A stretch of DNA of 64,000 bases, from NCBI RefSeq assembly GCF_001650025.1, contig NZ_LVVY01000064.1, positions 1 through 64,000 on the forward strand, in the 5' to 3' direction. The DNA comes from Devosia elaeis. GTDB lineage: Bacteria > Pseudomonadota > Alphaproteobacteria > Rhizobiales > Devosiaceae. Of the stretch, positions 1 through 64,000 are shown piece by piece. The position numbers and the translations under genes are program-made. Each line of letters begins with the position of its first letter. Within the stretch, counting starts at the first letter, position 1. The notes beneath the pieces were generated by a model. It saw only the letters and a program-made list of their open reading frames with translations, made no database searches and had not been told where the DNA came from.

Positions 1-94
1 CGCCCGACCCTGCGTGGGGGCCGCGTGACGGCGGGGATGAGCAGAGAATAATAGCGCGCTTCGGGGCGGGGATAAATTTTTGATGGGGAGGCCC

Positions 95-130
95 AAAAAA
101 GCAAAATCCCCGAAGCGGGCTTCGGGGATT
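95..130 (-). terminator. intrinsic terminator after the 43-residue small protein
   Basis: A perfect 12-bp stem (105-116 with 119-130, 2-nt loop) is followed, when read on the minus strand, by a T-rich tract from the A-run at 95-106. It lies 36 bp after the stop codon of the small minus-strand gene at 166-297 and supports that gene being a real, separately terminated transcript. Confidence 0.8.
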
Positions 131-165
131 GGGGCCTGATCGTCAGCGTTTCGCTTGCAGCAGCC

Positions 166-297
166 TTACGGGCGCTTGGTAACCGCGCCGATCAGCTGGT
201 GCTGCATGCGGTAGCTGACCTGGCGTGTGGCTTCACGACCGCGGGCGTCGATGAGACCTCCCAGTGCAGTGCGGAAACCATTCTTGCTCTCAGTCAT
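166..297 (-). CDS. tiny basic protein, 43 aa (unrecognised)
   Basis: This reading frame encodes 43 residues, begins with ATG at 297 and has a good ribosome binding site (GGAG, 6 nt upstream). An intrinsic terminator follows directly. The product is basic and probably helical, with no signal peptide or membrane segment and no family I recognise. Its core aligns without gaps with the next small protein (416-550): F-x2-A-x3-L-[IV]-[DE]-x-R-x-R-x-A-x-R-x-V. This suggests two members of one small-protein family. Composition and length recall small basic alphaproteobacterial proteins of the DUF1127 kind, but the DUF1127 signature is absent. Function is unknown. The ribosome site, terminator and paralogue make coding likely. 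Confidence 0.7.
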   Translation of the reverse strand: MTESKNGFRTALGGLIDARGREATRQVSYRMQHQLIGAVTKRP

Positions 298-415
298 CTT
301 CTACTCCATGCGCCGAGGGGTCTTTTGCCCATCGGCATCGTCTATCTAGGCTATTCGCGCGCCCCTGGTTAGGGCCCTGCCGGCAAGCCAGCCATGCCGT
401 TTCTGCAAGGCGCGG

Positions 416-550
416 TTAACGCCCCTTCATCTTGTCGTGCTGGCGGCCATGAGCGCGCTCGAACTGGGCGACATAGCGCTCGGCCTGCCGGGTGCGGCCC
501 TCGACCAGGGCATCGACGGCGCGCTGGAAGAAATTGCGGTTCTTGCTCAT
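416..550 (-). CDS. tiny basic protein, 44 aa (paralogue of the 166-297 product)
   Basis: The likely start is the ATG at 550, giving MSKNRNFFQRAVDALVEGRT and so on. A purine-rich AGAGAAAA stretch lies just upstream. An in-frame upstream ATG at 640 would add 30 residues of different character and has no good ribosome site. The 44-residue product is strongly basic, probably two short helices, and ends in HGRQHDKMKGR. Its F-x2-A-x3-L-V-E-x-R-x-R-x-A-x-R-x-V core matches the neighbouring 43-residue protein position by position. No function is assigned. It lies on the strand opposite the aminopeptidase gene that follows, so it is not part of that transcript. Confidence 0.65.
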   Translation of the reverse strand: MSKNRNFFQRAVDALVEGRTRQAERYVAQFERAHGRQHDKMKGR

Positions 551-654
551 TTTTCTCTCCTTGTCTCTCCTGTGTAAGATAGGATTCGCCAGCGCGGTGA
601 CCACCGCCAAAGGATCAAGCCAGCCATGACCGGAGCGCACTCCGGCGCCAGGAT

Positions 655-2481
655 ATGCCGATGAACGCCTCTTCTTTCCCGCCCGCCCGGTTCCAGTCCT
701 TCGAGGAAAAGGCCGATCCCGGCCAGGTCGCGCCCCGCCTCGTCGCGCTGCGCGCCGCGATGAAAGCGGCGAGCGTGGACGGCTTCCTCATCCCCCGGGC
801 TGACGCGCATCGCGGCGAATCCGTGCCCGCCAGCGAGGCGCGCCTGGCCTATGTCACCGGCTTTACCGGCTCGGCCGGGCTGGCGCTGATCGGGGCGAAG
901 AAGGCGGCTTTGTTCGTGGACAGCCGCTATACGCTGCAGGCGCCCAGCCAGACCGATATTACCAAGATCGACGTGATCGAGGTGCAGGGCGGCATCAGCC
1001 CGGACATCAGGCTCTATGTGCCCAAGGGCGGCAAGCTGGCCTATGACCCCTGGCTGCATACGCCGGGGGAAATCCGCGACCTTGCCGACAAGCTCGCCGG
1101 CCATGCCGAAATCGTGCCGCATGCCAATCTGGTCGATGCCATCTGGACCGATCGCCCTGCCCCGCCGGTCAGCCCTATCGAATTCCTGGGCCATAACCGC
1201 GCCGGCCGCACCGCCCAGGACAAAATCGGCTATCTGCACGAGGTTCTGGCCGCCGAAAAGGCCGATGCCGCCGTGCTGACCCTGCCCGAATCCATCTGCT
1301 GGCTATTCAACATGCGTGGCCGCGACGTGCCCAACACGCCTTTCGTGCTCGGCTTCGCCATCGTGCCGAAATCCGGCCTGCCCACGCTCTATCTCGATGC
1401 CGCCAAGATCACTCCGGACCTCACCAGGGCGCTGGACGGCATTGCCCGGATCGCCAAGGCCACGACGCTCACCAAGGCGCTGGAAAAGCTCGGCGCGGGT
1501 CAGAAGGCCGTCTTGGTCGATCCCCAATCGGCCCCTGCCGCCATCGCCGAAACGCTGCGCGGGGCCGGCGCCCGGCTGATCGAGAAGCGCGATCCGGTCC
1601 TGGGCCCGAAATCGCGCAAGAACGACGCCGAACTGGCCGGCATGCGCGAGGCCCACAAGCTGGATGGCGTGGCCCTGGCCAAGTTCCTCTGCTGGTTCGA
1701 CGCCAAAGCACCCAAGGGCGCGCTGACCGAAATCGGCATCGTCACCGCGCTCGAGGCCTTCCGCCGCGAGGAAGAGACCTGCATCGATGCCAGCTTCGAC
1801 ACCATTTCCGGCGCCGGCCCCAATGGCGCCATCGTGCATTATCGCGTGACCACCAAGACCGACCGCAGGCTCAATGCCGGCGAGATCATGCTGGTCGATA
1901 GCGGCGCCCAATATCTCTCGGGCACCACCGACATCACCCGCACGCTCCATACCGGCGCGGCGACCCCCGAGCAGAAGGACCGCTATACGCGCGTGCTCAA
2001 GGGCATGATCGCCATTTCCACGGCCCGCTTTCCCAAGGGCACGACCGGCGCGCAGATCGATATCCTGGCCCGTCAGTTCCTCTGGCAGGAAGGCATCACC
2101 TATAATCACGGCACCGGGCACGGCGTCGGCGCCTTTCTGGGGGTGCATGAGGGGCCGGTGGGCATCGCGCCCCGCTATGTCCTGCCGCTGGAAGCCGGCA
2201 ATGTGCTCTCCAACGAGCCCGGCTATTACAAGGCCGGGGAATATGGCATCCGCATCGAAAACCTGATCGCGGTGCGCGATGCCGAGGATTTTCCCGGCTA
2301 TCTCGATTTCGAAACCCTGACCCTGGCGCCGATCGATACGCGCCTGATCGACCGCACCCTGATGACGGCGGCGGAAACGGCCTGGCTCAACGCCTTCCAT
2401 GCCCGCGTCTGGAAAGAAATCGGCCCCTTGGTGAGCGGCAAGGTCAAGGACTGGCTGAAAGCGGCGACGGCCGCGATTTAG
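655..2481 (+). CDS. pepP: Xaa-Pro aminopeptidase (aminopeptidase P, M24B family)
   Basis: This is a cytosolic metallopeptidase that removes an N-terminal residue preceding proline. At 608 residues it matches the long three-domain aminopeptidase P (APP1-like), with two creatinase-like N-terminal domains and a C-terminal pita-bread catalytic domain. The five dinuclear metal ligands are visible: Asp in VDSGAQY and in TTDITRT, His in GTGHGVG, Glu in NEPGYY and Glu in RIENL. The HEGP motif is also present. The ATG at 661 may be the true start, because AGGA at 650-653 is better spaced for it than for 655; the difference is two residues. The gene stands alone, with a palindromic repeat directly after its stop codon. 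Confidence 0.93.
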   Translation: MPMNASSFPPARFQSFEEKADPGQVAPRLVALRAAMKAASVDGFLIPRADAHRGESVPASEARLAYVTGFTGSAGLALIGAKKAALFVDSRYTLQAPSQTDITKIDVIEVQGGISPDIRLYVPKGGKLAYDPWLHTPGEIRDLADKLAGHAEIVPHANLVDAIWTDRPAPPVSPIEFLGHNRAGRTAQDKIGYLHEVLAAEKADAAVLTLPESICWLFNMRGRDVPNTPFVLGFAIVPKSGLPTLYLDAAKITPDLTRALDGIARIAKATTLTKALEKLGAGQKAVLVDPQSAPAAIAETLRGAGARLIEKRDPVLGPKSRKNDAELAGMREAHKLDGVALAKFLCWFDAKAPKGALTEIGIVTALEAFRREEETCIDASFDTISGAGPNGAIVHYRVTTKTDRRLNAGEIMLVDSGAQYLSGTTDITRTLHTGAATPEQKDRYTRVLKGMIAISTARFPKGTTGAQIDILARQFLWQEGITYNHGTGHGVGAFLGVHEGPVGIAPRYVLPLEAGNVLSNEPGYYKAGEYGIRIENLIAVRDAEDFPGYLDFETLTLAPIDTRLIDRTLMTAAETAWLNAFHARVWKEIGPLVSGKVKDWLKAATAAI

Positions 2482-2499
2482 GGCGCCAATACGCAAGTA

Positions 2500-2590
2500 G
2501 ACCTCATCCTGAGCCTGTCGAAGGGCGAGGTCGTGGTACCCAGGCTTCGGTGCGCCCGACCTCGTGGTTCGACGGGCTCACCATGAGGTC
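2500..2590. repeat. palindromic repeat pair, GAGGTC/GACCTC family
   Basis: Two inverted modules carry the same core, in which CCTCATC-TGAGCCTGTCGAA is followed by CGAGGTCG. The left module is 2500-2533 and the right, inverted one 2558-2590. Related copies lie at 6626-6714 (a pair) and 39768-39800 (a single module). The arrangement is that of bacterial REP/BIME elements and lies between two convergent genes. Confidence 0.85.
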
Positions 2591-2635
2591 TTCGGGCGTG
2601 CGCATTTGAACGTCAAAAGTGGAATGCGCTTCGCC

Positions 2636-3100
2636 TCACTCCCCGCCCAGGGCCGCCGCGAAGATATCGCTCAGCCGGTAGGGATATTCGCCGCCGCTGG
2701 ACACGACGTCGTCGATCTTCCAGCCATTGCCCTCATGGACCAGTTCATAGGTCAGCGCGGTGGGCCGGCCGAAATTGGTGAAGCTGACAGCCACCGATGC
2801 GGCATCGCCCGAAATTTCGGCCGCATCGATCACCAGATCCGCGAGCTGGTAATCCTGTCCGTCGACATAGGGATCGAAGCCCAGCGCGCCCATTTCGCCC
2901 AGGGGCGTATTCTCGGCATCGGCCGCATAGAGCGCGTTCAGCGCGGCGGAGCGGAAGGCGCTTTCGTCCTCGGGAAATTCATCGGTGAAATAGGGTTCGT
3001 AGAAGGCCTCGAGCAGGGCCTCGGGCGTCTCGAATGGCTGCGCGATCGCCGCGCCGGCCAAGGCGAGCAAGACGCCCGCCGCAAGGAAAATCCGTCGCAT
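2636..3100 (-). CDS. exported DUF3828-like protein, 154 aa
   Basis: A small secreted protein with a clear Sec signal peptide: MRRIFLAAGVLLALAGAAIA, with cleavage expected after AIA. The mature part has a fold pattern like the DUF3828/NTF2-like proteins: F-Y-x-P-Y-F near the start, then alternating strands with FGRPTALTYELVHEGNGWKI and a final DI motif. The family assignment is tentative. I chose the ATG at 3100, because the alternative start at 3118 is TTG and would put six unrelated residues before the signal peptide. It lies just after the 417-residue secreted protein gene on the same strand, with 14 nt between that stop and this ATG, so the two are probably cotranscribed. Role unknown. Confidence 0.7.
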   Translation of the reverse strand: MRRIFLAAGVLLALAGAAIAQPFETPEALLEAFYEPYFTDEFPEDESAFRSAALNALYAADAENTPLGEMGALGFDPYVDGQDYQLADLVIDAAEISGDAASVAVSFTNFGRPTALTYELVHEGNGWKIDDVVSSGGEYPYRLSDIFAAALGGE

Positions 3101-3114
3101 CGCCGCCCGCCCGC

Positions 3115-4368
3115 TCAATTGAACCAGATGGCAAAGCTCGGCCAGTTCTCGCCGAACACCGCATTGCCCGCCGCGAAACTCTCGGCATCGGCGACCGGCC
3201 CGTCACGCAGGAAGGGCAGCGCGCCCTGCCCGGTGAACAGCATGACCAGGTCGGTTTCCGTCGCCGTTTCGAAATAGGCCTTGAGATCGAAACCCTGCTG
3301 GAAGCGCCAATGGGGCAGCAGCAGCTCGCCGGCCAGGATTTCATCCACCCGATCCAGCGTCGCCATCCAGGCCTCGACGACCTCGTCGGTGACATTATGG
3401 CCGGGCACCAGGGAGGTTTGGCCGGGCGCGGGCACGAGCTCGCGATTGTCGTCGGTCTCGGCCAGGATCGCCTCCCAGTTCCGTCGCGACAATTCCGTCA
3501 CCGCCTGCGCCCGCGCGAGAACGCCGCGCAGGCGCTCGGCATCCTGCACCGGGAAGCTGGCCCGATGCAGGGCCGCGATCACGTCGGCGAAGAAAGCGTC
3601 GGATTCGGCATCCATCACCAATGTGCCGCCGCGCGCATGGTCCTGCATGGGCAGGTCGGCATTGGGGAAGAAGCGATGGCCGATCGCCGCGAAAAGGTCG
3701 GAGAAATCGTGCGCCAGAAGCAGGTCTACGGGGGCGGCGGTGATCTGCGTATAGCCGGCGAACCAGAAGGCATCGGCCCGGTCAAAGCCGATATTGGTTT
3801 CCGGCGCGCTGGTCTTGTCGCCCTTGGTGCGCGGCGCGGGCAGATCGATCATGTCGCCGAGCAGGGCCGCCAGGGTCTCGCCGTCCCCGGCCGTGCCGTC
3901 GCCGTCCATATCGAGCCGCACGCGCAGGGGATCAACGAGCATGAGATAATCGCCCGCCTCCCCGGCGCGCAGGAAGCTCTGCCGGGCCTGATCCAGGCCG
4001 GCCACGAAGTCCTCGAGAATGGCGCGCAGGCCTGCATAATCGAGCGGTTCCGGATCGGGATTGGCCGGTTCGACCTCGATATCCAGGGGCAGGCCGAGGA
4101 AGAACGCGGCCCCGGCCATGTCCGGCGTGGTGGCGCCATGCCGGTACAAGGCCTGCGACAGGCCCTCGGCGGTGGTGACGAGATCGATGAGGCCCAGCCC
4201 GAAACAGGCATCGGCGGCCCCGCCATCGCATTCGGCCAGCACGGCCTCGCGGTTCTCGACGGCCGTGCCGGCATAGAGCAGGTCCGGCAATTGTTCGCCC
4301 ATGGGACTCGCCAGGACCGGGCCGAACATGATCATCCCGGCCAGCGCCAAACCGCAAAATGCCCGCAT
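3115..4368 (-). CDS. secreted protein of unknown function, 417 aa, with an EF-hand-like loop
   Basis: I do not recognise the family. Residues 1-20 form a Sec signal peptide ending VLA. The mature protein is acidic and rich in Ala, Leu and Asp, and appears helical. Residues 153-164 (DMDGDGTAGDGE) match the 12-residue EF-hand calcium loop: acidic residues at 1, 3 and 5, Gly at 6 and Glu at 12. No second loop is obvious. It contains three cysteines near the N-terminus, at about residues 5, 47 and 55, of which the last two could form a disulfide after export. It starts 13 nt after ligA ends, and the DUF3828-like exported gene follows, so it may be a late member of the recN-ligA strand or a periplasmic pair with its neighbour. 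Confidence 0.7.
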   Translation of the reverse strand: MRAFCGLALAGMIMFGPVLASPMGEQLPDLLYAGTAVENREAVLAECDGGAADACFGLGLIDLVTTAEGLSQALYRHGATTPDMAGAAFFLGLPLDIEVEPANPDPEPLDYAGLRAILEDFVAGLDQARQSFLRAGEAGDYLMLVDPLRVRLDMDGDGTAGDGETLAALLGDMIDLPAPRTKGDKTSAPETNIGFDRADAFWFAGYTQITAAPVDLLLAHDFSDLFAAIGHRFFPNADLPMQDHARGGTLVMDAESDAFFADVIAALHRASFPVQDAERLRGVLARAQAVTELSRRNWEAILAETDDNRELVPAPGQTSLVPGHNVTDEVVEAWMATLDRVDEILAGELLLPHWRFQQGFDLKAYFETATETDLVMLFTGQGALPFLRDGPVADAESFAAGNAVFGENWPSFAIWFN

Positions 4369-4381
4369 ATTCCCTCCGGTT

Positions 4382-6595
<2,214 letters not shown>

Positions 6596-6625
6596 TCACT
6601 CTCGCCCGCTACGGCATTTTGGAGG

Positions 6626-6714
6626 CCTCATGGTGAGCCTGTCGAACCACGAGGTCGGGAACATTGGAATCCGGGTGCCACGACCTCGTCCTTCGACAGG
6701 CTCAGAATGAGGTC
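6626..6714. repeat. palindromic repeat pair, GAGGTC/GACCTC family
   Basis: Two inverted modules (6626-6657 and 6680-6714) share the core CCTCATGGTGAGCCTGTCGA followed by CGAGGTCG. It is the same family as the copies at 2500-2590 and 39768-39800. It fills the recN-ligA gap. Confidence 0.85.
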
Positions 6715-6752
6715 TACTTAGGAGATTCCCGAAGGCCGGGGAATGTCCACCT

Positions 6753-8429
6753 CTATCCCACCGCGCCGAGCAATTTCTTGGCAGCAGCCCGCGCTTCGTT
6801 GGTGATTTCCGCGCCGGCCAGCATGCGGGCCACTTCCTCCTGCCGCGCCGGCCTGTCGAGCGGGCGCACATGGGTGCGCATGAAGGCCCCCTCCTCCACC
6901 ATCTGCTTTTCGATGAGCAGGTGGCGCTGCGCCCGCGCCGCCACCTGCGGCGCATGGGTCACCGTCAGCACCTGTACGCCATCGGCCAGCCGCGCCAGGC
7001 GCCGCCCGATGGCGTCGGCCACCGCCCCGCCCACCCCGGTGTCGATCTCGTCGAAGATCAGCACCGGCGCCGAACCGCGGTCGGCCAGGACCACCTTGAG
7101 CGCCAGGAGGAACCGGCTCAATTCGCCGCCCGAAGCCACCTTGAGCAGCGGCCCCGCCGCCGTGCCCGGATTGGTCTGCACGTGAAAGGCGATCTGATCG
7201 AAGCCCGTCGCGGCCACGCGCGCCGTATCGGCCTGATGATCGACGATGAATTTCGCGGCGCCCAGCTTGAGATCGGGCAATTCGGCCTCGACCGCCTTGC
7301 ACAGCGCCTTGCCCGTCCTGGCACGGCCGGCACTGAGCGCCTCGGCGGCTTCACGATAATGGGCCCGCGCCGCTGCCTCGGCCGCTTCCAGCGCCCGGAG
7401 CCGGCTTTCTCCGCTCTGCAGGGTCTCGAGGTCGCCCTGATATTTCGCCAGCACCTCGACCAGGCCGTCGCAGGTCGTCTGATGCTTGCGCGCCGCCGCG
7501 CGCAACGCGAACAGGCGCTCCTCCACCGCTTCCAGTTCGCCCGGATCGAAAGCCATTTCGCGCTTCAAGTCCTCGAGCGCATCATTGGTGCGGTCCAGCA
7601 CTTCGAGCGAGGCATCCAGCGCCTCCACGATCGGCTGGAACAGGCTCGTGCCGCCGTCGATCTTGCGCATCAGCCGACGCATCAAGGAGGCCAGAGCCGG
7701 GGTCGGCGCATTCGGCCCATTGAGGATTTCGTCGATCTCAACCACGTCGGCCGAAGCCTTCTCGGCCTGCTGCAATTGCTGGCGCCGCTCGGCCAGTTCC
7801 TCTTCCTCGCCAATGGCGGGGGCCAGCTTGCCCAATTCCTCCACGCTGTGGCGGGCATAATCCTCGGCCGCCAGCGCCTCGGCCACCAGGCCGCGCTGCT
7901 CCTCGACGGCCTGCTGGGCCTCCACCAGGCTGGCCCAGGTCTGGCGTACGGCGGCGACCTCGGCGGTCAATTCCCCGAAAGCGTCCAGCGCCGCGCGATG
8001 GGTGGCCACATCCACCAGCGCCCTGTCGTCATGCTGGCCGTGAATCTCGATGATCTGGCTGCCCACCTTCTGCAGCAGCGAAGCCGAAACCGGCTGGTCA
8101 TTGATGAAGGCGCGGGTGCGGCCATCGGCGAATTGCACGCGCCGCAGGATGACATCCTCGTCGTCGGCAATGGCATTGTCGCGCAGCAGGGCGCGGGCCG
8201 GGTGATCGGCCGCCAGCTCCAGCACCGCGACCACCTGGCCGCTCTCCTGCCCCTGGCGCACCAGCGAGGCATCGCCGCGCCCGCCCAGCGCCAGCGCCAG
8301 GGCGTCGAGCAGGATGGACTTGCCGGCGCCGGTCTCCCCGGTCAGCACCGTCATGCCGGCATCCAGGGCCAGGTCGAGCTGGTCGATGAGGACGATATTG
8401 CGGACCGACAGCGCGTTGAGCATGCGCAA
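6753..8429 (-). CDS. recN: DNA repair protein RecN
   Basis: RecN is an SMC-like ATPase that acts in recombinational double-strand-break repair. The 558-residue length is normal. Walker A is residues 31-39 (GETGAGKSI) and Walker B is VLIFDEIDTGVGG near the C-terminus, with the SGGELSRFLLALK signature before it. A long coiled-coil middle separates them. It stands downstream of bamD on the same strand, separated by a terminator and a repeat, and is probably transcribed from its own promoter. I looked for the alphaproteobacterial LexA box (GTTC-N7-GTTC) upstream and did not find a convincing one. Confidence 0.96.
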   Translation of the reverse strand: MRMLNALSVRNIVLIDQLDLALDAGMTVLTGETGAGKSILLDALALALGGRGDASLVRQGQESGQVVAVLELAADHPARALLRDNAIADDEDVILRRVQFADGRTRAFINDQPVSASLLQKVGSQIIEIHGQHDDRALVDVATHRAALDAFGELTAEVAAVRQTWASLVEAQQAVEEQRGLVAEALAAEDYARHSVEELGKLAPAIGEEEELAERRQQLQQAEKASADVVEIDEILNGPNAPTPALASLMRRLMRKIDGGTSLFQPIVEALDASLEVLDRTNDALEDLKREMAFDPGELEAVEERLFALRAAARKHQTTCDGLVEVLAKYQGDLETLQSGESRLRALEAAEAAARAHYREAAEALSAGRARTGKALCKAVEAELPDLKLGAAKFIVDHQADTARVAATGFDQIAFHVQTNPGTAAGPLLKVASGGELSRFLLALKVVLADRGSAPVLIFDEIDTGVGGAVADAIGRRLARLADGVQVLTVTHAPQVAARAQRHLLIEKQMVEEGAFMRTHVRPLDRPARQEEVARMLAGAEITNEARAAAKKLLGAVG

Positions 8430-8632
8430 GTTCCCGAAAATGGACCGATGGCCACCTATAGCATCGCCCCGCCCGGTTCACCGGCCGCAGCGCAACGCTT
8501 CCACAACAAAGGCCGCAATCATCATAGCCGAACGGAACAAAATGGCAACACGATTTGGCCGGCGCCTTATCGCATTCGCCTGTCGTCACTGCCAGGGTTG
8601 TCCCGCCGATAGTGAGATGATCCGGCACAAAC

Positions 8633-8660
8633 AAAAAGGGCCCCGAACGGGGCCCTTTCG
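8633..8660 (-). terminator. intrinsic terminator downstream of bamD
   Basis: A perfect 10-bp stem (8635-8644 with 8649-8658, 4-nt loop) is followed by a T-run when read on the minus strand. The repeat at 8721-8789 lies between it and the bamD stop codon. Confidence 0.8.
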
Positions 8661-8720
8661 CATAACAAAAACTCTGGATCAGTCTGTTGAATTGAGGCCC
8701 AGCGCTTCCCTATCACCGCT

Positions 8721-8789
8721 GTCATCCCGGCGCAGGCCGGGATCCATCTCGCGATCTCAAGATGGACCCCGGCCTCCGCCGGGGTGACA
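8721..8789. repeat. palindromic repeat, TCATCCCGG/CCGGGGTGA type
   Basis: Two GC-rich hairpins, CCCGGCGCAGGCCGGG and CCCCGGCCTCCGCCGGGG, face each other around a short spacer and are bounded by GTCATC and GGTGAC. The geometry is that of a REP pair. It lies in the 3' untranslated region of bamD. Confidence 0.75.
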
Positions 8790-8832
8790 ACCGAGTGTGT
8801 GGACGGTCCAGCTCGAAGCGTAACGTTCCGAG

Positions 8833-9669
8833 CTAATTCCGAACGGCGGCGAGCCAGCTTCCGGAATTGAGCTGCGGGGCCAGGCCCTGCTTGCCCAGAA
8901 GCTCGAAGGCGCGCTTGTACCAATCGCTGGAGGGGTAATTGTGCCCCAGCACGGCCGCCGCCGACATGGCCTCGTTGGTCAGGCCCAGAAGCAGATAGCT
9001 TTCGGTCAGCCGGTACAGGGCTTCCTCGATATGGGTCGAGGTCTGCCAACGCTCCACCACTTCGCGGAAGCGGTTGATGGCGGCGGCATATTGGCCATTG
9101 CCCTGGTAATAGCGGCCCACCGACATTTCCTTGCCGGCCAGCTGGTCGAACGCGACCAGGAGCTTTTCCTTGGCGTCGATGGCGTGTTCGGACTTGGGAT
9201 AATTGTTGATCAGCAGCTGATAGGTGTCGATGGCATCGCGCGACAATTGCTGGTCGCGGGTGATGTCCTTGATCTGGGCAAAATAGGCCGTGCCCTTGAG
9301 CCAGAGCACATAGGGAACGTCCTTGCCATTGGGATAGAGCGCCAGGAAACGGTCGGCGGCCATGATGGCTTCGTCCAGCTTGCCGCTGCGATAATGGGCA
9401 AAGACCAGCATCAGCTTGGCCTGTTCGCTCAGCGGATCGCGCGGATGCTGGCGCTCGAGCTGTTCCAGCTTCTTGATGGCGGTCTGGAAATATTGCCGGT
9501 CCATATCGTCCAGCGCGCCCTGATAGAGCGAGGCAGCAGGCACGATCGGCTCTTCGCGCACCTTGGGCGGGCTGAACATGCTGCAGCCCGCGAGAGCCAC
9601 GGCCAGCAGGCCAATGGCGGCGATCCGGGCGGCCCGGCTGGAAAACTGGCTCAAGTCGACAAGTTTCAC
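8833..9669 (-). CDS. bamD: outer membrane assembly lipoprotein BamD (YfiO/ComL)
   Basis: BamD is the essential lipoprotein of the BAM complex, which inserts beta-barrel proteins into the outer membrane. I placed the start at the GTG at 9669, which gives 278 residues and puts the lipobox LAGC (Cys29) at the end of a normal signal peptide; upstream in-frame sequence is not protein-like. Five TPR-like helical repeats follow, including YQGALDDMDRQYFQTAIKKL, YPNGKDVPYVLWLKG and YPKSEHAIDAKEKL, as is typical of the family. It lies 97 bp after lpxC on the same strand. Confidence 0.95.
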   Translation of the reverse strand: MKLVDLSQFSSRAARIAAIGLLAVALAGCSMFSPPKVREEPIVPAASLYQGALDDMDRQYFQTAIKKLEQLERQHPRDPLSEQAKLMLVFAHYRSGKLDEAIMAADRFLALYPNGKDVPYVLWLKGTAYFAQIKDITRDQQLSRDAIDTYQLLINNYPKSEHAIDAKEKLLVAFDQLAGKEMSVGRYYQGNGQYAAAINRFREVVERWQTSTHIEEALYRLTESYLLLGLTNEAMSAAAVLGHNYPSSDWYKRAFELLGKQGLAPQLNSGSWLAAVRN

Positions 9670-9766
9670 GAACTGCCCCGTTTCTGGATATTCCGCATGA
9701 AGGGCTGCGGCGTAGTTGGCAAATGGATCAAAACTGTGGCGCGGCTTTCCGGGTCTTGATCCCGGA

Positions 9767-10723
9767 TCAGCGCACGGACCGCAGATAATGATGGACCTCC
9801 AGACCCTCCGGCTGGTCATCGAATGCCTCGAATTCCAGCGGCAGATCTTCGGCGCTCACTATCTCATAATTGGCCTCGCTCGAAAAGAGACCGGCCAGAA
9901 CATGTGCATTGAGCGCGTGGCCTCCCTTATATGAGCGAAAGCGCCCCCAGATAGGCAAACCGCCCAGCGACAGGTCGCCGATGGCGTCGAGCAGCTTGTG
10001 GCGGACGAATTCGTCCTCGAAGCGCAGCCCGCCCGGATTGAGAATCCGGTCCTCGTGCACCGTGATGGAATTGTCGAGGCTGGAGCCCAGCGCATAGCCG
10101 GCCTGGCGCAGGATCTTGGCGTCGCGCACGAAGCCGAAAGTGCGGGCGCGCGCCACATCCTCGTAATAGCGGCGCGGCGTCCAGTCGAAGATCATCCGCT
10201 GCCGGCCGATCACCTTGGAATCGAAATCGATCTCCAGGTCCAGCGCGCGGCCATTATAGGGTTCGAGCGCGGCGAAGGCATCGTTATTGCGCACCGTGAC
10301 CGCGCGCAGCACCTTGAGGAACTTGCGCTGCGCCGGCTGGATCTCGATGCCGCGCGACAGGATCGCCTCGGCGAAGGGAAAGGCCGAGCCGTCCATGATC
10401 GGGCATTCCGGCCCGTCGAGCGTGATCAGCGCATTGTCGATGCCCATGCCCGAAAGCGCCGACACGACATGTTCCACCGTCGCCACGCTGACGCTGTCGC
10501 CCAGGTCGAGCGTGGTGCACAGGGTGGTGCGGCTGACACGCGTGTGATGCACCGGCACCGCACTGGTCATGCGGCCATTGCCGAGATCGCGGCGGATCAG
10601 ATAGCCGCTATCGGGCGCCGATGGCCCGATAGTCAGCGTCACCGGCTGCGCGCCATGGACGCCATAACCGGCAAAACTTATCTCACCGGCGAGCGTGCGC
10701 TGGCGCGTCGAAAGCCTGTTCAT
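9767..10723 (-). CDS. lpxC: UDP-3-O-acyl-N-acetylglucosamine deacetylase LpxC
   Basis: LpxC catalyses the committed step of lipid A synthesis, a zinc-dependent deacetylation. At 318 residues the length fits. The zinc ligands are His85 (TVEHVVSAL), His242 and Asp246 (VRHKLLDAIGD), and the catalytic His269 is in GGHALNAH. It starts 106 bp downstream of ftsZ, but an intrinsic terminator lies between them, so it probably has its own promoter despite the conserved ftsZ-lpxC order. Confidence 0.97.
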   Translation of the reverse strand: MNRLSTRQRTLAGEISFAGYGVHGAQPVTLTIGPSAPDSGYLIRRDLGNGRMTSAVPVHHTRVSRTTLCTTLDLGDSVSVATVEHVVSALSGMGIDNALITLDGPECPIMDGSAFPFAEAILSRGIEIQPAQRKFLKVLRAVTVRNNDAFAALEPYNGRALDLEIDFDSKVIGRQRMIFDWTPRRYYEDVARARTFGFVRDAKILRQAGYALGSSLDNSITVHEDRILNPGGLRFEDEFVRHKLLDAIGDLSLGGLPIWGRFRSYKGGHALNAHVLAGLFSSEANYEIVSAEDLPLEFEAFDDQPEGLEVHHYLRSVR

Positions 10724-10768
10724 GGGATGATTTACTCCGCGATAACGTCGCTCACCGAACTGTTAGCC

Positions 10769-10800
10769 AAAAAAAACTCGGTGCGGAAGCCGCACCGAGT
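10769..10800 (-). terminator. intrinsic terminator of ftsZ
   Basis: A perfect 11-bp stem (10776-10786 with 10790-10800, 3-nt loop) is followed by eight T residues on the minus strand (A-run 10769-10776). It separates ftsZ from lpxC. Confidence 0.92.
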
Positions 10801-10828
10801 GAGCATTTGGTAAAAGATTGCCAGCGGT

Positions 10829-12490
10829 TCAACCGTGCTTGCGCAGGAAAGCCGGAATTTCCAGGTGCTCCTTGGGCGCCGCAGCGGCCGGAGCACGACC
10901 CTGGCTGTCGAGCGTACCGCGAGCACCTTCGCTGGCCGGGGGCACCCGCGAAGCCCTTGCACCACCGGCCTCGATGGCGCTGCGGGCGGCCGCGTCGTCG
11001 GCCATGGACGGCTGCGGCTCGCTGCGGGCCGGAGCCTGGGGCTGGCTGAGATTGAGCCCGACATTGGAGGCCAGGCGCTTGAACAGGGCGCGGGCATTGC
11101 GCGGCTCGGCATCCTGCCGTTCCTGCGCGGCCTGTGTCCGACGCGCAACAGCGGGCAATTCCTCGGTGCGCGGCATGCGGCGCTGCCCATCGGGGCGAGC
11201 GGCATGGGACGGCACATAGACGCTGGGGATCGGCTGTTCCTGCACCATCGGCGCATCTTCCGGCTCGGCGATGGCTTCGGCGGCCGGCATATAGGGCTCG
11301 ACCAGGATGCCGTCGTCTTCCTGCGCATAGCCGTGATGGTCCGGCTGCTGGGTGGCGAAAGCCTCGGCCACGGCGGCCTCGACCTGATGGCCGATATCCT
11401 CGACCTCTTCCATGGCCGGCTGGGGCGCCTGCGGCACCACCGAGCGCTCGGCCGGCACATGGCGCTTCACCGAAAGCGGCGTGCGCGAGGCATTCGGCTT
11501 CGGCGGCTCCAAGGCCTGCACCATGGTGGCGTCGGTGCCGGTGGCGACCACCGAGACACGGATCGTGCCATTGAGGTTCGGATCGTAGGTCGCGCCCAGA
11601 ATGATATTGGCGTCGGTATCGACTTCCTCACGAATGCGGCTGGCCGCTTCGTCCACCTCGTACAGCGTCAGGTCCGGACCGCCGGTGATGGAGATCAAGA
11701 GGCCCCGCGCGCCATGCATGGAGACGTCGTCCAGGAGCGGATTGGCGATGGCCGCCTCGGCGGCATGGCGGGCGCGATCCTCGCCCGAAGCCTCGCCCGT
11801 GCCCATCATCGCCTTGCCCATGCCGCGCATCACGGCGCGCACGTCGGCGAAGTCGAGGTTGATCAGGCCTTCCTTGACCATGAGATCGGTAATGCAGGCC
11901 ACGCCCGAGAACAGCACCTGGTCGGCCATGGCGAAGGCATCGGCGAAGGTGGTCTTTTCGTTGGCGACGCGGAACAGGTTCTGGTTGGGGATGACGATCA
12001 GCGTATCGACATGGCGATGCAGCTCGTCGATACCGTCCTCGGCCAGCCGCGCCCGGCGATTGCCCTCGAAATTGAACGGCTTGGTCACCACGCCAACCGT
12101 CAGGATGCCCTGCTCGCGCGCCGCGCGCGCCACCACGGGCGCCGCGCCGGTGCCGGTGCCGCCACCCATGCCCGCGGTGATGAACACCATGTGCGAGCCG
12201 GAGAGATGGTCGTTGATCTCGTCCCAGCTTTCCTCGGCGGCCGCACGGCCGACTTCCGGATGCGAGCCGGCGCCAAGCCCTTCGGTGACGCCCACGCCCA
12301 GTTGGATGATCCGCTGCGCCTTGCTGAGCGCCAGCGCCTGCGCATCGGTATTGGCAACGACGAAATCGACCCCGTCCAGGCCGGATTCGATCATGTTGTT
12401 GACGGCGTTGCCGCCGGCGCCACCTGTGCCGAACACGGTGATGCGGGGCTTGAGTTCTTGAATATCCGGGATCGTGAGATTGATGGTCAT
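10829..12490 (-). CDS. ftsZ: cell division GTPase FtsZ
   Basis: FtsZ is a tubulin homologue that forms the Z-ring. The start is the ATG at 12490 ([10 protein letters not shown], the usual alphaproteobacterial N-terminus) rather than the in-frame ATG four codons upstream. Of 553 residues, 1-320 are the conserved GTPase and polymerisation domain, with the tubulin signature GGGTGTG at 109-115 and the T7-loop [12 protein letters not shown] long, Pro/Ala/Arg/Gln-rich linker (about 320-540) follows, then the conserved C-terminal peptide [10 protein letters not shown] that binds FtsA. The long linker is typical of Hyphomicrobiales. Unusually, ftsA does not lie directly upstream: an oppositely oriented VOC-fold gene and repeats separate the two, so ftsZ must rely on its own promoter in 12491-12650. 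Confidence 0.97.
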
Positions 12491-12538
12491 TACTGGCCCC
12501 ATAGTGGCGTGGTTGGTTAAGATTTACCCGCCCATTCG

Positions 12539-12553
12539 TTAACTCCACCCTAA
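12539..12553 (-). promoter_or_regulatory. candidate CtrA box upstream of ftsZ
   Basis: TTAA at 12539-12542, seven bases, then CTAA at 12550-12553. This is one mismatch from the CtrA consensus TTAA-N7-TTAA and lies 49-63 bp upstream of the ftsZ ATG. CtrA is known to bind and repress an ftsZ promoter in Caulobacter. Whether it acts here is inference. Confidence 0.4.
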
Positions 12554-12651
12554 CAAGTGCGCCCTTCCCGTTAACTTCCGCGCAAATTGCGACACTGCGC
12601 GCCGCCCCATTCACCGCCCATTAACCACGCCGAAAGCCCGGATTGCCGGGC

Positions 12652-12678
12652 TTGACAGGTTATTTTTCTGTATATACC
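12652..12678 (+). promoter_or_regulatory. candidate promoter of the VOC-fold gene, in an AT-rich pocket
   Basis: TTGACA at 12652-12657 is followed after 15 bp by TATACC at 12673-12678. This lies in an AT-rich stretch (12660-12715) that is unusual in this genome. An imperfect dyad (about 12672-12691, ATATACC...GGTAATAT) overlaps the -10 region and could be an operator. Confidence 0.4.
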
Positions 12679-12730
12679 TATACGGTAATATAGCCTTTTG
12701 GTTATATCAAATGTGAACGGAGAAGTTTCC

Positions 12731-13192
12731 ATGACCAGCATCATGCCTTGCCTGTGGTTCGACAACCGCATCGACGACGCCATCGAATTTTACACCACCA
12801 CCTTCAAGGACGCGAAAGTGCACGAGCGGGTGCGCCAGGCGCCGGACGCCCCGACCTTCACTGCGGTGCTCGAATTGCAGGGGCAGAAATTCCTGCTCCT
12901 CAATGGCGGCCCGCAATATCGCTTCAACGAGGCGGTGAGCTTCGTCATCGAGACCGATGGCCAGGAAGAAACCGACTATTTCTGGAACCGCCTTACCAGC
13001 GATGGCGGCGAGGAAAGCATGTGCTCCTGGTGCAAGGACAGGTTCGGCCTGTCCTGGCAGGTAACCCCCAAACAGCTCACCGCCGCCATTGCCGGTCCCG
13101 ACCGCGACGGCGCCAACCGCGCGATGCAGGCCATGCTGCAGATGAAGAAGATCGACGTGGCCGCGATCGAACGGGCCTATGCGGGGGTGTGA
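12731..13192 (+). CDS. VOC-fold / PhnB-like protein
   Basis: A 153-residue protein of the vicinal-oxygen-chelate superfamily, in the branch often labelled PhnB-like or 3-demethylubiquinone-9 3-methyltransferase-like. The start is the ATG at 12731, preceded by GGAGAAG. It opens with PCLWFDNRIDDAIEFYTTTF, has the family's FLLLNGG strand and a tryptophan-rich CSWCKDRFGLSWQVTP near residues 95-115, and ends in the usual helical tail (AMQAMLQMKKIDVAAIERAY). Substrate is unknown; family members include resistance and isomerase enzymes. It is oriented against the division genes and sits between ftsZ and ftsA, so it is an insertion into an otherwise conserved gene order. Confidence 0.85.
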   Translation: MTSIMPCLWFDNRIDDAIEFYTTTFKDAKVHERVRQAPDAPTFTAVLELQGQKFLLLNGGPQYRFNEAVSFVIETDGQEETDYFWNRLTSDGGEESMCSWCKDRFGLSWQVTPKQLTAAIAGPDRDGANRAMQAMLQMKKIDVAAIERAYAGV

Positions 13193-13222
13193 AGCTGGAT
13201 CGTTCGGCAAATGCGATGTGGC

Positions 13223-13370
13223 ACCCTCCCCCTTGCGGGGAGGGTTGGGGTGGGGGGATGGGCGGCATGGGGCCTGATTTCTAACGCCTGTGCGTGGGAG
13301 CACCCCCTCCTAGCTTCGCTAGGCCTTCGGCCAAGCTGCGCTACCTCCCCCATCAAGGGGGAGGTGGGAG
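13223..13370. repeat. palindromic element, CTCCCC/GGGGAG family
   Basis: Two hairpins with short loops, one centred at 13237 (CCTCCCCCTTGCGGGGAGG) and one near 13350 (ACCTCCCCCATCAAGGGGGAGGT), bracket about 80 bp that include a further TAGCTTCGCTA hairpin. The same two-hairpin layout recurs at 16628, 23158, 38230, 60287 and, inside a gene, at 62326. It lies in the 301-bp gap between the VOC gene and ftsA, which holds no gene. Confidence 0.75.
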
Positions 13371-13395
13371 TTCCGCGTTTACCTCACTCACTGCG

Positions 13396-13490
13396 CGTCA
13401 CCTTCGGGCTCGACCCGGGGGCGTTTGCCACGCACCCAAAACCAAAGAACCCTCGGGTCAAGCCCGAGGGTGACGAGCGGTGGGTCGAAA
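13396..13490. repeat. palindromic element, CCCTCGGG/CCCGAGGG family
   Basis: Two modules, one at 13396-13420 and the hairpin CCCTCGGGTCAAGCCCGAGGG at 13451-13471, are joined by a spacer reading GGGGCGTTTGCCACGCACCC and so on. A copy with the same spacer in the opposite orientation lies at 46341-46420, and simpler copies lie at 31069-31200 and 50148-50187. It ends 3 bp from the ftsA stop codon. Confidence 0.8.
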
Positions 13491-13493
13491 CGC

Positions 13494-14807
13494 CTAAAAG
13501 CTGCTGCGCAGCCAGCTGCCGACCCGGGCCAGGTAGCCGTCGGTGCCGGTCAGCCTCGCCCTGCCGCGCGGCTCGGTATATTCCTGGGCGCAGACCTGCG
13601 GATAGACGAGCATGCCCGCCATGGTGGCGAAGGCCGCGCCCTTGGCGATATCGGGCAGGCCGGCAATGCCCATGGGCCGGCCATTGCGCACATTGCGCGC
13701 CAGCGTCCGGCGCGCCACTTCCGGCAATCCGGTCATTTCGCTGGCGCCGCCGGTCAGCACGAACCGCCGGCCGCACACATCCATCATGCCGGTGGCCTGC
13801 ATGCGGTCGCGGATGGCGGTGAGGATTTCCTCGATGCGCGGGCGCATGATCCGGGTCAGCACGGCGCGCGGAATCTGACCCGGCGCTTCGTCATGGCTGG
13901 CACCGACTGGCTGGATGGCGATCATTTCACGCTCGTCAGCCTGCCCCGGCAGAACCGAGCCATGCAGGGTCTTCAGCCGCTCGGCATCGGCCACGCTGAC
14001 CGAGAGCTGCCGCGCGATATCGAGCGTCAGATGGTGCCCGCCGATGGCGATGGCATCGGCATAGACCATGTGTCCGTCATTGAAGACGGAAACGGTGGTG
14101 GTCGCGCCGCCGAAGTCGATGCAGGCCACGCCCAATTGCGCTTCGTCGTCCACCAGCGTGGCAAGGCCCGATGCATAGGGCGTCGCCACCAATGCCTCGA
14201 TCTGCAGGTGGCAGCGATGCAGCACCAGTTCGAGATTGCGCATGGCCAGGGTTTCCGCGCTGACCACGGCGACATCGACGCCGAGCTTCTCGCCCACCAT
14301 GCCATTGGGGTCGCGGATGCCCTTGTGCCCGTCCAAGGCGTAACCGATCGGTAACGCATGGATGATGGAGCGTTCCGGGCGCACCGAGCGGGAATTGACC
14401 GCCTTCAGCACGCGCACGATGTCGGATTTCTCCACTTCCTGCCCGTCCAGGGAGACGGCGGCGGAGAAGGTTTCGGAACCCAGCCGTCCGGCGGTGACGT
14501 TGACCAGCACGCTTTCCAGCGTCAGCCCGGCGGCCCGCTCGGCCATGCCCACCACATTGCGGATGGCATGCTCGGCCCTCTCGATATCCACCACCACGCC
14601 GCTCTTGACCCCCGTGGAGGGGCCATAGCCGAAACCGATCACCTCGGCCTGGTGCGAGCGGCCCCTGAGGGACTTACCCTCGGGGCGCGGCGTCAGCCGG
14701 GCGATGACGCAGCAGATCTTGGTCGACCCGATATCGAGCACCGCAACCAGCGTCGTCTTGCCGGGCTGAACCGGCCGCAGCCGGGAGGTCATCGCATCGG
14801 TGATCAT
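13494..14807 (-). CDS. ftsA: cell division protein FtsA
   Basis: FtsA is the actin-like protein that tethers FtsZ to the membrane and recruits later division proteins. The 437-residue product has the ATPase signatures VLDIGSTKICCVIA near the N-terminus, GVACIDFGGATTTVSVF in the middle and FVLTGGASEMTGL near residue 360. The C-terminus ends in an amphipathic helix (YLARVGSWLRSSF), the expected membrane anchor. Its ATG overlaps the ftsQ stop by 4 nt, so the two are translationally coupled. Palindromic repeats follow its stop codon. Confidence 0.96.
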   Translation of the reverse strand: MITDAMTSRLRPVQPGKTTLVAVLDIGSTKICCVIARLTPRPEGKSLRGRSHQAEVIGFGYGPSTGVKSGVVVDIERAEHAIRNVVGMAERAAGLTLESVLVNVTAGRLGSETFSAAVSLDGQEVEKSDIVRVLKAVNSRSVRPERSIIHALPIGYALDGHKGIRDPNGMVGEKLGVDVAVVSAETLAMRNLELVLHRCHLQIEALVATPYASGLATLVDDEAQLGVACIDFGGATTTVSVFNDGHMVYADAIAIGGHHLTLDIARQLSVSVADAERLKTLHGSVLPGQADEREMIAIQPVGASHDEAPGQIPRAVLTRIMRPRIEEILTAIRDRMQATGMMDVCGRRFVLTGGASEMTGLPEVARRTLARNVRNGRPMGIAGLPDIAKGAAFATMAGMLVYPQVCAQEYTEPRGRARLTGTDGYLARVGSWLRSSF

Positions 14808-15682
14808 GATTTGTCGGAATCTTCGGTCTTGTTGGGGCGGATGGCGACGATATTGTCGATGCGCAGATCGATGATGGAAACGTCGCGATCGAGAAGCTGA
14901 TATTCGTCCTGATAGGAAACGAGGCGCCGCAGCGCCTGGGCCACGCCCTGCTCCGGCAATTGCACCCGCAGGCCGGTATCGTAGAGCATGTCCCAGCGGC
15001 GGTCGGCGATGCGCGACAGCGCGATCAGCCCCTCTTGCAGGCGCGGCACATTTTCGAGCGCCCGGATCATCACCAGCGCATCGTCGGCCGCGCCATCGCC
15101 GATCACCAGCGGCAGGTCGCCATAAGTGCCGCGATCTTCCCCGATCTGTTCGCCACGGCCATCGATGAGGAAGGTCACCCCATCCACCCGCCAGCGGGCC
15201 ACCGGTATCTTTTCGATGATGACCACATCGACGTCACCCGGATAGGTCTTGCGCACGGTCACGCTGTGGACCGCCGGCAATTCGGCGATGCGCTGGCGCG
15301 CCTCTTCCACGTCGAAGCCCAGTGTCGAGGTATGGGGCGCGATGCCGAGCGCATCGAAAATGGCCTGCTCGGAGGTCAGGCGCTGGCCCGAAATCGAGAT
15401 TTCGCCGATGGCGAGGCCCGCCTGGGCGAAATTACCCTGGGCGACCTCCCCCAGCGTGGCGGCCAGCATGCCGATGGGCTCGCGGACCTGGTAGAGGCCC
15501 AAGGCCACGGCGCAGACGGCCATGGCCGTCATGGTCCGCCGGATGATGCGGCCATGCAGCACGAAGGCGCGATTGACCCTGTTGGCGAGGCGCTGGCGTG
15601 GCGAGCGGACAGGAACAGGCAATGTGCGCGGATGAACCATCTGCGCACCGGCGAGAAAGGACTCGCTCTTTACCTGTTGCAA
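14804..15682 (-). CDS. ftsQ: cell division protein FtsQ
   Basis: FtsQ is a bitopic division protein linking early and late divisome parts. The 292-residue product has a basic cytoplasmic N-terminus (about 50 residues), one membrane helix ([17 protein letters not shown]), then a periplasmic POTRA domain ([20 protein letters not shown], then [20 protein letters not shown]) and the FtsQ beta-domain. The first codons overlap the end of ddl by 13 nt, and the stop overlaps the ftsA start by 4 nt. Confidence 0.95.
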
Positions 15683-16590
15683 CTCGCGTCCTCCACCATC
15701 CAGGAGACCAGATCTTCAAAACTGTGCCCCACCTGCGCCGCCTGCTCGGGCACCAGCGAAGTGGGCGTCATGCCGGGCTGGGTATTGATCTCCAGGCAGA
15801 CCAGTTCGCCATCCTCGCCGGCCGCGTCGTTGAAGCGGAAGTCCGTCCGCGTCACGCCGCGGCAGCCGAGCGCTGCATGGGCAGCAAGGCTAAGCTTTTG
15901 CACTTTGTCGTAAATTTTAGGTTTAACATCGGCCGGCAGGATATGGCGCGATCCGCCCTGGGCATATTTGGCTTCGTAATTGTAGAAGCTGAGATCAGTG
16001 ACGATCTCGGTCACCGGCAGGGCCACGTCACCCATTACCGCGCAGGTCAGCTCGCGCCCGGGAATATAGCGCTCCACCATCAGGTCTTCGCCGCCATTCC
16101 ATTCTTCGCCCAGGATTTCCTGGGGCGGATGGGACTGGCCCGCCTTGACGATGATGACGCCGAAACTGGAGCCGTCGGCGATCGGCTTGACCACATAGGG
16201 CGGCGGCATGACATGGCCGCGGCCCACTTCGGCGCGATTGGCCACGACATGGTCGGTCACCGGAATGCCGGCCGCCTTCATCATGATCTTGGCCTGGTGC
16301 TTGTCCATCGCCAGGGCGGAGGCCAGCACGCCCGAATGGGTATAGGGAATGCGCAGGAATTCCAGCACGCCCTGAATGGTGCCATCCTCGCCGAACCGGC
16401 CATGCAGGGCATTGAAGGCCACATCGGGGGCCAGGTCGCGCAATCGCTCGGCCACGTCATAGCCGACATCGAGTTCGGTGACGCGATAGCCCGCCCGGCG
16501 CAGCGCCTCGGCGCAACCCTTGCCGGTGCTCAGGGATACGGGGCGCTCATTGGAGAGCCCGCCCATCAGGACGGCGACGTGTTTGGTCAT
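15670..16590 (-). CDS. ddl: D-alanine-D-alanine ligase
   Basis: This cytosolic ATP-grasp enzyme makes the D-Ala-D-Ala dipeptide for peptidoglycan. At 306 residues it is of the short DdlB type. It opens with [19 protein letters not shown] and has the ATP-grasp elements [30 protein letters not shown], the metal-binding DFRFND and [15 protein letters not shown]. It is followed by ftsQ with a 13-nt overlap. The gap before it holds a palindromic element where many relatives carry murB. Confidence 0.96.
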
Positions 16591-16627
16591 GGATTGGTCC
16601 TGTCGAGAGTTTCGAGCACGAGGAACA

Positions 16628-16768
16628 CCCCCTCACCCGTCTCGGCCTGCGGCCGATCCACCCTCTCCCCGAGGGGGAGAGGAATAAGAGGCATCGTACG
16701 AAAACGGATGCCGGAGCAATTCTTCTCCCCCTCGGGGAGAAGGTGGCGCGTAGCGCCGGATGAGGGGG
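16628..16768. repeat. palindromic element, CTCCCC/GGGGAG family (at the usual murB position)
   Basis: Two hairpins (CTCTCCCCGAGGGGGAGAG at 16664-16682 and TTCTCCCCCTCGGGGAGAA at 16723-16741) are flanked by outward arms CACCCGTCTCGGCCTGCGGC and GGTGGCGCGTAGCGCCGGAT. The left half is nearly identical to the element inside the hybrid kinase gene (62343-62395, inverted). It fills the 196-bp gap between murC and ddl. No murB remnant is visible. Confidence 0.85.
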
Positions 16769-16786
16769 ATGCCGCAACTTGCACCG

Positions 16787-18205
16787 TCACTTTGCCTCCG
16801 CCCCGATCAACTCGCCCAGCTCACCCGGCAGCGCCGCCGCCCATTGGGTGATGTTGCCGGCGCCGAGGCAGACCACGTAATCGCCGTCCTCGACCCGGCT
16901 TGCCAGGAGCGGCGCCAGGGCTTCCGGGCGGTCGATCACCCGCGCATCGCGATGGCCGCGCGCCATGATGCGGTGCACCAGTTCCTCATGCGTGACGCCG
17001 GGGATCGGCTGTTCGCCTGCCGCATAGATGGGCGCCACGATCACCGTATCGGCGTCGTTGAAGCAGGCGGCGAAATCGTCGAACAAATCCTTGACGCGGC
17101 TATAGCGGTGCGGCTGCACCACGGCCACGACATCACGCCGCGCCGATTGCCGCGCCGCCTTGAGCACGGCCGCGATTTCCACGGGATGGTGGCCGTAATC
17201 GTCGATCACCGTCACCCCGCCGACCTCGCCGGTCTTGGTGAAGCGCCGCTTGACCCCGGTGAAACCCTTGAGGCCGCGCCGGATGGCCTCGGCCGGCACA
17301 TGCAATTGGTCGGCCACGGCGATGGCCGCGGTAGCGTTGAGCGCGTTGTGGATGCCGGGCATGGGCAATTCCAGCCCATCGATGCGCAATTGCGTCTGCC
17401 GGATGCGGTCGCGGATTTCCACCGAGAAATGCTGCACCCCGTCCCGGTTCTCGAGGTCGATCAGGCGCACATCGGCCTGCGGGTTCTGCCCATAGGTGAT
17501 GACGCGGCGGTCTCGGATATCGCCGACCAGCGACTGCACTTCGGGATGGTCGAGGCACATGACCGCGAAGCCATAGAACGGCACGTTCTCGACGAATTGG
17601 TGGAAGGCCTTCCGCACCCCGTCGAAATCGCCGTAATGGTCGAGATGTTCGGGATCGATATTGGTCACCACCGCCACGTCGGCCGGCAGCTTGATGAAGG
17701 TGCCGTCGCTTTCATCGGCCTCAACCACCATCCATTCGCCGGCGCCCAGCCGGGCATTGGTGCCATAGGCATTGATGATGCCACCATTGATGACGGTGGG
17801 ATCGAGATTGCCGGCATCGAGCAGCGTAGCCACCAGCGTGGTCGTCGTGGTCTTGCCATGGGTGCCGCCGATGGCGATGGCGGTCTTGAAGCGCATGATC
17901 TCGGCCAGCATCTCGGCGCGCCGTACGATGGGCAGCGCCTTGGCGCGGGCGGCAACGAGCTCGGGGTTGTCCTTGCGGATGGCCGAGGACACCACCACGA
18001 CCTCGGCCTTGCCCAGATTGTCACCGCTCTGGCCGATCTCGACCTTGATCCCCATGTCCAGGAGGCGCTGCACATTGGGATTGAGCGCCGCGTCAGAGCC
18101 CTGAACCACATAGCCCTGGTTGTGCAGGATCTCGGCGATGCCGCTCATGCCGATACCGCCGATGCCGATGAAATGGACCGGCCCGATATTGCGCGGCATC
18201 TTCAT
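16787..18205 (-). CDS. murC: UDP-N-acetylmuramate-L-alanine ligase MurC
   Basis: MurC adds L-Ala to UDP-MurNAc, the first amino acid of the peptidoglycan stem. The 472-residue protein has the N-terminal UDP-binding Rossmann domain ([17 protein letters not shown]), the Mur-ligase P-loop GGTHGKTTT at residues 113-121 and the C-terminal domain starting near [24 protein letters not shown]. It overlaps murG by 4 nt (ATGA), which implies coupled translation. Confidence 0.97.
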
Positions 18206-19320
18206 GGTGTGGGTCCTTCTTCCATCTGGACATGCTTGCCGGCCAGCGCCTCGGCGAGGCCGGCGAGTTTTTCGACCGCGTCCGGGCGGCCCAGCGCGCG
18301 CGCCGCCTCGGCGGCCCGCTGCAGGGCTGGCGGATCGGTCAACAGGTCGTGAAGCCGAGTGGCAAGCGATTGCGGTGAAAGCGTGGCCTGCTCGGCCACC
18401 CAGCCGCCGCCACCCTGCTCGAGGAACAGTGCATTGTGCTTCTGGTCCGCATCGAGCGATCCCGGCAGGGGCACGAGAATGGCCGGCCGGCCCAGAACGG
18501 CGAGCTCTGTAATGGTCGACGCCCCGGCCCGGCAGATGACCAGATGGGCATCGGCGATGCGTTCGGGCAGATCGGGGATGAAGCTGGCGATCTCCACGCT
18601 GGTCCGCGAGCGGCGGTAATTGTCGGTGACCCGCTCGACATCTTCCGGCCGCGCCTGCTGCACGATTTGCAGCCGGTTGCGCAATTCGGGCGGCAGGAGC
18701 GCGATGGCTTCGGGAACCATGTCCGAAAGCACCCGCGCGCCCTGGCTGCCCCCGGTCACCACCAGCCGGATGGGGCCGTGCCCGTCCAGGGCTGGATAGG
18801 GCTTGCCGATCAGGGCGCGCACCCGGTCGCGGACCGGATTGCCGGTCAAGACCTTGTCCAGCCCGTGCCTGTCGGCGAATTTGGTTTGCGGGAAACTCAT
18901 CGCCAGCATGTCGGCAAAGCGCGCCAGCGCCCTGTTGGCCCGGCCCATCACCGCGTTCTGCTCATGCAGAATGCCCGGAATGCCCAGCACATTGGCCGCG
19001 ATGAAGGGCGGAAAAGTGGGATAGCCGCCAAAGCCGATCACGGCGTCGGGGCGCAGCTTGCGCAGCTTGCCATGCGCCACGGCCATGCCGCGCAGGATGG
19101 TCATCGCCGCAGCGGCCAGTTTCAGCGGATTGCCGCCCGATGGCGTGGCCGCCGGCACGATATGGATCTGCCGGGCCGGGAAATCGGCGCCGTAGCTTTC
19201 CACGCGATGGTCGGTCATCAGTTCGACGGCATGGCCGCGGCGGATGAGTTCCTGGGCCAGCGCCATGGCCGGGAAGAGATGGCCGCCCGTGCCACCTGCC
19301 ATAAGGACAAATGTTTTCAT
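18202..19320 (-). CDS. murG: UDP-GlcNAc:undecaprenyl-PP-MurNAc-pentapeptide GlcNAc transferase MurG
   Basis: MurG is a membrane-associated GT28-family enzyme that makes lipid II from lipid I. The 372-residue product has the glycine-rich loop [14 protein letters not shown] at the N-terminus, a second G-loop region [11 protein letters not shown], and the C-terminal UDP-GlcNAc site ([33 protein letters not shown]). It overlaps ftsW by 4 nt and murC by 4 nt. Confidence 0.97.
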
Positions 19321-20483
19321 TCGGCGGGGGCTACCACGGCGCTGCGGTAAGAGGGAAGCCCGGTGGCCATGCGCTCTTCCGGCTTGGTGCGGGTCAGGGC
19401 CAGCATCAGCCCCATGCCGAAGGCGACGGCCAGCATCGAGGTGCCGCCATAGGAGACGAAGGGCAGGGTCATGCCCTTGGGCGGGATGAGGTTGAGGTTC
19501 ACGGCCAGGTTGATGCCCGATTGCATGGCGAACTGCACCGCAATGGTGGAGGCGGCCAGCCGCGCGAACAGGCTCGTCTGCCGCTGCGCCGCAATCATGG
19601 CGCGAATGACGATGAACCCGATCAACCCCACCAGCCCCATGCAGAACAGGATGCCGAACTCGCCCGCCGCCGCCGAGAACACATAATCGGCATGGGCGTC
19701 GGGGATCAGCTTCTTGGCCATGGATTCACCCGGGCCCCGGCCGAACCAGCCTCCCTCCATCAGCGATTGCAGCGCGCGGTCGATCTGGTAGGTGTTGCCG
19801 CCGCCTTCGGGATTGAGGAAGGTATCGATGCGGCGGGCGAAGTGTGGAAAGAACACATAGGCGCCGACCAGCAGCGCCCCGCCGGCCCCGGCCAAGCCGA
19901 AGATGATCCACCAGGAAATGCCCGAGAAGAACAGCAGCACCGCCCAGGTCGCCAGGACCAGCGCGGTCTGGCCGATGTCCGGCTGAAGCAGCAACGCTCC
20001 CACGATGGCGCCCATGATCAGGGTCGCGATCAGGCGTCCGGGCACGTTGCGGTGGATCATATATTCGGAGAACAGCCAGGCCCCGATGACCGCGAAGGCC
20101 GGCTTGACGAATTCCGACGGCTGCAGGGACTGTCCGGCAATGGATAGCCAGCGCCGCGCGCCCTTGACCTCGGTGCCGAAGCGCAGCGTCGCCCAGAGCA
20201 TGAGCACCATGACGATCAGCACGCCCAGGGCCGCGAGCCGGGCCTGGCGCTGGCTGAGCAGCGAGGTGACCATCATTACCGGCACGGCTAGGACCGCGAA
20301 CAGGGCGTGGCGGATGACGAAATGCCATTCGTCGAGGCCGATGCGTTCGGCCACGGCGGGGCTGGCGCCGAAGCTGAGCACCACGCCCACGGCCAGAAGC
20401 ATGATCAATGCCCCCAGCAATTCCTTGTCAATCGACCACCACCATTCGGCAAGCGGGGTCTTTTCGGCGCGGGAGAACATCAT
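19317..20483 (-). CDS. ftsW: SEDS-family peptidoglycan glycosyltransferase FtsW
   Basis: FtsW is the septal peptidoglycan polymerase that works with FtsI. The 388-residue polytopic protein shows about ten membrane helices and the SEDS signature near the C-terminus (PFVSYGGTSMLAVAFGMGL). The conserved region after helix 4 (GARRWLSIAGQSLQPSEFVK) and the large extracytoplasmic loop (GRGPGESMAKKLIPDAHADYVF) are intact. A 143-bp gap separates it from mraY, so it may have a promoter of its own; it overlaps murG by 4 nt. Confidence 0.96.
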   Translation of the reverse strand: MMFSRAEKTPLAEWWWSIDKELLGALIMLLAVGVVLSFGASPAVAERIGLDEWHFVIRHALFAVLAVPVMMVTSLLSQRQARLAALGVLIVMVLMLWATLRFGTEVKGARRWLSIAGQSLQPSEFVKPAFAVIGAWLFSEYMIHRNVPGRLIATLIMGAIVGALLLQPDIGQTALVLATWAVLLFFSGISWWIIFGLAGAGGALLVGAYVFFPHFARRIDTFLNPEGGGNTYQIDRALQSLMEGGWFGRGPGESMAKKLIPDAHADYVFSAAAGEFGILFCMGLVGLIGFIVIRAMIAAQRQTSLFARLAASTIAVQFAMQSGINLAVNLNLIPPKGMTLPFVSYGGTSMLAVAFGMGLMLALTRTKPEERMATGLPSYRSAVVAPAE

Positions 20484-20626
20484 CGGGGCAGCCCGGTACT
20501 CGATACAAACTGCCTATAATTGTAGACAGCTTTGGTTACCGATTTGCCAAGGCTTTCGCGTTTTGCGAGTCAAAAGATGAAGAAATTCCGGCCCGCGTTC
20601 GGCTCGCGCGAATGTGACGAAGACTG
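20484..20626. other. gap at the usual murD position between mraY and ftsW
   Basis: In most proteobacterial dcw clusters murD lies between mraY and ftsW. Here there are only 143 bp and no reading frame with Mur-ligase features. The stretch contains an AT-rich patch with a -10-like TACAAT on the minus strand (20519-20524) that could serve ftsW; no well-spaced -35 is evident. Confidence 0.5.
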
Positions 20627-21712
20627 TTAGCGCAGCTTGAGGCTCGACAGACCGATCAGCGCCAGCACGAAGGAGATGATCCAGAAGCGGATCACCACCT
20701 GGCTCTCGGTCCAGCCCAGATGCTCGAAATGGTGATGTATGGGCGCCATGCGGAACACGCGCTTGCCGGTGAGCTTGAACGAGGCCACCTGCACGATCAC
20801 CGACACGGTTTCCAAGACGAACAGCCCGCCGATAATGGCCAGCACAATTTCGTGCTTGGTGGCGACGGCAATGGCGCCCAGCGCGCCGCCCAGGGCCAGC
20901 GAGCCGGTATCGCCCATGAAGATCTGCGCCGGCGGGGCATTGAACCAGAGAAAGCCGAGGCCTGCCCCAATCAACGCGCCGCAGACCACGGCCAGTTCAG
21001 CCGTGCCCGGCACGGCGTTGAGCAGCAGGTAATCGGCATAATTCTGCGAGCCGACCAGATAGGCGATGAGCCCGAAACAGGCGGCCGCCACCATGACCGG
21101 AACGATGGCCAGGCCATCCAGCCCATCGGTGAGATTGACGGAATTACCCGCCGCCACCACCACGAAACCGCCGAACAGGATATAGAAATAGCCCAGGTTA
21201 ACCGCCAGGTCCTTGACGAAGGGGAACAGCAGCGAGGTGCCGTAAGCGCCTGACGCCAATTGGGAAATGGCGAAGGCCGCGATACCGCCGATCAGGGCTT
21301 CCAGGATCAGGCGCTGCTTGGAGCCGAACCCGGTATGGCTCATCCGCTTGACCTTGAGGTAGTCGTCGTAAAAGCCGATGGCGCCGAAGCCGACGGTGAC
21401 GAACAACACCACCCAGACATAGCCATTGGTGAGGTTCGACCAGAGCAGCGTGGAAATCACCGCGCCGGAGAGGATCATGAGCCCGCCCATGGTCGGCGTG
21501 CCCTTCTTGGTCAGCAGGTGTCCGGCCGGACCGTCCTCGCGGATCGGCTGGCCCCGCCCCTGCTTGACCCGCAGCAGGGCGATCATGCCCGGTCCGAACA
21601 GGAAAACGAAGAACAAGGCCGTAACCACCGCGCCCGCCGTGCGGAAGGTGATGTACCGGAACACGTTGAAGGCGGCGAATTGTTCGCCCAGCTGGCCGAG
21701 AAAATAGAGCAT
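20627..21712 (-). CDS. mraY: phospho-MurNAc-pentapeptide transferase MraY
   Basis: MraY is an integral membrane enzyme that makes lipid I from UDP-MurNAc-pentapeptide and undecaprenyl phosphate. The 361-residue product has ten predicted helices and the active-site motifs: the Asp pair in [37 protein letters not shown] and the histidine motif [12 protein letters not shown]. It starts 25 bp after murF. Confidence 0.97.
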
Positions 21713-21737
21713 TTATTCCGCTGTTCTGCTTGGTGTT

Positions 21738-23135
21738 TCAGCTCTTTTCGAAGCGCGCGGTAATCGCATTCACAATGCGCGCCAGCCCGACACCGTTGGA
21801 CCCTTTGACCATAATAGCATCGCCATAAGCAAGATCGGCGACGATAACGTCTTCTCCATTCCCAACGGTTTCCGCATGGCTGGCGACCAGACCTCCGGGC
21901 AGCGCCGCGGCCAGGGCGGCCATGTGCTTTCCCACCAGATGCACCCGTTCGGCGCCGCTCATCCGCACCGCTTCGGCGAGGCCGGCATGGAGATTGTCGG
22001 CCTGCTCGCCCAGCTCCAGCATGTCGCCCAGGACCAGGATCTTCCGGCCGCCCGGGGCGTCGATGGCGGAGAAGACATCCAAGGCCGCGACCATAGAGGC
22101 GGTGTTGGCATTGTAGCTTTCATCGATAAGTAACAAGGGCTTAGCGGCCGGTCCGAGGGTCTTGCGCAGCCCCCTGCCCGGCTGGGCGCCGAAGCCGGCC
22201 AGGGCCCGGATGGCGACATCCGGCTCGATGCCGGCGATATGGGCGGTGGCCAAAGCCGCCGTGGCATTGGAGAGCATGTGGCGGCCGGAAACGCCCAGGG
22301 CAAGGGCGTATTGCCGGTCGCCATGCAGCACGGTGGCGAAGCTGCGATCGGCCGCGCTTTGCGGATTGACGATCTGCCAATCGGTGCCCCTTGCGAAGCC
22401 AAAAGTCAGCAGACTGTTCACCTTTGCCGCTGCACTTGCCGCGATAAGGTCACCAATCTGCGCATGATCGGCATTGACCAGGGCCGTACCGCCCGGTTCG
22501 AGCCCGTCGAAGATTTCCGCCTTCGCCCTGGCGATGTTTTCGAGACTGCCGAGACGCTCCAGATGCGCCGGCGCGATGGCGGTGATCACCGCCACATGCG
22601 GCCGCACCATCTGGCTCAGGGGCCGGATTTCGTCGAGGGCGTTCATGCCCATCTCGAAAATGCCGAACTGCGCCGTCTCGGGCATGCGCGCCAGCATCAG
22701 CGGCACGCCCCAATGATTGTTGAAACTCTTGATCGAGGCATGGGTCTCCCCGGCCGCCTCGAAGACCACGCGCAGCGCTTCCTTGGTGGTGGTCTTGCCG
22801 ACGCTGCCGGTGACGCCAACGATGAAGGCGCGGCTGCGCGCACGGGCGGCGCGGGCGAGGTCGCGCAACCCACCGAGGGCATCGGGAACCACGATCCGCC
22901 CCGGACCGCTGCCGCGCCCCTCGCTGACCAGGGCCGCCACGGCGCCATTGGCCAGAGCCGCATCGACGAAATCATGGCCGTCGAAGCGATCGCCCTTGAT
23001 GGCGACGAACAGGGCGTCGGGGCCGAGCTCGCGGGAATCGATGGAGATCGAATTGATCGCCTCGGCCTCGATGCCCTCGGTGCGTCCGCCCGTGGCCTTG
23101 AGGATGGCGTCGATGGTGAAGAGGGGTGGGGTCAT
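21738..23135 (-). CDS. murF: UDP-MurNAc-tripeptide-D-alanyl-D-alanine ligase MurF
   Basis: MurF adds D-Ala-D-Ala to complete the stem peptide. The start is the ATG at 23135 (MTPPLFTIDAIL), giving 465 residues. The frame stays open 56 codons further upstream, but that stretch is translated palindromic repeat, not MurF. The P-loop GVTGSVGKTTTKEAL is at residues 107-121, and the Mur-ligase motifs SFNNHWGVP, EMGMNALDEI and LIDESYNANTASM are present. A 180-bp gap holding a repeat separates it from murE. Confidence 0.96.
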   Translation of the reverse strand: MTPPLFTIDAILKATGGRTEGIEAEAINSISIDSRELGPDALFVAIKGDRFDGHDFVDAALANGAVAALVSEGRGSGPGRIVVPDALGGLRDLARAARARSRAFIVGVTGSVGKTTTKEALRVVFEAAGETHASIKSFNNHWGVPLMLARMPETAQFGIFEMGMNALDEIRPLSQMVRPHVAVITAIAPAHLERLGSLENIARAKAEIFDGLEPGGTALVNADHAQIGDLIAASAAAKVNSLLTFGFARGTDWQIVNPQSAADRSFATVLHGDRQYALALGVSGRHMLSNATAALATAHIAGIEPDVAIRALAGFGAQPGRGLRKTLGPAAKPLLLIDESYNANTASMVAALDVFSAIDAPGGRKILVLGDMLELGEQADNLHAGLAEAVRMSGAERVHLVGKHMAALAAALPGGLVASHAETVGNGEDVIVADLAYGDAIMVKGSNGVGLARIVNAITARFEKS

Positions 23136-23157
23136 GTCGTGATGCTGCCGCTTGCGC

Positions 23158-23285
23158 CACCTCTCCCTCTTGGGGGAGAGGTCGACCCTCTTGGGTCGGG
23201 TGAGGGGGACTTTACTGAATGCAGCGAGGGGGAAGGCCCCCTCACCCGGCGCTGCGCGCCGACCTCTCCCCCAAGGGGAGAGGTG
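23158..23285. repeat. palindromic element, CTCCCC/GGGGAG family (murE-murF gap)
   Basis: Hairpins at 23160-23181 (CTCTCCCTCTTGGGGGAGAG) and 23262-23285 (CTCTCCCCCAAGGGGAGAG) bracket a central region with the inverted pair GGTGAGGGGG and CCCCCTCACC. The layout matches the elements at 16628-16768 and 62326-62511. It leaves an open frame that runs into murF. Confidence 0.85.
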
Positions 23286-23315
23286 AAACGGGCCACCTGC
23301 CAAGCATTCAAAATC

Positions 23316-24758
23316 CTACCCCCCGATCGCCGCTTCGACCACTTCGTGGTCGGAGAAATGGTGCTTGGTGGTGCCGATGATCTGGTAGGTCTCGTGGCCC
23401 TTGCCGGCGACGAGCAGCACGTCGCCCTTTTCGAGGGCGCGCACGGCCTGTTCGATCGCTTCCTTGCGGTCGGCAATTTCCCTGGCCCCCTTGGCCCCAG
23501 CCAGCACTTCGGCGCGGATGGCAGCCGGGTCCTCGGTGCGCGGATTGTCGTCGGTGACAATCACGATATCGGCAAGCTCGCTGGCAATTTCGCCCATTTG
23601 AGGGCGCTTGCCCTTGTCGCGGTCGCCGCCGCAGCCGAAGACCACATGCAGCTTGTTCTTCGCATAGGGGCGCAGCGTCTTGAGCGCGGTGCGCAGCGCT
23701 TCGGGCTTGTGGGAATAATCGACGAAAATGGCGGCGCCGTTATATTCGCCGACCAGTTCCAGCCGCCCGCGCGCGCCCACCAGCTCGGACAGCGCCGCAA
23801 AGGCATCGGCCTTGTCGACGCCCGAGGACATGGCCAGGGCCGCCGCGACCAGGGCATTGGACACCTGGAATTCGCCGGGCACCTTGAGATGGAAGCTCAC
23901 CTTCTCCCCGACATGGCGCACTTCCACGCGCTGCCCGTAATTCTCCGGCTCGATGGAGAGGATTTCGATATAGGCGCCCTCGCGGCCCACGGTCAGCAGC
24001 GTGGCGCTGGCCGAAAGCGCGGCGAACATGAATTGCTCATGCTCGGGATCGTCGACATTGACGATGGCCGCGCCGCCATCGACGAGCAGGTCGGTGAACA
24101 GCCGCAGCTTGGCATTGCGGTATTCGTCCATGTCCTTGTGATAGTCGAGATGGTCGCGGCTGAGATTGGTGAAGGCCACGGCCTCGAAATGGATGCCGTC
24201 CAGCCGGTGCTGGTCGAGACCATGGCTGGAGGCTTCCAGCGCCACATGGTCGATGCCCTGCGCCTTGAGCGCCCGCATGGCCTGATGCAGGGTGCGGGAA
24301 TCCGGCGTGGTCAGCGCGCCCTCGATCCGCCGCTTGGCCGTCTCGATGCCCAGCGTGCCGATGCTGGCCCCGGCAATGCCGGCATAGTCCCAGATCTGGC
24401 GGACGAAGGAGGCCACCGAGGTCTTGCCATTGGTGCCGGTGACCGCGACCAGGATTTCCGGCTGCGGCTCGAAGACACGCGAGGCGGCACGCGCATAGGC
24501 GGCGCGCACATCCTTGACGATGATGACCGGCACGCCCGGATCGCCCGGCGGGGCCACATCGGTGACGATGGCCAGCGCGCCGCGCTCGATGGCGTCGGCC
24601 ACGAATTGATTGCCATGCACCTTGGCGCCCGGCAGGGCGAAGAAAACGTCGCCGGGCTCGATCCGCCGGCTATCCGAGTTCAATCCGAAGACGGCGCCGA
24701 GCCCTTTCTTGGGACGGGCGCCCGAACCTTCGAGGAGTTGAGTTACGCTGATAGACAA
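23316..24758 (-). CDS. murE: UDP-MurNAc-L-alanyl-D-glutamate-2,6-diaminopimelate ligase MurE
   Basis: MurE adds meso-diaminopimelate to the stem peptide. The 480-residue product has the P-loop VTGTNGKTSVASF at about residues 106-118 and the meso-DAP specificity motif DNPR (in VTDDNPRTEDP) near residue 405, which excludes a lysine-adding enzyme. It also shows the carbamylated-lysine region around FEAVAFTNLSRDHLDYHK. It starts 24 bp after the ftsI stop codon on the same strand. Confidence 0.97.
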   Translation of the reverse strand: MSISVTQLLEGSGARPKKGLGAVFGLNSDSRRIEPGDVFFALPGAKVHGNQFVADAIERGALAIVTDVAPPGDPGVPVIIVKDVRAAYARAASRVFEPQPEILVAVTGTNGKTSVASFVRQIWDYAGIAGASIGTLGIETAKRRIEGALTTPDSRTLHQAMRALKAQGIDHVALEASSHGLDQHRLDGIHFEAVAFTNLSRDHLDYHKDMDEYRNAKLRLFTDLLVDGGAAIVNVDDPEHEQFMFAALSASATLLTVGREGAYIEILSIEPENYGQRVEVRHVGEKVSFHLKVPGEFQVSNALVAAALAMSSGVDKADAFAALSELVGARGRLELVGEYNGAAIFVDYSHKPEALRTALKTLRPYAKNKLHVVFGCGGDRDKGKRPQMGEIASELADIVIVTDDNPRTEDPAAIRAEVLAGAKGAREIADRKEAIEQAVRALEKGDVLLVAGKGHETYQIIGTTKHHFSDHEVVEAAIGG

Positions 24759-24782
24759 GAGCTCATATCCTTCTGGATCGAT

Positions 24783-26492
24783 CTAGCGGAGTGCGGGTGG
24801 CACGATTTGGCGGTCGAGCGCTTCGTTGAAGTCGGGCGCGACGCCGAGCATCGGCGCCACCCGCTGGATGAGGCGTCCCGTCAGGGTACCCGCATTCCAG
24901 CCGGCCGTCGTGCCCGATTGGGGATTTTCCGCCTTGGGCTCATCGACCATGACCACGATGGCATAACGCGGATTGTCGAGCGGAAAGGCGGAGGCGAAGA
25001 AATTGGTGACCTTGCTGGACGAATAGCGGCCATCCACCACCTTTTCGGCCGTGCCGGTCTTGCCGCCGGCGCGATAGCCCTGCGCGGCGCGGTTCATCTG
25101 CGAGCCGGAGCCTTCCAGGGCATTGAGCCGCATCAGATAGCGCATGACATCGCTGGTCTGCGGCGAGAGGACCCGCTCGTAAAGCGTTTCGGCTTCGGCC
25201 ACGTCGCGCTTGTAGAGCGTGGGGGCGATGTAATTGCCGCCATTCACCAGCGCCGCATAGGCCGTCACCATGTGCAAGGGCGAGACCGAGAGGCCATGGC
25301 CGAACGAGGCGGTCGCGGCGCCGACTTCGGACAGCGTCTTGGGCACCGTGGGCACGCGCATTTCCGGCAGCTCGAACGCGACGCGCTCGTCGAATTTCAG
25401 CCGGCTCAGGAAGTCGCGGAAATTGTCCTTGCCCATGGCCTGCATGATGCGGATCGTGCCGATATTGGACGAGTATTTATAGACTTCCGGCAGGCTGAGG
25501 ATACGGTTCTTTCCGTGGAAGTCGGAAATGGTATAGCGGCCGAAACGCACGCCATAGCGGGCATCGAACTGATCGGTCACCCGCACGGCGCCGCTGTCCA
25601 GCGCCCCGGCAATGGTGATGGTCTTGAAGATCGAGCCCGGCTCGAAAATGCCCGAAGTGATGCGGTTGAACGTATCCTTGACCAGCGCGGTGGCGGGCTC
25701 GTTGGGGTTGAAATCGGGCACCGAGGCCAGGGCGATGATCTCGCCGGTATAGATGTCCATCATCACGCCGGCCGCCGCGATGGCCTGATAGCGCGTCATG
25801 GCGTCCATGAGTTGGTCGTGCAGCACGTGCTGCACCCGCATGTCGACAGATAGCTCCACCGGCGTCAGCGCATTGCCGCGCGCCAGGCCGAGCTCCTGCA
25901 GGAGCGCAATGGATTCGCTGTCCATATGCCGTTCGATGCCGGCAATGCCCTGATTGTCCACATTGGTGGACCCCAGAATATGGGCGGCCTCGTTCATGGC
26001 CGGGTAGAAGCGCTTGGATTCGGTGATGAAGTCGATGCCGGGAATGCCCAGCCGCATCACCTGGTCCTGGATCGCCGGGGTCAGCTCGCGCTGCACCCAG
26101 ACAAAGCCCCGGTCGCCGCTGAGACGGTTGCGCAGCCATTCCTCGCTGAGATCGGGCAGCACCGTGCGCAGTTTCTGCACGGCTTCCTCGACATCGATGA
26201 TCCGGCGCGGCTCGGCATAGAGCGAGGGCACGCGGATATCCACGGCCATTTCCAACCCGTTGCGGTCCAGGATGGGCGGCCGACTGGCCTGGATGGCGTC
26301 GCGCGTCTGGCCCTCGATGGTCTGGTCGGTCTCGACCATGCCCAATTGCACCAGCCGACCGCCCACCAGCGCGAAGCCGATGAGCACGCCCAGGATCATC
26401 CAGCGGATGCGGGCCTGGGTCAGGCTGCCGCGCTGCTTGCGGGCGCCATCCAGCGCGATTGTCGGCGCATGGCCTTCGGCGAGCGCAGCCAT
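24783..26492 (-). CDS. ftsI: septal peptidoglycan transpeptidase FtsI (PBP3)
   Basis: FtsI cross-links septal peptidoglycan. The 569-residue product has a cytoplasmic tail, one membrane helix (residues 32-50), the PBP dimerisation domain and the transpeptidase domain. Active-site motifs: SxxK as Ser287-IF-Lys290 (EPGSIFKT), SxN as Ser341-Ser-Asn343 (YKYSSNIG) and KTG in AGGKTGTAEKV. Its start codon overlaps the ftsL stop by one base (TAATG), so translation is coupled. Confidence 0.97.
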   Translation of the reverse strand: MAALAEGHAPTIALDGARKQRGSLTQARIRWMILGVLIGFALVGGRLVQLGMVETDQTIEGQTRDAIQASRPPILDRNGLEMAVDIRVPSLYAEPRRIIDVEEAVQKLRTVLPDLSEEWLRNRLSGDRGFVWVQRELTPAIQDQVMRLGIPGIDFITESKRFYPAMNEAAHILGSTNVDNQGIAGIERHMDSESIALLQELGLARGNALTPVELSVDMRVQHVLHDQLMDAMTRYQAIAAAGVMMDIYTGEIIALASVPDFNPNEPATALVKDTFNRITSGIFEPGSIFKTITIAGALDSGAVRVTDQFDARYGVRFGRYTISDFHGKNRILSLPEVYKYSSNIGTIRIMQAMGKDNFRDFLSRLKFDERVAFELPEMRVPTVPKTLSEVGAATASFGHGLSVSPLHMVTAYAALVNGGNYIAPTLYKRDVAEAETLYERVLSPQTSDVMRYLMRLNALEGSGSQMNRAAQGYRAGGKTGTAEKVVDGRYSSSKVTNFFASAFPLDNPRYAIVVMVDEPKAENPQSGTTAGWNAGTLTGRLIQRVAPMLGVAPDFNEALDRQIVPPALR

Positions 26493-26875
26493 TACTCAAT
26501 ACCTTCCAGTTCAAGAATGGCATCGATGGGGTCGATGCCCTGGGCGATCGCCTCGAACAAGGCGTTCATGGCCGCGCTGTCCGGCTTGGCCGGGCGCATC
26601 GGCAGGCCGGCGAACGAGCCGAACTGCTCCTGCTTGACCTGGGCGATCTCCAGCTCCGCCTCATGCCGGCGCACTATGGGATCAATATGGCCGGGCTGGT
26701 TCAGCACCGCCCAATCGGCCTTGAGCAGGGAAAGCTGCCCCTCCTGGTCGGCGATGCGCGCGGTCAAAGCCGTGCGCTCGGCCGCCGTGCCCTCGATGGA
26801 GAATTTCAGCGCATAGACGCTGGCCAGCATGACGATGGACAGCACGATGAGGAAGATATTGATCGAGCGGATCAT
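26492..26875 (-). CDS. ftsL: cell division protein FtsL
   Basis: FtsL is a small bitopic divisome protein that forms a coiled coil with FtsB and binds FtsQ. The 127-residue product has one N-terminal membrane helix (SINIFLIVLSIVMLASVYAL), then a periplasmic coiled-coil stretch (ALTARIADQEGQLSLLKADW) and a conserved-looking H-x-D/E-P element. Identity rests mainly on position: it lies between rsmH and ftsI, with 4-nt and 1-nt overlaps. Confidence 0.9.
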   Translation of the reverse strand: MIRSINIFLIVLSIVMLASVYALKFSIEGTAAERTALTARIADQEGQLSLLKADWAVLNQPGHIDPIVRRHEAELEIAQVKQEQFGSFAGLPMRPAKPDSAAMNALFEAIAQGIDPIDAILELEGIE

Positions 26876-27879
26876 GCTGCACCCCGGATTGTCGGCACGC
26901 CGAGCCCCGCCATCTGCACCGGACGGGCCGGCAACCCCGTCCGCGTGGCGCTGCGCAGGACCGCCGAGCGGGCCCGCGGATTGCGCGCCAATTCCCCTGC
27001 CCCGGCCTTGACCGCCTTGGCGACCTCATGCCAGCGCAACGGTTCCGTTTCGGCCTGCGGCAGGTGTCGCGACTGGGCCGGGCCGCCCTTGCCGGGATCG
27101 AAATAGCGTTTGACGATCCGGTCCTCCAGCGAATGGAAGCTGACCACGGCCAGCCGCCCCCCTTCCGGCAGGAGGCGCTCGGCCGCGAACAGGCCTTCGA
27201 CCAATTGCTCGAATTCGCCATTGACGGCGATGCGCAGCGCCTGGAAGGAGCGGGTCGCGGGGTGGGCGTCGCCCGGCTTGCGCCCGATGGCCTTCTCGAT
27301 GATCCGGGCCAGGTCCAAGGTCGTGGTGATCGGTTTCTCGGCGCGCGCCGCAACGATGAATTGCGCGATCCGGCGCGACTTGCGCTCTTCCCCGAAGGCA
27401 TAGAGCAGATTGGCCAGCGCCTCGGGCTCCAATTCGTTGACCAGATCGGCCGCGCTGGTGCCCGCCTGGCTCATGCGCATGTCGAGCGGCCCCTCGCGCA
27501 TGAAGGAAAAGCCGCGCCCGGCCTCGTCGAGCTGCATGGAGGAAACCCCGATATCGAGCACCACGCCATCGACCGGGCCATGGCCCGCGGCGAGGCTGTC
27601 GAGTTCGGAAAAGGTGCCGGGCACGAAGGTGAAGGTATCGGGAAATTCGGCCTCGAGCGCCGCCACATGGGGCGCGACCGAGGGATCGCGGTCGATGCCG
27701 ATGACATGGGCGCCCGCCTGCAGCAGGGCGCGCGAATAGCCGCCGGCCCCGAACGTGCCATCGACGATGCGACGGCCAGGCTCCGGCGACAAGGCCGCCA
27801 GGACCGCATCGAGCAGGACGGGAACATGCGGTCCGCCCGCCTCGGTTTCGGGCAGGGAAGGCTTGCCCATATCCGCCAC
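26872..27879 (-). CDS. rsmH: 16S rRNA (cytosine-1402 N4) methyltransferase RsmH (MraW)
   Basis: RsmH methylates C1402 in the ribosomal decoding centre and heads the dcw cluster here. I chose the GTG at 27879 because GGAG stands 7 nt upstream; the ATG at 27870 is an alternative. The 335-residue product has the HVPVLLDAVL start, SAM-binding IVDGTFGAGGYSRALL, DGVVLDIGVSSMQLD, and the C-terminal LAVVSFHSLEDRIVKRYF. mraZ, its usual upstream partner, is missing: the next gene is a divergent histidine kinase, and the 190 bp between them must hold the cluster's first promoter. Confidence 0.96.
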   Translation of the reverse strand: MADMGKPSLPETEAGGPHVPVLLDAVLAALSPEPGRRIVDGTFGAGGYSRALLQAGAHVIGIDRDPSVAPHVAALEAEFPDTFTFVPGTFSELDSLAAGHGPVDGVVLDIGVSSMQLDEAGRGFSFMREGPLDMRMSQAGTSAADLVNELEPEALANLLYAFGEERKSRRIAQFIVAARAEKPITTTLDLARIIEKAIGRKPGDAHPATRSFQALRIAVNGEFEQLVEGLFAAERLLPEGGRLAVVSFHSLEDRIVKRYFDPGKGGPAQSRHLPQAETEPLRWHEVAKAVKAGAGELARNPRARSAVLRSATRTGLPARPVQMAGLGVPTIRGAA

Positions 27880-28069
27880 AACTCCACTCCGGCACGAACC
27901 GGTTACTGAAACTCTCGCCGGATTTTGCATGGCGACGCTTAAGATTCTGTTTCCCATTTCGCCGCCTGGCCAAGCTTGGGGAAATCGCAAAATCCTCCCG
28001 CGACTTAATCTATGCATATTGCCCTGGCCCGCCATCCGGGCCATGAAGTCCTATTCGTCGGGGAGCGTC

Positions 28070-29563
28070 ATGCCGATCACAAGCCAGACATTTGTGCGGT
28101 CCACCGCCCTGCTGCTGCTGATTGGCCTGCTGACGCTCATGGGTATCGTCGGCACCAATATCTGGCTGGTCGAACGCTCGCAGGTCTATTTCGACGAGGT
28201 GCTGGAAGGCCGCATCGCCCGCCGCGCCGCCATCGAGCTGCGCACCTCCATGCAGGACGCCGAGAGCGGGCAGCGCGGCTATATCATCACCCTCGAGGAC
28301 GATTACCTCACCCCCTATAACAGCGCCATCGACCGGATCGACGAACAGCTCGAGCAATTGCGCCTGGTCCTCGCGCCCTATCCGGAAGCCCAGGCGCCGC
28401 TGCGCCAGCTCGAGGCCGACATCGCCCTGAAGCTCGACGAGCTGGCCGAAACCGTGCAACTGGCGCAATCCGGCGACGTGCAGGGCGCCATGCAGCAGGT
28501 GCGCACCGATCGCGGCAAGGACGCCATGGATTCGGCGCGCGCCTTCGTCGACGCCCTGATCCAGACCATCGACAACCGGCTGGTCGAGGGCGTCGCCAAT
28601 CAGCGCAATACCATGACCGCGCTGCGCTGGGTGACGATCATCGGCGGCATCATCATCCTGGGCGTCATCGGCGGCGCCATCTGGGCGGTGTGGAGCTATA
28701 CCCAGGAACTGGCCGGGGCCCGCCGCGCGGTGGAGGAGGCCAATGCCAGCCTCGAGGACCGCGTCCGGGAACGCACCTCCGACCTGGGCCGGGCCAACGA
28801 GGAAATCCAGCGCTTCGCCTATATCGTCACCCACGACCTGCGCGCGCCGCTGGTCAATATCATGGGCTTTACCAGCGAGCTGGAAACCAGCGTCGCTTCG
28901 GTGAAATCCTATATGGAGACGCAGCCGGAAACCGACGATCCCGTCGCCGGGGAAGCGCGCCAGGCCGCCACCGAGGACCTGCCCGAAGCGATCTCCTTCA
29001 TCCGTGCCGCCACCCGCAAGATGGACGGGCTGATCAACGCCATTCTCAAGATTTCGCGCGAGGGCCGCCGCCAGCTCAAGCCCGAGCCGGTCGATATCGC
29101 CGAAATCGCCGAAATCAGCGCCGCCGCCGTCCACCACCAGGTGGCCGATAATGGCGGCGAGATCGCCACCGATATCCGCATCGGCAAGATCATCACCGAC
29201 AAGCTCTCCATCGAGCAGGTGCTGGGCAATATGCTCGACAACGCGGTCAAGTATCAGCAGCCCGACCGGCCGCTGCGCGTGCGCATCAGCGCCCGCCACC
29301 TGCCGGGCAATCGGGTCATGATCGAGGTCGAGGACAATGGCAGGGGCATAGCCGACACCGACCACGAGCGGGTCTTCGAGCTCTTCCGCCGCTCCGGCTC
29401 GCAGAACAATCCGGGCGAGGGCATTGGCCTGGCCCATGTCCGCACCATGGTGCGCAGCCTGGGGGGCGATGTCACCTTGACCTCCCGCCTGGGGGAAGGC
29501 ACCACCTTCATCATCAACCTTCCGCGCGACCTGCGCCTCTATCTGGGGAATACCGGAGCATGA
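28070..29563 (+). CDS. membrane histidine kinase with CHASE3-type sensor
   Basis: A 497-residue sensor kinase. The ATG at 28070 is preceded by GGGGAG at good spacing; an in-frame ATG at 28043 is weaker. Order of parts: membrane helix (residues 11-32), extracytoplasmic helical bundle of CHASE3 type (about 35-180, with the family motif MQDAESGQRGYIIT), second membrane helix (about 186-210), coiled coil, HisKA domain with the phospho-accepting His in AYIVTHDLRAPLVNIMGF, and HATPase domain (N box MLDNAVKYQQ, G1 VEDNGRGIAD, G2 GEGIGLAHV). Its stop overlaps the next receiver gene by 4 nt, so the three genes form one operon. It diverges from the dcw cluster. Signal unknown. Confidence 0.92.
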   Translation: MPITSQTFVRSTALLLLIGLLTLMGIVGTNIWLVERSQVYFDEVLEGRIARRAAIELRTSMQDAESGQRGYIITLEDDYLTPYNSAIDRIDEQLEQLRLVLAPYPEAQAPLRQLEADIALKLDELAETVQLAQSGDVQGAMQQVRTDRGKDAMDSARAFVDALIQTIDNRLVEGVANQRNTMTALRWVTIIGGIIILGVIGGAIWAVWSYTQELAGARRAVEEANASLEDRVRERTSDLGRANEEIQRFAYIVTHDLRAPLVNIMGFTSELETSVASVKSYMETQPETDDPVAGEARQAATEDLPEAISFIRAATRKMDGLINAILKISREGRRQLKPEPVDIAEIAEISAAAVHHQVADNGGEIATDIRIGKIITDKLSIEQVLGNMLDNAVKYQQPDRPLRVRISARHLPGNRVMIEVEDNGRGIADTDHERVFELFRRSGSQNNPGEGIGLAHVRTMVRSLGGDVTLTSRLGEGTTFIINLPRDLRLYLGNTGA

Positions 29564-30003
29564 ACACCGCACGGCCAGTGACCATCATCATGATCGAGGA
29601 CGACGAAGGCCATGCGCGGCTGATCGAGAAGAATATCCGCCGCGCCGGCGTCGCCAACGAGATCATCCCCTTCACCAACGGCACCGACGCGCTCGCCTTC
29701 CTGTTCGGCGCGGACGGCAGCGGCATGGTCAACAAGGGTCGCCAGCTCCTGGTGCTGCTCGATCTCAACCTGCCCGACATGACGGGCATCGATATCCTGG
29801 AAAAGGTGAAGGCCAACGAGCATACCCGCCGCTCGCCCGTCGTGGTGCTGACCACCACCGACGACCAACGCGAAATCCAGCGCTGCTACGACCTGGGGGC
29901 CAATGTCTATATCACCAAGCCGGTGGATTATGACGGCTTCGCCAATGCCATCAAGCAATTGGGCCTGTTCTTTTCGGTCATGCAGATTCCCGAGGCCGAA
30001 TAG
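29560..30003 (+). CDS. single-domain response regulator (Rcp1-like receiver)
   Basis: A 147-residue stand-alone receiver domain. The acidic pair is in MIEDDEGHARL, the phosphorylated residue is Asp68 (LLDLNLPDMTG), and the switch Thr (VLTTTDD) and Lys (ITKPVDYDGF) are intact. The insertion before the Asp strand, FLFGADGSGMVNKGRQ, matches the type that partners phytochrome-like and CHASE3 kinases (Rcp1 family). No output domain, so it probably shuttles phosphate or acts by protein contact. It overlaps the upstream kinase by 4 nt; the third gene follows after 5 bp. Confidence 0.92.
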   Translation: MNTARPVTIIMIEDDEGHARLIEKNIRRAGVANEIIPFTNGTDALAFLFGADGSGMVNKGRQLLVLLDLNLPDMTGIDILEKVKANEHTRRSPVVVLTTTDDQREIQRCYDLGANVYITKPVDYDGFANAIKQLGLFFSVMQIPEAE

Positions 30004-30008
30004 ACACC

Positions 30009-31040
30009 ATGCCCAATCGTACGCCGCATGTTCTTTATATCGACGACGATCCGGGACTCATCCGCCTGGTGGACAAGGCCATGCAGCGGCGCGGCTATCG
30101 GTTCAGCCAGGCCAGCGACGCCGAAACCGGCCTCAGGATCATCGGCAATGGTGACGTCGATGTCGTGGCGCTCGACCATTACCTGCCCACCGGCACCGGC
30201 CTCGACCTGCTCCAGGCGCTCGACGGCATGGAGAACAAGCCGGCCATCGTCTATGTGACCGGCTCGGCCGACATGGCCATCGCCGTGGGCGCGCTCAAGG
30301 CCGGCGCCACCGATTTCGTGCCCAAATCCGGCGCCGAGGAGTTCATGGAACTGCTCCTGGCCGCCATCGACCAGGCCATCGCCCATGTGCGCCTGTCGCG
30401 CGCCAAGGCGGCCGCGGAACGCGAAATGCAGGAAGCGCGCGAGCGCGCCGAAATGCTGCTGGGCGAGGTCAATCACCGGGTGGCCAATTCGCTCGCCATG
30501 GTCGCGGCGCTTGTGGGCCTGCAGGCCAATGCCGTCGAAGACCTCGAGGCCAAGCGCGCCCTGAGCGAGACCCAGGCCCGCATCCAGGCCATTGCCGGCG
30601 TCCACCGCCATCTCTACACCTCCGACGATACCCGCTGGGTGCAGATCGCCGATTATCTCAACGGGCTGATCGGCGAACTCGAAAACACCATGCAGGCCGA
30701 AGACCGCACGCCCAGCATAAGGGTGCAGGTGGAGCGCTTCCCCATGCCCACCGAAAAGGTGGCCTCGCTGGGCGTCATCGTCACCGAACTGGTCACCAAT
30801 GCGGTCAAATATGCCTATTCCGACCGCGAGCCGGGCGAAGTGCGGGTGTCGATGAGCCGCGACGGCGAAGTGGTGCGGCTGGTGGTCGAGGACGACGGCA
30901 TCGGCTGGACCGGCACCGGCAAGCCACAGGGCACCGGCCTGGGCAGCCGCATCGTGCGCGCCATGGCCCACAGCCTGGACGCCGACGTCGCCTATGGCGA
31001 AGGCCCGGGCACCAAGGTGCTGGTGACGTTCAGCGCGTGA
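30009..31040 (+). CDS. receiver-HisKA_2 hybrid histidine kinase
   Basis: A soluble, 343-residue protein with an N-terminal receiver (Asp56 in VALDHYLPTGTG, Lys106 in FVPKSG), a coiled linker, and a HisKA_2/HWE-type kinase core (His156 in LLGEVNHRVANSLAMV). The HATPase part follows (VTELVTNAVKYAY, VEDDGIGW, GTGLGSRIV). Kinases with a regulatory N-terminal receiver are common in alphaproteobacteria. With the upstream CHASE3 kinase and single receiver it makes a probable phosphorelay: the receiver here may be charged by the first kinase and control this kinase core. The final target is not encoded here. Confidence 0.92.
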   Translation: MPNRTPHVLYIDDDPGLIRLVDKAMQRRGYRFSQASDAETGLRIIGNGDVDVVALDHYLPTGTGLDLLQALDGMENKPAIVYVTGSADMAIAVGALKAGATDFVPKSGAEEFMELLLAAIDQAIAHVRLSRAKAAAEREMQEARERAEMLLGEVNHRVANSLAMVAALVGLQANAVEDLEAKRALSETQARIQAIAGVHRHLYTSDDTRWVQIADYLNGLIGELENTMQAEDRTPSIRVQVERFPMPTEKVASLGVIVTELVTNAVKYAYSDREPGEVRVSMSRDGEVVRLVVEDDGIGWTGTGKPQGTGLGSRIVRAMAHSLDADVAYGEGPGTKVLVTFSA

Positions 31041-31068
31041 GGGGAGCTGACTGTTCCTCACTCGTTCG

Positions 31069-31200
31069 TCACCCTCGGGCTTGACCCGAGGGTTCTGGCC
31101 TTGCGCGGCTGAGGGACCGTGCTCCGGTCTTGCCAATCACGTCAGATGCAATCGCCAGGTAAGAGCCCTCGGGTCAAGCCCGAGGATGACGAACGGTGGG
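31069..31200. repeat. palindromic element, CCCTCGGG/CCCGAGGG family (two modules)
   Basis: CCCTCGGGCTTGACCCGAGGG at 31073-31093 and an inverted module CCCTCGGGTCAAGCCCGAGG at 31166-31185 bracket about 70 bp. It is the same family as 13396-13490, 46341-46420 and 50148-50187. The rest of the 299-bp gap between two convergent operons (31041-31339) holds only the terminator at 31290-31322. Confidence 0.8.
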
Positions 31201-31289
31201 TGTGGCTGGTCAGGGGTGACGAGTGGTGGGTTTGGCTGGTCGAGAGACGGTGGGGCTGGCCGCACCTATGCCGGATGAGCGCCGCGTTT

Positions 31290-31322
31290 CAAAACAAAAC
31301 GGCCGGGAAATCCCCGGCCGTT
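31290..31322 (-). terminator. intrinsic terminator of the spermidine operon
   Basis: A 10-bp stem (31298-31307 with 31313-31322) is followed on the minus strand by TTTTGTTTT. It ends the two-gene minus-strand operon whose last stop codon is at 31340. Confidence 0.85.
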
Positions 31323-31339
31323 CGTGCATGTCGCCGATG

Positions 31340-32626
31340 TCAGGCGCCGCGGACCTGGGCGGTCTGGCGGCGGTCTTCGCGGAATTCGGCAGGATCGAAT
31401 TCCCGGTCGCCTTGGGCGTCCCGCACCCGGGTCGGCAGGCCGATCTTGCCCAGGAGCTCGATGAAGGGCACCGGAGGCAATTCCTCGACATTGGCCATGT
31501 GGTGGCAATCCCAATCGCCTTTGGCGATCAGCATGGCCGCGGCGATGGCGGGCACGCCGGCCGTATAGGAGATGGCCTGGCTGTTGGTTTCGGCGAAGGC
31601 GTCTTCATGATCGCTGATATTGTAGACCAGCAATTCGGTCTCGACCCCGTCGCGGACGCCCTTCACCAGGTCGCCGATAAAGGTCTTGCCGGAATAATCC
31701 GGCGCCAGCGACATCGGATCGGGCAGCACGGCCTTGACCACCTTGAGCGGCACGACTTCGAGCCCCTCGGCGGTAAGAACCGGCTTTTCCGACAGCAGGC
31801 CGAGATTGTTCAGCACGGTGAAGACGTTGATGTAATGCTCGCCGAACCCCATCCAGAAGCGGATATCGGGCACATCGAGATTGGCCGAGAGCGAATGCAC
31901 CTCGTCATGGCCGGTGAGGTAGGTGGTATGGGTGCCCACCACCGGCAGGTCGTCGGTGCGCTTGACCTCGAACATCTTGTTGGCCTGCCACTGGCTCTCC
32001 TGCCAGCTCCAAACCGTGCCGGTGAATTCCCGGAAATTGATCTCCGGATCGAAATTGGTAGCGAAATAGCGGCCATGGCTGCCCGCATTGACATCGATGA
32101 TATCGATGCTGTCCACGCGGTCGAAATAGGCATTGGCGGCCAGGGCGGCATAGGCATTGACCACGCCCGGATCGAAGCCGGCGCCGAGCACGGCGGTCAC
32201 GCCCTTGCGTTCGCATTCCTCTCGGTGCTTCCACTCGTAATTGCCGTACCAGGGCGGCGTCTCGCACACCTTGGTGGGGTCTTCGTGGATGGCCGTGTCG
32301 ATATAGGCAACGCCCATATCCATGCAGGCGCGCAGCACGCTCATGTTGAGGAAGGCCGAACCGGCATTGAGGACGATCTGGCTCTTGGTCTGCCGGATCA
32401 GGGCCTTGGTGGCCTCGATATCCATGGCATCGAGATGATGGGCGGCCAGAATGCCCGGGCGCTTCAGCGCCTTTTTGTCGAGTATGCCGCCAATTATGGC
32501 CTCGCATTTCGACAGCGTGCGGGAGGCAATATGAATGTCTCCAAGCACATCGTTGTGCATTGCTGCCTTAAACGCAGCGACTTGCGCGACACCTCCGGCG
32601 CCGATGATCAACAGATTCTTTTTCAA
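31340..32626 (-). CDS. carboxy(nor)spermidine synthase (saccharopine dehydrogenase family)
   Basis: A 428-residue NADPH-dependent enzyme that condenses L-aspartate semialdehyde with putrescine (or diaminopropane) to form carboxyspermidine or carboxynorspermidine. The N-terminal Rossmann motif is LLIIGAGGVAQVAAFKAA; further family features are NAGSAFLNMSVLRACMDMG, YIDTAIHEDP and GAGFDPGVVNAYAA. The next gene upstream is the matching decarboxylase, so the pair forms the non-SAM spermidine route known in many Hyphomicrobiales. The 45-bp spacing indicates cotranscription, and a terminator follows. Confidence 0.92.
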   Translation of the reverse strand: MKKNLLIIGAGGVAQVAAFKAAMHNDVLGDIHIASRTLSKCEAIIGGILDKKALKRPGILAAHHLDAMDIEATKALIRQTKSQIVLNAGSAFLNMSVLRACMDMGVAYIDTAIHEDPTKVCETPPWYGNYEWKHREECERKGVTAVLGAGFDPGVVNAYAALAANAYFDRVDSIDIIDVNAGSHGRYFATNFDPEINFREFTGTVWSWQESQWQANKMFEVKRTDDLPVVGTHTTYLTGHDEVHSLSANLDVPDIRFWMGFGEHYINVFTVLNNLGLLSEKPVLTAEGLEVVPLKVVKAVLPDPMSLAPDYSGKTFIGDLVKGVRDGVETELLVYNISDHEDAFAETNSQAISYTAGVPAIAAAMLIAKGDWDCHHMANVEELPPVPFIELLGKIGLPTRVRDAQGDREFDPAEFREDRRQTAQVRGA

Positions 32627-32671
32627 TTGGCACGAAACACCTTTTTGCGGGTGGACGATATCAGCCTGTCC

Positions 32672-33772
32672 TCAGGACAGACTGGCGACATAGTCGGCAT
32701 AATCGAACGATTTCACAAGATCGATTGCGCCATTTTTCCTGCGGATGGCTATAGCGGGCATTGCCACGCCGTTGAACCAGTTTTTCTTCACCATGGTGTA
32801 TCCCCCCGCATTGAGCAGCGAAATCCGGTCCCCCACGGCCAGCGGGGCGGGGAAATCGAACTCCCCGAACACATCGCCGGCCAGGCAGGATTTGCCGGCG
32901 ATCACATAGTGGTGAGGCCCGGAATCGGGCGCCAGTGACGCGCTCTCGCGATAGACGAGCAGATCCAGCATATGGGCCTCGACGGCACTGTCGACAATGG
33001 CCACGGCCTTCTCGTTTTCCACAATATCAAGCACCGAGACTTCCAGTGTGGTCGTATTGGTGACGATGGCATCACCCGGCTCGAGATAGACCTGCAGCGA
33101 GAACTTTTCGGCAAAGGCCCTGAGGCGCGCGGCCAGGGCGTCCAGCGCATAATTCTCGCCGGTGAAATGGATGCCGCCGCCGAAGCTGATCCAGTCAATG
33201 CGCTCGAAGAAGGAGCCCAGCCTGGCCTCGAAGGCATCGAGCAAGGCGGCGAAGGACTCGAAGGAATCGTTTTCGCAATTGCAGTGGATCATGAAGCCGC
33301 TGACGCGATCCATGGCCTGTTCCACCCGCGCCAGGTCCCATTCGCCCAGCCGGCTGAAGGGACGCGCCGGATCGGCGATGTCGAAATGGGAATGGCTGAC
33401 GCCCGGATTGACGCGAATGCCGATGGGCAGGTGCTTTGCCTTGTCGCCGAAGCGGTCGAGCTGGTTCAGCGAATTGAAGATGATCTTGTCGGCATAGGAG
33501 ATCGCCTCGTCGATTTCCCCATCCGACCAGGCCACCGAATAGGCATGGGTCTCGCCGCCGAACTTTTCCCGGCCCAGGCGCACTTCGTTGAGCGAGGAAG
33601 AGGTGGAGCCATCCATGTGCGGCGCGATCTGGGCGAAGGTCGACCAGGTCGCGAAGGCCTTGAGCGCCATGACGCATTTGGCCCCGGACAAGGCGCGCAG
33701 CCGGTCCACCTTGGCCAGATTGCGGTCCAGCGCGGTTTCGTCGACAAGGTAATAGGGGGTAGCCAGGGGCAT
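32672..33772 (-). CDS. nspC: carboxy(nor)spermidine decarboxylase
   Basis: A 366-residue PLP enzyme of the alanine racemase/ornithine decarboxylase fold that decarboxylates carboxyspermidine to spermidine. The start is the ATG at 33772 (MPLATPYYLVDETAL); the open frame continues upstream without family features. The PLP lysine is Lys38 (MALKAFATWS). Other marks are IRVNPGVSHSHFDIADP, HCNCENDSFESF, SFGGGIHFTGENY, YLEPGDAIV and GKSCLAGDVFGEF. It is the first gene of the operon with the synthase. The gene symbol is the general family name; the substrate in this organism is more likely carboxyspermidine, by analogy to Agrobacterium. Confidence 0.93.
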   Translation of the reverse strand: MPLATPYYLVDETALDRNLAKVDRLRALSGAKCVMALKAFATWSTFAQIAPHMDGSTSSSLNEVRLGREKFGGETHAYSVAWSDGEIDEAISYADKIIFNSLNQLDRFGDKAKHLPIGIRVNPGVSHSHFDIADPARPFSRLGEWDLARVEQAMDRVSGFMIHCNCENDSFESFAALLDAFEARLGSFFERIDWISFGGGIHFTGENYALDALAARLRAFAEKFSLQVYLEPGDAIVTNTTTLEVSVLDIVENEKAVAIVDSAVEAHMLDLLVYRESASLAPDSGPHHYVIAGKSCLAGDVFGEFDFPAPLAVGDRISLLNAGGYTMVKKNWFNGVAMPAIAIRRKNGAIDLVKSFDYADYVASLS

Positions 33773-34129
33773 CGCGCCGCAACTCCAACAAGCGTGTGCC
33801 CGCCGGATTGCACGGCGGAAGGAAGGGCGACGGTGTACCGGGCGCGGCGCGGCTTCGCAAGAGTTGAGGCCGAATATCACCTATGCCGCGGGGCTTTGCC
33901 ACCAGGTCATTTCACCATCGAACTGAAACGATTGTCCCATCATCGTCACCACCGGGCCATCCTTGGGCTTGACCCGAGGACCCGGTGGTCCATGCCTGCG
34001 GCAAGATGGATTGCCGGGACAAGCCCGGCAATGACGATAAACCTTAATGAGAGCGTCTGCCATTTCAGTCGATGAAATGCTCCAGCACTCAACGCGGCGA
34101 GGCGTTGCAAAGCCTGGTGCAGGGAGTCA
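33773..34129. other. gap between nspC and rnpB
   Basis: No gene is supported. The stretch contains the promoter region of the spermidine operon (33773-33900), the composite palindromic element (33904-34082), and a short stem-rich piece that may end rnpB transcription. Confidence 0.6.
33904..34082 (+). repeat. composite palindromic element, ~180 bp (copy 1)
   Basis: This element matches the reverse complement of 39815-39994 almost base for base over about 180 bp. Each end is itself a small palindrome (TTTCACCATCGAACTGAAA at the left, TTTCAGTCGATGAAA at the right). The core carries two GC hairpins (CACCGGGCCATCCTTGG... paired with CCCGGTGG, and TTGCCGGGACAAGCCCGGCAA). It has no coding content. 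The size and defined ends suggest a MITE-like unit or a mobilised BIME. Confidence 0.85.
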
Positions 34130-34515
34130 ACGCCAGTTGACCTGTAAGCCGGGTTCTGTAGGGCCGCTTGCGCGACGTGGTGACCATTCATCTGAGGCGG
34201 CCGTTGCCGGCGCGCTCGTGCAACCAACCCGGACGACATGGCCTCGAAACAGGCTGGAGCCGAGGCTCCGCGTCATCCCTATTTGGTCTTGCTCCCGGTG
34301 GGGTTTACCGTGCGGCCTCTGTCGCCAGACGCCCGGTGCGCTCTTACCGCACCCTTTCATCCTTACTCCGGCAAGCCGGAGCGGTTTGCTTTCTGTGGCA
34401 CTTTCCCTGGGGTCGCCCCCGGCGGCTGTTAGCCGTCACCGTGTTTCGATGGAGCCCGGACTTTCCTCCGGCATGGAGTTACCTCCATGCCAGCGGCCAC
34501 CCGGTCAACTGGCCG
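34130..34515 (-). ncRNA. rnpB: RNase P RNA (type A)
   Basis: The catalytic RNA of RNase P, which matures the 5' ends of tRNAs. Read on the minus strand it contains the universal CRI segment GGAGGAAAGTCCGGGCTCC (near 34460), the ACAGAAA-type element after CCAGGGAAAGTGCCACAGAA, the ATAGGGATGA stretch, and the 3' signature ACAGAACCCGGCTTACAG (34141-34160). Helix P1 forms between GCCAGTTGACC (34503-34513) and GGTCAACTGGC (34132-34142), which sets the ends to within a few bases. The -35 box overlaps the stop codon of the upstream DjlA-like gene. Confidence 0.95.
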
Positions 34516-34518
34516 CGC

Positions 34519-34548
34519 TTATGTGCGGTAGGCGCAAGCCGCCGTCAA
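34519..34548 (-). promoter_or_regulatory. candidate rnpB promoter
   Basis: On the minus strand TTGACG (34548-34543) and ACATAA (34524-34519) are 18 bp apart, and the expected start point falls at about 34513-34515, where helix P1 begins. The -35 hexamer overlaps the stop codon of the DjlA-like gene. Confidence 0.5.
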
Positions 34549-35291
34549 GTGAGCAGCGGCTGCGGCCGGGGCCGGGTAATGGCCTGATAGGCGAGGTTGA
34601 TGGCCGACATGCGGGCCGTCGCCATGTCGATCAGGTCTTCCGGCACGCCCTTGGCGATCAGCCGGTCGGGGTGATGCTCGGCCACGAGGAGCCGGTAGAC
34701 CCGGCGCACTTCCTCGGGCGGGGCATCGTGGGACAGGCCGAGCACCGTATAGGGATCGACATCGTCATCCAGCATCACATGCTGGGACGCGATCTGCTCG
34801 AAGCGGGCCTCGTCGAAGCCGAAAATGACGCTGACCTCGCGCAGGTATTCGAGCTCGGCCTCGTGCACCAGGCCATCGGCCGTGGCGATGAAGAACAGCC
34901 CGTCGAGCACATGTTCCAGCGTTTCGGGCGTATCGGCGAAGAACCGGGCCACCTTGCGGGCATAGGCCTCGTAGCCGGCCACGTCCTGCTTGGCCAGGTT
35001 GAACAGCTTTTCCACCTGCGGTTCCTGCCCCTTGGCGATCTCCACCGTGGCGTTGAAGGCGCGCACTTCCGACGCCGTCACCGCGCCATCGGCCACCGCC
35101 ATCTTGGCCGAAAGGGCGATCAGCGCCAGGGTGAAGGCGGCGTCGCGCCCGCCGGGCAGCCAGGTATCGGGGTCCAGAATGTCGGCGACCTTGCCGGCAA
35201 GCCCGGTGCGCGCCGAGAACGAGCCGAGAAACTGCGTGAAATGCTGCCACACATCCCGGTTTTCCTCAGCCTTGCGGACGCAGCACAACAT
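34545..35291 (-). CDS. DjlA-like co-chaperone (TerB-like domain plus J domain)
   Basis: A 248-residue protein with a TerB/DjlA-like helical domain (about residues 45-165; FTLALIALSAKMAVADGAVT and FFIATADGLVHEAELEYL) and a C-terminal J domain (about 178-240; DPYTVLGL...) with the essential HPD in VAEHHPDRL. J proteins stimulate the ATPase of DnaK. Unlike E. coli DjlA it shows no N-terminal membrane helix. GGAGAAG stands 7 nt before the ATG at 35291. It is directly upstream of rnpB on the same strand. Confidence 0.88.
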   Translation of the reverse strand: MLCCVRKAEENRDVWQHFTQFLGSFSARTGLAGKVADILDPDTWLPGGRDAAFTLALIALSAKMAVADGAVTASEVRAFNATVEIAKGQEPQVEKLFNLAKQDVAGYEAYARKVARFFADTPETLEHVLDGLFFIATADGLVHEAELEYLREVSVIFGFDEARFEQIASQHVMLDDDVDPYTVLGLSHDAPPEEVRRVYRLLVAEHHPDRLIAKGVPEDLIDMATARMSAINLAYQAITRPRPQPLLT

Positions 35292-35373
35292 GTCGGGACT
35301 TCTCCTGCTTGGCCCTCAGACTAGCGCCTGGCACGATTGGGGTCCATGCCCCCGGCCGCATGGCCGCCCTGCC

Positions 35374-36168
35374 CTATTGGCCGAACGGATAATAATAGGT
35401 GTCGCCATAGGCGGGGGGATAAGGCCGATTGGGCCCGGAGCCGGGGCCCTGGTCGAGCCAGAACCCGCCGGCATCGTAATCGCTGGGCGGCGGACTGCCC
35501 TGCCCGCGGCGATTGGCCAGGAATTCGGAAAGCGGGCCGGATTCCCAATCCTCGAGCTCCTGGGCGGTAACGACCGGGGCCGGATTGTCGACGATCAGCG
35601 GCGGCTGGTTCACCGTCGGCTGGGGATTGATGACGGGTGCCGGCGGCCTCGAGGCCACCGAAGCGGGACGCTCGGAAACCGGGGTCGGGAAGGTGACGGT
35701 CCTGGTCGGCGAGGCGACGGGCGGCGTCACCGGCGGCTGGGTCGGGGCCGCGGGCGCAGGCTGCGGCGTCACCGCGGGAGATGGCGGGCTTGCGGCCGGA
35801 CGTGGAGCCGGAGCCGGCGTGGCGGGAGCCGGTGCGGCGGGCGTGTCGCCATTGCTGATATAGCTCGGCAGGGGCCGGCCCGATTGCAGATAGGCATCCA
35901 CCGCATCGCCGTCCGATGTCGCGGCTGCGGCGGTGCGCACCGGCTCTTCGGCAGGCGGCGGCGCCTCGGCCTCGGCGGCGGGGGCAGGAGCGGCCGGCTC
36001 CGGGCGCTCGGCCGCGGCTTCCTCGGGCTCTTCCTGCACCACGGCCACTTGCGGCTCGGGCGCGGAGGCGAATTGCCTGGCGATCAGGTCGGCCGTGGGA
36101 ATGGCCACGATCAACGCGGCCCCGGCCCAGGCCAGTCCATTGGTGATGCGGCGACGATCGAATTGCAT
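35374..36168 (-). CDS. proline/alanine-rich membrane-anchored protein (unrecognised)
   Basis: I do not recognise this family. With the ATG at 36168 (MQFDRRRITNGLAW) it has 264 residues: a short basic N-terminus, one membrane helix (about residues 11-30), then a low-complexity region rich in Pro, Ala and Glu (about 38-205), and a C-terminal part ending in Pro, Gly and Tyr (PYPPAYGDTYYYPFGQ). No catalytic motif is visible. The overall build is that of periplasm-spanning or cell-envelope proteins with a flexible spacer. A strong hairpin stands between it and metF. Codon use is that of a normal GC-rich gene, and the frame is clean across the whole length. Confidence 0.65.
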   Translation of the reverse strand: MQFDRRRITNGLAWAGAALIVAIPTADLIARQFASAPEPQVAVVQEEPEEAAAERPEPAAPAPAAEAEAPPPAEEPVRTAAAATSDGDAVDAYLQSGRPLPSYISNGDTPAAPAPATPAPAPRPAASPPSPAVTPQPAPAAPTQPPVTPPVASPTRTVTFPTPVSERPASVASRPPAPVINPQPTVNQPPLIVDNPAPVVTAQELEDWESGPLSEFLANRRGQGSPPPSDYDAGGFWLDQGPGSGPNRPYPPAYGDTYYYPFGQ

Positions 36169-36236
36169 AGGCTTGGTTCCGAAGGCATGTGCCCTTTTGG
36201 GGCGAACATGCCCCTGTTCATGGCCAGAATATGGAA

Positions 36237-36267
36237 AGGCGCGCGGCAAATATCGCGCCGCGCGCCT
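36237..36267 (-). terminator. probable terminator downstream of metF
   Basis: An 11-bp perfect stem (36237-36247 with 36257-36267) is followed on the minus strand by a short TTTCC tract. It lies 25 bp after the metF stop codon. The T-run is short, so termination may be partial. Confidence 0.6.
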
Positions 36268-36291
36268 GAACTGGCGATGAACGGGACGCCT

Positions 36292-37185
36292 TCAGGGCCG
36301 CCGGCCGAGCAGCCGCGCCAGCGCCAGAACCAGGTTCGAGCGGTTGAGCGTATAGAAGTGGAACTCGGTCACGCCCTCGTCGAGCAGCTCGGTCACCTGC
36401 TCGGCGGCGACCGCCGCGGCCACCAGCGCATGGGTCTCCGGATCGTCCTCAAGTCCTTCGAAACGCTCGGCAAGCCAGGCCGGGATGGAGGCGCCGCAGC
36501 GGGCGGCGAAGCCCGAAATCTGCTTGAAGGAATGGATCGGCTGAATGCCCGGCACGATGGGCGCCGTGACCCCGGCCCGGCGCGCCCGCTCGAGATAGCG
36601 CAGGTAATCGGCATTGCTGAAGAACATCTGCGTGATGGCCCGGTCGGCCCCGGCATCGAGCTTGCGCTTCAAATTATCGATATCGGCATCCCAATCGGCG
36701 CTCTGGGGGTGTTTTTCGGGATAGGCGGCGACGGAAATGTCGAAATCGCCGATCCTGCGGATGCCCGCCACGAGATCGGCGGCATTCTGATAGCCCTCGG
36801 GATGAGGCGTGAAGGGCTGGCCGACGCCTTCCGGCGGATCGCCGCGCAGGGCCACGATGCGGGACACCCCGGCGGCCTGATAGCCCCGCACGACCTCATC
36901 GACTTCATCGCGGGTGGCGCCCACGCAGGTGAGATGGGCCGCGGCCGGCACGCCGGTATCGGACTTGATGCGGCTCACCATGCGCAGCGTGCGCTCGCGC
37001 GTGGAGCCGCCCGCGCCATAGGTGACGGAGACGAAACGCGGATGCAAAGGCGCCAGCTTCTGGATGCTCTCCCAGAAGCGCTCTTCCATCGCGTCGGTCT
37101 TGGGCGGGAAGAATTCGAAGGAAAGCTGCAGGTCCGGGCGCTGGCCGGCGGTCAGTCGGCTGGCGCGGAGATTGTCGTCGAGCAT
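36292..37185 (-). CDS. metF: 5,10-methylenetetrahydrofolate reductase MetF
   Basis: MetF is a flavoenzyme that reduces methylene-THF to methyl-THF for methionine synthesis. The 297-residue TIM-barrel protein has LSFEFFPPKTDAMEERFW at the N-terminus (catalytic Glu in FEFFPPK), VTYGAGGSTRERTL, HLTCVGATRDEV, IVALRGDPP and ADRAITQMFFSN. It starts 6 bp after the ArsR-methyltransferase gene and is probably controlled by the palindromic operator upstream of that gene. Confidence 0.97.
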   Translation of the reverse strand: MLDDNLRASRLTAGQRPDLQLSFEFFPPKTDAMEERFWESIQKLAPLHPRFVSVTYGAGGSTRERTLRMVSRIKSDTGVPAAAHLTCVGATRDEVDEVVRGYQAAGVSRIVALRGDPPEGVGQPFTPHPEGYQNAADLVAGIRRIGDFDISVAAYPEKHPQSADWDADIDNLKRKLDAGADRAITQMFFSNADYLRYLERARRAGVTAPIVPGIQPIHSFKQISGFAARCGASIPAWLAERFEGLEDDPETHALVAAAVAAEQVTELLDEGVTEFHFYTLNRSNLVLALARLLGRRP

Positions 37186-37191
37186 AATGGT

Positions 37192-38151
37192 CTAGTCCGT
37201 TCTGTTGCGGTCGCCGAGGTGCCAGAGGCAGACCGTCAGGCCGCGATCCTTGGTATCGCTGGGAAATTCGCGCATGGCGAGCACGTCGAGCCCCGCCAGA
37301 GCGGCCCAGCCATTCATCTGCTTCGGCGACAGGCCGAGCCGCCGATGGGCATGCTCGCTGCGCAGGAATTCGAGGTCGTGCGGCGCGAAATCCACGATGA
37401 GGATTTCCCCGCCCGGCTTGAGCAGGCGTCGCGCCTGCGCCAGCATCCGGCCCGGATCGTCGAAATAATGCAGCACCTGGTGGATGACGATGACATCGGC
37501 CGGCCCGATGGCGGGGTCCAGCGCGCCGATATCGCCCAGGCGCACCTGGGCATGCGTCAGGCCGGACGCGGCGAGGCGCGAGCGCGCCACGGCCAGCATT
37601 TCGCGGCTGGAATCGATGCCGATCCCGTGCTTGTAGGCCGGCGCCAGCACTTCCAGCATGCGGCCGGTGCCGGTGCCCAGATCGACCAGGAAATCGACGC
37701 TGCGCCCGCCCAGCTCGGCCAGGATGGCCGCTTCCACCGCCGCTTCGGGCACGTGCAGGGTTTTCAGCAGATCCCAGCTTTCGGCCACCTTGGCGAAATA
37801 ATCGCCCGCCAAGGCCTGCTGCGCCGCCCGCGCCTCGGCCTGGCGGGCCTTGTCGCGGCGGCGCTCGGGATCGGCCGGATCGACCCGCGCCGTCAGCCAG
37901 CGCGCCAGATCGGCCCCCTGCCCGTTCGGCGCCAGCCGGTAATAGGCCCATGCGCCCTCGGCATGCCGCTCCACCAGGCCCGCATCGGCCAGGAGCTTGA
38001 GATGGCGCGAGACGCGCGGCTGGCTCTGGTCCAGAATTTCGGTGAGATCCTTGACCGAGTGATCCCCATCGGCCAGAAGCGCGAGCAGGCGCAGGCGCGT
38101 GCTTTCGCCCGCTGCCTTCAACACCCCGACAAGTTTGTTCAAACCGCCCAT
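37192..38151 (-). CDS. ArsR-family regulator fused to a SAM-dependent methyltransferase
   Basis: A 319-residue two-domain protein. Residues 1-90 are an ArsR-type winged helix (ESTRLRLLALLADGDHSVKDL, recognition helix QSQPRVSRHLKLLADAGLV). Residues 140-310 are a class I methyltransferase (VDLGTGTGRMLEVLAP, then VIVIHQVLHYFDDPGRMLAQ). I placed the start at the ATG at 38151. The frame stays open upstream only because it crosses a palindromic repeat. ArsR-methyltransferase fusions next to metF or metH are known in alphaproteobacteria and, by analogy to SahR-type regulators, may sense SAM or SAH and control the methionine cycle. A perfect 20-bp palindrome stands 11 bp upstream, which implies autoregulation. 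Confidence 0.9.
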   Translation of the reverse strand: MGGLNKLVGVLKAAGESTRLRLLALLADGDHSVKDLTEILDQSQPRVSRHLKLLADAGLVERHAEGAWAYYRLAPNGQGADLARWLTARVDPADPERRRDKARQAEARAAQQALAGDYFAKVAESWDLLKTLHVPEAAVEAAILAELGGRSVDFLVDLGTGTGRMLEVLAPAYKHGIGIDSSREMLAVARSRLAASGLTHAQVRLGDIGALDPAIGPADVIVIHQVLHYFDDPGRMLAQARRLLKPGGEILIVDFAPHDLEFLRSEHAHRRLGLSPKQMNGWAALAGLDVLAMREFPSDTKDRGLTVCLWHLGDRNRTD

Positions 38152-38162
38152 CGCGCCCTCGG

Positions 38163-38182
38163 ATATAAAGATATCTTTATAT
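38163..38182. promoter_or_regulatory. operator: perfect 20-bp palindrome before the ArsR-metF operon
   Basis: ATATAAAGATATCTTTATAT is a perfect inverted repeat, AT-only apart from one G-C pair per half, in a GC-rich genome. It lies 11 bp before the start codon of an ArsR-family gene, which is the position expected for an autoregulatory operator that blocks RNA polymerase or ribosome access. Confidence 0.8.
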
Positions 38183-38229
38183 GCAATTCGCGCGCGAGGT
38201 CCAGCCCGTTCTTGCGATCGGTTTAGGGG

Positions 38230-38363
38230 AGGCGCCTCCCTCCCCCTTGAGGGGAGGGAATGAGGGTGGGGGTTCGGGCCTATCAGCAATCGCCACAACC
38301 ATGCGAGTACGCTGCACCTCCAGAACCCCCACCCCGGCCCTCCCCTCAAGGGGGAGGGAGGCG
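38230..38363. repeat. palindromic element, CTCCCC/GGGGAG family (long inverted repeat)
   Basis: The two arms, GCGCCTCCCTCCCCCTTGAG near 38231 and its near-complement ending at 38363, can pair over about 45 bp. Each arm also contains its own hairpin (CCCTCCCCCTTGAGGGGAGGG). It fills most of the 368-bp gap between the ArsR operon and the MscS gene, two divergent genes. Apart from the operator, nothing else is recognised in that gap. Confidence 0.85.
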
Positions 38364-38519
38364 ATGGAGCCCCCCCCGATTTGAGCCATGCGGAAAATCG
38401 TGTTAGGCGCGGCGGACAAAGTCTTTTCGTCAACCAGCCAATCCCCACACCGGAGCCGACCTGGCCGCATCCCCCGATGCGCCGCGTGGAGCATTTGACC
38501 GGGGGCCAGAAGGAGAGCC

Positions 38520-39758
38520 ATGCCGACCGAGCTGATCGAGACCTATCCGTTGATCGGAACCGCCATGGCGCTGGTGCTGCTGGCCCTGGCGGCGCTGTTC
38601 GCCAATTTCGTGGTCAAGGTCCTGCTGCTGCGGCTGGTCAATCGGCTGGTGTCCTATACGGCCTATGGCAAGGACGCCGAATTGCGCCGCCATGGCGTCA
38701 TCGAGCGGCTGGCCAATGTGATGCCCGCCCTGGTGGTTTCGGCCGGGATCGCGCTGGTGCCCAACCTGCCCGAATTCCTGGTCATCGTCGTGCGCAACGT
38801 GGCCAATGCCACGATCATCCTGACCGTGGCCATGGCGGTGAGCGCCAGCTTCAACGTCATCGACGTCATCTATCACCGCCGGCCCCAGGCCCGGCTTCGC
38901 CCGATGAAGGGCTATATCCAGGTCTTCAAGATCGCCATCTATGTGGTGGCGGCGCTGCTGATGCTGGCCACCCTGCTCGATCAATCGCCCCTGATCCTGC
39001 TGTCGGGCCTGGGCGCCATGGCCGCCGTGCTGATCCTGGTGTTCCAGGACACCTTGCTGGCCCTGGTGGCCGGCATCCAGATTTCGTCCACCGACATGGT
39101 GCGCGTCGGCGACTGGGTGGAGATACCCGGCCAGAGAGCCGATGGCGCCGTCATCGCCATCGAACTGCACACGGTCAAGGTGCAGAACTGGGACAAGACC
39201 ATCACCACCGTGCCGATCCGCAAGCTCGTGACCGAGCCGTTCATCAATTGGCGCGGCATGCAGGAATCGGGCGGCCGCCGCATCAAGCGGGCCATCCATA
39301 TCGACCAGAGCAGCATCCGCTTCCTCAGCCAGGACGAGTTGGACCGGCTGCAGGCCATCGGCCTGCTGGAGCATTACCTGCTGAAAAAGCGCGAAGAGCA
39401 GTCGGAATGGAATGCCGGGCTCGGCGAGCGGGCCAAGATATCGGCCAATACCAGGCGCTCCACCAATATCGGCACTTTCCGCGCCTATGCCGAGGCCTAT
39501 CTGCGCAACCATCCCCATATCCATCAGGGCATGACCATCATGGTCCGGCAATTGGCGCCCGGCCCTGACGGCCTGCCGATCGAGCTCTATGCCTTTACCG
39601 ACACCGTGGCCTGGGTCGATTACGAGGGCATCCAGGCCGATATTTTCGACCATCTCTATGGCGTGCTGAGCGAATTCGACCTGCGCGTGTTCCAGAACCC
39701 GGCGGGACACGACATGCAGCGGATTGGTGCAGTTGGTGAGAGTGGGGGTCCGGCGTGA
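38520..39758 (+). CDS. MscS-family mechanosensitive channel (YbdG-like)
   Basis: A 412-residue inner-membrane channel protein of the YbdG/MscM type, which releases solutes on hypo-osmotic shock. It has about five membrane helices (10-35, 67-90, 95-112, 140-160, 165-190); the pore helix follows the pattern LSGLGAMAAVLILVFQDTLLALVAGIQI, and the MscS beta-domain follows (MVRVGDWVEIPGQRADGAVI; TVKVQNWDKTITTVPIRKLV). The C-terminal region resembles the YbdG extension. GGAGAG precedes the ATG. Monocistronic. Confidence 0.92.
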   Translation: MPTELIETYPLIGTAMALVLLALAALFANFVVKVLLLRLVNRLVSYTAYGKDAELRRHGVIERLANVMPALVVSAGIALVPNLPEFLVIVVRNVANATIILTVAMAVSASFNVIDVIYHRRPQARLRPMKGYIQVFKIAIYVVAALLMLATLLDQSPLILLSGLGAMAAVLILVFQDTLLALVAGIQISSTDMVRVGDWVEIPGQRADGAVIAIELHTVKVQNWDKTITTVPIRKLVTEPFINWRGMQESGGRRIKRAIHIDQSSIRFLSQDELDRLQAIGLLEHYLLKKREEQSEWNAGLGERAKISANTRRSTNIGTFRAYAEAYLRNHPHIHQGMTIMVRQLAPGPDGLPIELYAFTDTVAWVDYEGIQADIFDHLYGVLSEFDLRVFQNPAGHDMQRIGAVGESGGPA

Positions 39759-39767
39759 TCTCCAGAG

Positions 39768-39800
39768 CCTCATGGTGAGCTTGTCGAACCACGAGGTCGG
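39768..39800. repeat. single GAGGTC-family palindromic module
   Basis: CCTCATGGTGAGCTTGTCGA followed by ACCACGAGGTCG is a single unpaired copy of the family seen in pairs at 2500-2590 and 6626-6714. It starts 10 bp after the MscS stop codon. Confidence 0.75.
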
Positions 39801-39814
39801 GCGCGCCGAAAGCT

Positions 39815-39994
39815 AGAGCGTTTCATCGACTGAAACGGCAGACGCTTTCACCCAATTTGCCGTCATTGCGGGGCCTGTCCCGGCAATCCATCTTGCCGCA
39901 GGCATGGACCACCGGGTCCTCGGGTCAAGCCCAAGGATGGCCCGGTGGTGACGATGATGGGGATAGTTGTTTCAGCTCGATGGTGAAACGACCT
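39815..39994 (-). repeat. composite palindromic element, ~180 bp (copy 2, inverted)
   Basis: The reverse complement matches 33904-34082 nearly throughout, including both terminal TTTCA...TGAAA palindromes and the two GC hairpins. Differences are scattered single bases. It lies between the convergent MscS and DUF2336 genes. The two copies are inverted relative to each other and enclose 5.7 kb. Confidence 0.85.
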
Positions 39995-40036
39995 AATTGC
40001 CACACGCGTAGTGGCGCTGGCATTTCCGCGTGACTC

Positions 40037-41173
40037 TCAGGCCGTCTGCCGGTCTTCGGTCATGGCGCGCTTGCGGAAGGAATGGGCGCGCCAGAGTTCG
40101 AAGATGTTCCGGGCGTCCTCGCTGTCCAGCGCCTCGAAACGCGACAGGACCATGCTCTTGTCGGCTTCGCTCGGCAGGTCGCGCCAGGGCAGAGTCGCCA
40201 CGATGGCCTCGAACAGGTCGGGGCTGAGCCGGGCGGCGCGCAGGGCGACGGTGACCGCCACGTAATCCTGGCTGGCGAGCCACTTGACCACCACTTCGGG
40301 CGAAACGCTCAGGATCACCGCCATGGCGGCGGCGGCATGGTGCCCATAGCCGAAGCGGGCGAACCGGGCCAGGGCGCGGTCATCGAGCTGCTTGCGGTCG
40401 GCCAGGCCCTTGACCTGGTTATAGGCGACTTTCCATTCCTGGGCGCTGAAACCGGCCCGGTTGCGGATGCGGTTATAGACGACGGTATTGACCTTACCGG
40501 CAGCGACCGGGTCGAAGCGGCGCTCGACCTCGCCCAGGGATTCCAGCACCTTGCCGGCGACTTCGTCGATCTCGCCGCGCAGCGATTTCCAGTCGATATC
40601 GGCACGGCCCCGCAGGTCGGCGGCGATTTCGGCATCCTTGGCGGCGCGCTCGACCAGCTTTTCCAGCGTCGCGCGATCCAGCTCGGCGCGGCTATTGCGC
40701 ACCAATTGCACCACGGAGGCCTTCTCGCCATGCTCGACAATGGCTTCGCCGACGCGCTCATTGAGCCCGGCGCGGCTGGCAATGGCCAGGCGATGGCCCT
40801 CGGATTGCTTGGCGATGATGTCGATGAGATCGTCGTCGCTCAGCACGCTGGAAAATTCCAGCAGCGGGCGGGCCACCTCGATATCGTCATTGGCGAGCTT
40901 CAGCACCACCGTGCCCGGCGCGCGGTCCAGCGGCGCCAGCAGCTTGGCGACATGCACGCGGGCCTCGAGCTCGACCAATTCGGCGAGCTGGCACAGGACC
41001 TCGTCATATTGGGCCACCTGCTCGTCGTCGCAGCGATCGGACACGAAGCTGAACAGCCGCGCCATGTTGCGGAACAATTGCTCGCGCTCGGTCTGATTGT
41101 CGTCGCCGTTGAGCACGCGAAAATTCGCGAATGCGCGATGGCCTTCGTCCAGGTCGGTCATGGCGTCGGTCAT
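40037..41173 (-). CDS. DUF2336 domain protein
   Basis: A 378-residue, all-helical, cytosolic protein of the alphaproteobacterial DUF2336 family. The start is the ATG at 41173, with GGGAGAG upstream; in-frame codons further upstream are not typical. The sequence shows HEAT-like helical repeats (VAKLLAPLDRAPGTVVLKLA, DIEVARPLLEFSSVLSDDDL, HRLAIASRAGLNERVGEAIV) that match the family. Some members act as anti-adaptors or take part in cell-cycle signalling, but no function can be set here. It is followed, on the same strand, by nothing but repeats. Confidence 0.85.
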   Translation of the reverse strand: MTDAMTDLDEGHRAFANFRVLNGDDNQTEREQLFRNMARLFSFVSDRCDDEQVAQYDEVLCQLAELVELEARVHVAKLLAPLDRAPGTVVLKLANDDIEVARPLLEFSSVLSDDDLIDIIAKQSEGHRLAIASRAGLNERVGEAIVEHGEKASVVQLVRNSRAELDRATLEKLVERAAKDAEIAADLRGRADIDWKSLRGEIDEVAGKVLESLGEVERRFDPVAAGKVNTVVYNRIRNRAGFSAQEWKVAYNQVKGLADRKQLDDRALARFARFGYGHHAAAAMAVILSVSPEVVVKWLASQDYVAVTVALRAARLSPDLFEAIVATLPWRDLPSEADKSMVLSRFEALDSEDARNIFELWRAHSFRKRAMTEDRQTA

Positions 41174-41293
41174 TGGTGGTCTCTCCCGGCTTCTGCCGCA
41201 CAGTTCCACCAGCTTGCCCGGGAACGTCTTGCGGGACCTGAAGGTGGCGCGGGGGATTTGAATCAAATTGTAGCCATCGGCCCGCCGGCCATG

Positions 41294-41324
41294 AAAAAGG
41301 CCCCGGAGACTGTGCTCCGGGGCC
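41294..41324 (-). terminator. intrinsic terminator of katG
   Basis: A 10-bp GC stem (41299-41308 with 41315-41324) is followed by five T residues on the minus strand. It lies 22 bp after the katG stop codon. Confidence 0.9.
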
Positions 41325-41345
41325 TCGTTCGATCTTGTGGAAATC

Positions 41346-43613
<2,268 letters not shown>

Positions 43614-43618
43614 TTATC

Positions 43619-44590
43619 GTGAGCATTACCCTCAAACAGATGCGCTACGCCCTGGCCGTGGCCCGAACCGGCCACTTCGGGCGGGCGGCGGAAGCTTGCG
43701 CCGTCTCGCAGCCGGCCTTGTCCCAGCAAATCCTGGCGCTGGAGGCCCATTGCGGCACGCCCCTGTTCGACCGGCTCAAGTCGGGCGTGCAATTGACCCC
43801 GTTCGGACAGGACTTCCTGGCCCTGGCGCGAGAGACCGTCCGCAGCGCCGAGGCGCTCGACACTTTCGTGCTCAGCAACAACGGCAGGCCCAGGCGGCCG
43901 CTCCGCTTCGGCCTGATCCCCACCGTGGCGCCCTATCTGCTGCCCACGATCTTTCCGGCGCTGACCGATGCCCTGCCGGAGCTGCGCTTCGCCATCAGCG
44001 AAAGCCGCACCGAAACCCTTTTGGACGGCCTCAGGGACGGCAGCCTCGACATCGCCCTCATCGCCACCGAATTGCCGCTGAACGGGCCGAAACTGGCGGT
44101 CTCCCCGCTCTTCGACGATCCCTTCGTGCTGGCCACGCCGCGTGGCGAGCCGACGGCACAGCCGGTCTCGCTTTCGGCCCTGGCGCCCGAGCGCATCCTG
44201 CTCTTGGACGAGGGCCATTGCTTCCGCGACCAGACCATTTCCGCCTGCCGTCTGGACGCCGACCGCAGCGCTCGGACCTTCGCGGCCACTTCGCTCTCGA
44301 CCATCGTGGAATTCGTCGCCAACGGCCAGGGGGTCACCCTGCTGCCCGAGATCGCGCTGCGCAAGGAAGGCAGCGATCCTCGCATCGCCCTGCACAGGCT
44401 CGACGACCCCGAGGCGGGCCGCCAATTGCGGCTGGTCTGGCGCGACGCCACGCCCTATGGCGCCACGTTCGAACGCATTGCAACGGTTATCCGCGCGGCG
44501 CGAAAATCAAGCCAGGCGCGCCCGGCGCTGGCGGAAACTGTCATAGCTGAAGACCACCAGCGACAGCCAGATGAGCACGAAGCTCAATAG
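43619..44590 (+). CDS. oxyR: hydrogen peroxide-sensing regulator OxyR (LysR family)
   Basis: OxyR is a LysR-type activator switched on by disulfide formation. The 323-residue product begins at a GTG (43619) and has the LysR winged helix (MRYALAVARTGHFGRAAEAC, QPALSQQILALE). The redox pair is Cys201 and Cys210 in LLLDEGHCFRDQTISACRL, with the same nine-residue spacing as Cys199 and Cys208 of E. coli OxyR, so it is a true peroxide sensor. The C-terminus is about 15 residues longer than usual and overlaps the 3' end of the convergent rarD gene by 84 bp. Confidence 0.96.
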   Translation: MSITLKQMRYALAVARTGHFGRAAEACAVSQPALSQQILALEAHCGTPLFDRLKSGVQLTPFGQDFLALARETVRSAEALDTFVLSNNGRPRRPLRFGLIPTVAPYLLPTIFPALTDALPELRFAISESRTETLLDGLRDGSLDIALIATELPLNGPKLAVSPLFDDPFVLATPRGEPTAQPVSLSALAPERILLLDEGHCFRDQTISACRLDADRSARTFAATSLSTIVEFVANGQGVTLLPEIALRKEGSDPRIALHRLDDPEAGRQLRLVWRDATPYGATFERIATVIRAARKSSQARPALAETVIAEDHQRQPDEHEAQ

Positions 44591-45451
44591 CCGCAGGGAA
44601 TTGAGCTGCTCGCCGAACAGCAGGATCGCCACCAGGAACTGGATGGACGGCGCCAGATATTGGAACATGCCGATCGTGGTGAGACGCAGCCGCCGCACGC
44701 CATAGGCAAAGAGCAGGAGCGGCACCGCCGTGGCCGGCCCGGTGAGCACCAGCAGCAGCATCATTGTCGGGTCGGCATGGGCCCCGGGGCCATTGGTGGC
44801 GATGTCGAAGACGATATAGGCCATGGCGAAGGGGGCGACGACCAGGGTTTCGGCAAACAGGCCCGTGGCTGGGCCGGCCTGCGCCGTCTTGCGGATGAAG
44901 CCATAGAAGCCAAAGGAAAAGGCCAGGCCCAGCGCGACATAGGGCACATTGCCCAGGCCCGCTGCCTGGATGAGAATGGCGATGGCGGCAATGACGATGG
45001 CGATGGTCTGCAACCGGTTCTGCCGCTCGCCGAGAAAGATCATGCCGATGGCGACATTGACCAGCGGATTGATGAAATAGCCGAAACTGGCCTCCAGCAC
45101 CTGTCCCGTTTCCACCGCCCAGACATAGAGCAGCCAATTGCCGACCAGCAGCAGCGCCGAAAGCGCGATAATGCGCATCTTGCGCCAATCGGCGAGCAGG
45201 CTGCGAACCTCCGGAAAGCCTTTCACCACGAAAAGCACCCCAGCCAGCAGCACCAGCGACCACACGGTCCGCTCGGCCACGATCAGCACCGCGCCGGCCG
45301 CTTCCAGCAGGCGGAACAGGATGGGCAGGAAGCCCCAGAGCAGATAGGCGGCCAGCGCCGCGATCACGCCCCTGCGGGTCTCGCCGGCATCGGCATGGGG
45401 CGTGGACGCCACGGGACGGGCGATTTCGGGCGATTGCTCGGGCAGGGTCAT
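44507..45451 (-). CDS. rarD: EamA-family transporter RarD
   Basis: A 314-residue inner-membrane protein with ten predicted helices in two EamA repeats, of the drug/metabolite transporter superfamily. The RarD marks are GVIAALAAYLLWGFLPILFRL, NWLLYVWAVETGQVLEASFGYFINPLVNV and QYLAPSIQFLVAI. RarD was first linked to chloramphenicol resistance; the physiological substrate is not firmly known. Its 3' end overlaps that of oxyR on the other strand. Confidence 0.93.
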   Translation of the reverse strand: MTLPEQSPEIARPVASTPHADAGETRRGVIAALAAYLLWGFLPILFRLLEAAGAVLIVAERTVWSLVLLAGVLFVVKGFPEVRSLLADWRKMRIIALSALLLVGNWLLYVWAVETGQVLEASFGYFINPLVNVAIGMIFLGERQNRLQTIAIVIAAIAILIQAAGLGNVPYVALGLAFSFGFYGFIRKTAQAGPATGLFAETLVVAPFAMAYIVFDIATNGPGAHADPTMMLLLVLTGPATAVPLLLFAYGVRRLRLTTIGMFQYLAPSIQFLVAILLFGEQLNSLRLLSFVLIWLSLVVFSYDSFRQRRARLA

Positions 45452-45642
45452 GGATATCTCCGCGCCACGACGGGCGCCTTCCCCATCTAGCAGCCGGAAG
45501 CGAATGCGACAAATCAGACTTTGTGATCCGCGCGCCTTGCATTGGTGATGGGCGAGGACAACCTTTTGACTCGGTCGGACGTTTGGCCCCGAGGCATGCC
45601 TGCAACCATGCCCGAGCCCATCCCCAATGCGAGGAGCAGCAA

Positions 45643-46086
45643 ATGAAGAAGACCACCACCTGGATTCTGATCGCCGACGGCACCCAGGCCCGTGTGCTTG
45701 AACATACCGGTCCCGGCAAGGGCCTGGCCAATGTGAAGGGGCTCGACTGGTCCATTCCCCCGCTGCAATCGCAGGACATCGACACCGACAGGCCCGGCCG
45801 CGCCCATTCGACGGTCGGGCGCTCCGCCATGGAGCCCAAGACCGATCCGGCGCAGCACCGCGAGGCCGAATTCGTGCGCAACATTGCCGGCGCGCTGGAC
45901 GAAAAGGCCAAGGCCGGCGCCTTCGACCGGCTGATCGTGGCTGCAGCTCCCATCGCGCTCGGCCAATTGCGCAAGGTACTGTCCGACCACGTCAGGAAGG
46001 CCATCGTCGCCGAACTCGACAAGGACCTGACCAACCTGCCGACGCCGCAATTGGCCAAGCACCTGGACGGGATTATCGCGGTTTAG
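45643..46086 (+). CDS. host attachment protein family
   Basis: A 147-residue cytosolic protein of the family named for a plant-attachment mutant of Agrobacterium. The start is the ATG at 45643 with GAGGAG 6 nt upstream. Family features are WILIADGTQARVLEHTGPGK at the N-terminus, the middle HREAEFVRNIAGALDEKAKAGAFDRLIVAAAPIALGQLRK, and the DLTNLP element near the end. The fold resembles the eRF1 domain 2 / Host_attach group. Direct role in attachment here is not shown. Confidence 0.9.
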   Translation: MKKTTTWILIADGTQARVLEHTGPGKGLANVKGLDWSIPPLQSQDIDTDRPGRAHSTVGRSAMEPKTDPAQHREAEFVRNIAGALDEKAKAGAFDRLIVAAAPIALGQLRKVLSDHVRKAIVAELDKDLTNLPTPQLAKHLDGIIAV

Positions 46087-46513
46087 CACCTCTCGTCATT
46101 GGCCGTGAGACTGGATGGACCACCGAGCCAGGCCCGGTGGTAACGAGGACCGAAAAGACGGCACAATAGCTTTTGCAATCAAAGGGTTGAGCGAAAAAGA
46201 GGAATCAAACTGCCAACGCATTGAATCAGTTTGGCAAGCAGCTGACTCGACGTGCGAAGGCATTGAATCGGGAGGTGAGCCATTGGTTCCTACCCCCTCC
46301 CCCTTTGGTTCGATTACCTGCACCTTCGCAGCTGGCAGTGGGTTCGACCCGAGGGTTCTTTGTTTCTGGGTGTACCGCAAACGCCCTCGGGTCGAGCCCG
46401 AGGTGACGATCCGTGGGTGGGGTGGTTCGGCTGTCCATTGATGGACCTCCTCCCTCATTTCTTCCGCTCAAGGGGGGACTGACCCGAGGGTGACGAGCGG
46501 TGGACGGGGAGGT
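46087..46513. other. 427-bp gap, mostly repeats
   Basis: No gene is supported. A partial copy of the composite repeat core lies at 46095-46146 and a CCCTCGGG-family element at 46341-46420. Between them (46150-46330) is an AT-richer stretch with the direct repeat GGCATTGAATC/CGCATTGAATC (about 46217 and 46258). The open frame across it has no coding features. Confidence 0.55.
46341..46420. repeat. palindromic element, CCCTCGGG/CCCGAGGG family
   Basis: The modules GACCCGAGGGTTCTTTGTTT and CCCTCGGGTCGAGCCCGAGG flank a spacer that is the reverse complement of that in 13396-13490. A further truncated module, CCCGAGGGTGACGAGCGGTGG, stands at 46482-46502. Confidence 0.8.
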
Positions 46514-47377
46514 TCAGTCCTCGTCGTCTTCATCGTCCTCATCCTCGCCATCGAAAGCGTCGAGGAATTGCAGCAACAGGGAATTGACGAGGTCGGGGCG
46601 CTCGATGCTGGGCAGGTGGGCGACGCCGTCGAGCAGCACCGCGAAGGCATTGGGCATGGTTTCCGAGAGGGTTTCGTGCCGCTCGATAATGGCTGAAAAA
46701 TCCTCGCTGCCCACGATGAGCAGGCTGGGCGCGGCGATTGCCTCAATGCGGGACCAGGCCTCGGGCCGTTCTTCCTCGCCGTTCAGCGCCGGCTTGGCGA
46801 GGGCATTGCCGTTCATATCGAGAAAGAGCGCCCGCGCCGCGCCGCCGACGCGGACGCTCTGGGCGCGCGGGCCATCGAGCCAGGCATGAGCTTCGACGCG
46901 GTTGAGCAGGTCCCGGTCGCCCCGCTCCCAGGCATCGTCGCCGGCCATTTCCACGGCCTGTTCGTCGGCCGTGACGCTCCAGGGCGCACCGGTGACCGAG
47001 GTGCCGATCAAAACGAGGCCAATCACCCGGCCCGGATGGCGCAGGGCGAAGTCCAGCGCCAAACCGCCACCCAGCGAGCAGCCGACGAAAAGCGCCGCAT
47101 GGATATCGCGCGCATCGAGCAGCGCTTCGAGATCGTCGAGGTGATTGAAAGTCTCGTCGGGGCTTTCGGTTTCGCCATAGCCGCGCCGGTCATAGGCGAT
47201 GGCATGCCAGCCGGCATCGGCCACCTCCCGCATCTGGTCCAGCCACATGCGCTTGTCGCCGACCCCGGCATGGAGGAAGATGACGGGGAGGCCTTCGCCC
47301 TGTTCCAGCCCAACCAGAACGGCGCCGCCGCTCCGCACGGAAAAGGGCGTGGCGGCATGCCCGTCTTCAATTGTCAC
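46514..47377 (-). CDS. alpha/beta hydrolase
   Basis: A 287-residue alpha/beta-hydrolase. The catalytic triad can be read as Ser101 (VGCSLGGG, the nucleophile elbow), Asp226 (VGSEDFSAI) and His254 (DGVAHLPSIERP); the oxyanion region is FLHAGVGDKRMW. The substrate cannot be set; esterases and lactonases of the 3-oxoadipate enol-lactonase type share this layout. The C-terminus ends in a run of acidic residues (EDEDDEDDED) that is not part of the fold. Its start overlaps the stop of the small exported protein upstream by 4 nt. Confidence 0.9.
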   Translation of the reverse strand: MTIEDGHAATPFSVRSGGAVLVGLEQGEGLPVIFLHAGVGDKRMWLDQMREVADAGWHAIAYDRRGYGETESPDETFNHLDDLEALLDARDIHAALFVGCSLGGGLALDFALRHPGRVIGLVLIGTSVTGAPWSVTADEQAVEMAGDDAWERGDRDLLNRVEAHAWLDGPRAQSVRVGGAARALFLDMNGNALAKPALNGEEERPEAWSRIEAIAAPSLLIVGSEDFSAIIERHETLSETMPNAFAVLLDGVAHLPSIERPDLVNSLLLQFLDAFDGEDEDDEDDED

Positions 47378-47712
47378 TGCAGCAACGCCGCGCAGAACCT
47401 AGTACCGTCCTGTCCACCCTGCCAGCAGCCCGCCTCGTCGGGAACGGGCCGGAACGTGCCCAGATCCTGCGGAAAGCTGCCCGGGCCGGGTTCGGCGGCG
47501 CCGATATAGCCAATGCCCTCGCCATCGGCGACATGGGCGAAGACGAAGACCTGCCCATCGGGCAGCGCGAAGGTGATGCCGCCGCCATCGGCGGTGACAT
47601 CGCACGCGAAGCTGCCATAGCCGGTGAATGAACATTGTCCCGGCGCGGCATGGGCCGGACCGGCGAGGGCGAGGCCAGCCAGCAATACCGCCCCCGTCAC
47701 AAAAATCTTCAT
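47374..47712 (-). CDS. small exported protein, 112 aa (unrecognised)
   Basis: The start is the ATG at 47712, with GGGGGAA upstream. Residues 1-22 are a Sec signal peptide (MKIFVTGAVLLAGLALAGPAHA). The mature 90 residues are rich in Gly and beta-branched residues and contain four Cys (CSFTGYGSFAC; AGCWQGGQDGTRFC), a pattern that fits two disulfides in the periplasm. It overlaps the alpha/beta-hydrolase start by 4 nt (ATGA), so the two are coupled. No family recognised. Confidence 0.75.
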   Translation of the reverse strand: MKIFVTGAVLLAGLALAGPAHAAPGQCSFTGYGSFACDVTADGGGITFALPDGQVFVFAHVADGEGIGYIGAAEPGPGSFPQDLGTFRPVPDEAGCWQGGQDGTRFCAALLQ

Positions 47713-47845
47713 GCATTCCCCCAGAACGCGAACCCGATCGGGCCTTATCCCCGTTTTGTACAGCTTATCGCAGAAAGTCCAGCGAACCCAACGGCTTTTC
47801 ACGGGCGGCGGTGGAGACTTGGTAAAGGGCGGGATGGACCCGCTA

Positions 47846-48427
47846 TCAGCGGCGCGGGAAGAATTCGGAGGTGACTTCGAGATCGCGGTCGGCGCGGGTG
47901 GCAATGCCCTCTGGCGGGCGATGGGCGGCGAGAACCCGGTCGCGCTCGCGGATCAGATGGGCGATCTCGTCGTGATAGGCGGCGAAAATGGCGGTGAGCC
48001 AGCGATTGACCAGATAGGACGGGCGCGGCATCTGCATGTCGAAGCGGGGCAAGAGGGCGATGCTGGTTTCCGCATCGGCCCAGTCGTCCCCCACCACCCA
48101 TTGATTGACCGTGAAGAGGCGCAGCAATTGACCCTGCCCGTCCACGCCGATGGCGGCCAGGTGGTGGATGGGCCCGCCCGGCCCCTCGGGCCGCAGGAAG
48201 CAATGGAAATGGCCGTGCTCGGCTGCGCCCGCCTCGGCCGGATGGCAATGATAGAACCATTGCGCATTGCTGGCCGGGTCGAAGACGTCGCCGGCCGGAT
48301 AATGATCCCAGGCGGCGATCTGATCGACGCCCGCGAAAGTTTCGGAGAGCACGTTGAGCCCGCCCTTGGCCAGGACGGCCTCGCAGATGGCGATTTCGGC
48401 CAGGGCCCGTTCGCGCTCTCCGGACAT
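47846..48427 (-). CDS. DUF6969-like protein, 193 aa
   Basis: A 193-residue cytosolic protein starting at the ATG at 48427. Its hallmark is a His-rich core: WDHYPAGDVFDPASNAQWFY, then HCHPAEAGAAEHGHFHCFLR and IHHLAAIGVD. I recall this pattern from a family labelled DUF6969, but cannot confirm it here. The clustered His and Cys residues suggest metal or cofactor binding. Its ATG overlaps the stop codon of the Cys-Ala repeat protein (TGATG), so it is the third, coupled gene of an operon with a sulfur transporter. Confidence 0.8.
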   Translation of the reverse strand: MSGERERALAEIAICEAVLAKGGLNVLSETFAGVDQIAAWDHYPAGDVFDPASNAQWFYHCHPAEAGAAEHGHFHCFLRPEGPGGPIHHLAAIGVDGQGQLLRLFTVNQWVVGDDWADAETSIALLPRFDMQMPRPSYLVNRWLTAIFAAYHDEIAHLIRERDRVLAAHRPPEGIATRADRDLEVTSEFFPRR

Positions 48428-48843
48428 CAGGACGGCACCACCAGGTCCGGAGCCTCCTCGCCTTCCGGCTTGGCCAGCGGCGCGGGCGGAGGCGGCTGCA
48501 ATTGCGGCGCAGCTTCGGCGGCCGGCCGCTGTGCCGGCGGCGGCGGGGGCGCGAGCTTTTGCGGCTCGGCCGGGCGTTGCGCGGGGGGCGGAGGCGGCGG
48601 CGCCTTGGCCGGCGCGGCGGGAGCGCCCGCGGCACAGGGCGCCAGGGGCGCGCCGGCGGCGCAAGGTGCGCTCACCGCGCCGGCCGCACAGGGCGCGGCA
48701 GCGCAAGGCGACGCGCCGGCACTGGCGGTCGTGCTGCCATAGACCGGGCGCGGCGGCACCGGCTTGTTCAGGTGATCTGCGGCGATGGCGGCAGTGGTGA
48801 CGGCAAGCGCGGCGCCGAAGAGAAGCGTATTGCGACCGCTCAT
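48427..48843 (-). CDS. exported low-complexity protein with PCAAG repeats, 138 aa
   Basis: I do not recognise this family. The N-terminus (MSGRNTLLFGAALAVTTAAIA) is a signal peptide or single membrane anchor. Residues 47-75 hold four cysteines in repeats of the form PCAAxP, PCAAGA, PCAAGAP and PCAAGAP, with LAPC between them. Then come proline tracts (PPPPPPAQRP, PPPPPAQRP). Coupled by 4-nt and 1-nt overlaps to the YeeE/YedE transporter before it and the DUF6969-like gene after it, it probably works with the transporter, for example in binding a sulfur compound or metal in the periplasm. That role is inference. Confidence 0.7.
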   Translation of the reverse strand: MSGRNTLLFGAALAVTTAAIAADHLNKPVPPRPVYGSTTASAGASPCAAAPCAAGAVSAPCAAGAPLAPCAAGAPAAPAKAPPPPPPAQRPAEPQKLAPPPPPAQRPAAEAAPQLQPPPPAPLAKPEGEEAPDLVVPS

Positions 48844-50051
48844 TTCTTGAACCCATCCAGGCCGAAGACCGGGCGGAGCCAGACCCCGCCAATGGAGCCG
48901 ACAAAGGCGGCGGCGAACCAGAGCCAGCCGTGCAGGCTCCCCGTGGCGATGCCGGAGAACAGCGCCCCGATATTGCAGCCGAAGGACAGGCGCGCGCCGT
49001 AGCCCATCAACAGGCCGCCGATAATGGCGGCCAGCAGCGAGCCCAGCGGCAGCTTGGCCTTGGGCGCGAATTTCCCGGCAATGGCGGCGGCCAGGGCCGC
49101 GCCCAGCACCAGGCCGAAATCCATGACGGACACCGTATCGGCCAGGACGCTGGAATTGAGCGCCTGAGCCTGGGCCGGCCAGGTCCAGAATTCCCAGCTT
49201 GCCACGTCCACGCCGACAGCCTGGGCGATCTTGGCGCCCCAGAGGCCGAAACCATAGGTGATCGACCAGGGATGGCCGGCCACGAGCAGAGTGGCGATAT
49301 TGAGCAGGGCCAGCACCAGTCCGGCGCCCACCAGCGGCCAGGGACCGTAGAAAATCCAGCTCCAGCCCTGGCGCGCCGGGGCCGGTTCGGCTTCTATATT
49401 GCCATGGACGCGCTTTTCGATGAGCGCAGTGACCAGCGCCACGAGCGCCAGGCCCGCAATGGTGGCGGCGATGGCGAAGCCGACGCCCAGCTCGCTGCCC
49501 AGGCTCATGGCCGGCAGCGCCGGCTGTTCGAGCCAGAAGGGCAGATGCGCCGTGCCGATGACCGCGCCGATGATGAAGAAGGCCAGCGTCACCAGCATGC
49601 GGGCGGAGCCGCCGCCCACGGTGAACAGGGTGCCCGAGCCGCAGCCGCCGCCCAATTGCATGCCGAGCCCGAAGATCGCGGCGCCCAACAGCACCGAAAC
49701 CCCGACCGGCGCCATGGCGCCGACCATGGCCTGGCCGCCGATATTGCCGGCCGCGACCAGCGGGATCATGGCCAGGGCGGCCACCCCGATGGTGAGCATC
49801 TGCGCCCGCATGCCACGGCCGCGCTTTTCCACCACCATGCGCTTCCAGCCGCCGGTGAAGCCGAACGAGCCGTGATAAAGCGCCACGCCCAGCCCGCCCC
49901 CGATCAGGAACAGCGCGCCCTGGCGCAGATCGACCTGCCAGGTGATGAAGGCGAAGCCGGCCAAGAGGAAGGCGGCGGCGACGAAAAGCGGCGCGCGATC
50001 CATTGCCGCGGGCGGCAGGAATTTCGGCGCGGATGCGGAAATATCGCTCAT
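48840..50051 (-). CDS. YeeE/YedE family sulfur-compound transporter (TsuA-like)
   Basis: A 403-residue inner-membrane protein of the YeeE/YedE family; characterised members (TsuA) take up thiosulfate. The start is the ATG at 50051 (MSDISASAPKFL). The two conserved cysteine motifs are GGGCGSGTLFTVGGG and SFGCNIGALFSGIATG, which in the family line the substrate path. About nine to eleven membrane helices are visible. It is the first gene of a three-gene coupled operon. An exported rhodanese gene lies just upstream on the same strand, with a repeat between, which supports a thiosulfate or sulfane-sulfur role. Confidence 0.9.
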   Translation of the reverse strand: MSDISASAPKFLPPAAMDRAPLFVAAAFLLAGFAFITWQVDLRQGALFLIGGGLGVALYHGSFGFTGGWKRMVVEKRGRGMRAQMLTIGVAALAMIPLVAAGNIGGQAMVGAMAPVGVSVLLGAAIFGLGMQLGGGCGSGTLFTVGGGSARMLVTLAFFIIGAVIGTAHLPFWLEQPALPAMSLGSELGVGFAIAATIAGLALVALVTALIEKRVHGNIEAEPAPARQGWSWIFYGPWPLVGAGLVLALLNIATLLVAGHPWSITYGFGLWGAKIAQAVGVDVASWEFWTWPAQAQALNSSVLADTVSVMDFGLVLGAALAAAIAGKFAPKAKLPLGSLLAAIIGGLLMGYGARLSFGCNIGALFSGIATGSLHGWLWFAAAFVGSIGGVWLRPVFGLDGFKK

Positions 50052-50147
50052 GATTCTCGAAAAGTCCGGTGTTTTAAAAGTTTTGGATGCTGCTGCCGCA
50101 AGGCGCAACATCCAAAACGGGATATTTGTCTCTGATCCCGCACCGCT

Positions 50148-50187
50148 CGTCACCCTCGGGTCAAGCCCGAGGGTGACGAAGGGTGGG
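50148..50187. repeat. palindromic module, CCCTCGGG/CCCGAGGG family
   Basis: CACCCTCGGGTCAAGCCCGA, continuing GGGTGACGA, forms one hairpin. It is the same family as 13396-13490. It lies 17 bp after the rhodanese stop codon. Confidence 0.8.
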
Positions 50188-50203
50188 GAATGGCCCGCAG
50201 CTC

Positions 50204-51109
50204 TTACTGGATCGGGCGGGCCGGGTCGGCGGCCCATTCGGCCATGGAGCCGTCATACATGGCGGTGTTCTTGTTGCCACCCACCTCGCTCAGCGCGAAC
50301 CAGGCGATCGAGGCCCAATGGCCGGTATTGCAGAAGACGATGTTCTTCTCGCCCTCGGCCAGGCCTGCGCCCTGGGCCAGTGCCGCCACGGTTTCGGGCA
50401 GGGCGAAGCTGGCATAATCGGCGCTGTAGAAGCTCGAATGCGGAATGTTGCGGGCGCCGGGAATGGTGCCCTCGATGCGCACGACCGGGCTCTTGGACTG
50501 GCCCAGGAACTGCGCTTCCGGCCGGCCGTCGATCAGCGCGGTGCCGTCGGCCAGGGCCGCCTCGACATCGGCGGTCGTGGCGCGATATTCGGGGCGCACA
50601 TTGATCGGGAACGTGGCGGCTTCCGGCACGACGGCCTCGGCAACGCGCTCGCCGCCAACGGCGTCGTATTGGCGCCAGCCGCCGTCAAGGATCGAAACAG
50701 CGTCGTGGCCGAGATATTTGAAGGTCCAGTAGACACGGGTGGCGCCGCCGAATTCGGAGGAATCGGTGCCCCAGGGCACGATCACCACATGGTCATCGCC
50801 ATCGATGCCCAGCCCGCCGATCAGCGCGGCGATTTCGGCATCGCCCGGAATCTGCCCCGGCACGCCTTCGACCTCGGTGCGCCAGCCATAGGAGCCATAG
50901 GGCGCCACGACGGCATTGGCGATATAGGGCAGCTCGCCCAGGTCGGTATCGGCGATGTTGTCGCGGATATCGATGATCTTGAGGTTCTCGTCGCCCGCAT
51001 GGGCCTTGAGCCATTCGGCCGTCACCAGCGGGGTGACATCCTGGGCCTGAACGAGGACGGGCGAAGCCACCACGAAAGCGGCAGCGGCGATGAGCGATGC
51101 AAGACGCAT
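50204..51109 (-). CDS. exported sulfurtransferase (tandem rhodanese)
   Basis: A 301-residue periplasmic protein with a signal peptide (MRLASLIAAAAFVVASPVLVQA) and two rhodanese domains. The first (about 25-150) lacks the active Cys; the second carries the catalytic Cys260 in NIVFCNTGHWAS. These enzymes move sulfane sulfur from thiosulfate or a mercapto acid to cyanide or a thiol. I chose the ATG at 51109, for which GGAG is well placed, over the GTG three codons earlier. The neighbouring YeeE/YedE transporter suggests a shared sulfur pathway. Confidence 0.93.
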   Translation of the reverse strand: MRLASLIAAAAFVVASPVLVQAQDVTPLVTAEWLKAHAGDENLKIIDIRDNIADTDLGELPYIANAVVAPYGSYGWRTEVEGVPGQIPGDAEIAALIGGLGIDGDDHVVIVPWGTDSSEFGGATRVYWTFKYLGHDAVSILDGGWRQYDAVGGERVAEAVVPEAATFPINVRPEYRATTADVEAALADGTALIDGRPEAQFLGQSKSPVVRIEGTIPGARNIPHSSFYSADYASFALPETVAALAQGAGLAEGEKNIVFCNTGHWASIAWFALSEVGGNKNTAMYDGSMAEWAADPARPIQ

Positions 51110-51232
51110 TGCGGGCACTCCGGATTTGAATTCACCTGCTTTCTACACCGGATCGGTCGGGTAAAGCGAAGGACGGCGGCCTAAAATCCGTTCGCCCAAG
51201 GGAAAATTTGCGCGCCGGAGGCGCTGAAAAGG

Positions 51233-51260
51233 AAAAGGGGCGACCCGCCGGATCGCCCCC
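51233..51260 (-). terminator. terminator of ettA
   Basis: The stem GGGGCGA/TCGCCCC (51237-51243 with 51253-51259) is followed by TTTTCC on the minus strand and lies 8 bp after the ettA stop codon. Confidence 0.75.
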
Positions 51261-51267
51261 TCACCTC

Positions 51268-52923
<1,656 letters not shown>

Positions 52924-53051
52924 GGCGTCGAGACCTCTTCTAGGGGTAAGCTGATTTGGCGCCTATGTAGGCCATGGCGCAGACCGGGGCAACGCCCCGG
53001 CGGAACAACATGGCCGCGCCTCCGTTGCCTAGGAGCGACGAAGGAGCGTCA

Positions 53052-54674
53052 ATGTCGGACCTGTGGTACAAGAACGCCATCATCTATTGCGTGGATGTCG
53101 AGAAATTCATGGATGCCGACGGCGATGGCGTCGGCGATTTCCGGGGCCTGGCGGACAGGCTGGATTATCTCGAACGGGTCGGCGCCAATTGCCTCTGGCT
53201 CAATCCCTTCTTCCCCACGCCCAACCGCGACAACGGCTATGACGTGACCGATTATTACGGCGTCGATCCGCGCCACGGCACGCTGGGCGATTTCGTCGAA
53301 TTCATGCATGCGGCCGAAGATCGCGGCATGCGGGTGATCATCGATCTCGTGGTCAACCACACCTCGGTGGAGCATCCCTGGTTCCAGGATGCGCGCACTT
53401 CGCCGGATTCGCCGTTCCGCGACTGGTATGTCTGGCGTGACGAAAAACCGGCCGATGCGGCGGACGGCATCATCTTCCCCGGCGTACAGAAATCCACCTG
53501 GACCTATGACCGCAAGGCCGGCGCCTATTACCTGCATCGGTTTTATCCGCACCAGGCCGACCTCAACACCGCCAATCCCGAAGTGCAGGCGGAAATCCTC
53601 AAGATCATGGGGTTCTGGCTGGCCCTGGGCGTCTCCGGCTTCCGGGTCGATGCCGTGCCCTTCCTGGTCGAGGACAAGGATGGCGGCGGCCGGCAGGAGG
53701 ATTTCGGCCTGCTGACCCGCATGCACGATTTCCTCGCCTGGCGCCGCGCCGGCGCGGTGCTCCTTGCAGAAGCCAGCATCACCTATGAGCGCACGGACGA
53801 TTTCTTCGACCGGGGCGACAGGATGAGCATGGTCTTCGATTTCCTGCTCAACCAGCACCTGATCCTGGCTTTCGCGCGCGAGAGCGCTGCCCCGCTGCGG
53901 CAGGTCTTTGCGCGCCGGCCACTGCCCGGCGGCACCGGGCAATGGGCCAATTTCCTGCGCAGCCACGACGAATTGAGCCTCGAGCGGCTGAGCCTGCAGG
54001 AGCAGCAGGAATGCTTTGCCGCCTTTGGCCCCAGGCCCGAGCACCAGATTTACGATCGCGGGCTGCGGCGACGGCTGGCCGGCATGTTCGACGGCGACCA
54101 GAAGCGGCTGGAACTGGCCTATTCGCTGCTCTTCGCCCTGCCCGGCACACCCGTCCTGTGGTTCGGAGAGGAAATCGGGCTCGGCGAGGACCTGTCCCTG
54201 CCCGAGCGCGAGGCGGTGCGCACGCCCATGCAATGGGCCGATGAACGCCATGGCGGCTTTTCCCGCGCCGGCAGCGACATGCCGGAAATGCCCCGGCGCG
54301 GCGGCCGGTTCGGCTATCGAACCATCAATGTCGCCGACCAGATCCGCCGGCCGGATTCGCTGTTGCAGGCCATCCGCGCCATGATCGGCAATCGCCGTTC
54401 AGCGCCGGAAATCGGCTGGGGCGAAACCAGCCTGATCGATGTAGGCGATGACGACGTGCTGGTGCTCGTCTCGGAATGGCGCGGCGGCAAGGTGGTCACC
54501 CTGCACAATTTCACCGCCCGCTCCAAATCCATTCAATTGTCCATCGAGGGGGTGGAACGCTACCTGCCCATGCTGTCCACCATCGGGGAATTGCAGACCT
54601 TCCCCGCCAGCCAGGCGGTGGACCTGCCGCCCTATGGCTATTGCTGGCTGCGTTGTGACCGCGAGCGGCGGTAA
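53052..54674 (+). CDS. GH13 alpha-amylase family enzyme (trehalose synthase-like)
   Basis: A 540-residue cytosolic glycoside hydrolase of family 13. The start is the ATG at 53052 with AAGGAG 6 nt upstream. The catalytic triad is Asp200 (GFRVDAVPF), Glu240 (LLAEASI) and Asp306 (FLRSHDEL); region I is IDLVVNHTS. The Asn-Pro-Phe-Phe start and the LYFLHRFYPHQADLN-like strand point to the TreS/oligo-1,6-glucosidase group, but the product cannot be fixed: it may isomerise maltose to trehalose or hydrolyse short glucans. Single gene, divergent from ettA. Confidence 0.9.
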   Translation: MSDLWYKNAIIYCVDVEKFMDADGDGVGDFRGLADRLDYLERVGANCLWLNPFFPTPNRDNGYDVTDYYGVDPRHGTLGDFVEFMHAAEDRGMRVIIDLVVNHTSVEHPWFQDARTSPDSPFRDWYVWRDEKPADAADGIIFPGVQKSTWTYDRKAGAYYLHRFYPHQADLNTANPEVQAEILKIMGFWLALGVSGFRVDAVPFLVEDKDGGGRQEDFGLLTRMHDFLAWRRAGAVLLAEASITYERTDDFFDRGDRMSMVFDFLLNQHLILAFARESAAPLRQVFARRPLPGGTGQWANFLRSHDELSLERLSLQEQQECFAAFGPRPEHQIYDRGLRRRLAGMFDGDQKRLELAYSLLFALPGTPVLWFGEEIGLGEDLSLPEREAVRTPMQWADERHGGFSRAGSDMPEMPRRGGRFGYRTINVADQIRRPDSLLQAIRAMIGNRRSAPEIGWGETSLIDVGDDDVLVLVSEWRGGKVVTLHNFTARSKSIQLSIEGVERYLPMLSTIGELQTFPASQAVDLPPYGYCWLRCDRERR

Positions 54675-54742
54675 CCGGCAGCAATGTCGTTCCTTTGCCC
54701 ATTAGGACGCAAGAGTTCGACAGATCTATGGACCCGCCCCCA

Positions 54743-54821
54743 TCGTCATTGCCGGGCTTGTCCCGGCAATCCAGTCTTGCTGCGCCGCCCATGGACCACC
54801 GGGACAAGCCCGGTGGTGACG
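54743..54821. repeat. core of the composite palindromic element (two hairpins)
   Basis: ATTGCCGGGCTTGTCCCGGCAAT at 54748-54770 and CCACCGGGACAAGCCCGGTGG at 54796-54816 are the two GC hairpins of the 180-bp element, here without the TTTCA...TGAAA ends. It lies in the gap between two convergent genes. Confidence 0.8.
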
Positions 54822-54884
54822 GAGGAGAGAAAACGCATTCTCTCCAAACCATGCGCCGGTTCAGTCTTCCCGCGTAAGAGCGCA

Positions 54885-57056
54885 TCACGCCGCTTCCACC
54901 TGCACCGGCACCGATTTGAACGCCGGGGTTTTGCTGCGCGGATCGACTGCCGTGCCGACCAGGACATTGGCCTCGGGGTAATAGGCCAGCGCGGAGCCGG
55001 GCGGCAGGTCGAACAGGGTGGCGATCCCCTCCATAATGCCGGCATCGGAGGTGACGACCACCCTTTGGCCCTCCACCAGACCTCGCGCCCGCATGTCCTC
55101 GGCGCTGAGGAAGATGGAGCGCCGTCCCGCCTTGCCGCGATAGGAATCTTCTTCCTCGTAGATGATGGAATTGAACTGCCCCTCGCTGCGCACCGAGGCC
55201 AGCATGAGCCGGCCGGGCTCGACGACCGGCACAGGGGTGACGACGAAATGCGCCCGCCCGTCCGGCGTGCCGAATTCGGGCACATGCAGCACCCTGTTGC
55301 GGATGTGGAATTCGCGCTTGGCCACGTCGATATCGGCCAGGTCCTCCATGCCCGGCACGATGGCGGCGATGGCATCGCGAATGCGGGCATGGCCGGAAAA
55401 AGCTTCGAAATCGATGGGCGAATGGGGCAGCATGCGCTTGCCCAATTGCCCGAGAATCCAGCTTTCCGGGCGGACGCTGTCGATGCGGGAGATGCCGCCA
55501 TCGGAAAGGCGGACGAAATTGAACATGGATTCCTGCGTCGTTGGTTCCCATTCCTCGTCACGGGCGGTGACCGGCAGGATCATCACCTCGCCGTCGCCCA
55601 GGCCATGCACATGCCCCTGGTTGAGCGTGGTGGTGAGGAAGAGCTTGAAGCCGATGGCCGCCATGGCGCGGGTGGAAAACGCGGTGTCGGGCGTCGCCGC
55701 CCAGAGATTGCCGCCCATGATCACCGCCGCATCGACCTGCCCCGCCTCGGCCTGGGTGAGGCAGGCCATGGTGTCGAGGCCCTTCTCTGGCGGGAACGTG
55801 ACGCCGAAGACTTCTTCCATTTTCGTGAGGACATCGCGCGCCAATACCGGCTTGACCCCGATCGTGCCGATGCCCTGCACATTGGAATGCCCCCGCAGCG
55901 GCAGGAGGCCGGCAAAGCGCTTGCCCACCATGCCGCGCAGCAGCGCCAGATTGGCGATGGCCTCGACATTGGCGGTGCCGTGGACATGGTGCGTCATGCC
56001 CATGCCCCAGGCGAAGACGGCGTTTTCGGACCGGCCATAGGCGGCGGCGACCCGGCCGATCTCCTCGCGGGAGAGCCCGCAGCGCGCGGTGATCTCGTCC
56101 CAGGCCAACGCATCGAGATCGGCGCGGAACGCTTCGAAGCCGGCGCCATGGGCGGCGATGAAATCCATATCCGCCCTGCCCTGCTCCAGCACCGCCTTGG
56201 CCAGGCCCTTGAACAGGGCGATGTCCGAGCCGATGCGCGGCTGGAGATAGTCCGAAGCGATCTCGCTGCCGCCCTTGAGCATGGAAGACGGCGATTTCGG
56301 CACCGCGAATTTGACCAGGCCCGGCTCCTTGGCCGGATTGATGACGATGACCTGCCCGCCCCGCTCGCGGCAATTCTTCAGCATGTGGATGAAGCGAGGA
56401 TGGTTCGACGAGGGATTGGCGCCGATGACGAAGATCAGGTCGGCGCCCGTCAGGTCTTCGAGCTCGACCGTCGCGGTGCCCTTGCCGATCGTGGTGGCCA
56501 GCCCTTCGCTGGTCGCCTGATGGCAATAATAGGAGCAATTGTTGACATTGTTGGTGCCATAGGCCCGCGCCAGCAATTGGAACAGGAACCCCGCTTCATT
56601 GGACGAGCGGCCGGAGGAATAGAAAAAACTGCGCCGCGGATCGGTCTCGGCCAGCCGGTGGGCGGCATGCTCCAGCGCCGTGTCCCAGTCGATGGGCGTA
56701 AAACGGCTGGCACCGGCGCGGCGGAACAGCGGCGTGCCCAGCCGACCCAGATGCTCCATTTCCCTGCCGCTCAGCTCGGCCAGGTCCGCGATGCTGTGCT
56801 CGAAGATGGGGTGGGGAATGGGCGGCTGGATGTCGGTGGATTGCGCCTGCACCGATTTGTTGCAGACCGAGGGGAATTCGCCCAGCTCATTGGTCATGCC
56901 GCCATTCTGCCCGCCCATGCCATAGGCGCAGGCCTTGCAGGTATTCTTGGCGCCCAGCGCCTTGGCGGCCTTGCCCACGCCCATCCGGCCGATGGTCTGG
57001 AGGGTATAGAGGACCTTTTTGGGGCCACCGCCCACGATGCTGCTGGTATCGGCCAA
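54885..57056 (-). CDS. FdhF/YdeP family molybdopterin oxidoreductase
   Basis: A 723-residue molybdoenzyme related to formate dehydrogenase H and the acid-stress protein YdeP. Start: no ATG is well placed; TTG at 57056 has AGGGAG 6 nt upstream and begins the conserved GGGPKKVLYTLQTIGRMG. An upstream ATG at 57170 would add 38 residues of unlikely sequence. The iron-sulfur or cofactor region is NTCKACAYGMGGQNGGMTNE; molybdopterin-binding parts include DWDTALEHAAHRL, GTNNVNNCSYYCHQA, IFVIGANPSSNHPRF and GRSSNEA. The C-terminal molybdopterin dinucleotide-binding domain (about 600-720) is intact. The natural substrate of the YdeP group is not known. Confidence 0.9.
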   Translation of the reverse strand: MADTSSIVGGGPKKVLYTLQTIGRMGVGKAAKALGAKNTCKACAYGMGGQNGGMTNELGEFPSVCNKSVQAQSTDIQPPIPHPIFEHSIADLAELSGREMEHLGRLGTPLFRRAGASRFTPIDWDTALEHAAHRLAETDPRRSFFYSSGRSSNEAGFLFQLLARAYGTNNVNNCSYYCHQATSEGLATTIGKGTATVELEDLTGADLIFVIGANPSSNHPRFIHMLKNCRERGGQVIVINPAKEPGLVKFAVPKSPSSMLKGGSEIASDYLQPRIGSDIALFKGLAKAVLEQGRADMDFIAAHGAGFEAFRADLDALAWDEITARCGLSREEIGRVAAAYGRSENAVFAWGMGMTHHVHGTANVEAIANLALLRGMVGKRFAGLLPLRGHSNVQGIGTIGVKPVLARDVLTKMEEVFGVTFPPEKGLDTMACLTQAEAGQVDAAVIMGGNLWAATPDTAFSTRAMAAIGFKLFLTTTLNQGHVHGLGDGEVMILPVTARDEEWEPTTQESMFNFVRLSDGGISRIDSVRPESWILGQLGKRMLPHSPIDFEAFSGHARIRDAIAAIVPGMEDLADIDVAKREFHIRNRVLHVPEFGTPDGRAHFVVTPVPVVEPGRLMLASVRSEGQFNSIIYEEEDSYRGKAGRRSIFLSAEDMRARGLVEGQRVVVTSDAGIMEGIATLFDLPPGSALAYYPEANVLVGTAVDPRSKTPAFKSVPVQVEAA

Positions 57057-57190
57057 GTCTCGCTCCCTGATTGGCGCCAGTTTCGGCCGCGCGCCGGCCC
57101 GAAACAAGGGATAATTTGAAGCCCCGGACCGGAACGTCCGGTCCCCGCCGCCGTTGGCCCATATCCCCAACCCCGTTGCAGGAGAAGATC

Positions 57191-57712
57191 ATGCACCGCC
57201 TGATCGGATTATCCGTCATTTCCATTCTGCTCGCCGCCCCCGCCGTCGCCCAGGAGGCGACGGGCACCTTCATCGATGCCCAGGGCGCTGAAATCGGCAC
57301 GGTGACGCTCAGCCAGGGCGAAGGCTCGGTGTCGATTTCCGGTGAGGTCACCGGCCTCGAGCCGGGCGAACGCGGCATTCATTTTCATGAGGTGGGCGAT
57401 TGCGATGCCTCGACCCAGTTCGAATCGGCAGGCGCGCATTTCAATCCGATGGACCATCAGCACGGGCTGGAAAATCCCGAAGGCGCCCATGCAGGCGACC
57501 TGCCCAATGTCACCACCGACGAGGACGGAACCACCCCCATCGCGCTCGAAACCGACCGGATTTCGCTCAATGAGGGCGAGGACGGCTATGTCTTCGACGC
57601 CGACGGCACGGCCCTGGTGATCCATGCCGACGCCGACGACCAGATGACCGATCCCTCCGGCAATTCGGGCGACCGGGTCGCCTGCGCCGTCATCGAGGCC
57701 GCCGGCCAATAA
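57191..57712 (+). CDS. sodC: periplasmic Cu/Zn superoxide dismutase
   Basis: SodC removes superoxide in the periplasm. The 173-residue product has a signal peptide (MHRLIGLSVISILLAAPAVA) and all metal ligands: Cu/Zn His64, His66 (IHFHEVGDC), bridging His83 (GAHFNPMDHQHG), Zn ligands His91, His100 and Asp103 (HAGDLPN) and Cu ligand His145 (VIHADADD). The disulfide pair is Cys71 and Cys165, and the catalytic Arg162 is in DRVACAVI. GGAGAAG precedes the ATG. Divergent from the molybdoenzyme gene. Confidence 0.96.
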   Translation: MHRLIGLSVISILLAAPAVAQEATGTFIDAQGAEIGTVTLSQGEGSVSISGEVTGLEPGERGIHFHEVGDCDASTQFESAGAHFNPMDHQHGLENPEGAHAGDLPNVTTDEDGTTPIALETDRISLNEGEDGYVFDADGTALVIHADADDQMTDPSGNSGDRVACAVIEAAGQ

Positions 57713-57713
57713 T

Positions 57714-57751
57714 GACAAAGGCGGCCTCTGGTCCGCCTTCCCTTGTCAACA
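57714..57751 (+). terminator. probable terminator of sodC
   Basis: TGACAA and TTGTCA frame an inner GGCGG/CCGCC stem just after the sodC stop codon. The U-tract is poor (TTCCCTTGTC), so the call is moderate. Confidence 0.5.
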
Positions 57752-58049
57752 ATGCCAAGGCACCCGCCCCGATCCGTCGCCGTTCCCTCGGTGAATCGTC
57801 GGATCGGGGCAAAGCCCAGGCTCCCTTATGCCCGGGCCGGGTAGCCAGCGCTCGGCCCGTTGTTGCGGGCCGGAAGCGTCACGCCCGAAGGCTCCGGGCG
57901 CTCAAGACCGACATCAGCGCGCCGTTCCTGTGCGAGAAATCAAGCGCAGGACAAGGCCCGGCGCAAGCAGATTCTGTCTATAATGGCATCAAAATTTGAA
58001 CCTGCATAATTGATAGGCATGTTGCTGCCCTTTTGCCGGCTGAGCGGGC

Positions 58050-58083
58050 AAAAAACAGGGTGCGAAACCGAAGTTTCGCACCC
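58050..58083 (-). terminator. intrinsic terminator of the outer-membrane-like protein gene
   Basis: An 11-bp perfect stem (58058-58068 with 58073-58083, loop CGAA) is followed on the minus strand by TGTTTTTTG. It is 187 bp after the stop codon of the gene at 58270. Confidence 0.8.
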
Positions 58084-58269
58084 CTTCGGGGACATCAGGC
58101 AAAGGAGCGTCAACCTTCACCCGCATCCGCCGTCCAGATGGCGGAGGCTCTATTGGCGATCCGCCATGTTCCGGCTGGAGCCAGGCTCCGCGGTTCGTCA
58201 GCAGAACGATGCGGGCCGGACAGGGTTCCCGGCAAAAACGGGAGATGAAATTTTGTGATCGGGATCGCG

Positions 58270-59424
58270 TCAGGTCCGTCCGCCAAGGGTGAGGCCCAGC
58301 GTGGTGACGGGATAGGCGACGCCGGGCTCTTCGACCATGGCATGGCTGGCGCGCAGCTCTGCATCGAGACCGGGCGCGATTGCCACGGCCAGGCCGCCAT
58401 TGACGCTGGTTTTCCTAGACACCAGCAGCGCGTCGTAAAGACCCTGCTCCCGGCTGGCCCCGAGGCCAAGTGACAAGGCCACACGGTCGGACAGGGCGAG
58501 GCGGGCGCTGAAATCCAGCTCCAGCCTGTGGCTGGCGACACCATCGAGCGGCTCGAACATTTCCATGGCCGCCAGTGCGCGGGCCGCGAGCCCCAGACGT
58601 TCCGTGACCGCCAGGTCGGCCTTGGCATCGAGATAGGGCCGAACCTGCCGCAGGTGCGGCGCGGCCTGCGGCCAGGCGAGATCGAAACCGCCTTGCGCCT
58701 CGGCATACCAATGGTCCTGCCGCAGGCGCAGGCCTGCGGCCAGCCGGGCCATCCTGGCCGGTTCGCGCCCGAAGGTCTCTCGGTCGGCTTCCGGCACTGC
58801 CGTGGTAATCCAATGCAGGCGCGCGAGGCCGGCCAGGCCCGGACCGATCGCCCATTCCGCATCCACCCGCCCCGTGACCTGCCGGATTTCGGGATCGATG
58901 ACCTCCGGCGGCAGCGGCAGGCCTTCGAAACTGGCCGGGCCGGGCTGCCGGTGGCGGATATCCACGCCCAGGGTGACGACGCGGCCCGCGCCGGCCGCGA
59001 TCAGCTCGCCCAGCATTTCATGCTCCCGCGCCGGATTGCTTATGTTGAGCAGGACCGGGCCGAGATCGAGCATTTCCCCTTGCCAATCCTGCGTCAGCGC
59101 ATAGCCGAGCCGGAGGCTCAGTCCCTCGCCCAGCCGCAGCCCGGCCTCCACCCCGCCGGTCAGCGTCAGATCGTTCTCGCCGCGATAGGTGCGGAACACC
59201 TGCTGTTCCAGCAATAGCCCGCCGCGCAGGGCCAGCGGCCCCACGACGCCGCCCACCGCAAGATCATGGCTGTGGCGCAGGTAGAAATCGGGCGAGCCGC
59301 CCGGGCTTTCCAGCGCATTGGAGGTCCAGCCGCTCTCCACCCTGCTGGCGAGCACCAGCGGCGATTGCGCCAGGACGCCGGGTGCGAACAGGACCATTGC
59401 CAAGAGCAGAACAAGGGCACGCAT
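58270..59424 (-). CDS. outer-membrane-like beta-barrel protein (unrecognised), 384 aa
   Basis: I do not recognise a named family. The start is the ATG at 59424, with GGAGG at good spacing. The N-terminus is a signal peptide (MRALVLLLAMVLFAPGVLA). The rest is a series of alternating polar-hydrophobic strands with aromatic and Gly/Leu patterns (LSLRLGYALTQDWQGEMLDL, VALSLGLGASREQGLYDALL) ending TLGLTLGGRT, which resembles an outer-membrane barrel with about 14-16 strands. There is no terminal Phe, which is usual for BAM substrates, so the barrel call is inference. A terminator follows, and an XRE regulator diverges from it. Confidence 0.7.
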   Translation of the reverse strand: MRALVLLLAMVLFAPGVLAQSPLVLASRVESGWTSNALESPGGSPDFYLRHSHDLAVGGVVGPLALRGGLLLEQQVFRTYRGENDLTLTGGVEAGLRLGEGLSLRLGYALTQDWQGEMLDLGPVLLNISNPAREHEMLGELIAAGAGRVVTLGVDIRHRQPGPASFEGLPLPPEVIDPEIRQVTGRVDAEWAIGPGLAGLARLHWITTAVPEADRETFGREPARMARLAAGLRLRQDHWYAEAQGGFDLAWPQAAPHLRQVRPYLDAKADLAVTERLGLAARALAAMEMFEPLDGVASHRLELDFSARLALSDRVALSLGLGASREQGLYDALLVSRKTSVNGGLAVAIAPGLDAELRASHAMVEEPGVAYPVTTLGLTLGGRT

Positions 59425-59620
59425 CACGTCCTCCAGGGTCTTGCCTGCCAGTATGGAAGGCCCCGGTAACCAATATTCCACGTAGAGAATGCGGATTTTC
59501 CCGGAGGAAATCCTGGTTCACATTAATGGTGAACTGGCTGAATCCGCTACGTAAGTATTTGATTAACTATGCTCTTCTCGCCGAAGCGCCAATCCTCGCC
59601 CGCATCGGGAAGGATTTGCG

Positions 59621-60241
59621 ATGCATCAGCATGCAAGCGACATCTGCCGGGCCCTGCGCGATTGGCGCATCCATGCCCGCCTGGGACAGGCCGAGATCGC
59701 CGAATGCCTCGGCGTGACCCAGAGCCAGGTGAGCCGCTGGGAAAGCGGCCGCGACCTGCCGCGCCCGCACAATGTGGATGCCATCCGCCGCCTGATCTGG
59801 GGCGCCGATGCCGATCCCCTGCAGGCGCTGACCCATTTCGTGGAGCAATCCAGCCAGCATCTGCTGCTGATCGACATGCACCACGCCATCATCGCCCGCA
59901 GCAGGCCGCTGCGCGGCACGCCGAACCCGCTGGAACGCTTCGAGTGGGTGCTCGACCCCGAGCGTAATCCGGCCTTCGCGCCGGCCTGGCGCCGTTTCGT
60001 CGCCATTCTCGAACAGCCCTCGGGCGCGGTCGGCCTGACGGTCACCCTGCCCTTCACCCAGGACGGCGAGCCCTGGTGCGCGACGCTGGCCATGGTGGTC
60101 TATTCGGTCGCCGGCATGCGCATCTGCCTGGCAGAACCGCGCTTCGCCCCCTGCGAGCGTCCCGGCGATATCCGCTTCGAGGAAACCCGCATCGCCGCCG
60201 ACGCTCCCGACCGGCACAGGCTCACCCTCTGGCAGGCCTGA
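59621..60241 (+). CDS. XRE-family regulator with a C-terminal sensor-like domain
   Basis: A 206-residue DNA-binding protein. Residues 10-65 are a Cro/C1-type helix-turn-helix (IHARLGQAEIAECLGVTQSQVSRWESGRDLPRPHNVDAI). The C-terminal 130 residues (about 75-206) include a LLIDMHHAIIARSRPLRGTP segment and may be a PAS-like or unclassified sensor region. The gene diverges from the outer-membrane-like gene at 58270 over about 195 bp and may control it. Its ligand is unknown. Confidence 0.85.
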   Translation: MHQHASDICRALRDWRIHARLGQAEIAECLGVTQSQVSRWESGRDLPRPHNVDAIRRLIWGADADPLQALTHFVEQSSQHLLLIDMHHAIIARSRPLRGTPNPLERFEWVLDPERNPAFAPAWRRFVAILEQPSGAVGLTVTLPFTQDGEPWCATLAMVVYSVAGMRICLAEPRFAPCERPGDIRFEETRIAADAPDRHRLTLWQA

Positions 60242-60286
60242 GCGGCACATAGCGGGCGGTAATATCCCCAGTCTTGCGGTTCTCCC

Positions 60287-60437
60287 GCCTCCCTCCCCTT
60301 TGTGGGGAGGGAGAAAAAGAGCCGAAGCTCCGGTTTGGCAGCGCAAGTCGCGCTCACCCCAAACACATGGCGACCCGCGCCGGGGGCGCGGCGCGGGTCT
60401 CGTGAGGGAAGGAGGTGATTTCCCCCACGGGGAGGGA
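60287..60437. repeat. palindromic element, CTCCCC/GGGGAG family
   Basis: CCTCCCTCCCCTTTGTGGGG, continuing AGGGAG, forms the left hairpin; TTTCCCCCACGGGGAGGGAAA forms the right one near 60419-60439. Between them lies about 100 bp with a GACCCGCGCCG...CGGCGCGGGTC stem. It fills the gap between the XRE gene and the Asn-rich gene. Confidence 0.7.
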
Positions 60438-60446
60438 AAAGCGCCT

Positions 60447-60800
60447 TTACCAGCGCTTGCCGCCGTGACGCTTGTTGAAGCTGTTCCAGCTATTGCCGGA
60501 ATTGACGTTGTTGTTCGTGGTATTTCCCGAATTCACATTCGTCGTGTTGCCGGAATTGGAATAGCTGGTGTTCTGCCCGCCCAGGCCCAGAATGCCGTTG
60601 CCGCTGAGGATATTGGACAGGATCGAGCTGTTATTGCCCACCGCGACGGTGGTGCCGTTGAGGACATTGATGTCCTTGAGGCCCAGGGCCGCCGTGATAT
60701 TGCCGAGCAGGCCGCCATTGGACTTGTTGAAGAAGCCGGCATGGGCCGCGGGGGCCATGGCCAGGGTGGCGACGACGGAAAGCGCGATAATGGTTTTCAT
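60447..60800 (-). CDS. secreted Asn/Gly/Ser-rich small protein, 117 aa
   Basis: The start is the ATG at 60800, with GGGAG upstream. Residues 1-21 are a signal peptide (MKTIIALSVVATLAMAPAAHA). A conserved-looking middle (GGLLGNITAALGLKDINVLNGTTVAVGNN) is followed by three imperfect Asn/Ser/Gly/Thr repeats of the SGNTTN / NSGN type, and the tail is basic (FNKRHGGKRW). The frequent Asn (AAC, AAT) codons are unusual in this GC-rich genome, which argues for selection at the protein level. No family recognised; possibly a surface or matrix protein. Confidence 0.75.
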   Translation of the reverse strand: MKTIIALSVVATLAMAPAAHAGFFNKSNGGLLGNITAALGLKDINVLNGTTVAVGNNSSILSNILSGNGILGLGGQNTSYSNSGNTTNVNSGNTTNNNVNSGNSWNSFNKRHGGKRW

Positions 60801-60926
60801 CTCAGGTACTCCCTTTACTGATCCGTGAAGGACACGGGGCAAGGGAGCGCCTGACGCGCCGCAAGGCAATTTCGCGCCCCGATTTTATGCGTTCCATGCG
60901 CAAGATGCGCGAAAATACGGGAAAGT

Positions 60927-61856
60927 TCAGAGCTCGAACGGAGCCTGGAACGACTGGATCGCCTTGATGGCGGCCGAGGCGCGGTTTTCCACGCCCAGCT
61001 TGGTATAGACCTGTTCGAGATGCTTGTTCACCGTGCGGGGGCTGAGGCCGAGGATGTCGCCGATATCGCGATTGGACTTGCCATGGGCGATCCAGAGCAG
61101 CACCTCGCTCTCGCGCTGGGTGAGGCCGAAGGCCTGGCGCAACATCTCCTCCTGCCCCTCGCCCTGGGCGGGGCCGAGGCGGAAGAGATATTCATCGCCG
61201 CCCACCATGCCGAGATAGGCAAATTGCAGGGCCTGGCCATTGCCGGCCGCCAGGTCGAACCCGGCGCCGGGCTGGGCCCGTTCGCCCGCAGCCAGGCGCC
61301 AGGCGGCAAAGCCATCGGCGAGTTGATCCTGGCGCTCGGCATCGAGCCCCCAGCGCGCCAGGAGGCGATTGGCCTGCGGCGTCGACCACAGCAAGGCGCC
61401 ATCGGCCGCTAAGGCCAGCAGATGACGACCAGCCGCATCGAGCGCGATGCGGGCGCTCTGCGCGCGGCGGGCATTGGCCAGATGCACCCGGATACGGGCG
61501 CGCAATTCATCGACATGGATCGGCTTGGAGAGATAATCCACCCCACCGCTTTCCAGCGCATGCACGATATGCTCGGTCTCGGTCAGCCCGGTCATGAAGA
61601 TGATCGGCACATGGGCAAGCGGAGCCATGGCCTTCATGCGGCGGCTCGTTTCGAAGCCGTCGAGCCCGGGCATGATTGCATCCATCAGCACCACATCGGG
61701 CGTGACGCGCTGCACGATATTGAGCGCCGCCTCGCCCGAGCGCGCCACCAGCAGGGTGACCCCGGCATCTTCCAGCGCCGTGGTGAGGAAGCCCAGCGAT
61801 TCCGGGGAATCGTCGACCAGGAGCACGATGTCCTGTTCCTTCTCAATCCGGCTCAT
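60927..61856 (-). CDS. response regulator, receiver plus LuxR-type DNA-binding domain
   Basis: A 309-residue two-domain regulator: an N-terminal receiver (Asp59 in VVLMDAIMPGLDGF, Lys in DYLSKPIHVDEL), a central PAS-like segment (about 125-230), and a C-terminal LuxR/GerE helix-turn-helix (LTQRESEVLLWIAHGKSNRDIGDILGLSPRTVNKHLEQVY). Its start overlaps the end of the hybrid kinase gene by 14 nt on the same strand, so it is the likely partner of that kinase. Confidence 0.93.
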   Translation of the reverse strand: MSRIEKEQDIVLLVDDSPESLGFLTTALEDAGVTLLVARSGEAALNIVQRVTPDVVLMDAIMPGLDGFETSRRMKAMAPLAHVPIIFMTGLTETEHIVHALESGGVDYLSKPIHVDELRARIRVHLANARRAQSARIALDAAGRHLLALAADGALLWSTPQANRLLARWGLDAERQDQLADGFAAWRLAAGERAQPGAGFDLAAGNGQALQFAYLGMVGGDEYLFRLGPAQGEGQEEMLRQAFGLTQRESEVLLWIAHGKSNRDIGDILGLSPRTVNKHLEQVYTKLGVENRASAAIKAIQSFQAPFEL

Positions 61857-64000
61857 GGCTCATCCGTTCCAGCGTTTCGGCATAGGCCTCGAAATCGAAA
61901 TTCTCCATGTGCCGGCGCAAGAGCGCGACCAGCGGCATATTGTCGGGCTCGGCGGCCAGCTCGGCAAGCCGGGCCTCTATGCCCCGGACATGGCCGATCT
62001 GGCCCAGATTGGCGAGATCGCGCAAGGCTTCGGCACCCGGAGACTTCAGCGCACCCGGAGCAGTCTCAGCCGGCGGTGCATCGTCATAAGTCCATTCGAG
62101 CCCCAGATGCGTACTCAGCTTGTCAAGGAGCTGGTTGATGTCGAACGGCTTGGCCAGCGTGTCCGAATGGCCGGCATCCGCACTGGTGGGATTGGCGCCG
62201 TCGCCTATATTGGCGGACAGCATGATGATGGGCGCGCCGATCCCGCGCTCGCGAAGCGACCGAACCAGTTCCCAGCCGCTCATGCCGGGCATGCGGATAT
62301 CGATGAAGTAGAGGTCGGCTGCTGAGTGTGACGTTCTTTCCATCTCCCCTTGAGGGAGAGGGTGAATCGGCCGGAGGCCGAGACGGGTGAGAGGTTCCGG
62401 CGTCGCCTCGTATTCAACGTTCGCGGAAACGCCCGAACCCCGCATCCGCCCTTCGGGCGCCTTCTCCCTCAAGGGGGGAAGGCCACCCGGCGAGATTTCG
62501 CTATCCGGGAAACCCAATGCCGCAAGACACCCCATCCCGCTCTCCGCCGTCACCACCTCAAATCCCAGCGGCTCCAGCATCTCCCGCATCATCCTGCGGT
62601 GATCCTCATTGTCATCGACCACCATGATGGACAGCCGCGGCCCCATATAGCTGGTGACCGACCTTGCCACAGACGAACGCCGCGTTGGTCGCTCCACCTT
62701 GGCCAGCATCAGCCGCGCCTGAAAGCGTGTGCCCTCGCCCGGTGTGCTGGACACGGTGATTTCTCCGCCCAGGGTTTCGGTCAGCAGCTTGGTGATGGTG
62801 AGGCCCAACCCAAGCCCGGGCGTAAACCGGTTCCTCTCCGCCTCCCCGCGCACGAAGGGCTCGAAGATATGCGGCAAGTCCTCCGCGCCGATGCCGCTGC
62901 CACTGTCGGAAACGATGAAGGTCGCCACCTGCATGCGGTAGCCGACCTCGAAGCTGACATGGCCGGAGGGGGTGAACTTGATGGCATTGGAGAGCAGATT
63001 GACCAGGATCTGGCGCAGCCGCTTTTCATCGGTGCGCACATAGGCCGGCAGCGCCGCCGCCCGCACGTGGCGGAATTCCAGCCCCTTGGCCGCCGCCTGC
63101 AGGCGGAACATGTCGACGATCTGGTCGAGGAAGTCCTGGATATTGACCTCGCCGGAATAGACCTGCAGGCGCCCCGCCTCGATCTTGGAAATGTCGAGCA
63201 GGCCATCGATGAGCCCGGAAAGGTGCTCGGCACTGCGCCGGATGACCTGCACCGAGCCCTTGCGGTTTTCCGGCAGGGCAGCGTCGCGTTCGAGGATTTG
63301 CGCATAGCCCATCACCGCGTTGAGCGGCGTGCGCAATTCATGGCTGAGCCCCACCACGTAACGCGACTTGGCGTGGTTGGCGGCCTCCGCCTTTTCCTTG
63401 GCGCGCTGCAAGGCGGCGTCGGTCTTCCTATGCGCCTCGATTTCCTTGAGCAGCAGCGTGTTCTGCCGCGTGCTCTCCTCTTCGGCCACGAGCCGGCTGT
63501 CATGGGCCAATACCAGGAACCAGGTCATCACCCCGGCGGCGACGGCGAAGACGAAGAACACGACCAGCAGCGTGCCGCCCACCACATCGGCCGTATGCGG
63601 CGCCGAGCCGATTGCGAAGTAATAGATGAGCCCCAGAATGCCGCCGAGAATGGCACTGGCGATGGCCATGGACATGCCGTAGCGGCCCAGCCGGGTCTGC
63701 AATTTATCGATTGCCCATTGCGGCAGCACGCTGGCCGCCACCGCATGGGTCTGCGCCCGGAAATGCGCATGCGGCTTGCACATGTCGTGGCAGCGGGCAT
63801 CCAGCGAACAGCAGAGCGAACAGATCGGCGCCGCATAGGCCGGACACCAGGCCATGTCCTCGGGCTCGAACGGATGTTCGCAGATCGAGCAGGTGAGCGA
63901 GGGCTTGGACGCCCAGGCCTTGCGCGGCTTGCGAGCGAGATAATATTTGCCCCCGGTCGCCCAGGCGATGGCGGGCGAAGCGATGAAGCAGACGACGAGC
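61843..64000 (-). CDS. membrane hybrid histidine kinase with Cys-rich module and receiver carrying a repeat-derived insert (5' end beyond the window)
   Basis: The frame is open to the window edge, so the N-terminus is missing. From the edge: end of a membrane segment (CFIASPAIAWATGGKYYLAR), then a Cys-rich module (TCSICEHPFEPEDMAWCPAY, ICSLCCSLDARCHDMCKP; ten Cys in about 40 residues), two membrane helices, a HisKA domain (His in VGLSHELRTPLNAVMGY), an HATPase domain (LSNAIKFTPSG; DSGSGIG; GLGLGLTI), a receiver (acidic pair VVDDNED, Asp in LYFIDIRMPGMSG), and a C-terminal helical tail. The Cys-rich module before the kinase recalls symporter-kinase proteins of alphaproteobacteria. Between receiver strands 2 and 3 lies about 62 residues translated from a palindromic repeat. 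Its partner is the LuxR-type regulator that follows. Confidence 0.9.
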   Translation of the reverse strand, partial: LVVCFIASPAIAWATGGKYYLARKPRKAWASKPSLTCSICEHPFEPEDMAWCPAYAAPICSLCCSLDARCHDMCKPHAHFRAQTHAVAASVLPQWAIDKLQTRLGRYGMSMAIASAILGGILGLIYYFAIGSAPHTADVVGGTLLVVFFVFAVAAGVMTWFLVLAHDSRLVAEEESTRQNTLLLKEIEAHRKTDAALQRAKEKAEAANHAKSRYVVGLSHELRTPLNAVMGYAQILERDAALPENRKGSVQVIRRSAEHLSGLIDGLLDISKIEAGRLQVYSGEVNIQDFLDQIVDMFRLQAAAKGLEFRHVRAAALPAYVRTDEKRLRQILVNLLSNAIKFTPSGHVSFEVGYRMQVATFIVSDSGSGIGAEDLPHIFEPFVRGEAERNRFTPGLGLGLTITKLLTETLGGEITVSSTPGEGTRFQARLMLAKVERPTRRSSVARSVTSYMGPRLSIMVVDDNEDHRRMMREMLEPLGFEVVTAESGMGCLAALGFPDSEISPGGLPPLREKAPEGRMRGSGVSANVEYEATPEPLTRLGLRPIHPLPQGEMERTSHSAADLYFIDIRMPGMSGWELVRSLRERGIGAPIIMLSANIGDGANPTSADAGHSDTLAKPFDINQLLDKLSTHLGLEWTYDDAPPAETAPGALKSPGAEALRDLANLGQIGHVRGIEARLAELAAEPDNMPLVALLRRHMENFDFEAYAETLERMSHEPD
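62326..62511. repeat. palindromic element inside the hybrid kinase receiver (in-frame insertion)
   Basis: The stretch has the same two-hairpin plan as the intergenic elements at 16628-16768 and 23158-23285: CATCTCCCCTTGAGGGAGAG at 62341-62360 and CTTCTCCCTCAAGGGGGGAAG at 62461-62481. The piece 62343-62395 matches the inverted 16628-16682 closely, including GGCCGAGACGGGTGAG. It keeps the reading frame (about 186 bp, 62 codons) without stop codons. Confidence 0.85.

Follow-up and report, generated by a model that had tools for sequence, protein, structure and literature searches.

A dispersed palindromic element reads in frame within the receiver domain of a Devosia hybrid histidine kinase

In Devosia elaeis, a copy of a dispersed palindromic element, E1, is part of the coding sequence of a hybrid histidine kinase, where it lengthens the loop between helix α2 and strand β3 of the receiver domain. 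The coding copy belongs to the E1 family, its frame is intact and most orthologues have an empty loop. Related species have inserts of their own at this loop, and three of these derive from E2, an unrelated palindrome. The kinase gene lies at the end of the window, i.e., the whole stretch of 64,000 nucleotides that was analysed, which belongs to a genome of 3.88 Mb in 151 contigs (G000). It is highly probable that E1, as a non-autonomous palindrome, inserted in frame at this permissive loop and was tolerated there with a neutral or nearly neutral effect.

The host gene and the inserted element

The kinase frame spans 1208 stop-free codons on the contig. Pfam recognizes HisKA, HATPase_c and a partial receiver (model positions 36–110 only), and over approximately residues 1–500 of the portion encoded in the window the kinase is 76–87% identical to 19 orthologues from the same genus. 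The first-pass annotation had proposed that the receiver is interrupted by about 62 residues in the loop between helix 2 and strand 3, and both the interruption and its placement are borne out. The minus-strand frame reads ...AESGMGCLAALG-[62 aa]-AADLYFIDIRMPG..., and the solved receiver 3cg4 aligns to query residues 6–44 and 112–182, with 67 window residues against its 6 in between. Alignment of the orthologues, which defines the borders of the insert, gives a loop of 70 residues compared to 9 in most of them, so that approximately 61 residues are extra. The coordinates of the features are listed in Table 1.

Table 1. Location of the kinase, its receiver residues and the E1 copies in the window
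Feature	Position	Strand	Basis
Hybrid histidine kinase, C-terminal 718 codons; frame runs past the window	61843..63999	-	ORF and Pfam
Response regulator (receiver and LuxR-type GerE), downstream of and overlapping the kinase gene	60927..61856	-	ORF and Pfam
Receiver acidic pair DD (D11, D12), invariant	62611..62616	-	alignment
Asp (D116) in FIDIRMPG, directly past the insert, invariant; presumed phosphoacceptor, a role taken from general receiver biology	62299..62301	-	alignment
In-frame insert, 62 residues, receiver α2-β3 loop	62326..62511	-	orthologue alignment
Element E1 proper, two-module palindrome, approximately 145 nt	62339..62483	-	genomic copies, fold, shuffle scores
E1 module A, hairpin then ...GGGCGGATGCGGGG (in other copies mostly ...GGATGAGGGG)	62438..62483	-	
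E1 module B, inverted compared to module A	62339..62394	+	
Non-element inserted stretch preceding E1 (FPDSEISPG)	62484..62511	-	no match assigned
Non-element inserted stretch following E1	62326..62338	-	no match assigned
Intergenic E1 copy	16627..16768	.	sequence match

E1 accounts for approximately 145 of the 186 inserted nucleotides and approximately 48 of the 61 extra residues; approximately 13 inserted residues lie outside the element, most of them preceding it. The two inverted hairpins seen earlier in the insert DNA are the two modules of E1, in each of which a CTCCCC/GGGGAG hairpin is followed by a second, smaller one and by an end of the TGAGGGG type. As a whole, the insert DNA folds end to end (−83.7 kcal/mol, z −5.2), with none of 200 shuffles being as stable (mean −62.6 ± 4.1). 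Terminal inverted repeats, a feature of MITEs, are present in all five full copies, where approximately 20 nucleotides pair at the ends; this pairing is interrupted in the coding copy and in L005. Such interruptions in the outer stem of the coding E1 are what an old copy would show.

The best other E1 copy in G000 matches the coding copy over 145 nt at 81% (E 9e-33), thereby extending past the hairpins and upholding the proposal that a dispersed palindromic element has turned coding in a Hyphomicrobiales receiver. Three further copies match at 75–77% over 138–145 nt, and the genome holds 60 matches to the insert at E≤10, the query counted, many of which are half elements. One half had been called nearly identical to an intergenic copy, placed in a putative murC-ddl gap; that half does match the copy in the window (16629–16684), but at 88% over 57 columns the wording is slightly strong. 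Against E1, the insert scores 151, with a maximum of 28 in 300 shuffles, and against E2 it scores 18, which is reached by 86 of 300 shuffles. A chance likeness between insert and E1 is ruled out by the E-value, the z-score of the fold and the shuffle scores. Searching the 64-kb window with Rfam at gathering thresholds returned RNase P alone and no known structured RNA at the insert. At L017 (G000 C1), another short palindrome, CTCCCCCGTCAAGGGGGAG, occurs in a longer context that flanks the E1 copy on both sides.

The frame of the kinase, set from the start of E1, is also open in three of the four other full copies and contains one stop in the fourth, and indels alter the encoded peptide in some of these copies. 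The open frame of E1 is by itself weak evidence, because all 108 E1/E2 clusters examined in the window's genome have at least one open frame. The DNA of the coding copy is related to that of dispersed copies that do not code, and its segment is absent from orthologues with the frame kept; orthologues free of the repeat lack the inserted residues as well. That the kinase gene would be a pseudogene or an assembly error is hardly conceivable: nothing apart from the insert itself points to it, the 1208-codon frame, the identity to the 19 orthologues and the retained catalytic residues speak against it, and a repeat collapse is unlikely because no other copy exceeds 81% identity to the coding E1 over the length of the latter.

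Inserts at the same loop in related species

Of 75 Devosia genomes, 43 have a match to the kinase and 40 an orthologue, the best match in the other three being only 41–42% identical. Loop lengths were taken from 38 of these 40, corresponding to 39 loci (L174 duplicates L084 of G062; G095 and G006 were left out). The loop comprises 8–11 residues in 32 genomes, 16 in one and 32–93 in five. Among the best 80 named loci, from several Hyphomicrobiales genera, it has 8–10 residues in 77, and the other three belong to these five long-loop Devosia genomes. The 16-residue loop (L068 of G068) is a small extension that does not score above shuffles with E1 or E2.

The five carriers of a long loop are the window's genome, G001, D. 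soli (G014), D. equisanguinis (G064) and the MAG G078, the shortest of these loops having 32 residues. The inserts of D. equisanguinis and the MAG encode VTLGLDPRALxLPxxPQVQxPRVKPEGD, which is translated E2. Against E2 they score 129 and 139, respectively, and the D. soli insert, a degenerate E2, scores 56, compared to maxima of 26, 27 and 34 in 300 shuffles each; against E1, all three are at shuffle level (300 shuffles each). The G001 insert has a short E1-type hairpin, but its family is uncertain because its score barely exceeds that of shuffles (32 compared to a maximum of 30). Past the degenerate E2, the D. soli insert (L092/L043) has a low-complexity end rich in Gly, Asp and Arg, possibly a simple-repeat expansion.

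The outer ends of E2 carry CGTC, its stem of 8 nt (CCCTCGGG/CCCGAGGG) encloses a loop of 5 nt, and its units form inverted pairs. These are the properties of CGTC REPs, which carry a CGTC end, a stem of 8–9 bp and a loop of 4–5 nt, and of which the units are often paired in opposite orientation. CGTC REPs also have a short tail, mostly CCA, that follows the stem; in many of the listed E2 copies, CCA lies outside the CGTC end and not clearly behind the stem. Both strands counted, E2 has 90 matches in G000, 82 in D. equisanguinis, 61 in G001, 30 in the MAG and 8 in D. soli, and its DNA found no match in the plasmid collection. The window itself holds E2 copies of the CGTC-type paired REP kind at 13396–13483 and 31063–31199, and a further CGTC-like repeat, GCCATCCTTGGGCTTGACCCGAGGA, occurs at approximately 33955 and once on the minus strand.

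The relationship between the carriers was derived from a second tree, from which the insert columns were removed and G062 was dropped (a misaligned row with an end branch of 10). In this tree, D. soli is nested in a supported clade (100/96) in which the other species all have the empty loop, and G000 and D. equisanguinis group without real support (69/8). AU tests, for groups chosen after seeing a first tree and with a program warning of long outgroup branches, reject four groupings as single clades: all five carriers (p 7.6e-6), the E2 carriers as a trio (2.8e-4), D. soli plus D. equisanguinis (5.5e-4) and G000 plus G001 (0.0096). A clade of D. equisanguinis and the MAG is not rejected (p 0.23), and the four carriers minus D. 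soli are borderline (0.047). Parsimony gives four changes in loop state (five in an earlier tree containing one bad row), a count that alone does not separate gains from losses. As the all-carrier clade is rejected and two element families are involved, at least three insertions are likely, i.e., E1 in G000, E2 in D. soli and E2 in one or two other lineages. Among the examined genomes, no closely related sister strain with an empty site was found from which to date the event or to read its exact ends or a target duplication.

A different history has been weighed in which a single ancient insertion explains all carriers and was later eroded, lost or overwritten by lineage, with elements nested in an older repeat. 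The beginning CLAALG-x-x-D that the G000 and G001 inserts have in common would fit such a history, as would the carrier groupings that the AU tests leave unrejected, and REPs are, according to the title of PMC1525189, targets of insertion sequences. It is nevertheless very doubtful, given the rejection of the all-carrier clade, the position of D. soli among empty-loop species and the many precise losses it needs, each restoring approximately 9 residues. Secondly, the DNA of the site might be a preferred target of the mobilizing enzyme, recurrence then reflecting target choice more than tolerance. The probable three or more insertions of two families at one loop of one gene are what this would predict, yet E1 and E2 inserts resemble each other no more than shuffles do the inserts of the carriers start at differing codons, without a single identical one, and an unsystematic inspection showed neither a target motif nor a duplication, which leaves target choice rather improbable.

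Receiver function and the survey for other coding copies

It had been suggested that the insert might change phosphotransfer. No variation occurs at the acidic pair, the presumed phosphoacceptor Asp, the Ser or the Lys, either in 31 rows or in 32 rows including the E2 carriers. Alignment A1, which was the folding input, excludes the three E2 carriers along with some rows that were nearly identical; L090 is absent from A1 and A2. With the window's receiver and 30 natural relatives, AlphaFold2 yields a mean pLDDT of 74.3, with 88 of 194 residues at 90 or higher. Insert residues 65–104, between a helix at 37–43 and a strand at 112–116, stay below 50, so the model leaves the insert disordered; beyond the insert, residues 151–160 are also weak (51). 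The 50 listed PDB matches are response regulators or receiver proteins, one coming from a flagellar C-ring entry and one being a designed protein. The ratio of receiver to kinase divergence averages 2.32 in the five carriers and 2.31 in 25 others (p 0.55), a comparison made without the deep-branching G098, G065, G070 and G022 and without G062. With invariant catalytic residues, a predicted disordered insert and no excess divergence, an alteration of phosphotransfer finds no support.

In receivers, the α2-β3 loop and the active site, where phosphorylation takes place, are at opposite ends of the fold. The loop used here would thus be on the side away from the active site, and the insert would read through as a flexible tether rich in Pro, Arg and Gly. 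Such a tether at such a position may be the reason why the insert was retained and may render it neutral or nearly so, the site being a permissive landing place that selection would have left uncleared. The insertions at the kinase loop apparently occurred without harm, and we read a tolerated flexible insertion as the economical interpretation, over a phosphotransfer switch.

Coding copies elsewhere were sought in G000 among 108 E1/E2 clusters, which cover 77 BLAST-hit loci and the window and are not a whole-genome count. In five of them, a frame that runs across the cluster survived a crude codon filter, and one of the five is this kinase. Pfam assigns no family to the other four (L247, L220, L223 and a frame in the window that lies antisense to a Mur ligase gene), nor to L213, which came through the first filter setting only. 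The filter is weak, as antisense frames score too and the first threshold missed the known positive; with this filter and Pfam, the kinase insert is the only one of the 108 clusters found inside a recognized domain. The E1-like copy at 23237–23283 of the window lies at the edge of the Mur ligase frame (21738–23303, minus), and the plus-strand frame over it, of 1239 codons, is the antisense frame without a Pfam family.

Across the 75 Devosia genomes, the E2 peptide has matches in at least 41. Among its listed rows without a stop and with a frame of at least 200, two are this kinase (MAG and D. equisanguinis) and ten are others. Nine of these ten were scanned with Pfam and none has the element within a matched domain; the tenth (L258), with a frame of 36 residues on recomputation compared to 276 printed, was outside the scan. 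The sole family among the nine is a partial APH at 209–269 with the element at approximately 60, which we read as probably upstream of the true start. The E1 peptide has matches in at least 52 genomes, the kinase being found in G000. Besides the kinase, eleven listed rows without a stop and with a frame of at least 368 were taken, of which ten were scanned (L273 was left out). Two of the ten have Pfam families: dnaN, with a partial third-domain match that the element lies past, and an ABC permease, which the element precedes. Thus, among the listed rows and clusters scanned, no other E1 or E2 copy was found inside a recognized Devosia domain, and those examined show no general tendency towards coding insertions in the genus. 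This survey of long listed frames is an indication, not a census, that the kinase loop may be exceptional in Devosia.

Outside Devosia, there is one parallel on a Shinella zoogloeoides plasmid (NZ_CP132313.1, L204:1715-3034), where an E1-type hairpin is read as protein (PLPSPQGGEGARRADEG...GHLLPIGEKG) within the linker between domains of a dihydrolipoamide acyltransferase. E1-type sequence is likewise translated in this linker at L205 and L276, on three Shinella plasmids in all, and the aligned orthologues from one Rhizobium and one Sinorhizobium are without it.

Possibly the tether has been co-opted, altering the partner choice of the receiver, the access of a phosphatase or the distance between kinase and receiver, and is kept by selection. 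The repeated use of one loop in one genus by two families could point in this direction, as could the lack of another internal coding copy among the rows and clusters scanned and the richness in Pro, Gly and charged residues that all inserts share despite differing in sequence and length. That same variation, with one loop of just 32 residues, argues against co-option, together with the disorder in the AlphaFold2 model, the absence of excess receiver divergence and the short loop in most congeners examined, and we consider it quite unlikely. A bolder claim, likewise unlikely, is that the Devosia receiver loop is a true hotspot at which selfish palindromes of unrelated origin become coding sequence again and again owing to the usefulness of the tether. 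If it were true, the loop would be a natural, replicated experiment making new signalling-protein sequence out of junk repeats.

Relation to known coding palindromes

An in-frame coding palindrome is of a known kind, as cases from Rickettsia and other bacteria have been published. The RPEs of Rickettsia are palindromes of 105–146 bp that are found intergenically and in frame within genes, where they keep the frames open; the enzyme with an RPE insert that was tested, in gmk, is active, and in Rickettsia conorii nearly half of the RPEs lie in genes (PMC2229807, PMC10969869, as far as their consulted parts go). Compared by description, E1 resembles them in being both intergenic and in-frame coding. 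The organism differs, and so does the share: approximately half in genes in R. conorii according to those parts, compared to one of 108 G000 clusters in a recognized domain with a weak filter.

The earlier statement that such cases are rare outside Rickettsiales was overstated. In-frame REPs or MITEs are described in enterobacteria and Neisseria (PMC2229807, PMC10969869, in part), and intragenic REPs in Xanthomonas, Thauera, O. terrae, S. alaskensis and others (BMC Genomics 2013;14:522, PMC3733652). In the consulted part of the latter paper, the gene that contains a REP is sometimes the only one hit in a species, two Xanthomonas species have REPs at about the same site of recB, and neutrality is proposed for REP insertions in flexible linkers and loops (PMC3733652). 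E2 resembles the GTAG/CGTC-tagged REPs of that part in its ends, stem, loop and inverted pairs, whereas the sequence of E1 differs and in Devosia two unrelated families occupy one loop; the cases in it include no Devosia and no receivers (PMC3733652). The small, non-autonomous ERIC, NEMIS and other MITEs have likewise become joined in frame to genes, but in other hosts and other target genes, and E1 is likened to them by description (PMC2229807, in part).

Plasmids of the rhizobia Rhizobium and Sinorhizobium contain sites that match E1 module A. E1 may be RIME1-like. Like E1, RIMEs are dispersed intergenic repeats, and they occur in rhizobia (Osteras 1995 as cited in the consulted parts of PMC2573895, PMC2245857 and PMC2873474). 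Listings of open-licence papers showed no previous description of the kinase insert, nor one of a coding palindrome from Devosia or of a loop shared by two families. The use of one loop by two repeat families is the unusual part.

The Devosia kinase adds a Hyphomicrobiales receiver to the known protein-coding palindromes. It offers several probable events at one structural site and many empty-loop orthologues as controls, both of which isolated cases lack, and tolerance, target choice and co-option are therefore separable by experiment. Moreover, the α2-β3 loop is marked as a natural insertion site in receivers.
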